NCBI RefSeq assembly: GCF_016772315.1
Contig: NZ_CP053482.1
Span: 1,364,001 to 1,428,000 of the forward strand
Length of the DNA: 64,000 nucleotides
Source of the DNA: Thiothrix subterranea
Lineage (GTDB): Bacteria > Pseudomonadota > Gammaproteobacteria > Thiotrichales > Thiotrichaceae
Reading direction: 5' to 3'
This document shows positions 1-64,000 of the stretch, piece after piece (the stretch's first letter is position 1; every line of letters starts with the position of its first letter). A program made the translations under genes and the position numbers. Under the pieces are notes generated by a model, which was given only the letters and a program-made list of their open reading frames with translations, did no database searches and was not told where the DNA came from.

Positions 1-147
1 GCGTATTTCAACCACTTCTTCAGTAGGCACTAGCACACGACCAAAGGACGTTTCCAAACCGAAACGCACAATGCGCTCTTCAAGCGAGCGCTTAACTTGA
101 TTTTCAAAAGCAGAATAAGCTTGAACTACATACCATCGCATTGCCAT
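1..147 (-). CDS. nusG: Transcription termination/antitermination protein NusG, N-terminal part (truncated by window edge)
   Basis: The first 49 residues can be read. They start [12 protein letters not shown] and continue through an EERI...[10 protein letters not shown] stretch, which is the NusG N-terminal (NGN) domain that binds RNA polymerase and links it to Rho or ribosomal S10. The start ATG at 147-145 overlaps the secE stop by one base (TGATG), so translation is probably coupled. secE-nusG adjacency is conserved in bacteria. The C-terminal KOW domain lies outside the window. Confidence 0.95.
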
Positions 148-542
148 CAGACACTTCCTCCGCCGAGCATACTTTTAACTCCCCAACCAAGCAGGGAATC
201 AACACCCCAGAGAAAGATGGACAGAATCAGAACAATGACCATTACCATTAAGGTAGTCTGCAACGTTTCAGCACGAGTAGGCCAAACCATCTTGCGAACT
301 TCCAGACGCGAGTCCTTCATAAAGCCCAACAAGCGTTTACCTGACAAACTGGATAGAGCCACAGCCACAGCCACACCGACAATAGCTAACAACCCCAACA
401 CACGTAGCAATAAAGAGACGGGCTGACCTTGCCAATTTTCAAAATAGTAAAAACCCACAATCCCCAAGAACAGGAGTGCGATAGAAATGACAAGCTTTAC
501 TGTATCCAGCGATGAGCCCTGTTCTTCGGTGTGTACTGACAT
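147..542 (-). CDS. secE: Preprotein translocase subunit SecE
   Basis: This 131-residue inner-membrane protein is similar in length to E. coli SecE (about 127). Two hydrophobic segments lie near residues 14-34 and 40-62, and a third is at the C-terminus (about 95-120). The conserved cytoplasmic stretch before the last helix contains [13 protein letters not shown], the hallmark of SecE. It holds the SecYEG channel together. The gene sits between tRNA-Trp/tuf upstream and nusG downstream, the usual proteobacterial order. Confidence 0.97.
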
Positions 543-630
543 TTATTTTTTACCAAACCTGATAGCCGAATGACTTTGGATAACACACTGTAAACAGTTT
601 AACTACAATGACCACAATTCATCGTCCAAA

Positions 631-648
631 GCCATCTATAAAGATGGC
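631..648 (-). other. Hairpin beginning at the 3' CCA end of tRNA-Trp
   Basis: On the minus strand the discriminator base and CCA of tRNA-Trp form the start of a 7-bp inverted repeat (GCCATCT, 4-nt loop, AGATGGC). It could be an RNA processing signal or a weak terminator between the tRNA and secE. There is no clear U-tract, so the role is uncertain. Confidence 0.35.
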
Positions 649-720
649 AGGCCAAGAGGGAATCGAACCCCCAACCTGCGGTTTTGGAGACCGCCGCTCT
701 GCCAATTGAGCTATTGGCCT
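645..720 (-). tRNA. tRNA-Trp (CCA anticodon)
   Basis: The 76-nt cloverleaf has acceptor stem AGGCCAA/TTGGCCT, a D-arm with AGCTCAATTGGCAGAGC, anticodon loop CTCCAAA with anticodon CCA, and a GGTTCGATTCC T-arm. Discriminator G and CCA are genomically encoded. It lies between tuf and secE, a common position in gammaproteobacteria. Confidence 0.97.
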
Positions 721-779
721 GTAAAGGCAAGAAAGAGCAGAGAGAATACTCTCTGCTCTTTCAAAACACAAGATGTTAT

Positions 780-1970
<1,191 letters not shown>

Positions 1971-2002
1971 GATCGATAACTTCCGTTAAATTCCTGAATA
2001 AT

Positions 2003-2078
<76 letters not shown>

Positions 2079-2107
2079 AAAACCATTTTAACGACTCAGC
2101 CAGAAAT

Positions 2108-2181
2108 TGGAGCGGGTGATGGGAATCGAACCCACACAATCAGCTTGGAAGGCTGAAGTTCTACCATTGAACTACACCCGC
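2108..2181 (-). tRNA. tRNA-Gly (TCC anticodon)
   Basis: 74 nt. Acceptor GCGGGTG/CACCCGC, anticodon loop CTTCCAA with anticodon TCC, T-arm TGGGTTCGATTCCCA, discriminator T and encoded CCA. Second tRNA of the tuf operon, matching glyT in the E. coli order tyrU-glyT-thrT-tufB. Confidence 0.97.
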
Positions 2182-2248
2182 CTGAAGTCGTGTGCCCACA
2201 CCGTACCGCATGACAATATGCATCAAGCTGAACGTGCAAACTAAAATA

Positions 2249-2333
2249 TGGTGGAGGGAGAAGGATTCGAACCTTCGAAGGCAGTGCCAACAGATTTACA
2301 GTCTGTCCCCTTTGACCGCTCGGGAATCCCTCC
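2249..2333 (-). tRNA. tRNA-Tyr (GTA anticodon), class II with long variable arm
   Basis: 85 nt. Acceptor GGAGGGA, anticodon loop CTGTAAA with GTA, an extended variable arm, T-arm AAGGTTCGAATCCTT, discriminator A and encoded CCA. It is the first gene of the operon, starting about 17 bases downstream of a strong candidate sigma70 promoter. Confidence 0.97.
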
Positions 2334-2349
2334 GACTGGAAAGGACGGC

Positions 2350-2378
2350 ATTTTGAGTGAATCACTCGTCAATGTCAA
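2350..2378 (-). promoter_or_regulatory. Candidate sigma70 promoter of the tRNA-tuf-secE-nusG operon
   Basis: On the minus strand TTGACA (2378-2373, perfect -35) is followed after exactly 17 bases by CAAAAT (2355-2350, -10). The predicted start is about 10 bases ahead of the mature tRNA-Tyr 5' end. The spacer contains a perfect 13-base odd palindrome, GAGTGA-A-TCACTC (2355-2367), which touches the -10 box. Confidence 0.7.
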
Positions 2379-2517
2379 CCTTGAAAAAGCAGAATTTTGT
2401 CATTAATTTTCGACGGCTAAACTGGTAAGTTCGTCGGCTTAATTGTTACAAAAATTAGCGGATTTGATCATAATGCGTATCGTATACAAAAATCCAGTTT
2501 TTATTTAGGAACCATCA

Positions 2518-3843
2518 ATGAAAGTTACAATTTACGGTTCGGGCTATGTCGGCCTAGTCACCGGTGCTTGCTTAGCACAAGTGGGCAATGACGTGCTCTG
2601 CGTCGACGTTGATGAACGCAAAATCAATATGTTACTCAATGGCGAAATTCCCATTCATGAACCTAGCCTCGACAAAATGGTGCAAGCCAATATTGCCGCC
2701 GGGCGTTTGAAATTTACCTTATCAGCCGCCGAAGGCGTGGCACACGGTTTATTTCAGTTTATCGCCGTCGGCACGCCACCGGATGAAGACGGTTCGGCTG
2801 ACCTGCGTTATGTACTCACCGTTGCCCGCTCGATTGCGCAACACATGGACGGCTACCGCATTGTGGTCGACAAATCCACCGTCCCGGTCGGCACGGCTGA
2901 CCGAGTACGCGCAGCGATGCTGGAGGTATTGGAACAACGGGCTTTCAACGCCGAATTCGACGTGGTATCCAACCCTGAATTTCTAAAAGAAGGCGCAGCA
3001 CTTGACGATTTCATGAAACCCGATCGAATTGTAATCGGCACCGACAACCCACGCACCACTGAACTCATGCGCGAACTCTACGCCCCGTTCAACCGCAGTC
3101 ATGACCGATTAGTGGTGATGGACATTCGTTCCGCCGAACTCACCAAGTATGCAGCCAATGCAATGCTTGCCACCAAAATCAGCTTCATGAATGAACTGGC
3201 GAATATGGCGGAATTACTCGGCGCTGACATCGAGAAAGTGCGCATCGGCATCGGCTCCGACCCGCGCATTGGCTATCATTTCATCTATCCCGGTTGTGGC
3301 TACGGCGGTTCGTGCTTCCCCAAAGACGTGCAAGCACTGGAACGCACCGCGCGTGAAATCGGCTATAACGCCGAATTATTGTCGGCGGTAGAGGCCGTCA
3401 ATTACCGCCAGAAAGACAAACCATTCGAGAAACTTCAAAAGCATTACGGTGCCAACCTCGAAGGCAAAACCGTAGCGCTGTGGGGCTTGGCCTTCAAACC
3501 CAATACCGATGATATGCGTGAAGCCTCCAGCCGTAACTTAATGGAAGCGCTGTGGAAACAAGGCGTTACCGTACAAGCCTTTGACCCGGTAGCGATGGAA
3601 GAATGCACCCGCATTTACGGGCAACGCCCTGACCTGAAACTGTGCCAGACCGCCGAAGCAGCGCTGGAAGGTGCCGATTGCCTCGTCATCGTCACCGAGT
3701 GGCAACAATTCCGCAGCCCCGATTTCGATGCCATTAAGTCCAAGCTCAACGATCCCGTCATCGTGGATGGGCGCAATTTGTATTCACCCGAACAAATGGC
3801 GAAAAAAGGCATTACCTATTACGCAATAGGGCGCGGCTGTTAA
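2518..3843 (+). CDS. ugd: UDP-glucose 6-dehydrogenase
   Basis: The 441-residue NAD-dependent enzyme oxidises UDP-glucose to UDP-glucuronate for capsule, exopolysaccharide or lipid A modification. The N-terminal Rossmann motif [14 protein letters not shown] starts at residue 7, and the catalytic cysteine lies in [10 protein letters not shown] (Cys266). The C-terminal UDP-binding domain has [20 protein letters not shown]. Length fits the family. A modest ribosome-binding sequence (TTAGGAACC) precedes the ATG. It is monocistronic, divergent from the tRNA operon and convergent with tamB. Confidence 0.97.
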
Positions 3844-3851
3844 GTAACGGC

Positions 3852-6800
3852 TCAACGCCGCAGCGGGCCAGTATCGGTGTCGATCTTGTAAATCAAGTCG
3901 ACACCTTGCTGGAGACCTGCTTGCGCCTCAACCTGTAAGTGCTTGTTAATTTGATAAGTAATTGCCACCCGTTGCAACGAGTCAAACAAACCCACGATAT
4001 AACGCACGTAGAGCCTTGCCCCTAAACGTTTGCCCAAGGCCAGTTCACTTTGGTCGAAATCGCCGTTTTTGGCCTTCAGGCTCACATCATCCAAACCCAA
4101 GCTCCCCCCTAAACGTTGCGCAAGATTTTCGCCCCCCGCAATGCCCAAACCCGTAATCGCCTCCATTAATAGGGATGATTGATCACCACTTAAACTGGAC
4201 ATTGCCCGCCCAGTCAGCAAATAACTCAAGGTATCGCTTTGCGTTTGCAGGGGAGTGGAAAATAACGTCGATTCCGGCTGTTGCACCGTGCCAGCCAGTG
4301 AAATACCCACTTTGATGTCACCATCAGCCACTTCGCGCACCGCTCGCACATCCAGCCCCGGATTATTCAACGGGCCATTGAAAATCAACCGCCCGCGCTC
4401 AATCGCCAAGCGCTGTTCATACGCCTTGTAAACCCCATCCACGACATTGAGCACGCCTTCGGCAATAATATCCTGACGGGTACGCAACACCCGCAATTTG
4501 CCCGTCAGTCGCGCATCCAAACCAAAGCCATTGAATGTAACCTTATCGCCCAGTTCAATCACCACATTGGGCTTAATATTCAACGGCGCATCTTTCACCA
4601 AAACGGTCGCTGGCTCACCCGCAACGGCTGTAGCAGCGCTACGCCCCACAATCACCACATCATCCGAACGCGCACTGGCAGTCTGCGGAATTTCCCGCAA
4701 ACTCACCGTCGCTTCAGGAATCAACACGCTACCGCTAATCGCCACCTCGCTAGGGCTGGCTTGAATCCGCAAATCGGGGGAAACCCATGCCTGTATTTCA
4801 TGCGTATCCATCAACTTGAGCCGATTGCCTTGCAAGCTCACATCCGCCTCCCACTGCGGCAGGTTTGCTAACGACAACACCCCGTTGGCTGTCATAGTGC
4901 CGCCGCCCGCCCGCAACGAACCGTTAATCGTGGCACGTTCTGTTCCGCTGGCTTGCATGTTCAAATTAATCGCATCCAATTTCACCCCCGCTTCCGGCAA
5001 ATGCACTTGCCCCTCGGTTAAGCGCACCTCGCCATTCACAACCGGCTGTTTGAGCAAACCACTGATTTGCACATCACCCGCCACTTTGCCCTGCAAACGG
5101 TCAATCTGCGGTGAAAAACGTTCCAACCACGCAATATCCGGCAGTGAGGCATTCAGGCGAGCATTAATCCGATGATTGCCATCCGTGGGCGACAGGTCGA
5201 TACGCCCATCGGCACGTAATTGCCCATAACTCACCAAATCCAGTTGCGCCTGCACCTCCATCTGCCGGTCATTGAGGCTGACATCCGCACGGGTATTGCT
5301 GTATTGAACCGTTTCGGTTTTGCCCTTACTCCCACGCACACTGACACTACTATCGGGCAACCGTAACGCAACACTCGCCACCGGCTTGCCGCCACGTTGC
5401 TCAAAACGGTAATCGGCATTGGCTGTCCCTACCACATTCACGGTATCCGGCAACCACTGACGCAACATCACCAGCGGAATTTCCTGCAAATCCCCCGCAA
5501 TGCTGAATCCCGCAGCAGGTGTCCATGCCGGTTTGCCGCAAGCACGCGCCACCTGATTGTTCAAACAAATCAGCGAACCACTAAACGCCTTAGCAGACGC
5601 CTGCAAATTAATCGGCGCAACCGTCTTCCAATCACCCGCCGGAGTATCGCGCAATGCAAGGCTAGGAATCGTGCCTTGCCATTGTCCATTTTTCCAACCG
5701 CCGTTCGCAGTTACATCAAGCTTGCCCGACTCATGGGTCACTTGCGCCTTCACTTGATGACTAGTGATTGTCCCCTGCCCCTCAATAGTTGCTGCCTGAA
5801 TCAGGGTTTCACCCGTTTTGAAATCCTTAAGCTTACCGTCCACCTCATAGCGTTCACCCACTTGCTGTGCCTGCAAATCCAACGCGCCCAACCGGTAATC
5901 CTGATAACGCAATTTGCTGCCGGTTAAATCCGCCTGAATCTCTGGCGCTTCTAATTTGCCTTTGAAAATGCCTTCGCCCTGCAAACTGCCTTCCAAACCT
6001 TTCCACGCTTTGGCAAGATTTTTGGCATCCACTTTCCAGCGCAAATCAAAGGGCGCGGTGGCTTGCCCGGACACTTCGAGCCGATTGCCGCCGGACTGAA
6101 TCACCACCTCTTGCGCGGCGAGTTTGGCATCGCCCCAAGCGAGTTTACCCTTGGCATTGAGGTCGTAACCTTCCACGTTGCCGGATAAATCCGCCACATC
6201 GAGTTGCAATTGCGAACCATCGAGCAGCCCCTGCAACGTCCCCTTACCCTTGGCATTGCCGCGTAAACGCGGGTCAAGCTGTGCCAGTTTTGGCGCATCT
6301 ATCTGCCAGTTGATGTCGAGTTTGTCGCTGGCAGCACCATTTGCCAGCAAGCGGTTATCGCCAACTTTGGCATCCAGCGCTTGCAGATTGATGACCTTGC
6401 TGTTCCAGTCGCCCTGCCCGCTTATGTCCACAGGATATTCACGCAACTTGCCCTGCAAGCGCGTCACGTTCAGTGTCGTTGCTTGCAATTTACCCTGCTG
6501 AAAGGTGCCGCCCGAACGCAGTTGCACATCAAGCGCAGCAGGCCAGTCTTTGAGAAACGCTTCTGGATTCAACTGGCTGCCGTCAACTTCGGCTTGCCAA
6601 ATCAGCGCATCCTGCCAATCCACATGCCCCGTGGCACTCAGCGCCCCCGCCGCACCATTAAGCTGCAATTGCGCTACCGTGAGGTCAACAAACGAACCCT
6701 TTCCCTGCAAAGTGCCTTGGTAGCGCGGGTAAGCGGCATAAGCCCAATCCGCCGTCATATAGAGGGTATATTGCAATAACTCGCCGCCCACATCAGCTTT

Positions 6801-7457
6801 CGCTGTACCGACACCCCACGTTGTGCTGTTCGCATCCACAACCACACGCAACGCCAGCTCGTGCGGTTTAGCCAATTGCATCGTGCCATCCAATGCCACA
6901 TCGACCTTGCCTTGTGCGTCGTAAAGCTCAGCTTGCAAATTATCGAGGTGTAATTTTCCGTCATGGGCTTGCGCATCCAATTGCACATCACGCAAGCGCA
7001 ATGGGTGTTCACCTTGCCAAACTTCCAGTTCCTTGATGCGGATTTGTTGGGCATCGAGATTCAGTGGCAATGCAATCGACATTAATTCAAACGGACTGCT
7101 GGCTGCCGCCTCCTGACTTTCCGGCAAGCGAATCACCAATTTATCAGCCAGCAAACGGCTGACCCGTAAGGTCGGCGGAGAAGCCACTTCCACCTGACTA
7201 TCCAGGTCTACATTGTCAGCTTCCAATGTGGCACTGTCGCTTTCCCAGCGGATACGACTGGCTTTGAGACCCGTTGCCAGCGTGCCTTCGACATTTTCCA
7301 GCGTGAGACCAGAAACAAAATAAGGCGCATTATTTACCAAAAACCGCGTACCGGTTTGCGACAAGGTTAGGAAAGCAACACTTCCTAACACCAGCAACAG
7401 GAGTAGAAAAATGACCAGCAAGGGGTTAACCAATAAATGTTTCAGCCATTGATTCAC
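3852..7457 (-). CDS. tamB: Translocation and assembly module inner-membrane component TamB
   Basis: This 1201-residue protein is the AsmA-like lipid-bridge partner of TamA (E. coli TamB about 1259). One N-terminal transmembrane helix (about residues 10-32, hydrophobic LLVIFLLLLLVLGSVAFL) is followed by long beta-rich periplasmic repeats. A C-terminal DUF490/TamB domain contains LSYLLTGRA and ends in a barrel-like strand region. Its start overlaps the tamA stop by 4 bases, indicating coupling. The family links the two membranes and is implicated in phospholipid transport and outer-membrane protein insertion. Confidence 0.95.
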   Translation of the reverse strand: MNQWLKHLLVNPLLVIFLLLLLVLGSVAFLTLSQTGTRFLVNNAPYFVSGLTLENVEGTLATGLKASRIRWESDSATLEADNVDLDSQVEVASPPTLRVSRLLADKLVIRLPESQEAAASSPFELMSIALPLNLDAQQIRIKELEVWQGEHPLRLRDVQLDAQAHDGKLHLDNLQAELYDAQGKVDVALDGTMQLAKPHELALRVVVDANSTTWGVGTAKADVGGELLQYTLYMTADWAYAAYPRYQGTLQGKGSFVDLTVAQLQLNGAAGALSATGHVDWQDALIWQAEVDGSQLNPEAFLKDWPAALDVQLRSGGTFQQGKLQATTLNVTRLQGKLREYPVDISGQGDWNSKVINLQALDAKVGDNRLLANGAASDKLDINWQIDAPKLAQLDPRLRGNAKGKGTLQGLLDGSQLQLDVADLSGNVEGYDLNAKGKLAWGDAKLAAQEVVIQSGGNRLEVSGQATAPFDLRWKVDAKNLAKAWKGLEGSLQGEGIFKGKLEAPEIQADLTGSKLRYQDYRLGALDLQAQQVGERYEVDGKLKDFKTGETLIQAATIEGQGTITSHQVKAQVTHESGKLDVTANGGWKNGQWQGTIPSLALRDTPAGDWKTVAPINLQASAKAFSGSLICLNNQVARACGKPAWTPAAGFSIAGDLQEIPLVMLRQWLPDTVNVVGTANADYRFEQRGGKPVASVALRLPDSSVSVRGSKGKTETVQYSNTRADVSLNDRQMEVQAQLDLVSYGQLRADGRIDLSPTDGNHRINARLNASLPDIAWLERFSPQIDRLQGKVAGDVQISGLLKQPVVNGEVRLTEGQVHLPEAGVKLDAINLNMQASGTERATINGSLRAGGGTMTANGVLSLANLPQWEADVSLQGNRLKLMDTHEIQAWVSPDLRIQASPSEVAISGSVLIPEATVSLREIPQTASARSDDVVIVGRSAATAVAGEPATVLVKDAPLNIKPNVVIELGDKVTFNGFGLDARLTGKLRVLRTRQDIIAEGVLNVVDGVYKAYEQRLAIERGRLIFNGPLNNPGLDVRAVREVADGDIKVGISLAGTVQQPESTLFSTPLQTQSDTLSYLLTGRAMSSLSGDQSSLLMEAITGLGIAGGENLAQRLGGSLGLDDVSLKAKNGDFDQSELALGKRLGARLYVRYIVGLFDSLQRVAITYQINKHLQVEAQAGLQQGVDLIYKIDTDTGPLRR

Positions 7458-9226
7458 AAGTCAGGCCCCAAACTAAAGTAGAAATGCACATCACCGGGAT
7501 CATCGGTCGGCGCGGCAATATCGGCACGTATCGGCCCCAGCGGGGATTTGTAACGTACCCCGAACCCCGCCCCCACTTGCATGGTCAAATTCGCGGTATT
7601 GTCAAACGCATCCCCTGCGTCCACAAAACCCGCCGCACTCCAGTTATCCACCACTGGGCGTTCGTATTCAACGCTGGTGGTCAACACATGCTTGCCGCCT
7701 AACACATCACCAGCAGCATTGTTTTCCCCCAAGGACTCGAAATCGTAGCCGCGCACCGAGCTTTGCCCGCCCGCAAAAAAACGTAGCGATTTGGGCATAG
7801 TATCGAGATCATCGGTCAAGGTTGTACCTGCCGCACCTTGTAAAATCAACTTATCGCGGTTGTTTAATGTGCGCAGATACTTACCACTCACTTTGCCTTG
7901 CAATACGCTTTGGTCACTTAACACCCCATCGACTGCACCCTGCACTTCAGCCGCCACTTGCCAACCCTGTGAGGGGAATAATAAATCGTCGGTTTCGGTC
8001 TTTTTAACCCGTGCCCCAGCAAGCGTCAGTTGCGAACGGGTTTCCGCGCCACTGGTCACGCGCGTGGTTTCATCGAGGTAATTGATGAATACCGTTTGTT
8101 GCCAATCGTGGCGATTGCGGCGGTTATAATCCAAGCCCAGTTTGAGCGCTTCGCTTTCGATCCCGTTGTTGTCGGTATGGCGTACCCCGCCGGAAAGACT
8201 GGCAAACTCGTGTTCTGGTTGCCATAGCGGTACTTTGTAAGCGCCTTCCACCGACTGCTCATTTTGCGCCACTACACCTTTGGCATTGAATTTGTGACCT
8301 TTATCGTTAACCCAATGCGCATCCATGCCGGTTTCGACCCGAAACCCGGTATCGGTGCCATACCCCACCCGCCCATCATAGGTATAGCGTTTGCGCCGTG
8401 TGGCTGTAATGCCCACAGGCACGACACCGTTTTCGGCTTGTTGGTAAGCGCCGCTCACTTGCACTTCGTTGTAATAACCGCTGCCTTCCAACATCCGCTG
8501 CTGTTTCAGCAAGTTTTCAGCGTTGTAGGTATCGCCCTCACGCACGCGCAAATAGCGATTGAGGTATTTTTCCGCCAACACATTTTGTTCCACTTTAACC
8601 TTGCCCACTTGGTAACGTTTACCCGTCTCAAAATGCAGGCGTACTTGCGCTTGGCGCGTGTCAGGGTCGACTTGAATTTCCCGCAGCACGTATTCCGCGT
8701 CGAAAAACCCTAAGCGGTTGGCAGTACTATTGAGGCTGGCTTTGAAATCTTCGTATTTTTGGTGCACCAGCACATCGCCTGTTCGGTAGGGCAATGCAGC
8801 GGTTATCTGACGAAATTCCGGCAAATCTTTGCCCGCGCCCGTCAATTGCACCTCAATAAGTGTCACGCGCACCGGCTCGCCGGGTTGTACCGCCACATGC
8901 AACGCCAAGCAATTGCCTTGTTGCACCGGGGTAACATTAAAACGAGCGCTGTAATAGCCCATCGCCTCCGCGCCTTCGTGCAGTTTTTCTTCGGCAGATT
9001 CGATGAAACGCTGCACCCGATCGGTCGAGCTATCGCATTTGAGGTTGCGCAAGGAAGGCATGAAAGCCCGTAAATTATCCGCCAGCGCCGTATCCGCCCC
9101 CTGCACCGTCACCTTGACAGGGGATTCCGCTTCAGCCGCCGCTTCCGCTTCGGTTTGCTGGAAAAAAGCCGCATACCCCGGTGCGCTTGCACCCAGTAAA
9201 CATAACCCCCAAATGATTGTTTTCAT
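7454..9226 (-). CDS. tamA: Outer-membrane Omp85-family protein TamA
   Basis: 590 residues (E. coli TamA 577). The N-terminal signal peptide ends near AAFF (residues 20-23). Three POTRA-like segments occupy about residues 35-270, and an Omp85 beta-barrel runs to the C-terminus, with FAGGQSSVRGYDFESLG (lid-lock VRGY motif) near residue 485. It works with TamB, encoded directly downstream with a 4-base overlap. The gene lies 40 bases after dacB, so it probably belongs to the run that begins with the ydcF-like gene. Confidence 0.95.
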   Translation of the reverse strand: MKTIIWGLCLLGASAPGYAAFFQQTEAEAAAEAESPVKVTVQGADTALADNLRAFMPSLRNLKCDSSTDRVQRFIESAEEKLHEGAEAMGYYSARFNVTPVQQGNCLALHVAVQPGEPVRVTLIEVQLTGAGKDLPEFRQITAALPYRTGDVLVHQKYEDFKASLNSTANRLGFFDAEYVLREIQVDPDTRQAQVRLHFETGKRYQVGKVKVEQNVLAEKYLNRYLRVREGDTYNAENLLKQQRMLEGSGYYNEVQVSGAYQQAENGVVPVGITATRRKRYTYDGRVGYGTDTGFRVETGMDAHWVNDKGHKFNAKGVVAQNEQSVEGAYKVPLWQPEHEFASLSGGVRHTDNNGIESEALKLGLDYNRRNRHDWQQTVFINYLDETTRVTSGAETRSQLTLAGARVKKTETDDLLFPSQGWQVAAEVQGAVDGVLSDQSVLQGKVSGKYLRTLNNRDKLILQGAAGTTLTDDLDTMPKSLRFFAGGQSSVRGYDFESLGENNAAGDVLGGKHVLTTSVEYERPVVDNWSAAGFVDAGDAFDNTANLTMQVGAGFGVRYKSPLGPIRADIAAPTDDPGDVHFYFSLGPDL

Positions 9227-9266
9227 GCTGCGCTTCCGGCTCCTTATATTTTAGCTGCTACATGGC

Positions 9267-10742
9267 TTATTGCTCGAATGCCCATTTCAATAAAGCATCC
9301 TGCAAGCGCCTTCCGCCACCTTGTGCTTCCCGACCATTATGCAATAACACGATGACCAGGCGCTTACCGCTGCGGGTCAACATATACCCTGCGATAGCCG
9401 TGGCATCATTCAACGTGCCCGTTTTCAGGTGGCTGCGCCCGCGTAAATCATCGTCTTTGAAACGGCTTGCCAATGTCCCGTCTTCACCCAGTAGCGGTAA
9501 CGACGCCATGAATTCCGGCATATACGGGTCACGCCATGCCATCTCCAATAACGCGCCTAACTGCCGTGCACTGACACGTTCACTGCGCGATAAGCCGGAA
9601 CCGTTTTCCACTACCATACCAGTGTAGTCGATACCGGCTTTTTTGAGCATATCGGCGGTCGCCATCCGGCTTTTGTCCAATGTCGCGGGCGCTCCCAGCA
9701 CTTTCGCGCCGATGGTGAGGAACACATTGCGCGTCATCACATTATTGCTCCACTTATTGATGAAGCGGATTTGTTCCCCCAAAGTACGCGACTCGTGAGT
9801 ATGCAATAATACATCGCCGTCCCGTACCTGCCCGATTTGCAAGTTACCGCTGAACTTACCGCCTTGCGACTGCCACACATCCCGAAACGCATTGAATACG
9901 TGCGCTTCAGGGGTGGACAACACCCGCAGCACAAAGTTTTTACCGCAATCGGGCGCATACGCCCCAGAAATCTTGATCGCCGCGTCGGTTTGCTGGAAAG
10001 TCGGCTGGTAATGCCCCTTGCGGCAACCGCCTTTTGCCAACACCATGCTATTGTCCAATTGCAAACCGGGAATCAGCGGGAACGGCGTAATTCCCACTTT
10101 GCCCGTGGCTTGGTCGGCTTCCAATAGAAAACGGTTCGCCTGAAAGTTAAACATTAGCGCCGACGGCTGGGCGTTGTAGACACGGGTTGGTTCATTGTCG
10201 AAAGCCGCTGGGTCGTAATCGGGAATGTTGAAATAACTGTTATCCACCACCAATTGCCCGCGAATCTCTTTCAAGCCTTTAAGTTGCAGATCGTGCAGCA
10301 ATTGCCAAAAGGCTTCATCGGTTAGAAACGGGTCGCCGTACCCTTTTAGGATCAAATCACCGTTGAGAATACCGTCCTTCAATTCACCGCGCATCCAAGC
10401 TTCGGTTTTCCAGGTATAGCTGGGGCTAAGTAACTTGAGTGCTGTCCAAGTCGTCAGCAATTTCATCACCGACGCGGGGTTGCGCGGCACGTTATCGTTA
10501 TGCACCACCATCGGTACGTTGGCGTTTAAATCGCGGATGTACACACTCAGGTTTTCAGAGGGAATCTTGGCTTGCTGCATGAACACCTGAATATCAGCAG
10601 GCAAATCAGCGGTTTGTTGGTGGCGAATCAGGGTAAGTTCAGCCGGTTGCGGTGCTGGGCGAACAGGCAGCAGCGATTCTGCGGCACTAACGCTCCCCAG
10701 ATTCACGCACAGCCCGATGGTGATGAATAATTTTTTCAACAT
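9267..10742 (-). CDS. dacB: D-alanyl-D-alanine carboxypeptidase/endopeptidase (PBP4 type, peptidase S13)
   Basis: 491 residues with a signal peptide (cleavage near SVSAAES). The penicillin-binding motifs are in order: SxxK as SVMK near residue 90, SxN as SNN in KWSNNVMTRN, and KTG in LKTGTLNDAT. The large insertion between SxxK and SxN is typical of PBP4. It trims peptidoglycan cross-links in the periplasm. It lies between trmO (20 bases upstream) and tamA (40 bases downstream) on the same strand. Confidence 0.95.
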   Translation of the reverse strand: MLKKLFITIGLCVNLGSVSAAESLLPVRPAPQPAELTLIRHQQTADLPADIQVFMQQAKIPSENLSVYIRDLNANVPMVVHNDNVPRNPASVMKLLTTWTALKLLSPSYTWKTEAWMRGELKDGILNGDLILKGYGDPFLTDEAFWQLLHDLQLKGLKEIRGQLVVDNSYFNIPDYDPAAFDNEPTRVYNAQPSALMFNFQANRFLLEADQATGKVGITPFPLIPGLQLDNSMVLAKGGCRKGHYQPTFQQTDAAIKISGAYAPDCGKNFVLRVLSTPEAHVFNAFRDVWQSQGGKFSGNLQIGQVRDGDVLLHTHESRTLGEQIRFINKWSNNVMTRNVFLTIGAKVLGAPATLDKSRMATADMLKKAGIDYTGMVVENGSGLSRSERVSARQLGALLEMAWRDPYMPEFMASLPLLGEDGTLASRFKDDDLRGRSHLKTGTLNDATAIAGYMLTRSGKRLVIVLLHNGREAQGGGRRLQDALLKWAFEQ

Positions 10743-10761
10743 AATGCATTCGTTATGGTTT

Positions 10762-11481
10762 TTAAGGGTCTGGTTTAAGGTCGGCTAATTCTAGCACCTC
10801 AATACCCGCTGCGGTGTAATGCCAGCGCAAATCAAAATCGTAGAGGCGCATGGCGTATACCCTGTCCACCACTTGCCCTTGCTGGTAGGAAGGGCGCGGG
10901 TCTTGACTCAGAATCTGCTCAATCAATACACGCACATCGGTGTGCCATTGCGCTTGTTTTTGCGCACATTGCTGGCTGGCTTGGGCAGAAAACATCACAG
11001 GCTGCGGCGCAAGTGGCGCATCCGGTGCAAAGCCTGCCCGCGCTTGCGGCAGCGCATCCGCATACGGAAGATACGGTTTAATATCCAGAATCGGCGTGCC
11101 ATCCAGCAAATCTGCCCCGGCGAGTTCGAGGGTGATGTTACTCCCTGACACCTGAATCCCGCATAACTCAGCCACCGTCAGACCAATCGGGTTGGGGCGA
11201 AACGTGGAACGGGTGGCGAATACACCCAGTCGTGCATTGCCGCCGAGACGCGGCGGGCGCACCGTGGGTTTCCAGCCTTGCGCTTGCGTGCCGTGGAAGA
11301 CGAAGATTAACCAGACGTGGGAAAAGCCTTCGAGTCCGCGCACGGTTTCGGGCAGGTTGTAGGGGGGCAACAGCGTGAGGGTGGCACGAGCGGCTGTGAC
11401 CAAACCGGGCTGGCGGGGGATGCCGAATTTTTCTTTGTAGGGGGAAGTGATTGCGCCGATGGGGGAAAGTGAGTACTTCAT
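10762..11481 (-). CDS. trmO: tRNA (N6-threonylcarbamoyladenosine(37)-N6)-methyltransferase TrmO
   Basis: 239 residues from the ATG at 11481 (MKYSLSPIGAI). The N-terminal TsaA/TrmO beta-barrel has the family sequence PIGAITSPYKEKFGIPRQPGL, then GFSHVWLIFVFH, FATRSTFRPNPIGLTV and DLLDGTPILDIKPYLPYAD. It methylates t6A37 in some tRNAs with S-adenosylmethionine. An in-frame extension to 11511 exists, but this start sits 2 bases after the preceding gene's stop and fits the family start. Confidence 0.92.
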   Translation of the reverse strand: MKYSLSPIGAITSPYKEKFGIPRQPGLVTAARATLTLLPPYNLPETVRGLEGFSHVWLIFVFHGTQAQGWKPTVRPPRLGGNARLGVFATRSTFRPNPIGLTVAELCGIQVSGSNITLELAGADLLDGTPILDIKPYLPYADALPQARAGFAPDAPLAPQPVMFSAQASQQCAQKQAQWHTDVRVLIEQILSQDPRPSYQQGQVVDRVYAMRLYDFDLRWHYTAAGIEVLELADLKPDP

Positions 11482-11483
11482 GT

Positions 11484-12242
11484 TTACAATAGTCCCCGCA
11501 ACTTCGCCCACACAATCCCCATGTACTCATACGCCACCCGTTGCGCCGCCAACACAGAGTCACTATCTGGGAATAAGTCAGCCGGACTAAACCCCGCGTT
11601 ATCTTGCACCACATAATGCGTTGGTGCAGGCACGACATTCACCCCCGCCAACCTGAACAAACCCACCGCACGCGGCATATGCGACGCTGATGTCACGAGA
11701 AGTACTTTGTCATCACCCACCATTTGCCGAATAATGAGCGCTTGGGTTTCGGTATCTGGCGACTCCTCATCCACCCGAATATCGGCGGGATTGACTCCCA
11801 GTGACAACGCCATTTCACGCATGGATTCCGCATCCGAACCAGAGCCAAACACTCGCCCGCCAGAAACCAGTAATGTCGCCCCCGGCAATTGCCGATACAA
11901 ACGAATCCCTTCCACCAATCGCCCCAACGATGCCTCACTCAAACGCGCATGGAGCGGAATTGCCGCATCAGAAAATGTACCGCCACCCAACACGGCAACC
12001 CATTTTGCATCCCCCACCACCGCAGTCACGGGTGGATATTCATGCTCCAACGCTTTCAAAGCAGGCGCAAATCCCCAACCATAGCTCACCGCCAGCAACA
12101 ATACCGAACCCGCCGTGACCAAAACCTTGCCAGTTTTCTGCCGATGCGTGAACCACAGCAGCACCAAACCGATCAGCAGCAACAACACACACAACGACAG
12201 CGGCATAATGGCGTTAGACAACAGTTTTTTGAACAAGAACAT
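11484..12242 (-). CDS. ElyC/YdcF-family (DUF218) envelope protein
   Basis: 252 residues from MFLFKKLLSNAIM, chosen because GAGGGAG lies 8-12 bases upstream; an extension to 12275 has no comparable signal. Two N-terminal transmembrane helices (about 12-30 and 36-58) precede a DUF218 domain with VLGGGTFSDA, LLVSGGRVFGS, SPDTETQA and LLVTSASHMPRAVGLF. ElyC of E. coli affects peptidoglycan and enterobacterial common antigen metabolism. It heads the run trmO-dacB-tamA-tamB and is 2 bases from trmO. Confidence 0.85.
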   Translation of the reverse strand: MFLFKKLLSNAIMPLSLCVLLLLIGLVLLWFTHRQKTGKVLVTAGSVLLLAVSYGWGFAPALKALEHEYPPVTAVVGDAKWVAVLGGGTFSDAAIPLHARLSEASLGRLVEGIRLYRQLPGATLLVSGGRVFGSGSDAESMREMALSLGVNPADIRVDEESPDTETQALIIRQMVGDDKVLLVTSASHMPRAVGLFRLAGVNVVPAPTHYVVQDNAGFSPADLFPDSDSVLAAQRVAYEYMGIVWAKLRGLL

Positions 12243-12283
12243 CCCCAGAACTCCCTCACAATTTTGATAATTCAAGGCTATAC

Positions 12284-12298
12284 TTTAGAATATCTAAA
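12284..12298. promoter_or_regulatory. 15-bp palindrome between divergent genes (possible operator)
   Basis: TTTAGA-ATA-TCTAAA is a perfect inverted repeat with a 3-base centre. It lies in the 78-base space between the divergent starts of the ydcF-like gene (12242) and the DUF4143 ATPase (12321). AT-rich -10-like sequence overlaps it. Function is not known. Confidence 0.3.
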
Positions 12299-12320
12299 CC
12301 CTAACTTTACATTTGCAAAT

Positions 12321-13568
12321 ATGTTTACCGAACGCCGCCTCGCCCCTAAGCTCTTGACCGCCCTCAACAGCAGCCCGATTGTGTTCATCAGCGGCGCACG
12401 CCAAGCCGGAAAAAGCACCTTAGTACAAACGCTGGCGGCAGACCACTTCCCCGCCGATTACGTCACCTTCGACAGTCCCACCGCGATGGCAGCCGCTGTT
12501 AGCAACCCCGACTTCTTCCTAAGCCGCGACCGCCCACTGATTATCGACGAAGTTCAGCTTGTCCCCGACATCTTCCGCGCCCTCAAAAAACGCATCGACG
12601 ACTTGCGCCTCAAAGACAAAGCCAACAGTAACGGACGCTATTTACTGACAGGTTCAGCCAATATCATGGCATTGCCCAAACTCGCGGATGCACTAGTCGG
12701 ACGCATGGCGTTGCTAAGCCTCTACCCCCTCTCCGCACTGGAACTGCACCAACAAAACGGCACATTCCTCACCAACCTATTCAGCAACCGCTTCCCCTAT
12801 CAAACCCTCAACACCAGTATGGAAGCCACACTGACCACCATCCACGATGCAACATTCCCAGAACTCCCCGGCAAAACCGATGCAGAACGCGAGTTGTGGT
12901 TTGACAGTTATATCAGCACCCTATTACAACGTGATGTGCGCCAAATCGCCGAAGTCGAAAAAATCACCTTGCTACCCAGCCTATTACGTCTAATGGCAGC
13001 ACGCGCGGGCAATCTGGTGAATGACAGTGAAATCGCCCGCAGTGTCGGTCTGAATGCTGTGACAGGCAAACGTTACCGCACCCTTTTAGAATTCATGTAC
13101 CTCACCACCGATATTCCGCCGTGGTTTCGCAATATTGAAAAGCGCCTAATCAAAGCGCCCAAAGCCTACTTGTTGGACACCAATTTGCTCTGCCACACGC
13201 TCGGCTACCGCCTACAAGATTTACCCTTACACAACCCTACGCTGTTTGGGCATGTCCTCGAAAACTTTGTTGCCAGCGAACTCATCAAGCAATTGTCGTT
13301 CAGTAATACCCGCGCCAACTTGTTTCATTTCCGCACCAGTGACGGTAAAGAGGTCGATTTCGTCTTAGAACAACCCAATGGACAATTAGCAGGCGTTGAA
13401 GTCAAAGCCGCAGGGCAAGTCCAAAGCAGTGATTTCAAAGGCTTGCAAGAACTGCAACAACAAGTAGGCGCTGACTTTCTCTGTGGCGTGGTATTGTATC
13501 AAGGCACTGAAACCGTTCCATTCGGTGAAAAGTTGTGGGCAGTGCCATTACCCGCACTCTGGCATTAA
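12321..13568 (+). CDS. AAA-family ATPase with DUF4143 domain
   Basis: 415 residues from MFTERRLAPKLL. Walker A is SGARQAGKST near residue 25. Walker B is LIIDEVQLVPD near residue 75, followed by RYLLTGSANI (sensor-like). A C-terminal DUF4143 domain ends with FHFRTSDGKEVDFVLE and GVEVKAAGQV, a pattern resembling PD-(D/E)XK nucleases. The frame stays open upstream to 11889, but that stretch overlaps the ydcF-like gene on the other strand and does not resemble the family. These proteins are common accessory ATPases of unknown role. Its stop overlaps the convergent gene by 4 bases. Confidence 0.85.
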   Translation: MFTERRLAPKLLTALNSSPIVFISGARQAGKSTLVQTLAADHFPADYVTFDSPTAMAAAVSNPDFFLSRDRPLIIDEVQLVPDIFRALKKRIDDLRLKDKANSNGRYLLTGSANIMALPKLADALVGRMALLSLYPLSALELHQQNGTFLTNLFSNRFPYQTLNTSMEATLTTIHDATFPELPGKTDAERELWFDSYISTLLQRDVRQIAEVEKITLLPSLLRLMAARAGNLVNDSEIARSVGLNAVTGKRYRTLLEFMYLTTDIPPWFRNIEKRLIKAPKAYLLDTNLLCHTLGYRLQDLPLHNPTLFGHVLENFVASELIKQLSFSNTRANLFHFRTSDGKEVDFVLEQPNGQLAGVEVKAAGQVQSSDFKGLQELQQQVGADFLCGVVLYQGTETVPFGEKLWAVPLPALWH

Positions 13569-14056
13569 CTTTGCCCCGGCCCGATGTGTTGCAACTCACG
13601 CAAGCCTTCCCCCGCCAACACAAACGCTTGCCCAAACCCCATCACGAAGCGCCCGGATTGCGGAACCAGCCGAAACATCACGAAATCCCCCAAGCCACGC
13701 AGCAAGCCCACCACATTGCCAAATCGCGCCTCCATCGCATCCAATAGCGATGCATATTCCGCCGCTTCCCGCGCCACGACCTCTGCCACACAGCGGTAAG
13801 TCACACGAGTACGTGCAAAAATTTGCCGCGCCATTTGTTCATCCTCAATCAGCAAGACTGAGAGTTGCGGGTGTTGCAGAATTTCTTGCGTATGGCTCGA
13901 TAGCCGACTCACGAAAATACAAAAATGCCCCGCGTCATCCTGCACAAATGGCGCATAACTGATCGACGGCTCCCCCCCTGCATCCAAGGTAGCCAATTGC
14001 AGGGTTTTTGCACACTTCAGTAGTTGCCCCAGTGTTTCCTCAGGGTTCTTGCTCAT
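13565..14056 (-). CDS. HugZ-like/pyridoxamine 5'-phosphate oxidase-fold protein
   Basis: 163 residues from MSKNPEETLG; GCGGAG lies 8 bases upstream, so the 15-base longer reading frame is less likely. The split-barrel fold is suggested by LATLDAGGEPSISYAPFV near the N-terminus. Downstream FARTRVTYRC and a C-terminal GDFVMFRLVPQSGRFVMGFGQA resemble HugZ haem-utilisation proteins and related FMN-binding folds. The reaction cannot be told from sequence alone. It converges on the DUF4143 gene with overlapping stop codons. Confidence 0.8.
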   Translation of the reverse strand: MSKNPEETLGQLLKCAKTLQLATLDAGGEPSISYAPFVQDDAGHFCIFVSRLSSHTQEILQHPQLSVLLIEDEQMARQIFARTRVTYRCVAEVVAREAAEYASLLDAMEARFGNVVGLLRGLGDFVMFRLVPQSGRFVMGFGQAFVLAGEGLRELQHIGPGQS

Positions 14057-14200
14057 GACTTTTCTCCGCAAATAAGCTCATCATACAACTCATCAGTTCA
14101 TTTTGCGTGATGCGTGCTTGCGGGAGCATCATTCTGTGCAACTTTTTTCTGTTTCAAACCTCTATATAACCATAACAATACAGCACTTAGGAGTTAGACC

Positions 14201-14665
14201 ATGCTCAAGGTATTTTTTTCCTCATTAACAAGGCAAATCATCGGCGCACTGGTGTTTTTAAGCATCATTTCTGCCTGTAGCTTTGACGCCAGAGAACCCG
14301 CACCTAATATGACGTTAGCAAGCACCAGTTGGACATTGAAAACCTTGGATGGCAAACCCGTCACCACCGACAAATTACCCACCATTCAATTTGATAACAC
14401 ACGCATGAATGGCTATTCCGGTTGCAACCAATTTTTCGGCAACTACACCAGCAGCAGCGACGGCATTTTCACCACCAGTGCGGTAGGCGCAACTAAAATG
14501 GCATGTCTCGATGACAAAAATGCCTTGGAACAACAATTTTTTGCCCAACTGGAAAAAGCCAATCAATATGCAATTACCCTTGAACAACTCCATCTCTTGG
14601 ATGACAAGCGTAATATTTTGATGGTTTTGAATGCAGCAAAACCAGCCGCTGACAAAGCAAAATAA
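14201..14665 (+). CDS. META-domain (HslJ-like) lipoprotein
   Basis: 154 residues. The signal peptide ends in a lipobox (IISAC), so a lipoprotein is expected. The META domain shows ASTSWTLKTLDGKPV, then MNGYSGCNQFFGNY and TTSAVGATKMACLD. HslJ relatives are associated with heat shock and novobiocin resistance in E. coli; the molecular role is unclear. A good ribosome-binding site (TTAGGAG) precedes the ATG. A terminator follows at 14697. Confidence 0.85.
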   Translation: MLKVFFSSLTRQIIGALVFLSIISACSFDAREPAPNMTLASTSWTLKTLDGKPVTTDKLPTIQFDNTRMNGYSGCNQFFGNYTSSSDGIFTTSAVGATKMACLDDKNALEQQFFAQLEKANQYAITLEQLHLLDDKRNILMVLNAAKPAADKAK

Positions 14666-14696
14666 GATTTTTTACCGTTTATCATAAAAATAAAAT

Positions 14697-14728
14697 GGGC
14701 TGGCATTCCCACACTAGATGACCAGCCC
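14697..14728 (+). terminator. Hairpin terminator after the META-domain gene
   Basis: GGGCTGG (14697-14703) pairs with CCAGCCC (14722-14728) around an 18-base loop and is followed by a T-rich stretch (TTCATATTCTT). It separates the lipoprotein gene from the amine-oxidase-like operon. Confidence 0.6.
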
Positions 14729-14777
14729 TTCATATTCTTAAACTGACACCAACATTTACATAATAACGGTTTCAGTC

Positions 14778-15455
14778 ATGCCTAAGATATTGTCACTACG
14801 CACCTTGCTGCATTGCGCCACGCTGCTCTGTGCGCTAACACACTTACCAGCCGTCGCCAACAATCTTGATCCGCTGAGTGAGGCTGAAATAGCACGTGCC
14901 ACCCAGCGTGCTAATACTGCTCCCCCTGTCTCCACTGTCCGCAGCACCCCAACCAATAGCAGCACAACGACACCCGCACCAGAACTGCTGTTGGTCGAAC
15001 GTCACCCCAACGCCAAAGGCCAAACCGCCCGCCTAGCGGATGTCTACACCTATTACTACAGCACCAATGAAACCCTTATTGAGGTGATTGACCTCGACAC
15101 CAACCAAGTGATTTCCAGCAGACGTGAACAAAACCTGCAACTGCCGCTGACTGCCAACGAATTGCAACGCGCCTCTGCTCTCATCTTTGCCGATGACGAA
15201 CAGCGCAGCCTATTGGATGCCGAATTCAAGCGCATTACCGGGCAAACCCTGAATAACCCCATGCAACAATTACAGGTCAAAGCCTTCGTCTTCCACGCCT
15301 CCAGCTTGCCCGAACAGCTTAATGCCGCGTCTCAGCAATGCGGCTTGCACCGTTGCGCCCAAGTGCTGCTCTACACCGCCGATTCCGTGGTGTTTGAAGT
15401 CAGCCCCATCGTCAACCTGTCCGCAGGTGTCATTACGCAAAACATCGGCTTCTAA
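14778..15455 (+). CDS. Secreted protein resembling the N-terminal (N2/N3) domains of copper amine oxidase
   Basis: 225 residues with a signal peptide (cleavage near VANN). The mature start LDPLSEAEIARA resembles the opening of copper amine oxidases, where PLT/SxxEI begins the N2 domain. VERHPNAKGQTARLADVYTY with a following IEVIDLDTNQVISS fits the small N2/N3 folds. No catalytic motif is present and the resemblance is moderate. Its stop is 12 bases before an amine-oxidase-like catalytic-domain gene in the same frame, but that gene has its own ribosome-binding site and signal peptide, so this is a two-gene arrangement and not an obvious nonsense mutation. Confidence 0.6.
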   Translation: MPKILSLRTLLHCATLLCALTHLPAVANNLDPLSEAEIARATQRANTAPPVSTVRSTPTNSSTTTPAPELLLVERHPNAKGQTARLADVYTYYYSTNETLIEVIDLDTNQVISSRREQNLQLPLTANELQRASALIFADDEQRSLLDAEFKRITGQTLNNPMQQLQVKAFVFHASSLPEQLNAASQQCGLHRCAQVLLYTADSVVFEVSPIVNLSAGVITQNIGF

Positions 15456-15467
15456 GGGAACCCCACC

Positions 15468-16628
15468 ATGCAATACCGCACTCCCCTACTGGCACTCAGC
15501 CTCCTAATCACTTGGCAACAACCCGTGTTTGCTGCCCCTAGCACTGCCTGCACCGGGCAAACACTCAGCAAAACCTTCGCATCCGGTGCAAGCTGGAATC
15601 TCTGCTGGACACCCCGCCAAGCCGAAGGCATTGTCTTATCGCAAGTCATCTACAAAGCCCCCAACCACCCCGCACGGCGTGTACTGGGCGAAGCCGCACT
15701 TTCCCAACTGGAAACCGCCCTTGATGACGGCTCGGTTGCGCCTTTATTTCTGAGCACCGAAGCCGGTTTCGGCGGCAATAATCTGCAAACCCTCAACGCT
15801 GCCGATTGCAGCGGCGGCACACTACAAACCGCCAGCGGGCGCAATGTATTGTGTGCCACCACCCGCGACCACGGCTATTCCTACAAATACACCACCCAAC
15901 GCCAAGGGCAATTGTGGGAATTGAGCAGCCATTCACAAATCGGCTCGCGCAATTACGCGGTACGCTGGCGCTTTTATGAAAACGGTACGATTGAACCCAG
16001 CCTTGGTTTGAGCGGCGAACTACCTGTCGTTGACGCCAGTGCTGCCCAATACGGCTGGCCTGCCATGCAAAGCGGCAAAATCGCCACAGGTTTCACCGAT
16101 CATGCGCTCTGGCGGCTGGATTTCGACCTCGACACCACCCCAGCCAATGACCTAGTAGAAGAAATCAGCAGCACCCCGAGTTCGGATCGCTTACGCAAAA
16201 CCAAAGCCATTGCCCCGCTTAACACCGAAACCGGGCGCAGTTTTGACCCCGAAACCAAACGTTTCTGGCGTATCCGCGATGGCATTCTCACCAATGGCAG
16301 CGTTGGGCAACTCTCCTATGAACTGATTCCCAACCGTTACGACCACAGCCGCGCCAATAGCAGCAATACCCCCTGGCTGGCGCAAGACGTGTTTTTCACC
16401 CGCTACAACGCTTGTGAGAAACACGCTGCCAATAACCCCACCAGCAATTGCACCGCCAACGTTAGCCAATTTACCAACGCTGAGAGCCTCAATCAGCAAG
16501 ACATCGTAGTGTGGTACAAACAAAGCTACCACCACTTACCCCGCAGCGAAGACAGCAATCGCATTGGCACGGTGTGGAGCAGCTTCCAACTGTTACCGCG
16601 TGACTGGCATTCCACCAACCCTTTCTGA
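15468..16628 (+). CDS. Copper amine oxidase-like protein lacking active-site residues (probable pseudoenzyme)
   Basis: 386 residues with a signal peptide (cleavage near VFAAPS) and AAGGGAA-type ribosome-binding sequence. The fold signature of the amine-oxidase catalytic domain is clear: EGIVLSQVIYK, WRFYENGTIEPSLGLSG, LWRLDFDLD, FWRIRDG, and the closing HLPRSED...LLPRDWHSTNPF. Aligned with its neighbour and with the family as I remember it, the TPQ-forming Tyr is Arg161, the copper His-x-His is Phe209-Thr-Asp211, and the catalytic base Asp is Leu95. Only the third copper His (His356) remains. Amine oxidation through TPQ is therefore unlikely; a binding or structural role is an inference. Confidence 0.75.
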   Translation: MQYRTPLLALSLLITWQQPVFAAPSTACTGQTLSKTFASGASWNLCWTPRQAEGIVLSQVIYKAPNHPARRVLGEAALSQLETALDDGSVAPLFLSTEAGFGGNNLQTLNAADCSGGTLQTASGRNVLCATTRDHGYSYKYTTQRQGQLWELSSHSQIGSRNYAVRWRFYENGTIEPSLGLSGELPVVDASAAQYGWPAMQSGKIATGFTDHALWRLDFDLDTTPANDLVEEISSTPSSDRLRKTKAIAPLNTETGRSFDPETKRFWRIRDGILTNGSVGQLSYELIPNRYDHSRANSSNTPWLAQDVFFTRYNACEKHAANNPTSNCTANVSQFTNAESLNQQDIVVWYKQSYHHLPRSEDSNRIGTVWSSFQLLPRDWHSTNPF

Positions 16629-16645
16629 TAGCGAGAACGATAACA

Positions 16646-18973
16646 ATGAAACCATCAGTTTATGCGTATGCCGCCACCGTTCTGCTGGCACTCGGCAATT
16701 TCTTGCCTACGAGCGTACAAGCCGCCGAATTTTGCGCCGATCAGTATTACGTTGACACCACACTCCCCAATCAATCGCGCTGGGATATGTGTTGGGAACA
16801 CCGCAACCGCGAAGGCATTGTGTTGCACCACATCCATTACACCCCCAAGAACGGCACGCGCCGCATGGTGCTGTATCAAGCAGCCGTGGCACAAATTCAC
16901 GTTCCCTACGATGACAATGGCGCACGCTACCATGACGTATCCGACTATGGCTTGGGCAATAACTACATGTCTGCATTGACGGCACAAGAATGCGTTGGCG
17001 GGCAACTGCTCAGCTATGCAGGCAAAAATGTGCTGTGCCAACAAGTCACACCCCGCGACGATGCTTACAGCGTCGACAATGACCGTTTGCAGGGCGATGC
17101 CCTCAGTTTGTTCAGCGTTTCCGCTATCGGTGCGTACAACTACATCCCCGAATGGCGCTTTCTGGATGACGGCGCGATCGAACCCGGCATCGGTGCAACC
17201 GGCGCTCTGCAACGTTTTGGCGCGAGTAACATTGCTCAACACGGCTGGCTCTTGGAAAGCAATAAAGTCGGCATTGCCCACCTACACAATTTTTTCTGGA
17301 AACTGGACTTCGACCTCGGCGGCACCGGCACCGACGATGTAGTGGAAGAAATCAACCACACCCAAAACGCAGGAAAACTAGCACGCACCCACACGCCATT
17401 CACCAGCGAAGCCGCCCGCTCGGTCGATCCGGCAAGCTTGCGCAGTTGGCGCGTTATGGATGGCAGCCTGAAAAACAGCAAAGGTTTGCCACTCTCCTAC
17501 GAAATCCAGCTCCCCGAATCGTTACAACGCGATGTAGGCCCCAGCACCGAACCCTTTACCCACAACGATTTCTACGTCACTAAGCAAAAAAGCTGTGAAT
17601 TATTCGCCTCCCACAACCCGACGACCAACGCCTGTGCGGAAAACCTCAGCGCGTTTGTCAATGGTGAAAACCTTAGCGGGCAAGACATTGTGGTATGGCC
17701 TTCCACCACGTTCTACCACATGCCCCGCGCCGAAGACGCACCGCGCATGGATACCCACTGGAGTCACATCCGCGTCATTCCTCGCGACTGGCACGACAAA
17801 AATCCACTGAGCAATAGCGCGGAAACCACGGCTGATACCACCCCACCGCCGCCACCTCCTCCGCCGCCTGCGACTGGCAGCGTGTCGAATAATGCCAACG
17901 GTATCAGCGTCAATGGCAACCTAAGCGACTGGGCAAGCCTGACATCGTTTGGCACTGATCCCGATGACGTGACGGGTACTAACAACAAACTCAACTGGCT
18001 AGAAGCATGGGCAGCCAACGACACTGACCGCGTTTACCTTGCCTACAAAACCAAAGGTAACATCGACACCAGTGGTTTCTGGGGCTATCAGGCGTATTTG
18101 GATACTGACGCCAGCACCACCAGCGGCTACCGCACCGGCGCATTGGGCGCGGACTACTTAGTGGAAGGCGCGAACCTGTGGCGTTATACCGGCGACGGCA
18201 CAAGCTGGAGTTGGGCATACCAAGGCAATATGACCGCGCAAACCAGTGGCAATGCCGCAGAATTCAGCTTCCCACGTAGCTGGTTAGGCAATAGCAATGA
18301 ATTACGGGTTCTGTTCTGGGGCAACAATGCCGCGTTTGGTGGCGATGCGAAAGACGCTTACCCCGATGGCGCATTCAACACCGCCAGCACCACGCGCTAT
18401 TTCACTTATAAAATGTATATACCAACCACCACCGGAACCAACAGCATCAGCAACCCTGTCACCAGTCTTACCATCAATGGCAATCTGAGTGACTGGAACA
18501 GCATGACTTCTTTCGGTATCGACCCAACCGACGTGAGCGGTGCTAATAACCCGTTGGATTGGCAAGAAGGCTGGCTGGCGCACACCAGCAGCAATGTTTA
18601 CCTCGCTTACCGCACCCTCAATGCGGTAGATACCAGCAAATTCTGGGGCTACCAAGTCTATTTCGACACCGACAGCAATGGCGCAACCGGCTACCAAAAC
18701 AGTGCCTTGGGCGCGGAATACATGCTGGAAGGTCAAACCGTTTGGCGCTATACCGGCGATGGCGACAGTTGGAGCTGGACACCCCAAGGCACGACCACCA
18801 ACGCGGCAAGCGGGCAAACCGCAGAATTCAGCTTTCCGCGTAGCTGGTTAGGCAACCCAACCAACTTGCGCCTAATGTTCCGAGGCAATAACGCTGCCTT
18901 TGGTGGCACGGCTGAAGACGTTTATCCGAATGCCACGGCAAACCCGCGCTATTTCACGTACCGTTTTCAATAA
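16646..18973 (+). CDS. Divergent copper amine oxidase-like protein with two C-terminal surface-binding modules
   Basis: 775 residues. Signal peptide ends near VQAAEF. The amine-oxidase-like catalytic domain (about 28-390) keeps the base Asp97 (HDVSDYGLG), copper ligands His212 and His214 (AHLHNFFWKLD) and His358 (YHMPRAED). The TPQ-position Tyr164 is present, but in the context A-Y-N instead of N-Y-D/E. A poly-proline linker near residue 400 leads to two roughly 175-residue homologous modules (411-591 and 598-775), each starting NGNLSDW and containing YTGDG and EFSFPRSWLGN, similar to CBM9/DOMON-like sandwiches. It is 17 bases after its paralogue and 1 base before the YtkA-like gene. Confidence 0.75.
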   Translation: MKPSVYAYAATVLLALGNFLPTSVQAAEFCADQYYVDTTLPNQSRWDMCWEHRNREGIVLHHIHYTPKNGTRRMVLYQAAVAQIHVPYDDNGARYHDVSDYGLGNNYMSALTAQECVGGQLLSYAGKNVLCQQVTPRDDAYSVDNDRLQGDALSLFSVSAIGAYNYIPEWRFLDDGAIEPGIGATGALQRFGASNIAQHGWLLESNKVGIAHLHNFFWKLDFDLGGTGTDDVVEEINHTQNAGKLARTHTPFTSEAARSVDPASLRSWRVMDGSLKNSKGLPLSYEIQLPESLQRDVGPSTEPFTHNDFYVTKQKSCELFASHNPTTNACAENLSAFVNGENLSGQDIVVWPSTTFYHMPRAEDAPRMDTHWSHIRVIPRDWHDKNPLSNSAETTADTTPPPPPPPPPATGSVSNNANGISVNGNLSDWASLTSFGTDPDDVTGTNNKLNWLEAWAANDTDRVYLAYKTKGNIDTSGFWGYQAYLDTDASTTSGYRTGALGADYLVEGANLWRYTGDGTSWSWAYQGNMTAQTSGNAAEFSFPRSWLGNSNELRVLFWGNNAAFGGDAKDAYPDGAFNTASTTRYFTYKMYIPTTTGTNSISNPVTSLTINGNLSDWNSMTSFGIDPTDVSGANNPLDWQEGWLAHTSSNVYLAYRTLNAVDTSKFWGYQVYFDTDSNGATGYQNSALGAEYMLEGQTVWRYTGDGDSWSWTPQGTTTNAASGQTAEFSFPRSWLGNPTNLRLMFRGNNAAFGGTAEDVYPNATANPRYFTYRFQ

Positions 18974-18974
18974 T

Positions 18975-19385
18975 ATGCAAATAAAACTGCTCACCGTAAC
19001 ACTCAGCCTGCTAGTGGCAGGCTGTCAAAACAGCACGGCGAATACCGTCTGGCAGCTTCAACAAGCCAGCAGCAAAGCGCTGTATCAAGCCACCGTGACG
19101 TGTGCCGCGCCGCCCAGCGTCGGCACATTTCAGGAATGCCGCTTGCAAGTCGACAGCCCGCAAACCCTACCCACCGATCTCGTGATTGCCGTGGATGGCG
19201 GAATGCCATCCCACGGACACGGCTTACCCACCGCCCCGCAAGCGATACCCACGGGCAAACCCGGTGAATTCCGCATCGACGGTTTAAAATACAGTATGCC
19301 GGGCGAATGGGTACTGGGTTTCTGGCTGCATTCGGATAACGCCCCCGCCGCACAAGACAAAATCGTCTTTTGGTTCACGCTATGA
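18975..19385 (+). CDS. YtkA-like lipoprotein
   Basis: 136 residues from MQIKLL, one base after the preceding stop. The lipobox is LLVAGC. The C-terminal half carries MPSHGHGLPTAP and a later YSMPGEWVLGFWL, the pattern of YtkA-like domains, which are often encoded beside di-haem cytochrome c peroxidases. The His/Met content suggests possible metal binding, but this is inference. The stop overlaps the MauG-like start by 4 bases (ATGA), so the two are translationally coupled. Confidence 0.7.
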   Translation: MQIKLLTVTLSLLVAGCQNSTANTVWQLQQASSKALYQATVTCAAPPSVGTFQECRLQVDSPQTLPTDLVIAVDGGMPSHGHGLPTAPQAIPTGKPGEFRIDGLKYSMPGEWVLGFWLHSDNAPAAQDKIVFWFTL

Positions 19386-20560
19386 AAACCCTTACCTACT
19401 TACTGCTGTTGGTAGCGCTGCTAGGCATGAAAGGCACGCACAGCACCAATCACAACTGGACAGCAGCAGAACTCGCCACACTGCAATCCCTATCGCGGGC
19501 AAACTCCCCCCCCGCAACAGACCCCAGCAACCGCTTTGCGCAACACCCACCAGCACTAGCGCTGGGGCGGGAATTATTCTTCGATCGACGTTTAAGCCGC
19601 CATGGGAATATCGCCTGCGCCACCTGCCACCAACCGGATAAAGCCTTCAGCGATGGCAAGCCGGTAGCCATCGCCTTAGCCACTGGCACACGCAACACCC
19701 CCTCCCTGCTCGGCGTTGCCCATCAAGACTGGTTTTTCTGGGACGGGCGCAAAGACAGCCTGTGGTCGCAAGCCTTAGAACCGTTGGAAAACCCCGCCGA
19801 ACACGGTTTAACCCGCACCGAAGTCGTTCGCTTATTGCTCACCGACACCCACTACCAACAACAATACCAAACCCTACTGAAAAACATTCCGACACTGGAT
19901 GCGCTCCAACAGCTACCAACCGCCGCCTCACCCCAAGGCAATTTGGCGCAATTACAAGCCTGGAAACAGCTTCCACAAGCCCAGCGGGAACAGATTGATG
20001 CAGTATTTGCTGCCACGGGCAAATTCCTTGCCGCCTACGTCAGCAGCCTAAGCCCTGCCCCCAATAAACTCGACACACTCGCCCAGCAACCTGCCGCACT
20101 CACCCCAAACGAAAGCGCCGGAGCCAAACTGTTTATCGGCAAAGCGCAATGCATCCTCTGCCATTCCGGTGCATTGCTAAGTAACCAAACTTTCCAAAAT
20201 ATCGGCACAGGTATTCTCGGCAAGGACAGCGGACGGGCGGCGGTATTGGACACCCTGCGCACCGATCGTTTCAATTGCCAAGGCAAACACAGCGACGCAC
20301 CCCCAGAAAACTGTACCGAATTGAAATTCCTAACCCGTAGCCGCCACGCCGTCAACGGGGCATTTAAAGTACCGAGCTTGCGCAATGTCGCAAAAACCGC
20401 GCCTTATTTTCACGACGGGCGTTTTGCCACCTTGGAACAGGTCGTCGATTACTACACGCAAGCCGCCCAACCCAACGCGCAAAACGACAACGATCTTCCC
20501 CTCATTCAACTCAGCGATACCGAAACACAACAACTGCTCGCATTTCTTAAGGTGTTATAG
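19382..20560 (+). CDS. MauG-like di-haem cytochrome c peroxidase
   Basis: 392 residues from MKTLTYLL, the start that overlaps the preceding stop. The signal peptide is followed by LGRELFFDRRLSRHG, the first haem-binding CATCH (about residue 78) and the second CILCH (about 257). The C-terminal part has FKVPSLRNVAKTAPYFHDGRF. This is the CcpA/MauG family. Members reduce peroxide or, as in MauG, oxidise protein side chains to build quinone cofactors. Which applies here cannot be decided from sequence, but it is the last gene of the amine-oxidase-like operon. A strong terminator follows. Confidence 0.9.
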   Translation: MKTLTYLLLLVALLGMKGTHSTNHNWTAAELATLQSLSRANSPPATDPSNRFAQHPPALALGRELFFDRRLSRHGNIACATCHQPDKAFSDGKPVAIALATGTRNTPSLLGVAHQDWFFWDGRKDSLWSQALEPLENPAEHGLTRTEVVRLLLTDTHYQQQYQTLLKNIPTLDALQQLPTAASPQGNLAQLQAWKQLPQAQREQIDAVFAATGKFLAAYVSSLSPAPNKLDTLAQQPAALTPNESAGAKLFIGKAQCILCHSGALLSNQTFQNIGTGILGKDSGRAAVLDTLRTDRFNCQGKHSDAPPENCTELKFLTRSRHAVNGAFKVPSLRNVAKTAPYFHDGRFATLEQVVDYYTQAAQPNAQNDNDLPLIQLSDTETQQLLAFLKVL

Positions 20561-20570
20561 CCACACGCTA

Positions 20571-20594
20571 AAACGCCCGCTTGAGCGGGCGTTT
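20571..20594. terminator. Bidirectional terminator
   Basis: AAACGCCCGC, loop TTGA, GCGGGCGTTT: a perfect 10-bp stem between the convergent MauG-like gene and the ferredoxin gene. A-rich and T-rich flanks let it serve both strands. Confidence 0.85.
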
Positions 20595-20618
20595 CGTCAT
20601 CAGCAAAGCAACACGGGC

Positions 20619-20915
<297 letters not shown>

Positions 20916-20969
20916 CTACCTGAAAAGATAACATTAACTTCCATCAAAATAACAATACTCAGGCTTTTT

Positions 20970-21503
<534 letters not shown>

Positions 21504-21596
21504 TTAATAATGAAAGGCTTAGGGATAACCCTAGTTAACCTCCTTGTAACACCTTATGGTGCGATGCACAATAAGTTTCTTGCTGAAATGCCCTGA

Positions 21597-22385
21597 TTAC
21601 GCGCCACGTTGGGGCATGAGTTGCACCAATAAGAACAAAATACTCGCGGAAACCACAATACTGGGACCCGTCGGCGTATCCCATTGCAAGGAAAGCCCCA
21701 CACCTGCCAGCAATGCCAGCACGCCAACCATTACCGCAAACACCGCCATTTGCTCCGGGGTACGTGCAAAACGCCGCGCCGTTGCCGCCGGAATTATCAG
21801 CAATGCGGTCAACAGCAGCACGCCAACGACTTTCATTGCCACCGCCACCATTAACGCAATCAACAGCATGTAAGCCGCACTGATCCACCCAACCTTCACG
21901 CCTTCCACTTGCGCCAATTCCGCGTGGACACTCAGCGATAACAGCGGACGCCAAATCCACACCATTACCCCGACGACGACCAACGCCAAACTCCAGGTCA
22001 ACACAATATCCGCGTGTGTTACTGCGAGAATATCACCAAACAGGTAGGCCATCAGATCAACCCTGACGTTTGGCAGGAATGTCAACGCCACCGTCCCCAA
22101 CGCCAAGGCGCTGTGCCCAATAATACTCAGCAAGGTATCACTGCCCAGTGCGGGATTATGTTGCACATACAACATCAGCAACGCCACGACCACACACACC
22201 GCAATTACCCACAGATTCAAGTTCATGCCAGTCATCAAGCCCAAGGCCACGCCCAATAACGCCGAATGCGACAGCGTATCGCCAAAATACGCCATGCGCC
22301 GCCACAACAGGAATACGCCCAGCACACCACTCATCAACACCACCGCCAAGCCCGCCAGCAGCGCCCGCGCAATAAAATCATCCAT
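21597..22385 (-). CDS. znuB: Zinc ABC transporter permease ZnuB
   Basis: 262 residues from MDDFIARALL; the frame is open upstream, but that part overlaps znuC. Multiple hydrophobic helices cover the whole length. The start of the permease shows FLLWRRMAYFGDTLSHSALLGVALG, the typical metal-permease loop. It overlaps the end of znuC by 8 bases. With ZnuC it imports zinc delivered by the divergently encoded ZnuA. Confidence 0.95.
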   Translation of the reverse strand: MDDFIARALLAGLAVVLMSGVLGVFLLWRRMAYFGDTLSHSALLGVALGLMTGMNLNLWVIAVCVVVALLMLYVQHNPALGSDTLLSIIGHSALALGTVALTFLPNVRVDLMAYLFGDILAVTHADIVLTWSLALVVVGVMVWIWRPLLSLSVHAELAQVEGVKVGWISAAYMLLIALMVAVAMKVVGVLLLTALLIIPAATARRFARTPEQMAVFAVMVGVLALLAGVGLSLQWDTPTGPSIVVSASILFLLVQLMPQRGA

Positions 22386-23160
22386 GTTTGGTTTCCTGCT
22401 TGTCGGCTGGCAACGGCACAATGCACCCGTGCATATCGTGCTGATGGTCATGGTGGTGGGTATAAACCGCCAAACCCGCCGGTCGTAAATCGCCGAACAG
22501 ACGCAAATATTCCGGGTGGCGCGACACTGCTTCCGGCTGCCCCGAACAGCAAATATGCCGATTCAAGCACAACACCTGATCGGTTGCCGCCATCACCAAA
22601 TGCAAATCGTGCGACACCATCAACACCCCGTAACCGTGTACCAGTTTCAACCGATTGATAAGCTGGTACAAATCATTCAACCCGGTAACATCGACCCCCT
22701 GCCCCGGCTCATCCAGCACCAGCAATTGCGGTTTATTTAACAATGCCCGCGCCAGCAACACGCGCTGCAATTCCCCACCGGAAAGCGATTGCACCGCTTG
22801 TGGCAATAAATCCCCAACACCGACTTCAACAGCACTTTCGCGCACCGCAGCGGCATTATGCCGAGGCAAATTCAAGCCAATGAAGCGCTCCACCGTCAGC
22901 GGCAACAAACGATCCAGGTGGAATTTTTGCGGTACATAGCCCACCCGCAACCCCGGCATCCGCCACACCGTGCCGCGATCCGCCTGTTGCAGCCCCAGCA
23001 AGATTTTCAGCACGGTGGATTTCCCCGCCCCATTGGGGCCAATCAAGGTCAGCACACTTTCCGGGTACACTTCGAGGCTCACATCGTGCAAAATCACCCG
23101 TTGCCCGATGTTCAAGCCGATGTGCGATAACGTTGCCAATACAGTTTGTGTGGTGGACAT
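22378..23160 (-). CDS. znuC: Zinc ABC transporter ATP-binding protein ZnuC
   Basis: 260 residues. Walker A GPNGAGKST near residue 41, signature LSGGELQRVLLARAL near 124, Walker B LLVLDEPGQGVD near 146 and the switch histidine in VSHDLHLV. The C-terminal tail is His-rich (THHHDHQHDMH), a frequent feature of ZnuC. Its start lies only 30 bases from the divergent znuA start, so any Zur site must overlap coding sequence or this short gap; I did not recognise a Zur box. Confidence 0.95.
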   Translation of the reverse strand: MSTTQTVLATLSHIGLNIGQRVILHDVSLEVYPESVLTLIGPNGAGKSTVLKILLGLQQADRGTVWRMPGLRVGYVPQKFHLDRLLPLTVERFIGLNLPRHNAAAVRESAVEVGVGDLLPQAVQSLSGGELQRVLLARALLNKPQLLVLDEPGQGVDVTGLNDLYQLINRLKLVHGYGVLMVSHDLHLVMAATDQVLCLNRHICCSGQPEAVSRHPEYLRLFGDLRPAGLAVYTHHHDHQHDMHGCIVPLPADKQETKHG

Positions 23161-23190
23161 GCCTGCCTAACGTCTATAAAGAGTGAAAAA

Positions 23191-24120
23191 ATGTTGCGTA
23201 TTCTAACGATTTTCCTGCTGTTATGCTTACCCGTTTTGCAGTCCTGCCAATCGGAGCCGCCCGCCAAACCCGTGATTGTCAGCACCATTAAGCCGATTCA
23301 CGCGCTGGTATACGCGATTGCTGGCGGCGAAAACAGCCCGCTGGACATCCGCCAACTGTTGCCTGATGGCGCATCCCCGCACCATTACGCCCTCAAACCG
23401 TCGGAAATGCGCACTTTGGAAACGGCGCGTGTGGTATTCCGCATTGGCAGTGGCTTAGAAACGTTTCTCGACAAACCTTTAGCCACCGCGATCTCCACCA
23501 GAGAGGTGATTACCCTTGCTGATATTCAGGGCATTCAAGCCCTCGGCGCACGCCAGCAACACGGTGATGAGCACGCCGGACACACCGCTCACAGCGCCGA
23601 TTCGCACTTGTGGTTAAATCCGGTGAATGCGATTGCCATGAGTCGGGAAATTGCCCGCGCCTTGAGTGCCGTCGATAGCGCCCACCAAGCCGAATACCTT
23701 GCCAATGCGCAACAACTGATTGCCGAAATTGAAGCCACCGATGCGCGTATCCGCCAACAACTTGCCCCGTTAAGCCAGCAACCTTACCTGAGCTTTCACG
23801 ATGCATGGCAACACTTTGATACCCATTACGGCTTGAATTTTGCAGGCGCAGTGACGCTGGATGTTTCCCGCTTGCCGGGCGCACGCCATGTACAGGATAT
23901 TCGCAAGATTATTGAGGAAAAGCAGGCGGTTTGCTTATTTCAAGAACCACAATTCTCACCCGCCATGGTGAAAACTTTGGTAGAAGGCAGCGCTATCCAT
24001 ATTGGCGAACTCGACCCCTTAGGCATGGAATTACCGCTGGATAAAGACACCTACCCGAAATTACTGCAAGCCGCAGCAGACAGTTTTCAGCAATGCCTCG
24101 GTGGACAAGTGGCTCAGTAA
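23191..24120 (+). CDS. znuA: Zinc ABC transporter substrate-binding protein ZnuA
   Basis: 309 residues from MLRILTIFLL, the start that gives a proper signal peptide. The end of the signal (VLQSCQSE) resembles a lipobox, so it may be a lipoprotein. The cluster A-1 metal-binding fold has STIKPIHALVYAI, DGASPHHYALKPSEM, a short His-rich loop (HGDEHAGHTAHSADSH), LSFHDAW and VCLFQEPQFSP. It captures zinc in the periplasm for ZnuBC. Its last 7 bases overlap the convergent FecR-like gene. Confidence 0.95.
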   Translation: MLRILTIFLLLCLPVLQSCQSEPPAKPVIVSTIKPIHALVYAIAGGENSPLDIRQLLPDGASPHHYALKPSEMRTLETARVVFRIGSGLETFLDKPLATAISTREVITLADIQGIQALGARQQHGDEHAGHTAHSADSHLWLNPVNAIAMSREIARALSAVDSAHQAEYLANAQQLIAEIEATDARIRQQLAPLSQQPYLSFHDAWQHFDTHYGLNFAGAVTLDVSRLPGARHVQDIRKIIEEKQAVCLFQEPQFSPAMVKTLVEGSAIHIGELDPLGMELPLDKDTYPKLLQAAADSFQQCLGGQVAQ

Positions 24121-24461
24121 ATATCCAAATCCAGCAAGGGGTTAGCTTCACGGCGACTTTCACGCAATGCGCCGCCAATGTATTCGTAACGCTGCCCAGC
24201 GGGAGGGCTGTAGGCTTGCTGTTGGTAAAGGCTGACTCGGAAGGCACAACCCCCGCGTAACATCACAATATTGCGGTCGTGCATTTTGAGTTGTGCATTC
24301 GCGCCACGTACTGTGTGTACCATGTCATTTGCAAACACGGAGTCGCCACGCTTGAGAATGCGCGACTCGCCGCTGCCGCTACTACGTGCCGTCACCTTAC
24401 CGCGCTTGGACAATACAACACCGACTTCGTGGTGCTCGGTGGTGCTATTGGGTGCTGGCAT
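24114..24461 (-). CDS. Small FecR-like domain protein without signal peptide
   Basis: 115 residues. GGAG lies a suitable distance ahead of the ATG. The core VVLSKRGKVTARSS...RILKRGDSVFANDMVHTVRGANAQLKMHDRNIVMLRGGCAFRV resembles the FecR-type beta-fold seen in sigma-regulator and peptidoglycan-associated proteins. No signal peptide or membrane helix is visible, so its location is unclear. It is transcribed convergently with znuA and no FecI partner is nearby. Function unknown. Confidence 0.65.
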   Translation of the reverse strand: MPAPNSTTEHHEVGVVLSKRGKVTARSSGSGESRILKRGDSVFANDMVHTVRGANAQLKMHDRNIVMLRGGCAFRVSLYQQQAYSPPAGQRYEYIGGALRESRREANPLLDLDIY

Positions 24462-24578
24462 AGACTACTCCGTCTGACGTTAATTGAAGGGACTCACGGC
24501 TATTTCGTCCTTAATAATAGCCTAGCCTGCGTGCCAAACGGTTTTTTTTCCGCTTAAAAAAGCTGAAGTGCAAAAAAA

Positions 24579-24602
24579 ATCCGCCAAACGGTAGTGGCGG
24601 AT
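24579..24602. terminator. Terminator after lysA
   Basis: ATCCGCC (24579-24585), a 10-base loop and GGCGGAT (24596-24602), with an A-run on one side and a T-run on the other. On the minus strand it ends in a run of eight T, just after the lysA stop. Confidence 0.85.
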
Positions 24603-24619
24603 TTTTTCAAATATAAGCG

Positions 24620-25870
24620 TTACGGCAACACCTGTTCACCACGCAACAAATCATCCAAGGTTTCGCGGGTGCGCACCACGTACACCGCGTCACCGTCCAC
24701 CATAATTTCAGCCACACGCGGACGGGTGTTGTAGTTGGATGCCATCGTAAAACCATACGCCCCCGCCGAACGCACCGCCAGCAAATCCCCCGGCTGAATG
24801 TTCAAATCGCGCTCTTTACCCAAAAAGTCACCCGTCTCGCACACTGGCCCCACCACGTCGTAAGTCGTGGTTTCACCCGCTGGGCGCGGCACGACCGGAA
24901 TGATTTCCTGCCAAGCACTGTATAAAGCGGGGCGAATCAGGTCGTTCATGGCAGCATCCACGATGGCGAAATTTTTGTATTCTGACAGTTTCAGAAATTC
25001 GACTTCCGTGACCAAAATGCCTGCATTCGCCGCAATTGCCCTGCCCGGCTCGACGAAAATTTCGTACTGACGCAAACGTTCGTCGGTGAACAATTGCGCC
25101 ATGTAGTCGGCGGGCGACGGCGCGGCCTGCCCTTCCTGATAACGCACGCCCAAACCGCCGCCGATGTCGAGGTGGTGAATAGTAATGCCTTGCGCTTGCA
25201 AACGTTCCGCCAAAGCCAGCAAGCGTTGCAGCGCATCCATGAACGGCGTGAGCGTCAGCAATTGCGAACCGATGTGGCAGTCGATGCCGACCACTTTCAG
25301 GTGAGGCATGGCGGCGGCTTTCACATACACCGCTTCGGCACGACCGATTTCGATACCAAACTTGTTTTCTTTCAAGCCGGTGGAAATGTAGGGGTGGGTT
25401 TGCGCATCCACATCGGGGTTAACACGCAACGAGATGGACGCCACTTTGCCCATTTCACCCGCTACCGCGTTGATGCGGTCGAGTTCGGCTTCGGATTCGA
25501 TGTTGAAGCAACGGATGCCGACTTCCAGTGCCTTGCGGATTTCAGCGGCTTTTTTGCCAAGACCGGAAAACACCACTTTGCTGGGGTCGCCGCCTGCGCG
25601 TAACACCCGCTCCAATTCGCCGCCGGATACGATGTCGAAACCCGACCCCAGTCGGGCGAACAGATTGAGAATTGCCAGATTGGAATTGGCTTTCACCGCG
25701 TAGCACACCAAATGCGGCTGATCTCCGAAGGCATCGTTGAAAGCGTGCCAGTGGCGTTCCAGCGTCGCACGGGAATAAACATAGCACGGCGTGCCGTGTG
25801 CGCGGGCAATGTCAGCGACAGCGACGTTTTCGGCGTGAAGCTGCCCGTTGCGGTATTCAAAATGATCCAT
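24620..25870 (-). CDS. lysA: Diaminopimelate decarboxylase
   Basis: 416 residues. This PLP enzyme makes lysine from meso-diaminopimelate. The PLP lysine is in LVCYAVKANSN (about residue 60). HIGSQL and LDIGGGLGVRY follow, and GPVCETGDFLG carries the substrate-contact cysteine near residue 335. It lies 12 bases after lptM on the same strand, the arrangement known from Enterobacteria. No lysine riboswitch is visible because the upstream sequence is coding. Confidence 0.97.
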   Translation of the reverse strand: MDHFEYRNGQLHAENVAVADIARAHGTPCYVYSRATLERHWHAFNDAFGDQPHLVCYAVKANSNLAILNLFARLGSGFDIVSGGELERVLRAGGDPSKVVFSGLGKKAAEIRKALEVGIRCFNIESEAELDRINAVAGEMGKVASISLRVNPDVDAQTHPYISTGLKENKFGIEIGRAEAVYVKAAAMPHLKVVGIDCHIGSQLLTLTPFMDALQRLLALAERLQAQGITIHHLDIGGGLGVRYQEGQAAPSPADYMAQLFTDERLRQYEIFVEPGRAIAANAGILVTEVEFLKLSEYKNFAIVDAAMNDLIRPALYSAWQEIIPVVPRPAGETTTYDVVGPVCETGDFLGKERDLNIQPGDLLAVRSAGAYGFTMASNYNTRPRVAEIMVDGDAVYVVRTRETLDDLLRGEQVLP

Positions 25871-25882
25871 GTGTTTAAGCCT

Positions 25883-25996
25883 TTATTTCGCCTGTTCTTG
25901 TTGAGGTTGCGCTTTATCCGGCAAAGTTAACGGGCCTTTGTTGCCACAGCCTGCCAGCAAAGCCAATACGATAGCGAATCCTAGGTATTTTTTCAT
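25883..25996 (-). CDS. lptM: LPS translocon maturation chaperone LptM (YifL-type small lipoprotein)
   Basis: 37 residues, too short for usual ORF thresholds. It begins [17 protein letters not shown] with a clear lipobox and then [11 protein letters not shown], the conserved LptM core (CGxKGPLxxP). LptM helps LptD form its native disulfides in the outer membrane. The gene lies between nadC (4-base ATGA overlap) and lysA (12-base gap). Its place directly before lysA is the classic one. Confidence 0.92.
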
Positions 25997-26823
25997 GCTG
26001 TAAATCTCATTGACAAATCCACCGCCCACACATGCTTGGTAATCCCGCCAATCGACACGAAATCCACCCCCGTTTCCGCAATCGCCACCAACGTTTCCGG
26101 GCTAACCCCGCCAGACGCTTCCAACGGAATCTTCCCCGCCGTCACGCGCACCGCTTCCCGCATATCCGCAAGGCTGTATTCATCGAGCATAATAATGTCA
26201 GCGCGTGCAGCCGTCGCCTCGGCGAGTTCTTGCAAATTTTCAGTTTCCACCTCCACCAGAATACCGGGGTGTAACGCCCGCGCCTGCTGGATAGCCGCCG
26301 TGATCGACCCCGCCGCCACAATATGGTTTTCCTTAATCAACACCCGATCATACAAACCCATGCGGTGATTCGTACCACCGCCGCACAATACCGCGTATTT
26401 CTGCGCGGTACGCAAACCGGGCAAGGTTTTGCGCGTATCCAAAATCCGGCAAGCCGTATGCGCCACCAAATCCACATACCGCCGCGTCGCCGTCGCGGTC
26501 GCCGATAAGGTTTGCAGGAAATTCAACGCTGCCCGTTCGCCACTCAAAATGGAACGCGCACTGCCACGCAAGGTACACAGCAACGCATTCGCTGCCACCC
26601 GCACACCATCCCGCTGCTGCCATTCAATCTGCACCGCTGGATCAAGCTGGCGAAACACTTCATCAAACCACGCCACGCCACACAACACCGCGTCTTCGCG
26701 GGAAATCACCGTTGCACTGGCTTGTTTCTCCGCCGGAATCAGCCCAGCGGTGACATCACCGGTGCCAATGTCCTCCGCTAACGCCCGTGCAACCGTTGCT
26801 GAAATATCGTTAGGTAATTGCAT
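25993..26823 (-). CDS. nadC: Nicotinate-nucleotide pyrophosphorylase (quinolinate phosphoribosyltransferase)
   Basis: 276 residues. It converts quinolinate and PRPP into nicotinate mononucleotide in NAD synthesis. Family signatures are [13 protein letters not shown] near residue 16, [17 protein letters not shown] near 93, [19 protein letters not shown] and [20 protein letters not shown], and a terminal [12 protein letters not shown] with [13 protein letters not shown]. Its end overlaps lptM by 4 bases, so the unit is nadC-lptM-lysA. Confidence 0.97.
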
Positions 26824-26840
26824 CAGAACCTCAAATAAAA

Positions 26841-26863
26841 ATGGGAGGCGCAGTGCCTCCCAT
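26841..26863 (-). terminator. Terminator after sqr
   Basis: ATGGGAGGC/GCCTCCCAT forms a 9-bp stem with a 5-base loop. On the minus strand it runs into ATTTTTATTT. It lies 31 bases past the sqr stop and 18 bases ahead of nadC. Confidence 0.85.
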
Positions 26864-26893
26864 CAAGTGCCCCTGACTCCTCGTCAGATCCCG

Positions 26894-28177
<1,284 letters not shown>

Positions 28178-28249
28178 CTAACTAGTGAATGAGGGGATTA
28201 ATTTAATTATTGAGATTAGTACTTGCCAGCATTTCCCAAAGCAACCAGA

Positions 28250-28278
28250 ATGACACCACAAAACGTGGGCTAGGTCAA
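28250..28278 (-). promoter_or_regulatory. Candidate promoter of sqr
   Basis: Minus strand: TTGACC (28278-28273), a 17-base spacer and TGTCAT (28255-28250). The -35 matches 5 of 6 consensus bases and the -10 4 of 6. The leader would be about 78 bases. Confidence 0.4.
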
Positions 28279-28376
28279 TGTTACCCTTACTTATCAAAAC
28301 ATTAGCCGAAACTAATATACTATAAAAAATATATACTTCAGCCATCCTCACACGCCATAATTTGCTTATGAATAAG

Positions 28377-29600
28377 ATGACTATTTATCTGGTTGGCGGC
28401 GCAGTCCGCGACCAATTATTGGGTTTACCCCTCAAAGATCGCGACTGGGTAGTGACGGGGGCAACGCCTGCGGCAATGCTACAGCAAGGTTTCAAACCGG
28501 TGGGCAGCGATTTCCCGGTTTTTTTGCACCCGCAAACCAGCGAGGAATACGCGCTGGCTCGCACCGAACGCAAAACGGCAAAGGGTTATCACGGCTTTCA
28601 ATTCCATGCCGCCACGGATGTCACCTTGGAACAAGACCTTGCGCGGCGTGACCTCACCATCAATGCCATGGCACAAGACGTTGACGGCACACTGATTGAC
28701 CCTTACGGTGGACAAGCCGATTTGCAGCAACGTTTATTGCGCCACGTATCCGCAGCATTTGCCGAAGACCCGGTGCGCATTTTGCGGGTAGCACGGTTTG
28801 CAGCACGGTTCGCCCCGCTGGGTTTTCAAGTTGCCAGCGACACCCAACACCTGATGCAACAGATGGTCGCGGCGGGCGAAGTCGATGCCTTAGTGCCGGA
28901 GCGCGTCTGGCAAGAAACCCTCAAAGCGCTATCCGAACCCACCCCCGCCCGCTTTTTCGAGGTATTGCGCGATTGTGGCGCATTGGCGGTGTTATTCCCC
29001 GAAGTGGAGCGCCTGTTTGGGGTGCCGCAACCCGCGCAATACCACCCGGAAATTGATTGCGGCATTCACACTCTGCTGGTATTGCAACAAGCGGTAAAAC
29101 TGAGCGCTGACCCCGAAGTGCGCTTTGCCGCCCTCACCCACGATTTGGGCAAAGGATTAACCCCCAAAGAAATACTGCCCAGCCATCACGGGCATGAACG
29201 CCTTAGCCGCGAACTCACGACACAGCTATGCGAACGCTTAAAAATCCCCAATCGGTTTCGCGAATTGGCGGAACACGTCGCCGAACAACACGGTCGCATC
29301 CATAAGGCACTGGAATTGCAACCCAAAACCGTGTTGAACGTGCTGGAAGTCACCGATGCGTTCCGCAAGCCCGAACGTTTCGCGCAATTATTGCTGGCGT
29401 GTGAAGCAGATGCCAAAGGGCGCACAGGCTTTGAAAACCGCCCTTACCCGCAAGCGAACTATTTTCGGGATGCGTTACGGGCGTGTCAGCAAGTGGATGT
29501 ACAAACGGTTATCCAAGCCGGTTTCCAAGGGGCGCAAATCAAAGAAGAATTGCACCGACGGCGCATCACCGTTATCAAGCAAATCCGCAAGGAATCTTGA
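28377..29600 (+). CDS. cca: Multifunctional CCA protein (tRNA nucleotidyltransferase with HD domain)
   Basis: 407 residues from [12 protein letters not shown], matching the family's [12 protein letters not shown] start. An ATG at 28368 (MNKM...) and a TTG at 28362 are also in frame. The nucleotidyltransferase motif is [22 protein letters not shown] and [16 protein letters not shown] follow. A C-terminal HD phosphohydrolase domain shows THDLGKG and HGHERLSRE. It adds or repairs tRNA 3' CCA ends, although all four tRNAs in this window encode CCA. Confidence 0.96.
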
Positions 29601-29665
29601 TATTCGCCCGCAGTAGCCGCATATTGGTGATAGCTTATGATTATGAAAAATAGTGAGGAATTGTC

Positions 29666-29989
29666 ATGATGGAAGAAAGAACCGCGTCATTCGGCATTGG
29701 TCAGGTGATCCATCACCGCCTGTTTAACTATCGTGGCGTCATTTTCGACGTTGACCCCGATTTCAAAGGCACCGAAGAATGGTTTCAGAAAAACGTGGAA
29801 GCCGGTAGCCCGACCAAAGAAGAACCGTGGTATCACGTCTTGATTGATCAAGATGGGCGCGTCGCTTACGTTGCCGAACGCAATCTGGAAGCCGAGGAAA
29901 CGGTCGAGCCAGTTGAACACCCCTTGCTGGAAAACTTTTTCACCGGCTTTGCTGGCGACCATTATCAGGCACGGCAGACGCTGAATTGA
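29666..29989 (+). CDS. hspQ: Heat shock protein HspQ (hemimethylated DNA-binding/YccV family)
   Basis: 107 residues, equal to the family length. FGIGQVIHHRLFNYRGVIFDVDP at residue 9 and EPWYHVLIDQDGRVAYVAERNLE near 56 are diagnostic. HspQ modulates Lon proteolysis and DnaA levels in E. coli. GAGGAA precedes the start. Its stop overlaps the next gene's ATG by one base. Confidence 0.95.
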   Translation: MMEERTASFGIGQVIHHRLFNYRGVIFDVDPDFKGTEEWFQKNVEAGSPTKEEPWYHVLIDQDGRVAYVAERNLEAEETVEPVEHPLLENFFTGFAGDHYQARQTLN

Positions 29990-30681
29990 TGGCATGGGAC
30001 TGGTTAAACCATTCCAGTTACTTGGCGGCTTTTCTGGTCGGGTTGTTGGGCGGCGTCCACTGCCTCGGCATGTGTGGCGGCATTGTCAGCGCCTTGACAT
30101 TTAGTTTACCCGCTGCACAACGCAATCATCCTGCTACCCTATTCCCCATCTTGCTGGCGTACAACACCGGGCGTATCGGCGGGTATACGCTTGCGGGGGC
30201 ATTGGCAGGCGGTATAGGCGCGGCATTCCTGTCATTGGGCGGGTTGGACAGTGTGCGGCACGGTCTGCAAGTGTTCGCCGCCTTATTTACCATCGCGCTG
30301 GGGCTGTATTTGGCGGGTATCTGGGCAGGTGTGGCGCAAGTGGAAAACGCGGGGCGCACCTTATGGCGGCACATTGAACCGTTGGGGCGGCGTTTCATGC
30401 CAGTGAATTCCCCTGCAAAAGCGTTGCCACTGGGGTTTGTGTGGGGCTGGTTGCCGTGCGGCTTGGTGTACAGCGTGCTGATTTGGACGTTATCGGCGGG
30501 CAGTGTCGCCAAGGGTGCGTTGCTAATGCTGGCGTTTGGATTGGGGACCTTGCCGAATCTGTTGCTGATGGGCGCGGCGGCGGCGAAGCTTGCAAAATTT
30601 ACCCGCAACCAAACCGTGAAACGGGTCGCCGGTTTGCTGATAGTGGGGCTGGGATTGTTGTTGTTATGGCAAGCGTTTTAA
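29989..30681 (+). CDS. TauE/SafE-annotated (CcdA/DsbD-like) membrane protein with HCxGMCGG motif
   Basis: 230 residues from the ATG that overlaps the hspQ stop (the in-frame TTG at 29986 is less likely). About six transmembrane helices. The first helix ends with GLLGGVHCLGMCGGIVSA. A second cysteine-containing helix has GFVWGWLPCGLVYSVL. This family is often annotated as sulfite exporter TauE/SafE but is related to thiol or copper-handling membrane proteins near cytochrome oxidase genes; the substrate is not known. It is convergent with a periplasmic thioredoxin, which fits redox handling. Confidence 0.85.
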   Translation: MAWDWLNHSSYLAAFLVGLLGGVHCLGMCGGIVSALTFSLPAAQRNHPATLFPILLAYNTGRIGGYTLAGALAGGIGAAFLSLGGLDSVRHGLQVFAALFTIALGLYLAGIWAGVAQVENAGRTLWRHIEPLGRRFMPVNSPAKALPLGFVWGWLPCGLVYSVLIWTLSAGSVAKGALLMLAFGLGTLPNLLLMGAAAAKLAKFTRNQTVKRVAGLLIVGLGLLLLWQAF

Positions 30682-31217
30682 ACCAACCAGTCTGCCATCC
30701 ACAGACGTAAGCGTAAACCCCAGCCGGAGGTTAGCCCGACTTCGCGGAAACGAATGATGCCTTCTTCATCTAGCACGTAACTGGTAGGCACGCCTTTGAT
30801 GCCGTATTGCCCCGATAATGAGCCATCTTCATCCACGATCGTGACCCACTCGGTGATTTTTTCGCGTTCCATGTAACGCTGCACTTCCTCAGCGCCACCC
30901 GATTGAAACGCAATCGTGATCACTTTCCAGTCTTTAGCAATGCCGCTAATGCTGCCTTGTTCCAATTCGCACATCGGACACCAACTTGCCCAAAAGTGCA
31001 GCAATACGGGCTTGCCACGGTAATTATCAAGGTGGATGACGTCACCATTCAAGGCAGTGCGTTCAAAATCCGGGGCTTCGCCGTCGAGCATTCCGCGCTG
31101 CTGCCAAGTGCGTACCCCGAAAATAATAGTGAGGATAATCAGGGCTTCTAGCAACCAGCGTGGCCAACGGCGTTTTTTGGGTGGCTGGTCATTATGCTCT
31201 GAAGTGTTTGCTGTCAT
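30678..31217 (-). CDS. Membrane-anchored TlpA/ScsD-like thioredoxin
   Basis: 179 residues from MTANTSEH; a longer frame to 31316 has no signal. One transmembrane helix (about 20-38) follows a basic PPKKRRWPRW stretch. The thioredoxin domain contains FWASWCPMCELEQ (CPMC active site) and GVPTSYVL with the cis-proline. The active site resembles ScsD-type reductases. Its stop overlaps the convergent membrane protein by 4 bases. Confidence 0.88.
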   Translation of the reverse strand: MTANTSEHNDQPPKKRRWPRWLLEALIILTIIFGVRTWQQRGMLDGEAPDFERTALNGDVIHLDNYRGKPVLLHFWASWCPMCELEQGSISGIAKDWKVITIAFQSGGAEEVQRYMEREKITEWVTIVDEDGSLSGQYGIKGVPTSYVLDEEGIIRFREVGLTSGWGLRLRLWMADWLV

Positions 31218-31373
31218 TGTTTTCCGTGTTGGTTGATTGAATGCCGCGATTGTAGCACGCTCCAACTGAATGCCTGCCGATTCCCTTTCACTCCTCACAT
31301 TACAAGCAAAAAACATCCACTAATCCGCTTTTTATTGCCGTCAGTAAAAAGTTTATGGATGATATGACGAGTC

Positions 31374-31402
31374 TTGAGAAATCACCCATCCGTCAAAATA
31401 AT
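31374..31402 (+). promoter_or_regulatory. Candidate sigma70 promoter of the S74-domain gene
   Basis: TTGAGA (31374-31379) and AATAAT (31397-31402) are 17 bases apart, each 5 of 6 to consensus. The ATG at 31442 would have a leader of about 33 bases. This also argues for the shorter protein start. Confidence 0.55.
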
Positions 31403-31441
31403 AATAATTACTTAAAATATCCAATAAAGACGAGACACATT

Positions 31442-33067
31442 ATGAATACTAAAAAAATCTTGCTGGCTGCCACCATCCAATCCATTTTATGCGCTGCCCC
31501 TGCTTTTGCCGGAGATGTAGAGATTAGCTTACCCGCTGCTGCTGACGCTTTCACCGTCGACCAACCCGCAGGCACAGAACTCATGCGCGTCAATGGCGAC
31601 GGCAATGTCGGTATCGGCACTGCCACTCCTGCTCGAACCTTAGACATTGTGGATGCAACCGCTATTGACAATGATGCAGCAGTATGGATTACACAAAATG
31701 CCTCGTCCGAACATACCCTGACCGTTTCAGGGAGTGATGTACTCACGCAAAACACCGGCTTATACCTGCGTACCCAAAAAGTGGGAACGATCAAAACAGG
31801 TAACGGCGCAGAATTACGCCTCGGTGCAGGCAACCGTACCGATTATTTAAACATCATGCCGTCGGGTAATATCGGTATCGGCACAACAGTCCCCAGCAAT
31901 GGCACTGCCAACGGCGGCAAAGTTCTCAAGCTGGATGTAGAAGGTGCAATCGGCGCGAGCAGCTATTGCGACGAAAACGGCGAAAACTGCAAAACTATCC
32001 TGCAACTGGCTGGCGGCGGTGGTACTGCCGACAACCTCGGCAACCACACCGCCACGCAGAACATAGACCTCGCCGCCAACAAACTGGTCGGCAATGGCGG
32101 TACAGAAGGCATCGTCATTGATGCTACGGGTAACGTCGGCATTGGTACAACTGCGCCAACTAGCTTATTACACGTTGAGAAAGATCACGCTGGAATGACT
32201 GCTATTGTGGTCGGAAACCCCAATACTGGTGCTGATGCAAGCGCACGGCTCGGTGTTGCAAATGCAAGCAAAACTGCGTTGCTGGCAATGAATTCGCCTA
32301 ATGCCACGCTCAACCCTAACAGTGCAACACTGTTCACCAATGCAGATAAACTCATCATTGCTCCCGGTGGAGATGATGCGACTCGCGCTATTCACCTGAC
32401 AGGCAGCCTGAATTCACTCAGCAATGGTCTGACCGTCCATTCTTCTACTGGTAATATTGGTATCGGCACGGTCACACCCACCGAAAAAGTGGATGTACGT
32501 GGTGGCAATGTTCGTATCGAATCCACCAATCTATTTGAATTGCAAAACGTAGCCAACGGTATGGGTTATGACATAGGTTACGGTGTCGGCACAACACTCA
32601 TGAGCCAAAACCACATCAATTATGTTATTGATTCAGTCGATAATGGCACGACTGGCGCACATAAATTTCTCACCAGAAGTGCGGGCGCTACCGTAGAGCT
32701 GTTGAAGATTCTTGAAAATGGCAACGCAACACTCAAAGGAACACTGACACAAAGCTCAGACGAGCGCTTAAAAGAAGAAATCAAACCCGTTTCAGACGCT
32801 CTGGAAAAGGTTAAACAACTACAAGGTGTTACCTTTAAATGGAAAGATGCCAAAAACAATGACACTGACACGCAATTGGGTTTGATTGCCCAACAGGTAG
32901 AAAAGGTCATGCCCGAAGTCGTAGAAACGACTGATGATGCCGATAAAACCAAAAGCGTGGCTTACGCCAACTTGGTGGCACTGCTGATCGAAGGCATGAA
33001 AGAGCAGCAGGCACAAATCGACGCGCAGCAACAGCGCATCGACGCACTCGAAGCGAAATTGAAATAA
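31442..33067 (+). CDS. Secreted protein with phage-tail-like GNVGIGT repeats and S74 intramolecular chaperone domain
   Basis: 541 residues from MNTKKILLAATIQ, with a signal peptide (cleavage near AFAGD). Repeats of the form GN(V/I)GIGT(A/T)xP recur across residues 55-350, as in tail spikes and bacterial fibre proteins. The C-terminal peptidase S74 domain (about 435-541) begins SSDERLKEEIKPV and contains GLIAQQVEKVMPEVV and YANLVALLIEGMKEQ, ending in a coiled coil. In the family this domain trimerises the fibre and cleaves itself off at the conserved serine. The signal peptide points to a bacterial surface fibre and not a phage particle. No phage genes are near. Confidence 0.85.
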   Translation: MNTKKILLAATIQSILCAAPAFAGDVEISLPAAADAFTVDQPAGTELMRVNGDGNVGIGTATPARTLDIVDATAIDNDAAVWITQNASSEHTLTVSGSDVLTQNTGLYLRTQKVGTIKTGNGAELRLGAGNRTDYLNIMPSGNIGIGTTVPSNGTANGGKVLKLDVEGAIGASSYCDENGENCKTILQLAGGGGTADNLGNHTATQNIDLAANKLVGNGGTEGIVIDATGNVGIGTTAPTSLLHVEKDHAGMTAIVVGNPNTGADASARLGVANASKTALLAMNSPNATLNPNSATLFTNADKLIIAPGGDDATRAIHLTGSLNSLSNGLTVHSSTGNIGIGTVTPTEKVDVRGGNVRIESTNLFELQNVANGMGYDIGYGVGTTLMSQNHINYVIDSVDNGTTGAHKFLTRSAGATVELLKILENGNATLKGTLTQSSDERLKEEIKPVSDALEKVKQLQGVTFKWKDAKNNDTDTQLGLIAQQVEKVMPEVVETTDDADKTKSVAYANLVALLIEGMKEQQAQIDAQQQRIDALEAKLK

Positions 33068-33078
33068 ACCAACGCATC

Positions 33079-33106
33079 GGCGGGGGCGCGTTGCCCCTGC
33101 CTTTTT
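33079..33106 (+). terminator. Terminator after the S74-domain gene
   Basis: GGCGGGGGC, loop GCGTT, GCCCCTGCC: 9-bp stem with one G-U pair, followed by TTTTT. Confidence 0.9.
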
Positions 33107-33140
33107 ACACAAATTATAACAATTAAGCAGGTGCGCATTT

Positions 33141-36100
33141 ATGAACAAATTTTTAGCGGCTGACTCGCCCACTCGCGGCAAACCCGCCTTATTAACGTCC
33201 GTCTCGGTATTGCTGGCAGTGCTGGCAATACCACATATTGCTTACGCGGATCAAATCATTGGCGACGGCACAACCCACACGATTGGCGCAAGCGCAATTC
33301 AAGATATGAACTGCCAAGCCGTTACCGTCAGCAGTGGCGGAGTAATGGACTTAGCCGCTGGCGGCACCTTACAAGAAGTCTCCACCTTGACGATCACAGG
33401 TGAACTCAAAGGCGGCACAGGGCAAATCCTCAAACTGGCAAGCTGGGTTAATAACGGCACAGTCAGTTCCATCCCCACCAAAATTGAATTCACCACCGAT
33501 TGCGGGCCGATCACCGTTGCAGGCACAAGTGATACCGACGGTGACGGGATTAGTGACGACCTCGAAGGCGGCACAGACATTAACGCTGACGGTAAACCCG
33601 ATTTGGATGTGGATAATGACGGTATCTACAACTTTCTTGACGATGACAGCGATGGGGACACCAAGCTGGACAAGGATGAGGGAACAAGTGACAGCCATAA
33701 CGACGGCATTCCGAACTGGTTGGATGCTAACGATGCGCCCGCTAATCTTGCCCCAACCATTACCTCACCCGCCGCCGCAACCTTTACCGAAAACGCCAGT
33801 GGTGTGGTGCTGAATGTACAAGCCGACGATGACAAGGATAGCGAAGGCAATGGCTTGACTTATAGTTTGACCAATAGCGGCACCGATAACGCCCTGTTCA
33901 ATATCAATGTAAACAACGGTGAAATTACCTTCAAAACACCACCCGATTACGAAGCACCTGCCGATAATGGCGCGGACAATGCTTATAGTCTGGAAATTAA
34001 AGTCTGTGACAGTGCCTCTACCTGTGCGGTACAAACCTTGACCGTCAACGTCACCGACATAAATGAAACGGATGCTGACGGTGACACTGACAGTGACGGC
34101 ATCCCCGACACCACTGACCTCGACGATGACAACGATGGCATTGCTGACTTGACAGAATGTCCAGCAAAACCAACAAAGGCGGGCGCAACACCTTTTGAAA
34201 AGCCTGATGGTACATTGATTTTTAGCGGTGAAGTTTCCATGTCTGTTGATGGTACGTATGACACCAACAGCATCACCATCAATAAACCTGTGGGCGCAAC
34301 GGTGGCGGCTGTTTACGCCTTTTCTGCCGGTACGGGATTTGGCAATGCGACATCAGAAATGAAGGTAAATGGCGTTAATGTCACACTTGACCATACGGAA
34401 ACATCCTCTGCTGTTAGTGGTTCACCTAGCGTAGTCAACAAATGGGGCGAGATAACCAATCAGGTAGGTAGCATCATTGACGCGCTTCCCACTGGCGCAT
34501 CCAGCATCCAATTATCAGAAACCACGCCTGCCAACAGTGAGGGAACGGCTTTAATCGTGGTATGGAACAATCCAAACATTGTGGACGGGATGGTGGCATT
34601 AAAATTCACCTCAGTACGTACATCGGATGGTCAAACTGTTACCGTCCCCACACTTCCGATTGACACCACGCATCCTGACTATGCTCTCAAAGCAGGTATG
34701 GGCATTAGCTTCAGTGTTGGCGACCCGGCTGCTGGCGACCCACAAGTTTCTACCATAAAAGTCAATGGTACAACCGTATCAACCGTTGCTGGTGGCTATG
34801 ATGATGGCCTATTAGCCAATGGACAATTGTGGACGATTGGTGATGATGCCGACGTATTTTCAACCACCAGCGAAAAATGGGACATCAAAAATAACGTTGC
34901 GCAAGGGTCAACTTCCATCGCTTTTGCATCATCCAGTAGCCATATTTTTGACTTTATCGGCATCATCTGGATAGAAGGGCGTAGAATTCCACCCGATCCG
35001 AGTACGCAAACGTCATGCGACCACGACAATGACGGTCTTGATGATGACTTTGATCTTGATTCCGACAATGACGGCATACCTGACAACGTAGAAGCGCAAA
35101 CCACCTTAAACTATATTGCGCCGAAAGGTGATGCAGCGGCAAACAATGGGTTGGATTCTGCCTACGGTGCTGGCTTAACACCCGTCAACACCGATAACGC
35201 GGATACTGCTGACTATTTAGATACTGATTCTGATAATGACAGCACAGACGACCAAACAGAATCCGGCAATATCAACGCCAACGCAACCTACGCTGACCCT
35301 AATGGTTCACTGGATACGGGTGCTATAACCTTACCCAATATTGATAAGGACAATGAGCCTGATTTCCGCGATGCCACCAATGATACCGACACCGACAAAG
35401 ATGGCGTACCGGATGTCAACGACCTCGACACAGACGGTGACGGCATCCTCAATAGTGTGGAAGGCACGGCAGATGCGGATAGTGACGGCATTGCCAACCA
35501 GTTCGACCTCGATTCCGACGGCGATGGCATTCCTGACAATATCGAAGCGCAAACCACCGCCGGTTACAAACAACCCGCTGGCACAGTGGGTGCGAACGGC
35601 GTAGACACTGCCTACGGCGCAGGTCTAACCCCTGTCAATACTGACGGCACAGACACGCCGGATTATCTGGACACCGACTCCGATAACAGCGGCGCAAACG
35701 ACACGGCAGAAGCCAAACTTGCCTTGGCGAACGCAGATGCCGACGGCGATGGGTTGGATAATGCGATTGACGCAGATGATGCCAGTTTTGGCTCTGCCAA
35801 TGCAGGCATTACCGACGTATTGGGGACTTATCCGAAAGTTGACACACAGGTAAACTGGCGGGCAATTAATACTGCGCCAGTCATCCCAAATCCTGCGGCT
35901 ATCGACTACGTGGAAAAAACCACTGCCCCAGCCGTTGATCTTGCAGCGACCGACGACACCGATACCGAAGGCGACAAGCTGGTCTACAGCGTAACCGGCG
36001 GCGATGACGCAGCCCTGTTTACTTTCGACACCGTAACAGGTGTGCTGACTTTTAAAGCCACACCCAGCTTTGCTACCCCTACCGATGCAGACGGCAACAA

Positions 36101-39100
36101 CACTTATCTGGTGGAAGTGGCGGCGACTGACAGCGAAGGCGTTATTACCAAAAAACTGCTGACCATCACCGTGCTAAAAGATACCGATGGCGACAGCATC
36201 GGCGACAAGAACGATCTGGATTCTGACAACGACGGCATCCTCAATAGCGTAGAAGGCACAGCAGACGCCGACAACGACGGCATTGCCAACCAGTTCGATC
36301 TGGATTCTGACGGCGACGGCATTCCTGACAATATCGAAGCGCAAACCACCGCAGGCTTCACCGCCCCATCCGGCATAGATACGGATAAAAACGGTCTGGA
36401 TGATGCCTACGGCGCGGGGCTAACCCCAATCAATACGGATGGTGCGGATACTCCCGACTATCTGGATACGGATGCAGACAACAGCGGCAAAAACGATACC
36501 GGCGAAGCAGGCATTACCCTCACAGATGCGGATACGGACAACGACGGTCTGGATGATGGCATCGACAGCAACGATGCCGGTTTCGGCCCTGCCAACGCAG
36601 GCATTACCGACGTACTGGCAGCCTACCCCGACAACGGCACGAACGTGTACTGGCGTTTGGTGAATGCAGCCCCCGTCATTCCGAATCCTGCTGCGTTGGA
36701 TTACGTGGAAAGATCGACTGCACCAGCCGTTGACCTTGCGGCGACCGACGACACCGATACCGAAGGCGACAAACTGGTCTACAGCATGACCGGCGGCGAT
36801 GACATGGTGCTGTTTGCCATCGACCCAGCAACCGGCGTGCTGACCTTCAAAGCCATCCCCAGCTTTGCTGCCCCCACCGATAAAGATGGCAACAACACCT
36901 ATCTGGTGGAAGTCGCCGCAACCGATGTGGAAGGCGTTGTCACCAAAAAACTGCTGACCATCACCGTGCTGAAAGATACCGATCTTGACGGCGTAGGCGA
37001 CAAAAACGACCTCGACGTAGACGGCGACGGCATCCTCAACAGCGTGGAAGGCACAGCCGACACCGACACTGACGGCATCCAAAACCAGTGGGATTTGGAC
37101 TCTGACGGCGACGGCATTCCCGACAATATCGAAGCGCAAACCACCGCTGGTTTCAAAGCACCGTCCGGTGTGGATGCGGATAAAAACGGCGCGGATGATG
37201 CTTACGGCGCGGGTCTGACCCCAGTCGATACTGAAAGTGATGGTAAACCAGACTACATCGACAACGACTCCGAAAATACCGGCGGCGATGACAATACCGA
37301 ATCCGATGTGCCAGTTTTACTGGGTGTGGATGCGGATAAAGACGGTCTGGATGATGTGATTGACAGCGATGACACCCGCTTTGGCCCCGCCAATGCAGGC
37401 ATTACCGATGTACTCGCGGCTTACCCGAAAACCGGTACTGAAGTGGGCTGGCGTGTCCCGAATACTCCGCCAGTTTTCACGTCCCCAGCAGCCGCTACTT
37501 TCGATGAAAACAGTACCGCTGTGGTCTTGAACGTGGAAATCACCGACGACAAGAACACCGAAGCCGCACTGGGCATTGGTTACAGCATTGTCGGTTCCGA
37601 TGACGATGCGCGTTTCACCATTGATGCAAAAACCGGCGACATCAAATTCAAGCTCGTGCCTGACTATGAGAAGCCGATCGACAAACCAGTGGGTGCAGGC
37701 GACAACTCTTACATCCTGACCGTGAAAGCCTGCGATTCCGAAGGCGGTTGCAGCGAACAAACCATCGTCATCAACGTGGTAGACGTGGATGAAGACAACG
37801 ACGGCGACGGCTTGATGGATTCCAAAGAAGCAGAACTCGGCACTGACCGCTGGGAAGCGGATACCGACGGCGACGGCCTGAATGACGGTGAAGAAGTCAA
37901 CACCCTGAAAACTGATCCGCTGAAAACGGACACCGACGCGGACGGCCTCAGCGACAGCGACGAGGTGAACAAGTCCAAAACCGATCCGCTGAAACCCGAT
38001 ACCGACGGCGATGGCGTGAATGACGGCGCGGAAGTTGGTGCTGACCCGACCACACCAGCGGATACCGATGCTGACGGCACGGCGGATGCGTTCGATACCG
38101 ACGATGACAACGACGGCACACCCACGGCAGAAGAATTGCCGGATGCCAACGGCGACCTGAACCCGGACGATGCCCGCAATACCGACGGCGACTTGTTACC
38201 CGACTATCTGGATAACGACGACGACGGTGACGGCGTACTCAGCCAATACGAAGATCCGGCAGGCAAACGTGATTCCGACAAAGACGGTATTGTCGATACC
38301 CTCGACGCTGACGACGACAACGACGGCTTGTTGACCGAATACGAACAAGCTGACCCGAACAAAGACGGCAACCCGGCTGACCAACGCGACACCGACAAGG
38401 ATGGCATTGCGGATTGGCTGGATACCGACGATGACGGCGACGGCGTGCTAACGATGTACGAAATGGCGGATAAGGACGGCAACGGCAATCCAACCGATGC
38501 CACCGATACCGACGCGGACGGCAAATTCAACTGGCTGGATGTGGATGACGACAACGACGGCATTCTCACCAAATACGAAAAACCGGATGCGGATGCGAAT
38601 GGCAACCCCAGCGATGCGTTGGATACCGACACCGACAGCAAGCCCAACTACCTCGACAGCGATGACGACGGTGACAGCAAGCTAACCGCCGATGAAAAAG
38701 CCGACAAGAACAAGGATGGCAACCCGATTGATGCGTATGACGCAGACGCGGATGGCATTCCGAGCTACTTAGACGCGAACGAAATCCCCACCGTGGTCTT
38801 GCATGTGCGCGGTTTCTTGCAAGGGGCTTACAGCACGGTTGATGGGTTGATGCGCGACGATTTGCGTAAGCAAGGGTTAATTCCAGCCGTACAGCCTTAC
38901 AGCAATGCGGTCACGTCATTGGGTTATGCGGGTACGGAAGCCCTAGCCCCGTCATTGCTGACACTCGACGATGCCAACGCCCCTGTGGATTGGGTCGTGG
39001 TGGAATTGCGCAGCAAAACCTCGCCCAAAACCGTGGTTGCCAGAGCAGCAGCAGTCTTGCAACGTGACGGTGACGTGGCTAACCCACAAACCAACGAAGC

Positions 39101-39572
39101 GAAGTTGCTGATTCCGAATGTGGTGGAAGGTCAGTATTACGTGAGCCTGCGCCATCGCAACCATCTGGGCTTGACCACGCTGGATGCGATGCTGCTATCA
39201 CCCACGTTGACGGCGGTGGATTTCACGCTGGAATCGCAAACCGTGATGGGCAGCTATCCGCGCTTGGTGGGTAAGGATGCAGCACTCATGTGGGCAGGTG
39301 AAGCCAACAATAGCGATAGCATCATTGCCAACGGCCCCGGCAACGACACTAACGTGGTGTTGGGAACGGTGTTAATGCACCCGACCAATTTGCTGACCAA
39401 CAGCAACTTCCGTTTGAAAGGCTACCATGTCACCGACCTGAACTTGGATGGCATTAGCCTCTATTCCGGCCCCAGCAATGACATTAACTTGTTGTTGGGG
39501 AATGTGTTGCTGCATCCGGGCAATAATCTGTTTGCTGCCAACTACATCCTGCTGGGGGCTATTCCCAAATAG
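33141..39572 (+). CDS. Giant secreted repeat protein with TSP3 and cadherin-like modules and conserved C-terminal module
   Basis: 2143 residues with a signal peptide (cleavage near AYADQ). Architecture: beta-rich N-terminal region (about 38-130); TSP3 calcium repeats (130-200); cadherin-like domain starting PTITSPAAATF; further TSP3; a beta domain (about 340-625); three TSP3 blocks of about 264 residues period with two PVIPNPAA-type cadherin domains between; a cadherin-like domain (about 1448-1550); a long TSP3 run (about 1553-1880); and a conserved C-terminal module (about 1880-2143) ending in DLNLDGISLYSGPSND and [11 protein letters not shown]. The very acidic composition predicts calcium-dependent folding. 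Likely an adhesin or matrix protein; the role is inferred. Confidence 0.85.
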   Translation: MNKFLAADSPTRGKPALLTSVSVLLAVLAIPHIAYADQIIGDGTTHTIGASAIQDMNCQAVTVSSGGVMDLAAGGTLQEVSTLTITGELKGGTGQILKLASWVNNGTVSSIPTKIEFTTDCGPITVAGTSDTDGDGISDDLEGGTDINADGKPDLDVDNDGIYNFLDDDSDGDTKLDKDEGTSDSHNDGIPNWLDANDAPANLAPTITSPAAATFTENASGVVLNVQADDDKDSEGNGLTYSLTNSGTDNALFNINVNNGEITFKTPPDYEAPADNGADNAYSLEIKVCDSASTCAVQTLTVNVTDINETDADGDTDSDGIPDTTDLDDDNDGIADLTECPAKPTKAGATPFEKPDGTLIFSGEVSMSVDGTYDTNSITINKPVGATVAAVYAFSAGTGFGNATSEMKVNGVNVTLDHTETSSAVSGSPSVVNKWGEITNQVGSIIDALPTGASSIQLSETTPANSEGTALIVVWNNPNIVDGMVALKFTSVRTSDGQTVTVPTLPIDTTHPDYALKAGMGISFSVGDPAAGDPQVSTIKVNGTTVSTVAGGYDDGLLANGQLWTIGDDADVFSTTSEKWDIKNNVAQGSTSIAFASSSSHIFDFIGIIWIEGRRIPPDPSTQTSCDHDNDGLDDDFDLDSDNDGIPDNVEAQTTLNYIAPKGDAAANNGLDSAYGAGLTPVNTDNADTADYLDTDSDNDSTDDQTESGNINANATYADPNGSLDTGAITLPNIDKDNEPDFRDATNDTDTDKDGVPDVNDLDTDGDGILNSVEGTADADSDGIANQFDLDSDGDGIPDNIEAQTTAGYKQPAGTVGANGVDTAYGAGLTPVNTDGTDTPDYLDTDSDNSGANDTAEAKLALANADADGDGLDNAIDADDASFGSANAGITDVLGTYPKVDTQVNWRAINTAPVIPNPAAIDYVEKTTAPAVDLAATDDTDTEGDKLVYSVTGGDDAALFTFDTVTGVLTFKATPSFATPTDADGNNTYLVEVAATDSEGVITKKLLTITVLKDTDGDSIGDKNDLDSDNDGILNSVEGTADADNDGIANQFDLDSDGDGIPDNIEAQTTAGFTAPSGIDTDKNGLDDAYGAGLTPINTDGADTPDYLDTDADNSGKNDTGEAGITLTDADTDNDGLDDGIDSNDAGFGPANAGITDVLAAYPDNGTNVYWRLVNAAPVIPNPAALDYVERSTAPAVDLAATDDTDTEGDKLVYSMTGGDDMVLFAIDPATGVLTFKAIPSFAAPTDKDGNNTYLVEVAATDVEGVVTKKLLTITVLKDTDLDGVGDKNDLDVDGDGILNSVEGTADTDTDGIQNQWDLDSDGDGIPDNIEAQTTAGFKAPSGVDADKNGADDAYGAGLTPVDTESDGKPDYIDNDSENTGGDDNTESDVPVLLGVDADKDGLDDVIDSDDTRFGPANAGITDVLAAYPKTGTEVGWRVPNTPPVFTSPAAATFDENSTAVVLNVEITDDKNTEAALGIGYSIVGSDDDARFTIDAKTGDIKFKLVPDYEKPIDKPVGAGDNSYILTVKACDSEGGCSEQTIVINVVDVDEDNDGDGLMDSKEAELGTDRWEADTDGDGLNDGEEVNTLKTDPLKTDTDADGLSDSDEVNKSKTDPLKPDTDGDGVNDGAEVGADPTTPADTDADGTADAFDTDDDNDGTPTAEELPDANGDLNPDDARNTDGDLLPDYLDNDDDGDGVLSQYEDPAGKRDSDKDGIVDTLDADDDNDGLLTEYEQADPNKDGNPADQRDTDKDGIADWLDTDDDGDGVLTMYEMADKDGNGNPTDATDTDADGKFNWLDVDDDNDGILTKYEKPDADANGNPSDALDTDTDSKPNYLDSDDDGDSKLTADEKADKNKDGNPIDAYDADADGIPSYLDANEIPTVVLHVRGFLQGAYSTVDGLMRDDLRKQGLIPAVQPYSNAVTSLGYAGTEALAPSLLTLDDANAPVDWVVVELRSKTSPKTVVARAAAVLQRDGDVANPQTNEAKLLIPNVVEGQYYVSLRHRNHLGLTTLDAMLLSPTLTAVDFTLESQTVMGSYPRLVGKDAALMWAGEANNSDSIIANGPGNDTNVVLGTVLMHPTNLLTNSNFRLKGYHVTDLNLDGISLYSGPSNDINLLLGNVLLHPGNNLFAANYILLGAIPK
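35383..37458 (+). repeat. Tandem 792-795 bp coding repeats
   Basis: The anchor GGCATCCTCAA(T/C)AG recurs at 35442, 36234 and 37029, giving periods of 792 and 795 bases (264 and 265 codons). Each unit encodes DGILNSVEGTAD, then [18 protein letters not shown], a DAYGAGLTP segment and NAGITDVL. The first two units also carry a PVIPNPAA-type cadherin-like domain; the third diverges after NAGITDVLAAYP. A related unit sits in the next gene near 43120-43580. Confidence 0.85.
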
Positions 39573-39606
39573 CCGTGACCGCTAACAACGCTTGACGATG
39601 AAAACG

Positions 39607-39639
39607 AATGGCTTGGATCGCGAGATTCAGGCCATTTTT
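39607..39639 (+). terminator. Terminator after the first giant protein gene
   Basis: A 13-bp stem (39607-39619 with 39624-39636, two G-U pairs) capped by a GCGA tetraloop and followed by a run of T. Confidence 0.9.
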
Positions 39640-39774
39640 GCGTTCACCATCCATCAGAATAATATTGCCGCCTATAGCAAAAAAAACCGATAATCACATT
39701 AATTAATAAAAACCATGTGTTTCAAACCCAATTCTCTGAAATAACAATAATCCCATTCGGCAGGAGAAGCCCTC

Positions 39775-42700
39775 ATGCATCACTCACCACGCCAAGCATC
39801 GCACCTCTGGCGCTTACGTTTCTTCCTAGGCATCGCGGGAGCAATGACAACGTTGCACGCCACCACTGCTTATGCCGGTTTAACCCTCAATCAAAGTGCA
39901 ACACCACCGGAAATTTCAGCATCACTCGATGGCCCTGGTCTTTCGATTAGCAATCTTGTCATCACCAACGGGCTTGCGGGGCAATACGGTACGTTTGCAG
40001 GCGGCACTGAGTCCGCCGGTGTAGGCCCGGTCATTGGCATCCAAAACGGCGTGTTTATTAACACGGGTAGCACAGAGACACTGCTTGGGCCGAATAACAA
40101 CCCCGCTTTCACAGCAAGCGGTGGCGCTACATATCCCGACCCCGATTTAACCCAGTTAAGCGCAAATGCCGTCAATGACCCCGCCATTATTGAATTTGAC
40201 ATTGTTCCCGTTGGCGACAAAGTAAACTTTGTGTTGTCGTTTGGCTCGGAGGAGTACCCAGAATACGTTTGTAGCCAATTTAACGATGCATTTGGTTTGT
40301 TTGTTTCTGGCCCAGGTTTTAGCACCACACAAAATGCCGCATTCATCCCCAATACAAACGATGCCATCACGGTTAATAACCTGAATGTGGGGGTTGCCGG
40401 TGCCAATGCGCAAGCTGGTATTGATTGCAAACTCGGTAACTCGGCCTACTTCAATGACAATGGCAACGGCACGGGTAACGCTAACTCGCAATTGGATGGT
40501 TTCTCCAAACCTATTACCGCCTCCTTAGGGGGCTTAACTGCCGGTCAAACCTATCACGTCAAGCTTGCCTTAGCCGACGCGGGGGACGCGGCATTGGACT
40601 CTGGTGCTTTTTTCAAATGGCTCACCAGTACCGACTCACGCCCGATCGACATGGAATTATCCGCCGCCGCCAGCACGCTGACCCCCGGTAAAAATGGCAC
40701 GGTCGATGTCACCTACACTGCCATCAATAAATCGGGTGTACTGGATTCAGAATTGGTGCAAACCCAATTGCAATGGCCTGCGGGCGTCACCGTTCTGAGT
40801 CATAACGGCGGTGCTGCTTACAACGCCAGCAATGCGGTATGGGATGTGGGTACTGTACCCGCCAACAACAGCAAGTCGATCACATTTACCTTACAAGTGG
40901 GCAGTGCTGCCAGCTATAAGCCTTCCGGCGAAATTCTATTCGCGTTACACGAAGACTTTGATTCCACCCCGTTCAATAGCGGCGCATTTCCGAACGAAGA
41001 TGATACCGCGACGCTGACCCTAACCCCGGTTGATAATGCGCCCCCCGTCATCAGCAGCAATGGCGGAGCGGCGCTTGCCGTCAATATTCCCGAAAGCACC
41101 ACGGCTGTCACCAATATTGATGCCAGCGATGCTGAAAACGGCGCCGAAACCAACCTCACGTATGCATTGAGCGGCGCTGATGCCAGCCTATTCACTATCG
41201 GTGCAGATGGCGCAGTGGTATTCAAAGCCGCGCCAGACTTTGAAACACCGTTAGATGCCGGGAGCGATAATGTTTACAACGTCACGGTGACAGTCACGGA
41301 TGCAGGCGGCGCAACCGACACGCAAGCGCTTCAAATCAGCGTGACCGACATCGACGAAATTCCACCCACTGTTGCCATTAACACTGTCACCAGTGACGAC
41401 ATACTCAATAACGCTGAAACCAGTGCGAATGTCGCCATCACCGGCACCAGCAATGCGGAAAACGGGCAAACCGTCACCGTGGTACTCAATGGCAAAAGCT
41501 ACACCGGCAACGTCACTGGCGGCACTTGGAGCGTAACCGTTCCCCTTGCAGACGCCGCACTGTTGGCAGAAAGCAGCCACACCATTACCGCCGATGTCAG
41601 CGATGCCGCAGGCAATGTTGCTCCCCAGGCAACTCGCAACATTACCGTCGACAAAACGCCCCCAACGATTAGCGGCAATGACGTTGCCCTGACCAACGAC
41701 ACCACCCCCGATCTTTCCGGCACAACCGATGTGGCGAATGGCACGAACGTAACCGTAACGAATAGCAGCAACGCAACGCTTTGCACCACTACGGCAAGTG
41801 GCGGCAACTGGTCTTGCACCCCCACAACGCCTTTACCCGCAGGCAATAGCATTCTGACTGTTACCACGACTGACCCATCCGGCAATACCGGCAGCGACGA
41901 ATTCACCGCTACAATCAACCATCAGCCCACCATTACCAGTAACAGTGGCAATCCCTTAACGCTAGAAGTCGCCGAAAACACCACCGCCGTCAGCGATGTA
42001 GAGGCAACCGATAGCGAAGACGGCGTAGAAACCAACCTGACCTACACGCTCAGCGGCGCAGATGCCGCCAAATTCAGCATTGGCGCGGATGGCAAACTGG
42101 CCTTTATTGCAGCGCCTGACTTTGAAACCCCCGCCTCTGCGAATGCCAACAATACGTATCAAGTCACCGTCACCACCACCGACAAAAATGGTGGCAGTGA
42201 TACCCAAGCGCTCATTATCACTGTCACCGACGCCGATGACACTGCACCCGTGATTACGATCAGCGCCGTGAGTACGGATGATATTATCAACGATGCCGAA
42301 GCGGACGCGGATATTGCGATTTCCGGCAGCACCAATGCTGAAAATGGTCAGACCGTCACGGTCAAATTGAATGGCAAAACTTACACAGGCACGGCGAACA
42401 ATGGCGCGTGGAGTGTGAATTTACCGGCAACGGATGCAGCGGCACTGGCGGATGGCACACAAACCATTACCGCCGATGTCAGCGATGCCGCAGGCAATCC
42501 TGCCATACCCGCCAATCACGATATTCAGGTTGATCAAACACTGCCTGCGATTACCGGCAATGATATTGCCCTGACCAACGACACCACCCCGACACTCTCT
42601 GGCACAACCGACGTTGCCGATGGTACCAACATAACCGTAACGGATAGCAGCAATGCAACGGTCTGTACCACGACTGCCAGCGGCGGCACATGGTCGTGTA

Positions 42701-45057
42701 CACCCGCAAGCGCACTGCCCATTGGCGATCATGCACTGAGTGTTACCACGGCTGATCCGGCTGGCAATGAGAATACCGATGCTTTCACCGTGAAAGTCAA
42801 CGCGCAGCCCATCATTAACAGCAACGGTGCGGGCGCAACCGTGACGCTGGCAATACCAGAAGGCATTCCAAGCGTTACCGATGTGGATGCCAGCGACACC
42901 GACACTGCCGATGCCCTGAACTACAGCTTGGCTGGCGGTGCAGATATGGCACTGTTTCAAATTGACAGCACCAGCGGTGAACTCGGCTTCAAAACAGCGC
43001 CCAAGTATCTGAGCAGCGGGGATAACACTTACGAAGTCATCGTCACAGTAGACGATGGGCATGACGGCACGGATACGCAAACCTTCACCATCGAAATCCT
43101 CAAAGATACCGACGCAGACAGCATACCGGATACCCAAGACGTGGATCTGGACGGCGATGGCATTCCCAACACCACCGAAGGTAACGCGGATCTGGATGTC
43201 GATGGCATTCCCAATCAGCTTGACCTCGATTCTGACGGCGATGGCATTCCCGACAACATCGAAGCGCAAACCACCGCCGGTTTTAAAGCCCCTTCCGGCA
43301 TTGATGCCAATAAAGACGGCTTGGATGACGTTTACGCTGCCGGATTAATGCCGATCGATACCGACAGTGACAGCAAACCCGACTATTTGGATACCAATAG
43401 CGACGGCACGGGTGAAGATGACACGCAGGAAGCCGGTTTAACCCTTGCGAATACCGACACGGATGGCGATGGTTTGGATGATGCAATCGATACCGATGAC
43501 GCCAACTTCGGTCCTGCTCATGCAGGCATTACGAATGTGTTGACTGCTTATCCGCAACTGGGCGTTGAAGTTAACTGGCGTATTCCGAACATGCCGCCGG
43601 TTTTCTCATCCCCTGCTGCTACGACCTTCAGCGAAAATGGCACTGGCACGGCACTGGATGTGCAAACCACTGACGACAAAGACAACGAAGTCAGCGGCCT
43701 GACCTACAGCTTCAGCGGCGGGGCAGATTTAGCCTTGTTCAACCTCGACAGCAACACAGGCGTGATCAGCTTCAAGACCGCGCCGGATTATGAAAAACCT
43801 GCCGACGCCAACAAAGACAACGCCTATGCGTTGCAAGTGCAAGCGTGTGATGCCGAAAATGCCTGTACCACCCAGAATGTCATTATCAACGTGATCGACG
43901 TGGATGAAGACAACGATGGCGATGGGTTGCTGGATTCTTTCGAGAAAAATGCCGGTGTACCCAAAGATACCGACAAAGACGGCAAACCCGACTGGCTGGA
44001 TACCGATGACGACGGCGACGGCATCCTCACCAAATACGAAAAACCGGATGCTAACGGCAACAAAACCCCCGATGACGCACTCGACACCGACGGTGACGGC
44101 AAGCCTAATTATCTGGATACCGACGATGACGGCGACAAAAAGCTGACCAAGGATGAAAAAGCCGACAAAAATAAAGACGGCAACCCATTGGAAGCTTACG
44201 ACATGGACGCCGACGGTATTCCCGATTACCTGGATAACAACGAAGTACCTACCGTGGTGCTGCATGTACGCGGCTTCTTACAAGGCGCTTACGACAGTGC
44301 CAGCGGGTTGATGCGTGATGACTTGCGCGAACAAGGTTTAATCCCATTGGCACAGCCATTCAGTGACCGTCTGACGGCGTTCAAATACCGCAATAAAGAC
44401 GTGACGACGCCAGCCATATTAGCCATCACGGGTGATAACGCGATTGTCGACTGGGTATTGGTGGAATTGCGTTCGGCTACCAATCCACGCGCCCGCAGCA
44501 TTGCCAAAGCCGCTTTGTTGCAACGCGATGGTGACGTTGCTGATCCGTTGAGTAATGAAGCCCACTTGCGCATCCCAAATGTGCCAGAAGGCAGCTATTA
44601 CGTCAGCCTGCGCCAGCGCAACCATTTGGGGGTCATGACCCAAGACCCGATCTTGTTATCACCCACGCTGACCGCCACGGATTTCACCCTGCCAAGCTTT
44701 GCAGTCAACGGTGAAAATGCACGCTTGGAAACGGGCGACGTCGCTTTGTTATGGGCCGGTGAAGCCAATAACAACAATAGCCTGATCGCTAATGGCCCCG
44801 GCAATGACACCAACGTGGTATTAGGCACGGTGTTAATGCATCACAGCAACAGCAAGGTGAATAGCAATTTCCGCTTACCCGGTTACTACAGTTCGGATCT
44901 GAACTTGGATGGTATTACGCTGTACACCGGCCCCGGCAATGACATTAACCTGTTGATCGGCAATGTATTGCTACACCCCAGCAATGCCACTTCAGCCGCC
45001 AACTATGTTGCACCGGGCAGAATGCCGAAGAGCGAAGACGAAGATACCGACGACTAA
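39775..45057 (+). CDS. Giant secreted protein: choice-of-anchor L, DUF11-like, cadherin, Ig-like, TSP3 and conserved C-terminal modules
   Basis: 1760 residues, AGGAGAAG ribosome-binding site. The signal peptide ends near AYAG. A choice-of-anchor-L-type domain (about 36-285) has [13 protein letters not shown] and [17 protein letters not shown]11-like domain follows (about 290-415), then alternating cadherin-like ([13 protein letters not shown]) and bacterial Ig-like units ([13 protein letters not shown]), a TSP3 block related to the upstream gene (1105-1270), one more cadherin-like domain and TSP3. The conserved C-terminal module covers about 1491-1760. Shared blocks with the upstream gene indicate duplication. 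Probably a calcium-stabilised surface or matrix protein. Confidence 0.85.
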
Positions 45058-45071
45058 ACTGCCGCCCATGA

Positions 45072-45098
45072 CGAGGCAAGGCTGACTGGCTTGCCTCG
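45072..45098 (+). terminator. Hairpin after the second giant protein gene
   Basis: CGAGGCAAG pairs with CTTGCCTCG (9 bp, 9-base loop), followed by CCATTTATC. The U-tract is weak, so termination may be partial. Confidence 0.6.
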
Positions 45099-45186
45099 CC
45101 ATTTATCAGTAAAAAATTAACTTGCATCTAAAAACATTTATCATCGCTATACCATAACAATGGGCTAACCCAACAGGAGATCATTA

Positions 45187-45819
45187 ATGAAAACAACTAA
45201 ATCCCTACGTCACGCATTGGCACTGAGCAGCGCACTGGCTATCGCTTTGACAACTGGCAGCCTGATGGCAGCCGACACCGCAAAAGTAGCGAAAACCCCG
45301 AAAGCAGAAGCCGCCGCGACTGACATCCTCACTTACAAAATCGCCTTGGCAGAAGACGGCAAAACCTACCAAGTCATGATGAAACCGTCTGTCACCCCAA
45401 AACCGGACATCAGTTTGACCGGGCAAGTTACCATCAAAGCCCCGCATGACAGCGGCTTTGCCGTGACAGGTCTGACGAGCGCAGTCGAAGGTGCTAACTG
45501 GGTCGAAGCCTCCCGCGTGGATGCACCGAAAGAAGACGCGAAAAGCGACTACATTTCCTTCTCTTTCGTGGGTTTGCAAGGCGCGAGCGCGCGTAATTAC
45601 AACTGGGAAGCAGGCAAAGAACAAGTCGTTTTCAGTTTCCAAAATGCAGACGGCTGTGTCGACGGCGTTTCCCTGATGGCGAAAGACGATGCGTTTAATG
45701 CCGCGCCAAACTCTGCCAACACCAATCCCGGCAACCAGTTCACCAATTTAGGTTGGGGTTCAGTCAGCGACAACCATTACGCTGGCAATGAAGGCGAGGC
45801 GATTAGCTGTAAAAAATAA
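45187..45819 (+). CDS. Single-module secreted protein of the NPGNQF/GWG family
   Basis: 210 residues with AGGAGA ribosome-binding site and a signal peptide (cleavage near LMAAD). After a short linker it is a single copy of the module repeated in the three genes downstream: TYKIALAEDGKTYQVMMKP, a VTIKAPHDSGF strand, SRVDAPKEDAKSDYISFSF, FSFQNADGC and the signature [15 protein letters not shown], ending in a cysteine. Two conserved cysteines probably form a disulfide. I do not recognise the module as a named family. It may be a structural subunit that interacts with its larger neighbours. Confidence 0.75.
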   Translation: MKTTKSLRHALALSSALAIALTTGSLMAADTAKVAKTPKAEAAATDILTYKIALAEDGKTYQVMMKPSVTPKPDISLTGQVTIKAPHDSGFAVTGLTSAVEGANWVEASRVDAPKEDAKSDYISFSFVGLQGASARNYNWEAGKEQVVFSFQNADGCVDGVSLMAKDDAFNAAPNSANTNPGNQFTNLGWGSVSDNHYAGNEGEAISCKK

Positions 45820-45882
45820 TACGGCGGTTGTTTTACGCAATACTCGATTAAGCATTATAAAAATTAGCGAGAGAGTCCACTT

Positions 45883-48800
45883 ATGCATTCCACAACACTT
45901 CGCAAATACCTTGGGTTGAGCGCCTCCGTCCTGTTACTCGCGGGTAACAGTGCGTGGGCGGCGCAAACCTTGGAATACAGTATCCGTTGGGATACCAAAG
46001 ATGACCGTTACCATGTTTTCATGAAACCCAACGCGACACCGTCGCCTAAAGACATGAGCATGACGGGGCAATTCACCATTCGCGTTCCCCACGCAACGGG
46101 AGCCAGCGCATTCACGGTTGATGACCCTGCTATCACCGTTACCAATACCATTTGGTCAAATGACTCACGGGTCGATGCGCCGGTTGAAGATGCCTCCGTC
46201 GACTATTTGTCGTTCAGCTTGAATATGATCAAATCGGATGCTTTCCAGTGGAAAGCGGGCGAAGAAAAAGAAGTCTTCAACTTCGCGAACGCGGGCGAAT
46301 GTTTAGGGCCGGTTGCCTTGATCGACAACCAAAATGACCCTTTCAATAAACCGCTATTGAGCGGCGGCAACAACTCCGAAGGCACTAACCCCGGCAACCA
46401 ATTCACCAACTTGGGTTGGGGCGGTTCCGATGAAAATAACTATCTGGGCAATTACGGCACGGCAGCAGACTGTAGCGACAGCTTAGACAGTGACAATGAC
46501 GGCCTGAAAGACGGTGTGGAAAAAGCCATCGGTACTAACCCACTGAATCCCGATTCTGACGCTGACGGCATTCCTGACGGCGTAGAAGCACCCGGCGGCG
46601 TTGCTACTGACACCGACGGTGACACGGTTATCAATGCCATGGATCCTGATGACGATGGCGACGGCGTATTCACCAAAAATGAAAATTACAACGGTGGCAC
46701 CCCGGCGGATGATGATACTGATGGCGACAAAATCCCCGACTATCTGGACGTGGATGATGACAATGACGGCATTCCTTCCAAACAAGAAAACAATGACATC
46801 AACACCGACGGCTCGCCAACCGATGCCAAAGACACCGACGGTGACAAAATTCCAGACTACTTGGATAACGAAGATAGCCGCCCTGACACTGACGAAGATG
46901 GCGTTAAAGACGCGGACGACCTCGACGACGACAACGACGGCATTTTGGATACCGCAGAAGGCGCTGGCGTCACCGATACCGACAAAGACGGCACGCCCGA
47001 TAGCCGTGATGACGACAGTGACAACGATGGCGTATTAGATAGCATCGAAGGCCATGACGCTAACCACGATGGCAAAGCCGATGTTGTACCCGCCGGTAAA
47101 GATACCGACAAAGACGGTTTGGACGATGCGTTTGACCCCGACAATGGCGGCAAAGCGGCTACCCTGCCGGACTTGGATGGCGACAAAATTCCCGATTTCC
47201 AAGACCGTGATGATGACGGGGATGGCCTGCCAACCGGCGCGGAAGATGCCAATACCGATGGTGATACCAACCCATCCACCGGCATGACCGACACCGACGG
47301 CGACGGCACACCCAACTATTTGGATACCGATGACGACGGCGACGGCAAACCTTCCGCGACAGAAGGCAATGACCCGGACAACAACGAATCCCCCACGGAT
47401 GCGATCGACACCGACGGCGATAAAATTCCCGACTATTTGGATGCCAACGACAAAGACGGCCCCAAAGGTGACACCGACGGTGACGGCCTAAGCAACGCCG
47501 ACGAAACCAAAGCCGGTACTGACCCCACCAACCCGGATACAGACGGCGATGGTATCAACGATAAGATTGAAGTCGGCGCTGATCCCGCAAACCCTGTCGA
47601 TACCGATAAGGATGGTACGCCCGATGCCAAAGACACTGACGATGACAACGACGGCGTATTGACCAAAAACGAAAACTACAACGGCGGCACACCAGCCGAT
47701 GACGACAGCGACGGTGATAAAACCCCAGACTATCTGGATACCGACGATGACGGCGATGGCAAACTGTCCAAAGACGAAAACAACGACCCGAACAAAAACG
47801 GTTCCCCAGACGATGCTAAAGACAGCGATGGTGATAGCAAGCCCGATTATTTGGACAAAGACGACACCGACGGCCCTAAAGGTGATCCAGACGGTGACGG
47901 CGTCACTAATGAAGACGAAACCAAACTCGGCACCGATCCGAAAAACCCCGACACTGACGGTGATGGCCTCAAAGACGGCGAGGAAGTTACCAAAGGCACC
48001 GATCCGAAAAACCCCGACACTGATGGCGACGGCATTAAAGACGGCGAAGAAGTTACCAAAGGTACTGACCCGAAAAACCCGGACACTGATGGCGACGGTC
48101 TCAAAGACGGTGAAGAAATCACCAAAGGCACTGACCCACTGAAACCGGATACCGACGGTGACGGCCTCAAAGACGGTGATGAAATCAAAGCCGGTACTAA
48201 CCCACTGAACAAAGACAGTGACGGTGATGGTGTTGATGACAAAACCGAAGTCGGCGCGGATCCTACCAAGCCGGTTGACACTGATAATGATGGCAAGCCC
48301 AACGCGCTGGATACCGACGATGACAACGACGGCATTTTTACCAAAAACGAAAACTATAACGGCGGCACGCCAACCGATGACGACACCGACAAAGACACCA
48401 AACCCGACTATTTGGACAATGACGACGACGGTGACGGCAAAGTTTCTCAAAACGAGAAAAATGACCCCAACGGCGACGGCAACCCTATAGACGCGGTGGA
48501 TACCGACGGTGACGGCAAGCCAGATTACCTCGATATTGATGAAACCAACGGCCCGAAAGGCGACCCGGATGGTGATGGCGTCAGCAACGAAGACGAAGCC
48601 AAACTCGGTACTGATCCGAAAAACCCGGACAGTGACGGCGATGGCCTCAAAGACGGTGATGAAGTTAAAGCAGGCACCAACCCGCTGAATAAAGACAGCG
48701 ACGGTGACGGCATTGACGACAAAACCGAAGTCGGTGCAGACCCAACCAAGCCCATTGATACCGATGGTGACGGCAAGCCCAATGCCGTGGATAACGACGA

Positions 48801-49809
48801 TGACAACGACGGCATCCTGACCAAGCACGAAAATTACAACAGTGGTACGCCGCTGGATGACGACACCGACAAAGACGGTAAACCCGACTATCTGGATACC
48901 GACGATGACGGCGATGGCATTTTAACCAAGGATGAAAAACCAGACACTAACCAAGACGGCAGCCCAACGGATGCCACCGATGGTGACGGTGATGGTATTC
49001 CAGACTACCTCGACACCAGTGTTGATGCGGTCAAAATCCAAGTCAAAGCCATGTTGCAAGGCGCTTACAACAGCACCAGCAAATTGATGCAAGACGACCT
49101 GCGTACCAAAGCACTGATTCCGCTGAGCCAACCGTACAATATCGGCAGCATCAAATACATCGGCAAAGAAGTAATGGCGGCGACTCAGCTTGCCATTACG
49201 GGTAACAATGCGCCGGTTGACTGGGTACTGGTGGAAGTGCGCGACCCCACTACCCCGACAACCATCAAAGCACGCATTGCGGGCTTGGTACAACGGGATG
49301 GCGACATTGTGGATGCAGCAACCGGCAGCACTTCGCTGATGTTGACTGGCTTACTGCCGGGTAACTACCACGTTTCAGTGCGCCACCGTAACCACTTGGG
49401 GGTCATGACTGCCACGCCTGTCACCGTTACCGGCAACGCCGTGCCAAGCATTGACTTCACCAAGCCTAGCACCACGGTTTACGGGAAAGAATCCCGGATC
49501 ACGGCGAGTGGCGGCACGGTTGCGCTGTTGTGGGCGGGTAACGCGAATACGGATATTCGGGCGATTGCCAACGGCCCATCCAACGACACCGGCGTGATCT
49601 TGGGTGATGTTCTGCTGGCAAAAGAAAACCTGTCGGTCAGTACCAACTACCGCATGGCAGGTTATCAAGCCACGGACATCAATATGGACGGTATTACCAT
49701 CTTTGCAGGCCCATCCAACGATGTGAATATGTTGCTGGGTAACGTCCTATTGCACCCTGGTAACAGCACCTTCAGCGCCAACTACATCATCAACCAGCAA
49801 TTGCCTTGA
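45883..49809 (+). CDS. Secreted TSP3-repeat protein with N-terminal NPGNQF module and conserved C-terminal module
   Basis: 1308 residues. Signal peptide (cleavage near AWAAQ), one NPGNQF/GWG module (about 27-197), a very long, almost uninterrupted TSP3 region (about 199-1045) built from DTDGDG...PDYLD and [13 protein letters not shown] units, and the C-terminal module (1046-1308) with [16 protein letters not shown]. The TSP3 stretch could bind many calcium ions and act as a stiff, elongated spacer. Asp-rich repeats make the reverse strand look open over long spans; those are not genes. Confidence 0.85.
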
Positions 49810-49824
49810 TGATTCACAGTCTGG

Positions 49825-49841
49825 GGGCGGGTTTCCCGCCC
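49825..49841 (+). terminator. GC-rich hairpin between two surface-protein genes
   Basis: GGGCGGG, loop TTT, CCCGCCC, 16 bases after the preceding stop. No U-tract follows, so it may act as an mRNA stabiliser or attenuator rather than a full terminator. Confidence 0.5.
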
Positions 49842-49877
49842 TTGGGCTACACCATAATAATGATAAAGAACCCAGTA

Positions 49878-51782
49878 ATGCTTATAAACCTGCGCCAGAC
49901 CGCTCTCCATTGCCTTACCTTTCTGTTACTGCTGCAACTCAGTGCGGTTGCATTAGCCAGTGACGGCGGCGTAACGTATCGGGTAGCATGGGATACGACG
50001 CATGAGCGTTACCGCGTCTATTTACGCCCTAGCAGCACGCCATCGCCTGACTTAAGTTTGACCGGGCAAATCACGCTGCGGGTTCCTCACGGTACTGGTG
50101 AACACCGGTTCAGCGTGACAGATATTCAATCCAAATCCGGCACGTCTTGGTCACTGGGGTCACATGTCATTGCCCCCCCGGAAGACCCTAGTGTGGATTA
50201 CCTTTCCTTTGCATTCATACCCTTGGATGTGAAAGCCTTTGCCTTCAAAGCCGGTGAAGAGCAGGAAGCCTTCAGCTTTAAAAATGCAGGCCCCTGTCTC
50301 GGTGCTGTCGCGTTATTGGATAACGCCACTGACCCGTTTAACCAACCGCCAACTAATCCCAAAAATTCCACCAACACCAACCCCAGCAATCAATTTGCCA
50401 ATACGGGTTGGGGTTCGAGTGATGATAACGATTACCTCGGTAATGACGGCACGCCTGCCAGTTGCGCCACGGAATGCTTGAGCACACCGGCAGCGCCACT
50501 GGCAAATAACGTGTATTACCGCGTCGATTGGAGCAAGGCGGATCAGCGTTACCACGTTTATATGTATCCGGGCAGCACCCCAACACCCGATATGAGTTTA
50601 AGCAGTCAGGTGACGCTGAAAATGCCTCACGCCAGTGGTGCAGAGAGCTTCAAGGTTAGCGCCATTAAGTCCACCGTCAACAACATTACTTGGACAGAAA
50701 GCTCGCGGATCAACGCCCCTAAAGAAGATAATGATGTTGATTATTTATCCTTCACCATGACTCCCAGCGATGCCAAAGCGTTTCAATGGCAAGCCGGTAG
50801 AGAACGCGAAGTCTTTAGCTTTGCCAATGACGGCGCTTGCCTTGGGCCAGTCGCGCTGCTGGACAATGCTAATGACCCTTTCAATGCTTTACCCAACTCA
50901 ATGGGGACTAACCCCGGCAATCAATTTGCCAATTTGGGTTGGGGAGCCGCCGATAGCAACAACTATGCGGGCAATTACGGTTGTGCGGCGACCTGTATTA
51001 CCCCGACAACGCCCAAGCTTCAGGCACGGGTATTGTTGCAAGGCGCGTTTGATAGCAGCACAAAACTGATGCGGGATACCTTACGCACGAAAAATCAGCT
51101 TCCCAGCACCTCGCCGTATGACGCAACCGATGTCCCCATGCTCGGCAGCCCAACGCTTGCCAATGCGGTACTCACCACCACGGGCAATAATGCACCGGTG
51201 GACTGGGTGCTGCTGGAATTGCGCGATGCGACGAATCCCACTCTCGTGAAAGCGCGTGTGACAGGTGTGGTTCAGCGTGACGGTGATATTGTAGATGCGC
51301 AAACGGGGGAAAACACGTTCGAGCTAAAGGGCTTGCAGACCGGTAATTACTATTTGTCTGCCCACCACCGTAACCATTTGGGGGTTATGAGTGCCACCGC
51401 CGTTAACGTTGGTGAAACACCCGTGGTAGTGGATTTCAGTCAAGAAGCCACCCGTACCTATGGCGAACACGCGCGTGTCATTGCCACAGGCGCAGCCCTG
51501 TTATGGGCGGGCAATACCAGTAGCGATGAACGCATCATTGCGCAAGGCCCGACAAACGATTCCAGCACCGTATTGAGCGATGTGTTGTTGGCGGCAGGTA
51601 ATAGCGCGTTGACCACGAATTATAAACTAAACGGTTATCAGGCTACTGATGCCAATATGGATGGCCTGACGATTTTTGCTGGGCCATCCAATGACGTTGA
51701 TTTGCTGCTGGGCAATGTGCTGCTGCATCCGGTCAACAGCACAACTAGTGCAAATTACATTATCAGGCAACAACTGCCCTGA
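49878..51782 (+). CDS. Secreted protein with two NPGNQF/GWG modules and the conserved C-terminal module
   Basis: About 634 residues from MLINLRQTALH, which gives a good signal peptide (cleavage near ALASD). ATGs at 49860 and 49806 are also in frame, but the latter lies before a strong hairpin. Module 1 covers 49962-50475 (YRVAWDTTHERYRVYLRP ... NPSNQFANTGWGS), module 2 covers 50507-51000 (YRVDWSKADQRYHVYMYP ... NPGNQFANLGWG), and the C-terminal module covers 51008-51782. No TSP3 repeats are present, so it is a compact version of its neighbours. Confidence 0.8.
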   Translation: MLINLRQTALHCLTFLLLLQLSAVALASDGGVTYRVAWDTTHERYRVYLRPSSTPSPDLSLTGQITLRVPHGTGEHRFSVTDIQSKSGTSWSLGSHVIAPPEDPSVDYLSFAFIPLDVKAFAFKAGEEQEAFSFKNAGPCLGAVALLDNATDPFNQPPTNPKNSTNTNPSNQFANTGWGSSDDNDYLGNDGTPASCATECLSTPAAPLANNVYYRVDWSKADQRYHVYMYPGSTPTPDMSLSSQVTLKMPHASGAESFKVSAIKSTVNNITWTESSRINAPKEDNDVDYLSFTMTPSDAKAFQWQAGREREVFSFANDGACLGPVALLDNANDPFNALPNSMGTNPGNQFANLGWGAADSNNYAGNYGCAATCITPTTPKLQARVLLQGAFDSSTKLMRDTLRTKNQLPSTSPYDATDVPMLGSPTLANAVLTTTGNNAPVDWVLLELRDATNPTLVKARVTGVVQRDGDIVDAQTGENTFELKGLQTGNYYLSAHHRNHLGVMSATAVNVGETPVVVDFSQEATRTYGEHARVIATGAALLWAGNTSSDERIIAQGPTNDSSTVLSDVLLAAGNSALTTNYKLNGYQATDANMDGLTIFAGPSNDVDLLLGNVLLHPVNSTTSANYIIRQQLP

Positions 51783-51830
51783 TACCAACAGGCTTTAAAA
51801 TCCAAAAACAAAATAAGAGAGTCGGTAATC

Positions 51831-54506
51831 ATGAAAAAATCGATCAGACAAGCAGTTTCAAGGGGGTTAGCATTGCTGGTATTGCTACCGGCTGCGCATA
51901 CAGCATTTGCAGTCGATCCAATAGAGAACAAGGGCGGGGTCGAATACCGCGTTGCTTGGGATTCCGTGGACAGTCGCTACCGTGTGTACGTGCGCCCTAC
52001 TTCGACACCGGATAAAGACTTAAGCATGACGGCGCAAGTAACATTGCGGGTTCCACACGCGACAGGCGACCAAAAATTCACAGTATCGGACATTAAAACC
52101 AAGGCAGGCACTAACTGGTCACTCAGTTCGGAAGTCTATAGCCCCGCAGAAGACAAAGCCATTGATTACCTCTCATTCAATTTCACCCCCATTGATGTGC
52201 GAGCTTTCGCCTTCAAATCCGGGGTAGAGCAAGAAGCGTTTAGCTTCAAAAATACCGGGCCTTGCTTGGGCAGTGTGGCGTTGATGAACAACAGCACCGA
52301 CCCTTTCAACCAACCACCGGATGCACCGGACAATTCTGCTGGCACTAACCCCGGCAATCAATTTGCCAATGCCGGTTGGGGTGCTACCGATGACAACGAC
52401 TATTTAGGCAACTATGGCATCGCCGCTAACTGCGCCGATGTCGTCATACCCACCAATAACGCCCCCAGCCCCGTTGTCGATACCGTCACCACCACCGCAA
52501 ACACTCCCGTTACGGTTGCTGTACTCGCCAATGATAACGATGCCGACGGTGATACTTTAAGCATTGTTGAGTTCACACAGAGTGCCAATGGCACGGTAGT
52601 CATGGAAGGCGACAAGCTGGTGTACACCCCTAAAGCAGACTTTAACGGCACGGATACCTTTAGCTACACCGTTTCTGATGGCACAGACACCGCTACTAGC
52701 ACTGTCACCGTGACCGTCAAAACATCGTCTACACCTGCATTGGTAGCGAACACGGACGCTTTCACGATTGATACGGCTAACAGCAGCAGTTCACTGAACG
52801 TCTTAGCAAACGATGATATTCCAGACGCTCAAGCCTTCACCTTACAAATTGTCACGATGCCAAGCCACGGCAGCGCCATCGTTAAAGACAATAAAATCAT
52901 TTACACGCAAACCACGGGTTACACCGGTCAAGATGCGCTGACATACAGCATTACGGATACCAACGGCAACAGCGCAGAAGCCACTGTCAATTTAACGGTA
53001 AAATCCTTAGTGACGAATACCGCACCCGTGGCGAATAATGATCAAGCGGCAACCACCGCCAGCAGTTCGGTTATCGTGGATGTACTCGCCAATGACAACG
53101 ATGCCGAAGGCAACACGTTAAGCATTACCGCGTTCACGCAAGGAACAAATGGCACAGTAGCCCTGCAAGACGGCAAACCGATGTACACGCCTAATGCTGG
53201 CTTTAGCGGCACCGATAGCTTCAGTTATACCGTCAGTGACGGCAAAGACACTGACACGGCTACGGTAACAGTCAGCGTAGCGGCGGTAACACCCGTGCTG
53301 GAAGCCAAGACCGACACCTTCACCATTGACCCGACCAACCCCAGCAACGAACTAGACGTGCTGGCAAATGATAAGATTCCTGCCGGTGAAACCGTCACGC
53401 TGGCAATCGTGACGCAGCCAGCGCATGGCACCGCCTCGATTCGCAACAATAAGCTTATTTACACACCAACCGCCGGTTACAACGGTCAGGATACGTTGCG
53501 CTACCGAATTACGGATGCCGGTGGCAACACCACCGAAGCCAGCATTACCTTGACGGTAAAATCCTCCGGCACTGGCAATACGTGTGGCACTGCCCCTGAA
53601 AATCCACAAGCCGACCGTGCTTATTACCGCGTCGCTTGGGACAATGGCACACAGCGCTACCGCGTTTACATGTACACGGGCAACGTCCCCTCGCCGAATG
53701 CGCTGACCAGTGCACAGGTTACGCTGAAAGTCCCGCACGTTAGTGAAGACACTTTTGAAGTCACTGACCTAGAATCCGCTTTCAGTGGCTTAATGTGGAA
53801 CAACAATTCCAATGTCTTCGCCCCCAGTGAAGACACGAGTGCCGATTATTTGTCATTCACTCCGGCGATCAGCAATTCCAAAGCGATGCAATGGCAAGCC
53901 GGGCAAGAAATTGAAGTGTTCAGTTTTGCCAACGCTGGGGCATGTTCGGGAGCGGTGACGTTGTTGGACAATTCCACCGACCCATTCAATCAACCGCCTG
54001 AATCCCCCGACAATTCCGTCGGCACCAACCCTGGTAACAGCATTGTTAACTTGGGCTGGGGTTCCAACGCTGATGATCATTACGCTGGCAACTACGGCTG
54101 CCCCGCAGTTTGTACGACAGATACGCCGCCTACAGACAGTGATGGTGACGGCCTGAGCGACGCGGAAGAAGCCATTCTGAAAACCGACTCTAACAACGCG
54201 GACAGCGATGCGGATGGCATACCAGACAAGCAAGAAATCGGCAGCGACATTGGCAAACCACGCGATATGGATTTTGACGGCATCATTGATGCTTTGGATA
54301 AAGACGACGACGGCGATGGTATACCCACCAAAGATGAACGCGGGGATGCCAATAACAATACCATACCCGACTACTTGGAAAAGCCTGACGTTATCCCTGC
54401 ACAGCAATCCGTTGCTGTCCCAACCCTAACGGAGTGGGGACAATTATTACTAACGCTCCTATTGGGTGCTGTTGCGGTGCGTCGATACAACAAAGTAATC
54501 AAGTAA
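51831..54506 (+). CDS. Secreted protein with two NPGNQF/GWG modules, four cadherin/VCBS-like domains, TSP3 and IPTL-CTERM-type sorting signal
   Basis: 891 residues, signal peptide ending near AFAVD. Module copy 1 (about 35-203) is followed by four roughly 90-residue domains with VLANDNDADGDTLSI and FSYTVSDG motifs (about 208-580), module copy 2 (about 590-760), a short TSP3 run (about 765-850) and a C-terminal VPTLTEWGQ, hydrophobic helix and RRYNK tail. That tail matches the IPTL-CTERM pattern handled by exosortase-type enzymes, none of which is encoded here. It is the only gene of the family lacking the shared C-terminal module. Confidence 0.82.
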   Translation: MKKSIRQAVSRGLALLVLLPAAHTAFAVDPIENKGGVEYRVAWDSVDSRYRVYVRPTSTPDKDLSMTAQVTLRVPHATGDQKFTVSDIKTKAGTNWSLSSEVYSPAEDKAIDYLSFNFTPIDVRAFAFKSGVEQEAFSFKNTGPCLGSVALMNNSTDPFNQPPDAPDNSAGTNPGNQFANAGWGATDDNDYLGNYGIAANCADVVIPTNNAPSPVVDTVTTTANTPVTVAVLANDNDADGDTLSIVEFTQSANGTVVMEGDKLVYTPKADFNGTDTFSYTVSDGTDTATSTVTVTVKTSSTPALVANTDAFTIDTANSSSSLNVLANDDIPDAQAFTLQIVTMPSHGSAIVKDNKIIYTQTTGYTGQDALTYSITDTNGNSAEATVNLTVKSLVTNTAPVANNDQAATTASSSVIVDVLANDNDAEGNTLSITAFTQGTNGTVALQDGKPMYTPNAGFSGTDSFSYTVSDGKDTDTATVTVSVAAVTPVLEAKTDTFTIDPTNPSNELDVLANDKIPAGETVTLAIVTQPAHGTASIRNNKLIYTPTAGYNGQDTLRYRITDAGGNTTEASITLTVKSSGTGNTCGTAPENPQADRAYYRVAWDNGTQRYRVYMYTGNVPSPNALTSAQVTLKVPHVSEDTFEVTDLESAFSGLMWNNNSNVFAPSEDTSADYLSFTPAISNSKAMQWQAGQEIEVFSFANAGACSGAVTLLDNSTDPFNQPPESPDNSVGTNPGNSIVNLGWGSNADDHYAGNYGCPAVCTTDTPPTDSDGDGLSDAEEAILKTDSNNADSDADGIPDKQEIGSDIGKPRDMDFDGIIDALDKDDDGDGIPTKDERGDANNNTIPDYLEKPDVIPAQQSVAVPTLTEWGQLLLTLLLGAVAVRRYNKVIK

Positions 54507-54841
54507 CTAACCTCATAGAAATAAAGTATTAAGTAACAATTGGTGCTGTCATGTTGATATAAGTCAATATGACAGCCAACCATTTGTCGTACAAATACAA
54601 CTTGCACAAAAAAACATATCAGCATAGCCTTATGTTCTTTTGATAAATTAGAAATAGCTTAGCGAGCATCTTAAAAGATAAGGTCATCAATTTGCTTAAA
54701 ATAGCCAATAGGAAAATTCAACCGGCAATTTTTACAAATGCTGTCTATTATAGGGGTTAACCCTAAGACCACATAACCAAAGTGATAGTTGAATAGTGGC
54801 TTATCGTAGAGTGTGTTAAGTATTTAAGTTGAGGGTTCAAC
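54507..54841. other. 335-base intergenic region
   Basis: AT-rich and without a credible ORF. It holds a long hairpin (54545-54576), an FNR/CRP-type half-site pair inside it (TTGAT-N4-GTCAA, 54554-54567) and a perfect GGGTTAACCC palindrome (54754-54763), about 80 bases ahead of the thioredoxin gene. A well-spaced -35/-10 pair was not found. Confidence 0.5.
54545..54576. terminator. Long hairpin after the IPTL-CTERM gene
   Basis: A 13-bp stem (54545-54557 with 54564-54576, one G-U pair) with a TATAAG loop, 38 bases past the stop. No clear U-tract. It could also be a protein-binding site because TTGAT...GTCAA lies within it. Confidence 0.5.
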
Positions 54842-55375
54842 ATGAAACGGATTAAGCGGGCGCTTGCCCTTGTTGCGTTGTTTTTAGTATCTGCCACGGC
54901 AGTCGCGTCTGAAACACAAAAAGTACAAAATTTCAGCTTTAAAGATATTGATGGCAAAGCTCACCAATTTTCCGAGTACAGAGGCAAATGGGTGATCGTG
55001 AACTACTGGGCAACCTTTTGTGGCCCGTGTGTTGCCGAAATCCCCGCTCTGAATAGCGTTGCCAAACGTTTCAAAGACAATGCCGTGGTATTAGGCATGG
55101 AAGCGGGGGAAACCCCAACCGATGAACTCAAACAGTTCATGGCTCAGAAAAAGATCGCCTACCCCGTCATTCCCACCCAAGACAGCACCATGTTTGCGTT
55201 AGGTTTAGTCTATGGTGTGCCGACCACGTTTGTCGTCAATCCACAAGGTGAAATCGTCGATACCCACATGGGCGCGATTACTTCCGCTATGTTACAAAAT
55301 TATTTACGCGCCGATAGCAACAACCCAACCACCATCGCGGGTGACAAAGAAGATTGCGTCAGTGGTTTCTGCTAA
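54842..55375 (+). CDS. Periplasmic TlpA/ResA-like thioredoxin
   Basis: 177 residues with a signal peptide (cleavage near AVASE). The thioredoxin fold has NYWATFCGPCVAEIPAL (CGPC active site) and YGVPTTFVVNPQGEI with cis-proline. The mature protein ends DCVSGFC, an extra cysteine pair not typical of the family that may be a second redox site or a disulfide. Probably reduces periplasmic disulfides, perhaps in cytochrome c maturation. Followed by a strong terminator. Confidence 0.88.
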   Translation: MKRIKRALALVALFLVSATAVASETQKVQNFSFKDIDGKAHQFSEYRGKWVIVNYWATFCGPCVAEIPALNSVAKRFKDNAVVLGMEAGETPTDELKQFMAQKKIAYPVIPTQDSTMFALGLVYGVPTTFVVNPQGEIVDTHMGAITSAMLQNYLRADSNNPTTIAGDKEDCVSGFC

Positions 55376-55405
55376 GCAAAACGCTGTATTTCTTCAATAG
55401 AAATT

Positions 55406-55434
55406 AAAAAGCCCGCGATGATTGCGGGCTTTTT
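55406..55434. terminator. Strong bidirectional terminator
   Basis: AAAAAGCCCGC, 7-base loop, GCGGGCTTTTT. It lies between the convergent thioredoxin and LysM-protein genes. Confidence 0.92.
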
Positions 55435-55450
55435 GCTGTCAGCCGTCAGC

Positions 55451-56116
55451 TTATTTAAGCCGTAAACGCTGCCCCGGCGTGATGGGGTAATTGGGGGCTT
55501 CCAAATTATTCAGACGAATAATGTCCTTCCAATACGCGCCAGTCGTGCGCATAACCTGAAACACGGTATCGCCTTTCTGCACAACGTATTCACTGCTATT
55601 AGGATTAAACGTGGTTGGTGCAGAAGTGGGGGCAGAAGTCGGTGTAGGCGAACGGTAAGTACTGGCAGGCGCTGTCGATGTTTTAGGCGCAGTATACTCA
55701 TAATAGCTACTGCTGCTGCTGCCAGTGTTACTGCCGCTGATACTGTAATCGACATAAGGCGTGGTCGCCGGAGCGGTGTAGCCGTAGTTGATCGCAGGTT
55801 GCTGCGGAATGGGCGTAGTCACCGGAGCTGTATAACCGTAGTTATAGTTTGGCGTGGTGGTCGCAGCACCGCCGCTACCGGCAACACAACCGTCACCGTG
55901 ATGGTGCGCCAAACCTTCCGCCGGTAATGCATGGGAATGGGTACGCCCACAATGCGTATGCGTGACCGCGTTACGGTTTACCGCACCGCGATTGGTGGTT
56001 GTGTTCGTGCCATAGTTGTTATAGCCCGTGCCGGTATAATACGGGTTAGGCGCACAGGCTGCTGCCGTTAGTGCCAGCAAAGAAGTAGCGGCTGCCACTC
56101 TGATTTTTCTATCCAT
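55451..56116 (-). CDS. LysM-domain lipoprotein in the nlpD position
   Basis: 221 residues. Lipobox TAAAC gives a lipoprotein. A His/Cys-rich stretch (THCGRTHSHALPAEGLAHHHGDGC) comes early, then low-complexity Tyr/Ser/Thr/Pro sequence, and a C-terminal LysM domain (about 175-221: YVVQKGDTVFQVMRTTG ... ITPGQRLRLK) that binds peptidoglycan. It sits downstream of surE-pcm where NlpD is normally encoded, but has no M23 peptidase-like domain. It may be a shortened NlpD or an unrelated replacement. Confidence 0.85.
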   Translation of the reverse strand: MDRKIRVAAATSLLALTAAACAPNPYYTGTGYNNYGTNTTTNRGAVNRNAVTHTHCGRTHSHALPAEGLAHHHGDGCVAGSGGAATTTPNYNYGYTAPVTTPIPQQPAINYGYTAPATTPYVDYSISGSNTGSSSSSYYEYTAPKTSTAPASTYRSPTPTSAPTSAPTTFNPNSSEYVVQKGDTVFQVMRTTGAYWKDIIRLNNLEAPNYPITPGQRLRLK

Positions 56117-56253
56117 GATTCTTACACCTTAATGTTATTGGGGTTCAGGAATGTGAAGACACTCACATAATTCTTGAATAACTTTGGAATATATACCAAA
56201 TTTAGGAAAAAACGTCGCCATATTAAGGCAACGTTCGTATTTATTGCCGGATT

Positions 56254-56922
56254 TTACTTGATCATGGGTACAAACTGTACCGCTTCGTGCGCCACCGTTG
56301 CATAAGTGTCCTGATGCGTGCGTGTAATCACTTGTAGCCGTTGCGAACCACCCTGCTTACCCACCGGTATGATCAACTTAGCGCCAATCGCGAGTTGTTC
56401 CAGCAAAGCGGGAGGAACCGTTTCCGGCGCTGCCGTTGCAATAATGGCATCAAACGGCGCCTCACTTGCCACACCCCAACTGCCATCACTCAGGTAAGTG
56501 CGGATATTATCGTAGCCCAATGCCGCCAGCATTTCACGAGTCGCGCGATGCAATGGCTCAATGCGTTCCACCGTGAATACCGTTTCAACCAGTGACGCCA
56601 GCACCGCCGCCTGATAACCCGAACCGGTTCCCACTTCCAACACTTTGCGGGGTGGATTTTCACCCGCTAACAGCAATTCGGTCATTCGCGCCACGATGTA
56701 AGGCTGGGAAATGGTTTGCCCATGCCCGATGGGTAACGCGGTATCTTCATACGCACGACTGGCGAGAGCCTCATCCACCAACAAATGGCGCGGGGTTTTG
56801 CTGATGACCGCTAACACCGCTTCATTGCAAATGCCATTTTCGCGCAAACGCGCCACCAAACGGTTACGGGTACGCTGCGAGGTCATGCCGATGCCTTGCA
56901 CATCCAGTTTACGCGGCAACAT
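56254..56922 (-). CDS. pcm: Protein-L-isoaspartate O-methyltransferase
   Basis: 222 residues from MLPRKLDVQG, supported by TTGGAG 7-8 bases upstream; the start overlaps the surE end by 14 bases. Family motifs: TPRHLLVDEALASRAYEDTALPI, GQTISQPYIVARM, VLEVGTGSGYQAAVLA (SAM-binding) and DAIIATAAPETVP. It repairs isoaspartyl residues. Slightly longer at the N-terminus than E. coli Pcm (208). Confidence 0.95.
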   Translation of the reverse strand: MLPRKLDVQGIGMTSQRTRNRLVARLRENGICNEAVLAVISKTPRHLLVDEALASRAYEDTALPIGHGQTISQPYIVARMTELLLAGENPPRKVLEVGTGSGYQAAVLASLVETVFTVERIEPLHRATREMLAALGYDNIRTYLSDGSWGVASEAPFDAIIATAAPETVPPALLEQLAIGAKLIIPVGKQGGSQRLQVITRTHQDTYATVAHEAVQFVPMIK

Positions 56923-57673
56923 GGCAAGTCTCCAACCAACGCGCGGTGGCTGCCAAGGCACTGTGGCGCGTCAAATCTGCATGAAGCGGGGTAATCGACA
57001 CGTAACCGGCTTGCACCGCGTGAAAATCCGTACCCTCACCCGCATCGGCGGCATCCCCCGGCGGGCCTATCCAGAAAATATCGCGTCCGCGTGGATCGTG
57101 CGCCCGAATCACCGGCTCAGAACGGTGACGATTGCCCAAGCGTGTCACACAAAAGCCACGAATTTGCTCCCACGGCACATCCGGCACATTGATATTGAGG
57201 ATCATCTGGCTGCTATCGGGGTAAGCTCGCACCTGCGGCAATAACTGCAACACCACTTTTGCCGCCGTATCGAAATGCGACACCGCCCCACGCCCCACGG
57301 CTGCCAACGACACCGCCAATGCCGGATACCCTAGAAAGCGCCCTTCCATCGCCGCCGCCACCGTACCGGAATACAGCACATCATCCCCCATATTAGCCCC
57401 GGCGTTGATACCGGAAATCACCATATCGGGGTCATGCGCGTATAATCCTAGGCCAAGATGAACGCAATCGGTCGGTGTGCCATTCACGCTGTAAACGTGT
57501 GCCGCGTGTTGCGTCAAGCGTAAGGGATTGCGCAAGGTCAGCGAATTACTCGCCCCGCTACAATCCTGATCGGGCGCAACTGTGATAACATCACCAACCG
57601 TTATTAGTGCCTCACGCAAACGGTTAATACCGGGCGCGTTAACGCCATCATCGTTACTGAGCAGTATATTCAT
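56909..57673 (-). CDS. surE: 5'/3'-nucleotidase SurE
   Basis: 254 residues from MNILLSNDDGVNAPG, the universal SurE start with the metal-binding DD. GAS-NSLTLRNPL, GTPTDCVHLGL and VISGINAGANMGDD follow, as in the family. Survival protein that dephosphorylates nucleotides. Its start ATG shares the palindrome CATG (57671-57674) with the start of the divergent smrA-like gene. Continues into pcm with a 14-base overlap. Confidence 0.96.
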   Translation of the reverse strand: MNILLSNDDGVNAPGINRLREALITVGDVITVAPDQDCSGASNSLTLRNPLRLTQHAAHVYSVNGTPTDCVHLGLGLYAHDPDMVISGINAGANMGDDVLYSGTVAAAMEGRFLGYPALAVSLAAVGRGAVSHFDTAAKVVLQLLPQVRAYPDSSQMILNINVPDVPWEQIRGFCVTRLGNRHRSEPVIRAHDPRGRDIFWIGPPGDAADAGEGTDFHAVQAGYVSITPLHADLTRHSALAATARWLETCHVAA

Positions 57674-58196
57674 GAGTACTGAAGAGTTTTCCTTGTTTCG
57701 AGAATCCATGCACGATGTGAAACCGTTACGGGTCAAGCATCATGCCCTACATCATAGCGCAAAACCGCCCGCCATACCCATGAAGACCTTGGAAGACGAA
57801 CGCCAAGTGCTGCGCGATATGCTCTCGGATGCTTACGATCCGGTTGAAATTCAACCCGGTGATATGCTCAGTTATTACCTGCCGGGGCTGCAAAACCGCA
57901 TTGTGCGCAAATTGCGTTCCGGGCATTACCGCATTGCCAGTGAACTCGATTTACACGGCCTTAGCGCTCGCGATGCCAAGTTGCAATTGCTGAAATTCCT
58001 GCACGATGCACACCCCGGTCATGGCGAATGTGTACGTATTATTCACGGCAAAGGCAACCGTTCCACCTACAAAGGCCCGGTGATCAAAACCAAGATCAAT
58101 AACTGGCTACGCCAACACGAACGCATTCTCGCGTTTCATTCCGCCCGTCCGGTTGATGGCGGAACGGGCGCAATTTATGTGTTATTACGTCGCTAA
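57672..58196 (+). CDS. smrA: Smr-domain protein (SmrA-type putative endonuclease)
   Basis: 174 residues. The N-terminus FSLFRESMHDVKPL fits the SmrA type, so ATG 57672 is preferred over any upstream extension through surE. The Smr domain has ELDLHGLSARDAKLQLLKFL and VRIIHGKGNRS...GPVIKTKINNWL. Smr domains act as nicking endonucleases on DNA or RNA. It is divergent from surE with overlapping start codons. Confidence 0.9.
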   Translation: MSTEEFSLFRESMHDVKPLRVKHHALHHSAKPPAIPMKTLEDERQVLRDMLSDAYDPVEIQPGDMLSYYLPGLQNRIVRKLRSGHYRIASELDLHGLSARDAKLQLLKFLHDAHPGHGECVRIIHGKGNRSTYKGPVIKTKINNWLRQHERILAFHSARPVDGGTGAIYVLLRR

Positions 58197-58261
58197 ACCG
58201 GTGCGAATGGTTTATGATTGTGCTCAAATTACGGGCATATAAATAACGGCGATGATCTACA

Positions 58262-60343
58262 ATGAAATATTTATGGGCAATATTGTCACTGTTGGTGACA
58301 AGCAACGTGGATGCTGCATCCCCTTTGTGGCAAGACATTCAAGCACGCAGTGCAAACCAACCCACTGAATCTGGCTTACAGCACTACCGTTTACTGCATT
58401 TGGATGAAACCCAACTGTTCGCACAACTGGCGCAAACCGGCAGTGCCAACAGCGATAATGCCCAAGCACGCAGCGCCTTGCCCAGCATTGACCTGCCCTT
58501 GCCGGATGGCGGTTTCGCCAACGTAACCGTCACGCCGACGGCAGTACTCGCCCCCGACATCGCCGCCACGCACCCCGATATTGGCACATGGAAAGTCTTC
58601 GGCACTGACGGCAAAGTGATTAGCGGTGTATTGGATTTCACTCCCGCAGGCTTGCACGCCATGCTCGATATGGCGAATGGCGACACGCTGTTCATTGACC
58701 CGCAAGTTGACGGTGCAACACGCCAATACCTGAGTTTTCGTAAAAGCGCCAATCTGGAAGCGTTCCGGCGCGGCGACTGGTCATGCACCACGCACCAACA
58801 ACCCGGCACACCGAGTTTTTCCAGTGCCGTCCGTGCCAATACCGCTGCCCGTAGCGTCGCAGCCAAAGCGGGGGAAACCTTGCATACCTATCGCATTGCA
58901 ATCGCAGCCACGGCGGAATACACCAGCTTTCACGGCGGACAAAATGCCGCATTTAGCGCCATTGTCACCACCGTCAATCGTCTTAATCAGATTTACGAAC
59001 GCGATTTGTCGACACGCCTGACCTTGGTCAGCGGCACGAATATGATTTACACCAATGCGGGTACTGATCCGTACACCAACAACGATCCCCTCAAAATGTT
59101 GTCAGAAAACACCCTTGCACTGGATAGAACCTTGGGCAATGCCAGCTACGATATTGGGCATGTACTTGCCACCAATGGCGGAGGTTTGGCGAGTGTGGCA
59201 ACCGTTTGCGGGCAATACAAAGCTGAAGGTGTAACCGGCTTAGCCGAACCCAAGGGCGATTCTTTTATCGTGGATTATGTCTCGCATGAAATCGGGCATC
59301 AGTTGGGTGCATCCCACACCTTCAACGGCTTACGCGGCTCGTGCTCTGGTAACAACCGTGAACCTGCAACGGCTTACGAACCGGGTAGCGGCAGCACCAT
59401 TATGGCTTACACCGGTTTATGCAATGGCGACAATCTGCAAGTCGACAGCGACGCCATGATGCATTCCGCATCGATCCAACAAATTCAAGACTACCTCCAC
59501 GATAGCCGCAGTGAAGGGGCAAGTTGTGCCATTAAAACCAGCCTGAGCAATCGCACCCCCAGCGTGGAGGCAGGCAGCGAGTACACCATTCCAGCCGCTA
59601 CTCCTTTTATTTTAAACGGTTCAGGCACGGATGCTGATGGCAATACCTTGAGCTATTCGTGGGAACAAGTGGATGCAGGAACGGGAGCGTTCGTGAATGT
59701 TGATCTGGGGGACAATGCCCTGATTCGTGCACATCTGCCCACTGGTTTGCCGGAGCGCACCATTCCGCAAATGTCCGACTTGGTGGGGCGCGTGCAGTCA
59801 GCGGGTGAGGTATTGCCTGTTACTTCACGCTACCTCAATTTCCGCCTGTTAGCACGGGACTCGCGGGGTGGTATTGGCTATGACGATACACGCATCCGCG
59901 TGCAAAACACCGGCAGCGCGTTTGCGATTACCGAACCGTCTAGCACCAATCTGAGCAGAAACAGCCTGCAAAACGTCGCGTGGAATGTCGCCAATACCAA
60001 CCAAGCGCCGATCAATTGCAGCGCCGTCGATATTGCGGTAAGCGCTGACAATGGCAAGACGTTCACCACACTTCTCAGCAATACTCAAAATGACGGCAAT
60101 GCCGTCGTGACATTACCGGCGACTTTGGGTAATACCACCTACCTGCGGGTCAAATGCAGCAATAACATTTTCTTTGCATTATCTGCCACGAATCCGGCGC
60201 AAGCACGTACCAGCAATGACACCAGCAGCGCACTTAACGTGAACACGAATGTGCTGAGCGGTGGCGGCGGTTCGATGCCTTATGCGGGGCTGTTACTGCT
60301 GGGTTTGTATGGATTGTTACGTTCACGTAAAGGAACACGCTGA
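58262..60343 (+). CDS. Secreted reprolysin-like metalloprotease with GlyGly-CTERM-like sorting tail
   Basis: 693 residues with a signal peptide (cleavage near VDAAS). A propeptide region (to about 195) precedes the metalloprotease domain. Its zinc motif is HEIGHQLGASH (His342, Glu343), later followed by STIMAYTGLC, which supplies the Met-turn of metzincins. An Ig-like or PKD-like domain starts near residue 435 (TPSVEAGSEYTIP). The C-terminus is SGGGGSMPYAGLLLLGLYGLLRSRKGTR-like in form: Gly-rich segment, hydrophobic helix, basic end, as in GlyGly-CTERM proteins processed by rhombosortase and exported by type II secretion. Similar enzymes are annotated as M12B/M72-like. Confidence 0.85.
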   Translation: MKYLWAILSLLVTSNVDAASPLWQDIQARSANQPTESGLQHYRLLHLDETQLFAQLAQTGSANSDNAQARSALPSIDLPLPDGGFANVTVTPTAVLAPDIAATHPDIGTWKVFGTDGKVISGVLDFTPAGLHAMLDMANGDTLFIDPQVDGATRQYLSFRKSANLEAFRRGDWSCTTHQQPGTPSFSSAVRANTAARSVAAKAGETLHTYRIAIAATAEYTSFHGGQNAAFSAIVTTVNRLNQIYERDLSTRLTLVSGTNMIYTNAGTDPYTNNDPLKMLSENTLALDRTLGNASYDIGHVLATNGGGLASVATVCGQYKAEGVTGLAEPKGDSFIVDYVSHEIGHQLGASHTFNGLRGSCSGNNREPATAYEPGSGSTIMAYTGLCNGDNLQVDSDAMMHSASIQQIQDYLHDSRSEGASCAIKTSLSNRTPSVEAGSEYTIPAATPFILNGSGTDADGNTLSYSWEQVDAGTGAFVNVDLGDNALIRAHLPTGLPERTIPQMSDLVGRVQSAGEVLPVTSRYLNFRLLARDSRGGIGYDDTRIRVQNTGSAFAITEPSSTNLSRNSLQNVAWNVANTNQAPINCSAVDIAVSADNGKTFTTLLSNTQNDGNAVVTLPATLGNTTYLRVKCSNNIFFALSATNPAQARTSNDTSSALNVNTNVLSGGGGSMPYAGLLLLGLYGLLRSRKGTR

Positions 60344-60762
60344 TGAAAGCCACGCTCTGTGCCTTATTATGCGCCAGCAGTTTAAGTGCCTGCCAAGCGC
60401 CTGCCACCCCTGAACCCCCTGAGAAAAAAGGGATACACATTCCCTCTGCGGCGGAAATCAGCAGCACGCAAGAGCAATACTACGCAGAGCAATTGCCGCT
60501 ATTGCAAGCACGTAATGCCAGTGTTGATGCAACCGCGAGTATTCAGCAAGGTAAGCGCTATTTTCTGTGCAATGCGGGGCGTAGCAGTACCGTTCCCGGC
60601 ATTGCGGCGGAGGTATTCGCGACAGTACGCGACAAATGCCCGACGGAGTGTTTGGATGGGGTGACGGACGCACTGTACGGGGAAAACCACCGCCGGTATC
60701 TAGCAGTAGCGTTGGACTATTCCGCGCAATGGAACAAGGTGATGTTGACGGCTTGCCGTTAG
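60343..60762 (+). CDS. Small lipoprotein of unknown function
   Basis: 139 residues with lipobox LSAC. The mature part has a proline-rich linker and three to four cysteines (FLCNAGRSS, DKCPTECLDG, LTACR) that may form disulfides. I do not recognise a family. Its ATG overlaps the metalloprotease stop by one base, so it is probably co-expressed and may be an accessory or inhibitor; this is inference. Confidence 0.7.
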   Translation: MKATLCALLCASSLSACQAPATPEPPEKKGIHIPSAAEISSTQEQYYAEQLPLLQARNASVDATASIQQGKRYFLCNAGRSSTVPGIAAEVFATVRDKCPTECLDGVTDALYGENHRRYLAVALDYSAQWNKVMLTACR

Positions 60763-60803
60763 ACCTATGCTAAACTGTCCGCATCACCCCGAAGGACAGC
60801 GGC

Positions 60804-62498
60804 ATGAAAATCCCTTACGGCGAAAGCAATTTCAAAAAAGTCATCACGGAAGGGTTTGTCTACTTTGACAAGACCCCTTACATTCCCACGCTCGAAGCGG
60901 CAGGCAGCCACCTGTTCTTGCTGCGCCCCCGCCGTTTTGGTAAAAGCCTATTCCTGTCGATGCTCGAATATTACTACGATGTCGCCCATCAGCATGAATT
61001 TGCGACGCTGTTTGGCAACCTATACATCGGGCAAAATCCCACCCCGTTGCACAACAGTTATCAAGTGCTCTTCATGGATTTCAGCGGTATTGATACCGAT
61101 GCAGGGCATGATGCCATCTTGCAACGCTTTACTAGCAAGATCGACATGCACTTGCAAACGTTCTTGCGCCGCTACGCCTACCCTGCCAGTTACCAAGTGG
61201 CTATCCGAGAAAAGGCTTCCCCTGCCGATAAAATGCAGCAATTCGTTGAGCTATTGGGTGAGCAAAAATTCCTGCTGCTGATCGACGAATACGACCACTT
61301 CGCCAACAGCATCCTCGCGGCTGATATGAAGTTATTCCTGCGCATCATGGGCAAAGGCGGCTTCGTGCGTAGTTTCTACGAGGTGCTAAAAACCGCCACA
61401 CAACGCGGCACGCTTGACCGCCTGTTCGTCACAGGAGTCACGCCCATTATGCTCGACAGCATGACCAGTGGGTTTAACATCGGGCAGAACCTGTCATTGC
61501 ATGAAGCGTTCAATGAAGCCATTGGTTTTACCAAAGCAGAAGTTGCCAGCTTATTACAACCCTTGGCGGACACTTGCCCCGTAGGATTAGCGCCACTGCT
61601 GGCGGATGTCACCCGCTGGTACAATGGCTACCGTTTCAACCTTAAAGCACCTGAAACGGTCTACAACGCCAACATGGTGCTGTATTTCGTCAAAAATTTT
61701 GATCAAAAACGCTGCGAATATCCCGACCCGATGATGGATGAAAACATCGCCTCCGATTACGGCAAAATCATGGGCATGTTCAGCATCGGCAACCGCGACA
61801 CCAATTTCGCCGTACTGGATGAGTTGATCAATGCTGAAACCGTGACCGCCCAACAACGCCGCAAATTCGAGTTTGACAAAGGCTTTGACCGCGACGATTT
61901 CATCAGCCTGTTGGCATACATGGGTTTCATCACGCTGGAACGCAAAACGCTGGCGGGGGAAACCTTTGTCATCCCCAACTACGCCATCCGCGAATTCTAC
62001 TTTCATTATTTCAAGGTGGAGCTGGAACGCCGCAACCAGATGAGCATCCCCAATCATACCCTGCGGCTGGCAGTGGAAAAGCTGGCGCTGTATGCCGACT
62101 TCCAACCGCTGCTGGATGAAATGGTACGCGCCTTGCGCCTGCTCTCCAACCGCGATGCAATGGGCATGGATGAGAAGCACGTCAAGGTGTTACTGCTTAC
62201 CTTGTTGTACCAGACGCAAATCTATTTCGTGCAAAGCGAACGCGAACTCAACCGCAAATATCCCGATATTTTGCTGCTGGAACGCAATCCGATAGCCGTG
62301 CCAACCCAACACCTGATCGAATTGAAATACAGCAAAAAAAGCGACAAGGCAGCGGGCTGGGCAGCCAAAAAGCAGGAGGGGCTGGAGCAAGTACAGGGCT
62401 ATTTGCAACTGCCGGAGATTGCCGCGCTGCAAAACCTAGTCGCATGGCTATTGGTCACGGATGGCGAACAAATAGAAGTCATCAAGGTCGGCGCTTAA
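60804..62498 (+). CDS. AAA-ATPase-like protein with PD-(D/E)XK nuclease-like C-terminal domain
   Basis: 564 residues, GAAGGACAG ribosome-binding sequence. The N-terminal domain has YFDKTPYIPTLE and Walker A-like RPRRFGKSLFLSMLEYYY, then LLLIDEYDHFAN (Walker B). The C-terminus HLIELKYSKKSD is the ELK element of a PD-(D/E)XK-like domain. This AAA-ATPase-like/DUF1703-type family is abundant and often present in many copies per genome; its role is unknown. An intergenic palindrome follows. Confidence 0.85.
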   Translation: MKIPYGESNFKKVITEGFVYFDKTPYIPTLEAAGSHLFLLRPRRFGKSLFLSMLEYYYDVAHQHEFATLFGNLYIGQNPTPLHNSYQVLFMDFSGIDTDAGHDAILQRFTSKIDMHLQTFLRRYAYPASYQVAIREKASPADKMQQFVELLGEQKFLLLIDEYDHFANSILAADMKLFLRIMGKGGFVRSFYEVLKTATQRGTLDRLFVTGVTPIMLDSMTSGFNIGQNLSLHEAFNEAIGFTKAEVASLLQPLADTCPVGLAPLLADVTRWYNGYRFNLKAPETVYNANMVLYFVKNFDQKRCEYPDPMMDENIASDYGKIMGMFSIGNRDTNFAVLDELINAETVTAQQRRKFEFDKGFDRDDFISLLAYMGFITLERKTLAGETFVIPNYAIREFYFHYFKVELERRNQMSIPNHTLRLAVEKLALYADFQPLLDEMVRALRLLSNRDAMGMDEKHVKVLLLTLLYQTQIYFVQSERELNRKYPDILLLERNPIAVPTQHLIELKYSKKSDKAAGWAAKKQEGLEQVQGYLQLPEIAALQNLVAWLLVTDGEQIEVIKVGA

Positions 62499-62501
62499 CT
62501 C

Positions 62502-62529
62502 GTAGGGGCGGTTCACGAACCGCCCCTAC
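62502..62529. repeat. Perfect 13-bp-arm intergenic palindrome (REP-like)
   Basis: GTAGGGGCGGTTC, 2-base centre (AC), GAACCGCCCCTAC. It lies between the stops of two convergent genes. Sequences of this kind are often dispersed in bacterial genomes. It may also act as a terminator, but there is no U-tract. Confidence 0.7.
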
Positions 62530-62563
62530 ACCACTCCCACAAATCAACACATCCGATTGATTC

Positions 62564-63220
62564 TTAAACCAGTGTCCGCACCCCGTTCGCACCTGCCAAA
62601 ATCAGCACATCCGCCGGACGAATCGCAAACAAACCGTTGGTCACAATCCCCGGAATCTGGTTCAGGCTATTTTCCAACGCCACCGCATCGGTAATTTCCA
62701 GCCCATGCACGTCGATAATAATATTGCCGTTATCCGTGGTGAAGCCCGCCCGCAGCACCGGATTACCACCCAGTTTCACCATTTCCCGCGCCACCAACGC
62801 CTGTGCCATCGGAATCACTTCCAGCGGCAATGGGAACTTGCCCAGCGTATTCACCAGCTTGGAATCATCGGCAATACATACAAACTTATCGCTTGCGCCC
62901 GCCACAATCTTTTCGCGAGTCAATGCACCGCCGCCGCCTTTCACCAAGTGCAAATCTTCGTTGGACTCATCCGCGCCATCGACGTACAGCGACAACTGCC
63001 CTGCTTCGTTCAAATCCAACACGCGGAAACCGTGCGCTTCCAAACGGTTAGCACTGGCGATAGAGCTAGCAACCGTCGCTTCCACCTTATGCTTAATCCC
63101 CGCCAGCAAGTCGATGAAATGGTTGGCGGTCGAACCCGTGCCAATTCCCACGATCATGCCCGGTTGGACGTATACCAGCGCGGCTTCTGCTGCCGCTTTT
63201 TTCATAGCATCTTGGCTCAT
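62564..63220 (-). CDS. rpiA: Ribose-5-phosphate isomerase A
   Basis: 218 residues from [13 protein letters not shown], with AGGAA about 7 bases upstream. E. coli RpiA is 219. [15 protein letters not shown] near residue 28, [29 protein letters not shown] near 83, and a C-terminal [12 protein letters not shown] are diagnostic. It interconverts ribose-5- and ribulose-5-phosphate. Divergent from ilvA, a common gammaproteobacterial arrangement. Confidence 0.97.
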
Positions 63221-63251
63221 AAACTTTCCTGTGATGTTGTAAAAATCTTTC

Positions 63252-63275
63252 GCAAACCGAAGTTTGCAATATACT
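63252..63275 (+). promoter_or_regulatory. Candidate ilvA promoter -10 with adjacent inverted repeat
   Basis: TATACT (63270-63275) fits a -10 box about 39 bases ahead of ilvA. Just upstream GCAAAC-CGAA-GTTTGC is a perfect 6-bp inverted repeat. The -35 (TTTCGC) is poor, which would fit an activator or repressor site, but this is inference. Confidence 0.35.
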
Positions 63276-63313
63276 AGCCCACACGTAAAGGCAGAGCCGC
63301 AAAAGTTGGAATT

Positions 63314-64000
63314 ATGAACAAATCCCTGATCAAACGCATCCTCACCGCCCGCGTCTACGACGTGGCTATCGAAACCCCGCTGGAACGGGCGCGTAGCCTG
63401 AGTTCCCGCTTGGGCAATGAAATTTATCTCAAACGCGAAGACTTGCAGCCGGTGTTTTCCTTTAAGCTGCGCGGCGCATTCAACAAAATGTTTTTGCTCT
63501 CGCCGGAAGAACGCGCCCACGGGGTCGTCGCAGCTTCGGCTGGCAATCACGCGCAAGGCGTGGCACTTTCCGGTTCAAAACTCGGCATTAAAACCACCAT
63601 CGTCATGCCCGTCACCACGCCCGACATCAAGGTGAATGCGGTGAAAGCCTTTGGTGGCAATGCGGTGTTGCATGGCAATTCCTACGACGAAGCCTACGCC
63701 CACGCCCGCGAATTGGAACGCGAACACCAGATGACGTTTGTGCATCCCTTCGACGATCTCGACGTGATTGCGGGGCAAGGTACGATTGGCATGGAAATCT
63801 TGCGCCAACATTCCGACCCGATTGAAGCGGTATTTTTGTGCGTTGGCGGCGGCGGCCTGATTGCTGGAGTGGGCAGTTACCTCAAATACCTCTACCCCAC
63901 TATCAAAATCATCGGGGTGGAACACGAAGAAGCGCCCACCTTGCACGCCTCTTTAGCGGCAGGCGAACGGGTGCAATTGGCGCAAGTCGGCACATTTGCG
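63314..64000 (+). CDS. ilvA: Threonine ammonia-lyase IlvA, N-terminal part (truncated by window edge)
   Basis: 229 residues are visible and remain open at the edge. The PLP-binding lysine lies in [12 protein letters not shown] (about residue 56). [10 protein letters not shown] and the phosphate-binding [10 protein letters not shown] follow. The start [18 protein letters not shown] matches biosynthetic IlvA, the first enzyme of isoleucine synthesis from threonine; the regulatory C-terminal domain is outside the window. Confidence 0.95.

Follow-up and report, generated by a model that had tools for sequence, protein, structure and literature searches.

Results

An operon joining amine-oxidase-like and MauG-like genes

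The window analysed here is a stretch of 64,000 nucleotides of the Thiothrix subterranea genome (contig NZ_CP053482.1). Within it, five closely packed genes lie on the plus strand with gaps of 12, 17, 1 and -4 bases, coordinates that confirm a preliminary description of the locus. The genes and the features that flank them are as follows.

14697..14728, plus strand: inverted repeat (GGGCTGG...CCAGCCC) separating the operon from the META gene upstream, a possible terminator, read from the sequence
14778..15455, plus strand: P0001, secreted N-terminal D2–D3 half of a copper amine oxidase (CAO) as a protein of its own, 225 aa
15468..16628, plus strand: P0002, degenerate CAO catalytic (D4) domain, 386 aa
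16646..18973, plus strand: P0003, CAO catalytic domain with complete catalytic residues, followed by a Pro-rich linker and a pair of C-terminal repeats
18975..19385, plus strand: P0004, YtkA-like lipoprotein, candidate copper-binding partner
19382..20560, plus strand: P0005, MauG/MbnH-like di-haem c-type protein
20571..20594, plus strand: GC-rich inverted repeat 3' of the operon, a possible terminator, read from the sequence and absent from the list of the terminator scan

The start of P0005 was taken as the ATG at 19382; the open reading frame list begins it at a TTG, 19370. The signal peptides of P0001–P0003 and P0005 were judged by eye from the sequence, without a predictor, as was the lipobox of P0004. 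The arms of the upstream repeat are the same in the window and in four of eight aligned relatives. The terminator scan found 9 candidates against 10.1 expected, with no excess over shuffles, and the promoter scan likewise gave no excess.

In the counts below, the host family is the bacterial family of the source genome (Thiotrichaceae), and "outside" refers to all other genomes sampled. The preliminary description had left open that the gene order might be found only here; a co-occurrence check recovered the same five genes in identical order in 20 of 40 host-family regions fetched around P0003 matches. P0001 (28 genomes) and P0005 (29) occur together in 25 of 63 host-family genomes (Fisher p = 2.3e-10). 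Because the order recurs and the two genes co-occur to this degree, the grouping is not a matter of chance.

A copper amine oxidase divided over separate genes

P0001 aligns with positions 10–126 of the CAO model PRK11504 (648 positions; E = 1e-5), a model matched by all 22 aligned P0001-type sequences, P0001 included (best 4.9e-10). Foldseek aligned a structural model of P0001 plus P0002 to whole CAOs over about 650–680 columns (best E = 1.5e-33). Pfam gave no good match, and in the PDB the P0001 profile picked up CAOs at no better than E = 0.34; the identification is therefore based on the NCBIfam model together with the predicted fold. Arf-like and glutamyl-tRNA-reductase-like assignments, suggested by weak matches below cut-off (PDB Arf matches, best E = 0.027), were dropped in favour of CAO D2–D3. 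The earlier label of an amine-oxidase N-domain-like protein agrees with the PRK11504 match but did not recognise P0001 as the half that is missing from a split enzyme: D2–D3 and D4 are here on separate open reading frames, and 11 of 11 control CAOs are single frames of 658–757 aa. P0001 accompanies P0003 in 31 of 32 outside loci (27 with P0002, 4 without), the remaining locus being a cut contig.

The two D4 proteins differ as previously described, P0002 looking inactive and P0003 more complete. P0003 matches PF01179 (3e-46), with a catalytic domain spanning about residues 26–390, and its catalytic set (D97, Y164, H212, H214 and H358) is invariant in 44/44 and 69/69 rows of two overlapping sets and present in 11/11 one-piece control CAOs. 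The residue preceding the TPQ-type Tyr is usually Ala and is Asn in 0/44 and 0/69 rows, a departure from the T-x-x-N-Y-D/E consensus; the controls have N-Y-D in 11 of 11. The Ala-Tyr motif and the catalytic residues are also present outside the host family. The C-terminal repeats have no significant Pfam match and model poorly (block pLDDT 24–74).

P0002 matches PF01179 at 5.5e-28, without the HxH copper ligands, the catalytic Asp or the precursor Tyr, and its fold is kept despite these losses. In the P0002 rows as aligned, His212, His214 and Asp97 are absent in 52/52 and the Tyr is kept in 6/52. All 53 P0002 rows form one clade of the CAO tree (53/53, support 0.998); only this clade was used, because the node that unites all P0003 with all P0002 rows and sets them apart from the controls is weak (0.48). 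Judged from these alignments, P0002 has lost its copper and base residues yet has been retained as a single clade over distant lineages. P0003 stands alone in 9 of 33 host-family loci and P0002 is missing from 4 of 32 outside loci; the pseudo-enzyme is therefore not always needed.

A YtkA–MauG pair

P0004 resembles YtkA (PF13115, 3.3e-5), at 24.9 bits against a Pfam gathering cut-off of 25.9. It carries the motif GGMxxHxHGLPTxP...MxGxW, in which M77, H80, H82, M108 and W112 are invariant among 23 aligned sequences, and these residues make it a candidate copper-binding partner. Comparison with solved structures gave no significant match (nearest 9ll2, E = 0.17).

P0005 contains a CCP_MauG domain (1.8e-37) and two CxxCH haem motifs, CATCH and CILCH; with PF01179 on P0002 and P0003, the proposed combination of amine-oxidase-like proteins and a MauG-type di-haem gene in one operon holds. 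Its best NCBIfam models are TIGR04039, the MbnH family (7.9e-42), and TTQ_mauG, TIGR03791 (1.8e-39), both scoring under their curated cut-offs (143.5 vs 362.85 and 135.7 vs 443.85 bits, respectively), and its best solved match is 6e1c, 'Di-heme enzyme'. Tyr358 aligns with Tyr294 of MauG, which we take to be the axial (distal) ligand of the low-spin haem, the comparison covering the residue and not the ligation. Of the 33 rows that cover this site, 32 have the Tyr; the exception, the haem domain of the oxidase at locus L083, has a His. In classical bacterial cytochrome c peroxidases, the distal ligand of the electron-entry haem is a Met, which P0005 does not have.

In 31 of 38 loci outside the host family, P0005-like genes adjoin a YtkA-like gene or a gene that carries such a domain. 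YtkA is thus, as far as gene neighbourhoods tell, the most constant neighbour of the MauG-like protein, also in genomes with no match to this CAO; a CAO profile search of 12 YtkA–MauG genomes, run without a positive control, returned no match.

Linkage of the two modules

The split CAO is also present in other gammaproteobacteria and in Chloroflexota. MauG is missing beside P0003 in 23 of 24 judgeable outside loci, i.e., those with at least 1.5 kb of sequence after P0003, and a P0005 match at E<=1e-20 is absent in 10 of 23 outside genomes searched, for which completeness is not given. A Granulosicoccus strain is among those in which the pair does not adjoin the trio. In the L130 locus, MauG adjoins the trio but branches outside the host-family MauG clade (21 sequences, support 0.995), so that there are apparently two separate linkages of split CAO and MauG. 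A MauG neighbour, on this distribution, is not generally required beside the split CAO. No P0005-type gene was found near the 11 control CAOs save for a 15-bit partial match (L186); L180 has an unrelated open reading frame with two CxxCH motifs.

The YtkA–MauG pair adjoins galactose-oxidase-like proteins in two loci, L083 and L210. P0005-like genes (17) and galactose-oxidase-like genes (12) are found together in 5 of 369 genomes (p = 7e-5; by genus, 0.0012) and are adjacent in one of these five. Among the neighbours scanned, which were only some of them, no copper oxidase was seen beside the pair in most outside loci. As their separate occurrence indicates, the operon is composed of two joined modules, the split CAO and the YtkA–MauG pair.

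No Trp or Tyr of P0001–P0003 is present strictly only with a linked MauG. P0002 Trp47 and Trp197 come nearest, occurring in 22 of 22 linked rows, in L130 and in one of five unlinked host-family rows; they also occur in 12/28 and 9/28 outside rows, and the pattern follows lineage as well. P0002 Trp370 and P0003 Trp201 were rejected (9/28 and 14/31 outside rows, and unlinked host-family rows), as was P0003 Tyr357, a lineage marker (39/39 host-family rows, 2/31 outside rows, absent from L130).

Discussion

We propose the following model, which we hold to be about an even chance: the operon would encode a secreted, hetero-oligomeric CAO together with a pair of accessory proteins that deliver copper and act in oxidative maturation or in priming. 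P0001 would supply the D2–D3 domains, and P0003 the active D4, with three His on copper, the catalytic Asp and a Tyr becoming TPQ. The pseudo-enzyme D4 of P0002 would occupy the position that the second subunit has in a CAO dimer, and the C-terminal repeats of P0003 probably anchor P0003 to the cell surface. A separate, movable module serving secreted copper oxidases may be formed by P0004 and P0005, in which P0004 would carry copper. P0005, as a MauG/MbnH-type di-haem oxidase, would use peroxide, one of the products that CAOs release in turnover, and oxidise an aromatic residue in its partner; P0004 is the likeliest target and the oxidase a less likely one. Copper could thereby be loaded or the oxidase primed. 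The structural model failed to reproduce the subunit packing (pTM 0.59, rmsd about 26 Å to whole CAOs).

What might a MauG-type enzyme do beside an amine oxidase? The preliminary description had proposed cofactor maturation, which is possible: Asn never precedes the P0003 Tyr, yet nearly all judgeable outside loci lack an adjacent MauG. As a dedicated maturase, P0005 would either modify P0002 or complete TPQ (or a different centre) in P0003, where the Ala-Tyr motif may self-process poorly; we consider this rather improbable. The yeast HPAO-1 variant Asn404Ala is reported to make only 5–10% TPQ (PMC3382800), and the co-occurrence of P0001 and P0005 and the distribution of Trp47 and Trp197 in P0002 point the same way. 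Against this, the same Ala-Tyr motif occurs outside without a neighbouring MauG, and in part without any P0005 match in the genomes searched, AGAO N381A has a holo form, to judge by the entry title of 7wir, the YtkA–MauG pair is found without this CAO, and the Trp pattern follows lineage too. Doubtful, albeit less so, is that P0005 is a peroxidase removing or using CAO-made H2O2 without any protein modification. Galactose oxidase, whose relatives adjoin the pair in L083 and L210, also releases H2O2. The same product is reported for CAOs (PMC3382800). A peroxidase would nevertheless leave YtkA unexplained, and it sits poorly with Tyr in place of the Met ligand and with the lack of a P0005-type gene near the control CAOs.

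Least probable, in our view, is that the genes are merely co-regulated, P0002 being a dead relic, P0003 an independent homodimeric enzyme and P0001 a separate structural protein. Such independence would account for the loci with P0003 alone or without P0002, and for the packing that the model did not reproduce, but P0002 persists as one clade across distant lineages without catalytic residues, and P0001 matches CAO D2–D3 in sequence and fold order and adjoins P0003 in every outside locus except the cut one.

How does the proposed assembly compare with known systems? P0003 shares with the TPQ-containing CAOs of PF01179 (AGAO, ECAO, HPAO-1) the D4 fold, the three copper His, the catalytic Asp and the precursor Tyr; unlike in those enzymes, D2–D3 and D4 are split, a pseudo-enzyme D4 is added and no Asn precedes the Tyr. 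MbnH–MbnP and MauG (TTQ) are further systems for comparison, the MbnH family and MauG providing the two best NCBIfam models for P0005, both far under cut-off, but neither a methylamine dehydrogenase nor an MbnP gene is among the five genes of the operon. Galactose oxidase, a copper radical oxidase that makes peroxide with a Tyr-derived cofactor, belongs to a fold family other than CAO; its relatives in L083 and L210 adjoin the same pair and carry a C-terminal haem domain of their own. CAOs structurally characterised by 2012 are described as being, without exception, homodimers of one chain (PMC3382800). In the mtoX–SCO1/senC–mauG cluster of copper methanethiol oxidase, genes for a copper enzyme, a copper-chaperone-type protein and a MauG-like protein likewise form one operon-like cluster, but the oxidase is unrelated (SBP56), SCO1/SenC takes the place of the YtkA-like protein, and TTQ is proposed there (PMC5739008). 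In corA–corB and mopE–SACCP, a small surface copper protein is likewise co-transcribed with a di-haem gene, and it was suggested that the di-haem protein oxidises Trp to kynurenine beside two His (PMC3912023). These systems have no CAO. The literature searched contained no CAO–MauG operon, in line with the earlier remark that no described system of this kind was known; mtoX–SCO1–mauG and corA–corB are the closest parallels.

A two-phylum family with a cut CAO chain and a retained dead subunit would naturally separate catalysis from dimerisation, which would help in studying whether the two sites of a CAO engage in cross-talk. Since the family naturally lacks the 'strictly conserved' Asn ahead of the precursor Tyr, it offers a ready test of the role of that residue. 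The YtkA–MauG pair, a candidate open to testing, may load copper or oxidise protein on behalf of several unrelated copper oxidases. We speculate, while thinking it unlikely, that YtkA and MauG together make up a general, transferable system that matures or primes secreted copper oxidases with a modified-Tyr cofactor, both Ala-Tyr split CAOs and galactose-oxidase-like proteins. If true, this would overturn the view that the TPQ and galactose-oxidase cofactors always form helper-free.

Results

Organization of the Operon

The five packed open reading frames of the preliminary description were borne out at 14778-20560 (plus strand), with gaps of 12, 17, 1 and -4 bases. Domain scans likewise confirmed the claimed identities: PF01179 is matched by P0002 (a degenerate catalytic domain of copper amine oxidase, CAO) and P0003 (a CAO catalytic domain retaining the catalytic residues), the only such matches in the T. 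subterranea genome, and CCP_MauG by the di-haem protein P0005; the lipoprotein P0004 scored just under the cut-off of the YtkA model. P0001, a secreted D2-D3 half of a CAO, aligned to the N-terminal 126 of the 648 positions in the CAO model PRK11504, a match common to all 22 aligned P0001 sequences. Inverted repeats lie on both sides of the operon, and a terminator scan found no excess.

14697-14728, inverted repeat, 5' of the operon
20571-20594, inverted repeat, 3' of the operon, read from the sequence

A META-domain/HslJ-like gene (14201-14665, same strand) lies directly upstream. Two repeats resembling each other make up the P0003 C-terminus (17876-18970) and have no significant counterpart in Pfam; stretches related to them are found in numerous long ORFs of the family, up to ~2500 aa, and this repeat type is perhaps a surface or sheath module.

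Distribution within the Family

Among named records with P0003-type loci, those of Thiothrix species are the closest; others belong to Thiolinea, Leucothrix and Cocleimonas. In the co-occurrence search proposed in the preliminary description, covering 63 genomes of the family (Thiotrichaceae), P0001 was present in 28 (E<=1e-5), P0005 in 29 (E<=1e-30) and both in 25. The three genomes with P0001 only (G011, G033, G034) are 80, 56 and 69% complete. Four have P0005 only: three matches are more distant (34-38% identity), and the fourth, in G053, is a fragment that spans 94 residues with 65% identity. This remnant of the P0005 C-terminus (C1:4040294-4040572), in a same-genus genome devoid of P0001 or P0003 matches, suggests that the operon was lost there. 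Nor is the gene order unique to the window, since 20 of 40 fetched regions carry all five genes in identical order; the others comprise 10 lone P0003 genes, 6 cut contigs, 3 P0001-P0002-P0003 trios without MauG, and L062, which lacks P0003.

A Thiothrix fructosivorans strain with the five-gene operon has a second trio, with no YtkA-MauG pair adjoining, on its 446-kb plasmid pTfr446 (L096). Two family genomes (L048, L051) show the doubled order P0002-P0003-P0001-P0002-P0003, without MauG.

The Split Amine Oxidase beyond the Family

A genome contig search returned 65 loci; contig identity and record titles placed 33 of them in the family and 32 outside it (Granulosicoccaceae, Pseudomonadales, Methylococcales, Hydrocarboniphaga, other gammaproteobacterial MAGs and Chloroflexota MAGs). 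The complete trio occurs in 27/32 outside loci, including L130, which also has P0005; P0001 and P0003 occur in 4/32, and one contig is cut. As the outside loci mostly carry the trio, and 23 of the 24 whose sequence continues for 1.5 kb or more past P0003 have no P0005-type gene there, the P0001-P0002-P0003 unit is the wider core. Eleven ordinary CAOs served as controls; found in a phylum sample covering 249 genomes, each is a single ORF of 658-757 aa, with no P0005-type gene within the fetched 18-19 kb, bar a 15-bit partial match in L186. In one control locus, L180, an ORF bears two CxxCH motifs but gives no match to the P0005 profile.

The YtkA-MauG Pair in Other Contexts

Outside the family, a YtkA-like gene, or such a domain in the adjoining gene, stands beside P0005-like genes in 10/10, 7/10 (some matches weak, 32-42 bits) and 14/18 loci of three sets. 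A CAO profile, searched without a positive control, matched none of the 12 outside-family genomes in which P0005 was found in a phylum sample of 299. In two loci the pair's neighbor, a protein at least ~2400 aa long, combines galactose-oxidase domains (GO-like_E_set, 3.8e-19 in L083 and 2.7e-19 in L210) with a fused di-haem (CCP_MauG/RoxA-like) domain of its own; in others, a YtkA-like domain lies in a longer ORF directly before the MauG-like gene.

L083:3-7211, plus strand, galactose-oxidase-like (GO-like) protein beside the pair
L210:23-7483, minus strand, GO-like protein beside the pair
L163:2772-4040, minus strand, longer ORF with YtkA-like domain
L165:2762-4009, minus strand, longer ORF with YtkA-like domain
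L162:46-1404, plus strand, longer ORF with YtkA-like domain
L166:1-1206, plus strand, longer ORF with YtkA-like domain

Both GO-like proteins conserve the residues expected of galactose oxidase (one Cys, two Tyr, two His), and the start of a similar protein (50% identity to that of L210) adjoins the pair in L159. Among 369 genomes of the class, P0005-like genes occur in 17 (E<=1e-50), GO-like genes in 12 (E<=1e-8) and both in 5 (p 7e-5; by genus, 4 genera, p 0.0012); the two are neighbors in one of the five. The longer ORFs are a third context for the pair; the three scanned (L162, L163, L165) match Pfam Amidohydro_2.

Discussion

What ties the di-haem protein to the amine oxidase? The MauGs of the family group together in a single clade of 21 (support 0.995). 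In L130, a Pseudomonadales MAG, MauG follows P0003 by 30 bases and groups outside that clade, in a nine-member one (support 0.8) with L158, L159 and L164 (genomes with the CAO trio), L083, L210, L208 and L211 (GO-like genes), and L221. This make-up is suggestive only, because 4/9 members came from searching CAO-bearing genomes. If the tree is right, MauG joined the CAO neighborhood on two occasions, and two separate arrivals point to a functional link. A MauG in the operon is not indispensable, given the 23 outside loci without one adjoining; 13/23 outside genomes searched, L130's included, have some P0005 match (E<=1e-20). P0002 Trp47 and Trp197, the foremost candidate sites within the CAO proteins, track linkage nearest: they occur in 22/22 rows with MauG adjoining the trio plus L130, in 1/5 unlinked family rows, and in 12/28 and 9/28 outside rows, a pattern that lineage may explain. 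P0005 may clear peroxide or mature the CAO directly.

P0005 itself carries two CxxCH motifs, and its best NCBIfam matches, the MbnH and TTQ-MauG models, both fall far under cut-off. Tyr358 aligns with MauG Tyr294 and is conserved in 32 of the 33 rows that span this position, the L083 oxidase differing in its haem domain; Glu140 aligns with MauG Glu113, and the Trp of FWDGR, which is Ala in four Cocleimonas rows, aligns with MauG Trp93.

The preliminary description knew of no system of such make-up, and the same holds for the literature listings searched, which cover few subscription journals: those on CAO, YtkA or galactose oxidase together with MauG, on amine oxidase in Thiothrix, on topaquinone and di-heme operons, and on heterodimeric or pseudo-enzyme CAOs showed nothing of the kind. 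The nearest likenesses to P0004-P0005 join a copper protein, for which P0004 is the candidate here, to a MauG-like enzyme: mtoX-SCO1-mauG, a known pairing (PMC5739008), and corA-corB/mopE-SACCP, for which the authors suggest conversion of Trp to kynurenine beside two His (PMC3912023). In P0004, M77, H80, H82, M108 and W112 are invariant across 23 aligned sequences. The Trp and Met may be structural, because they also align with the copper-resistance protein 9ll2 (E 0.17). By analogy with these systems, P0004, with its two His, two Met and invariant Trp, would be the first-choice partner of P0005.
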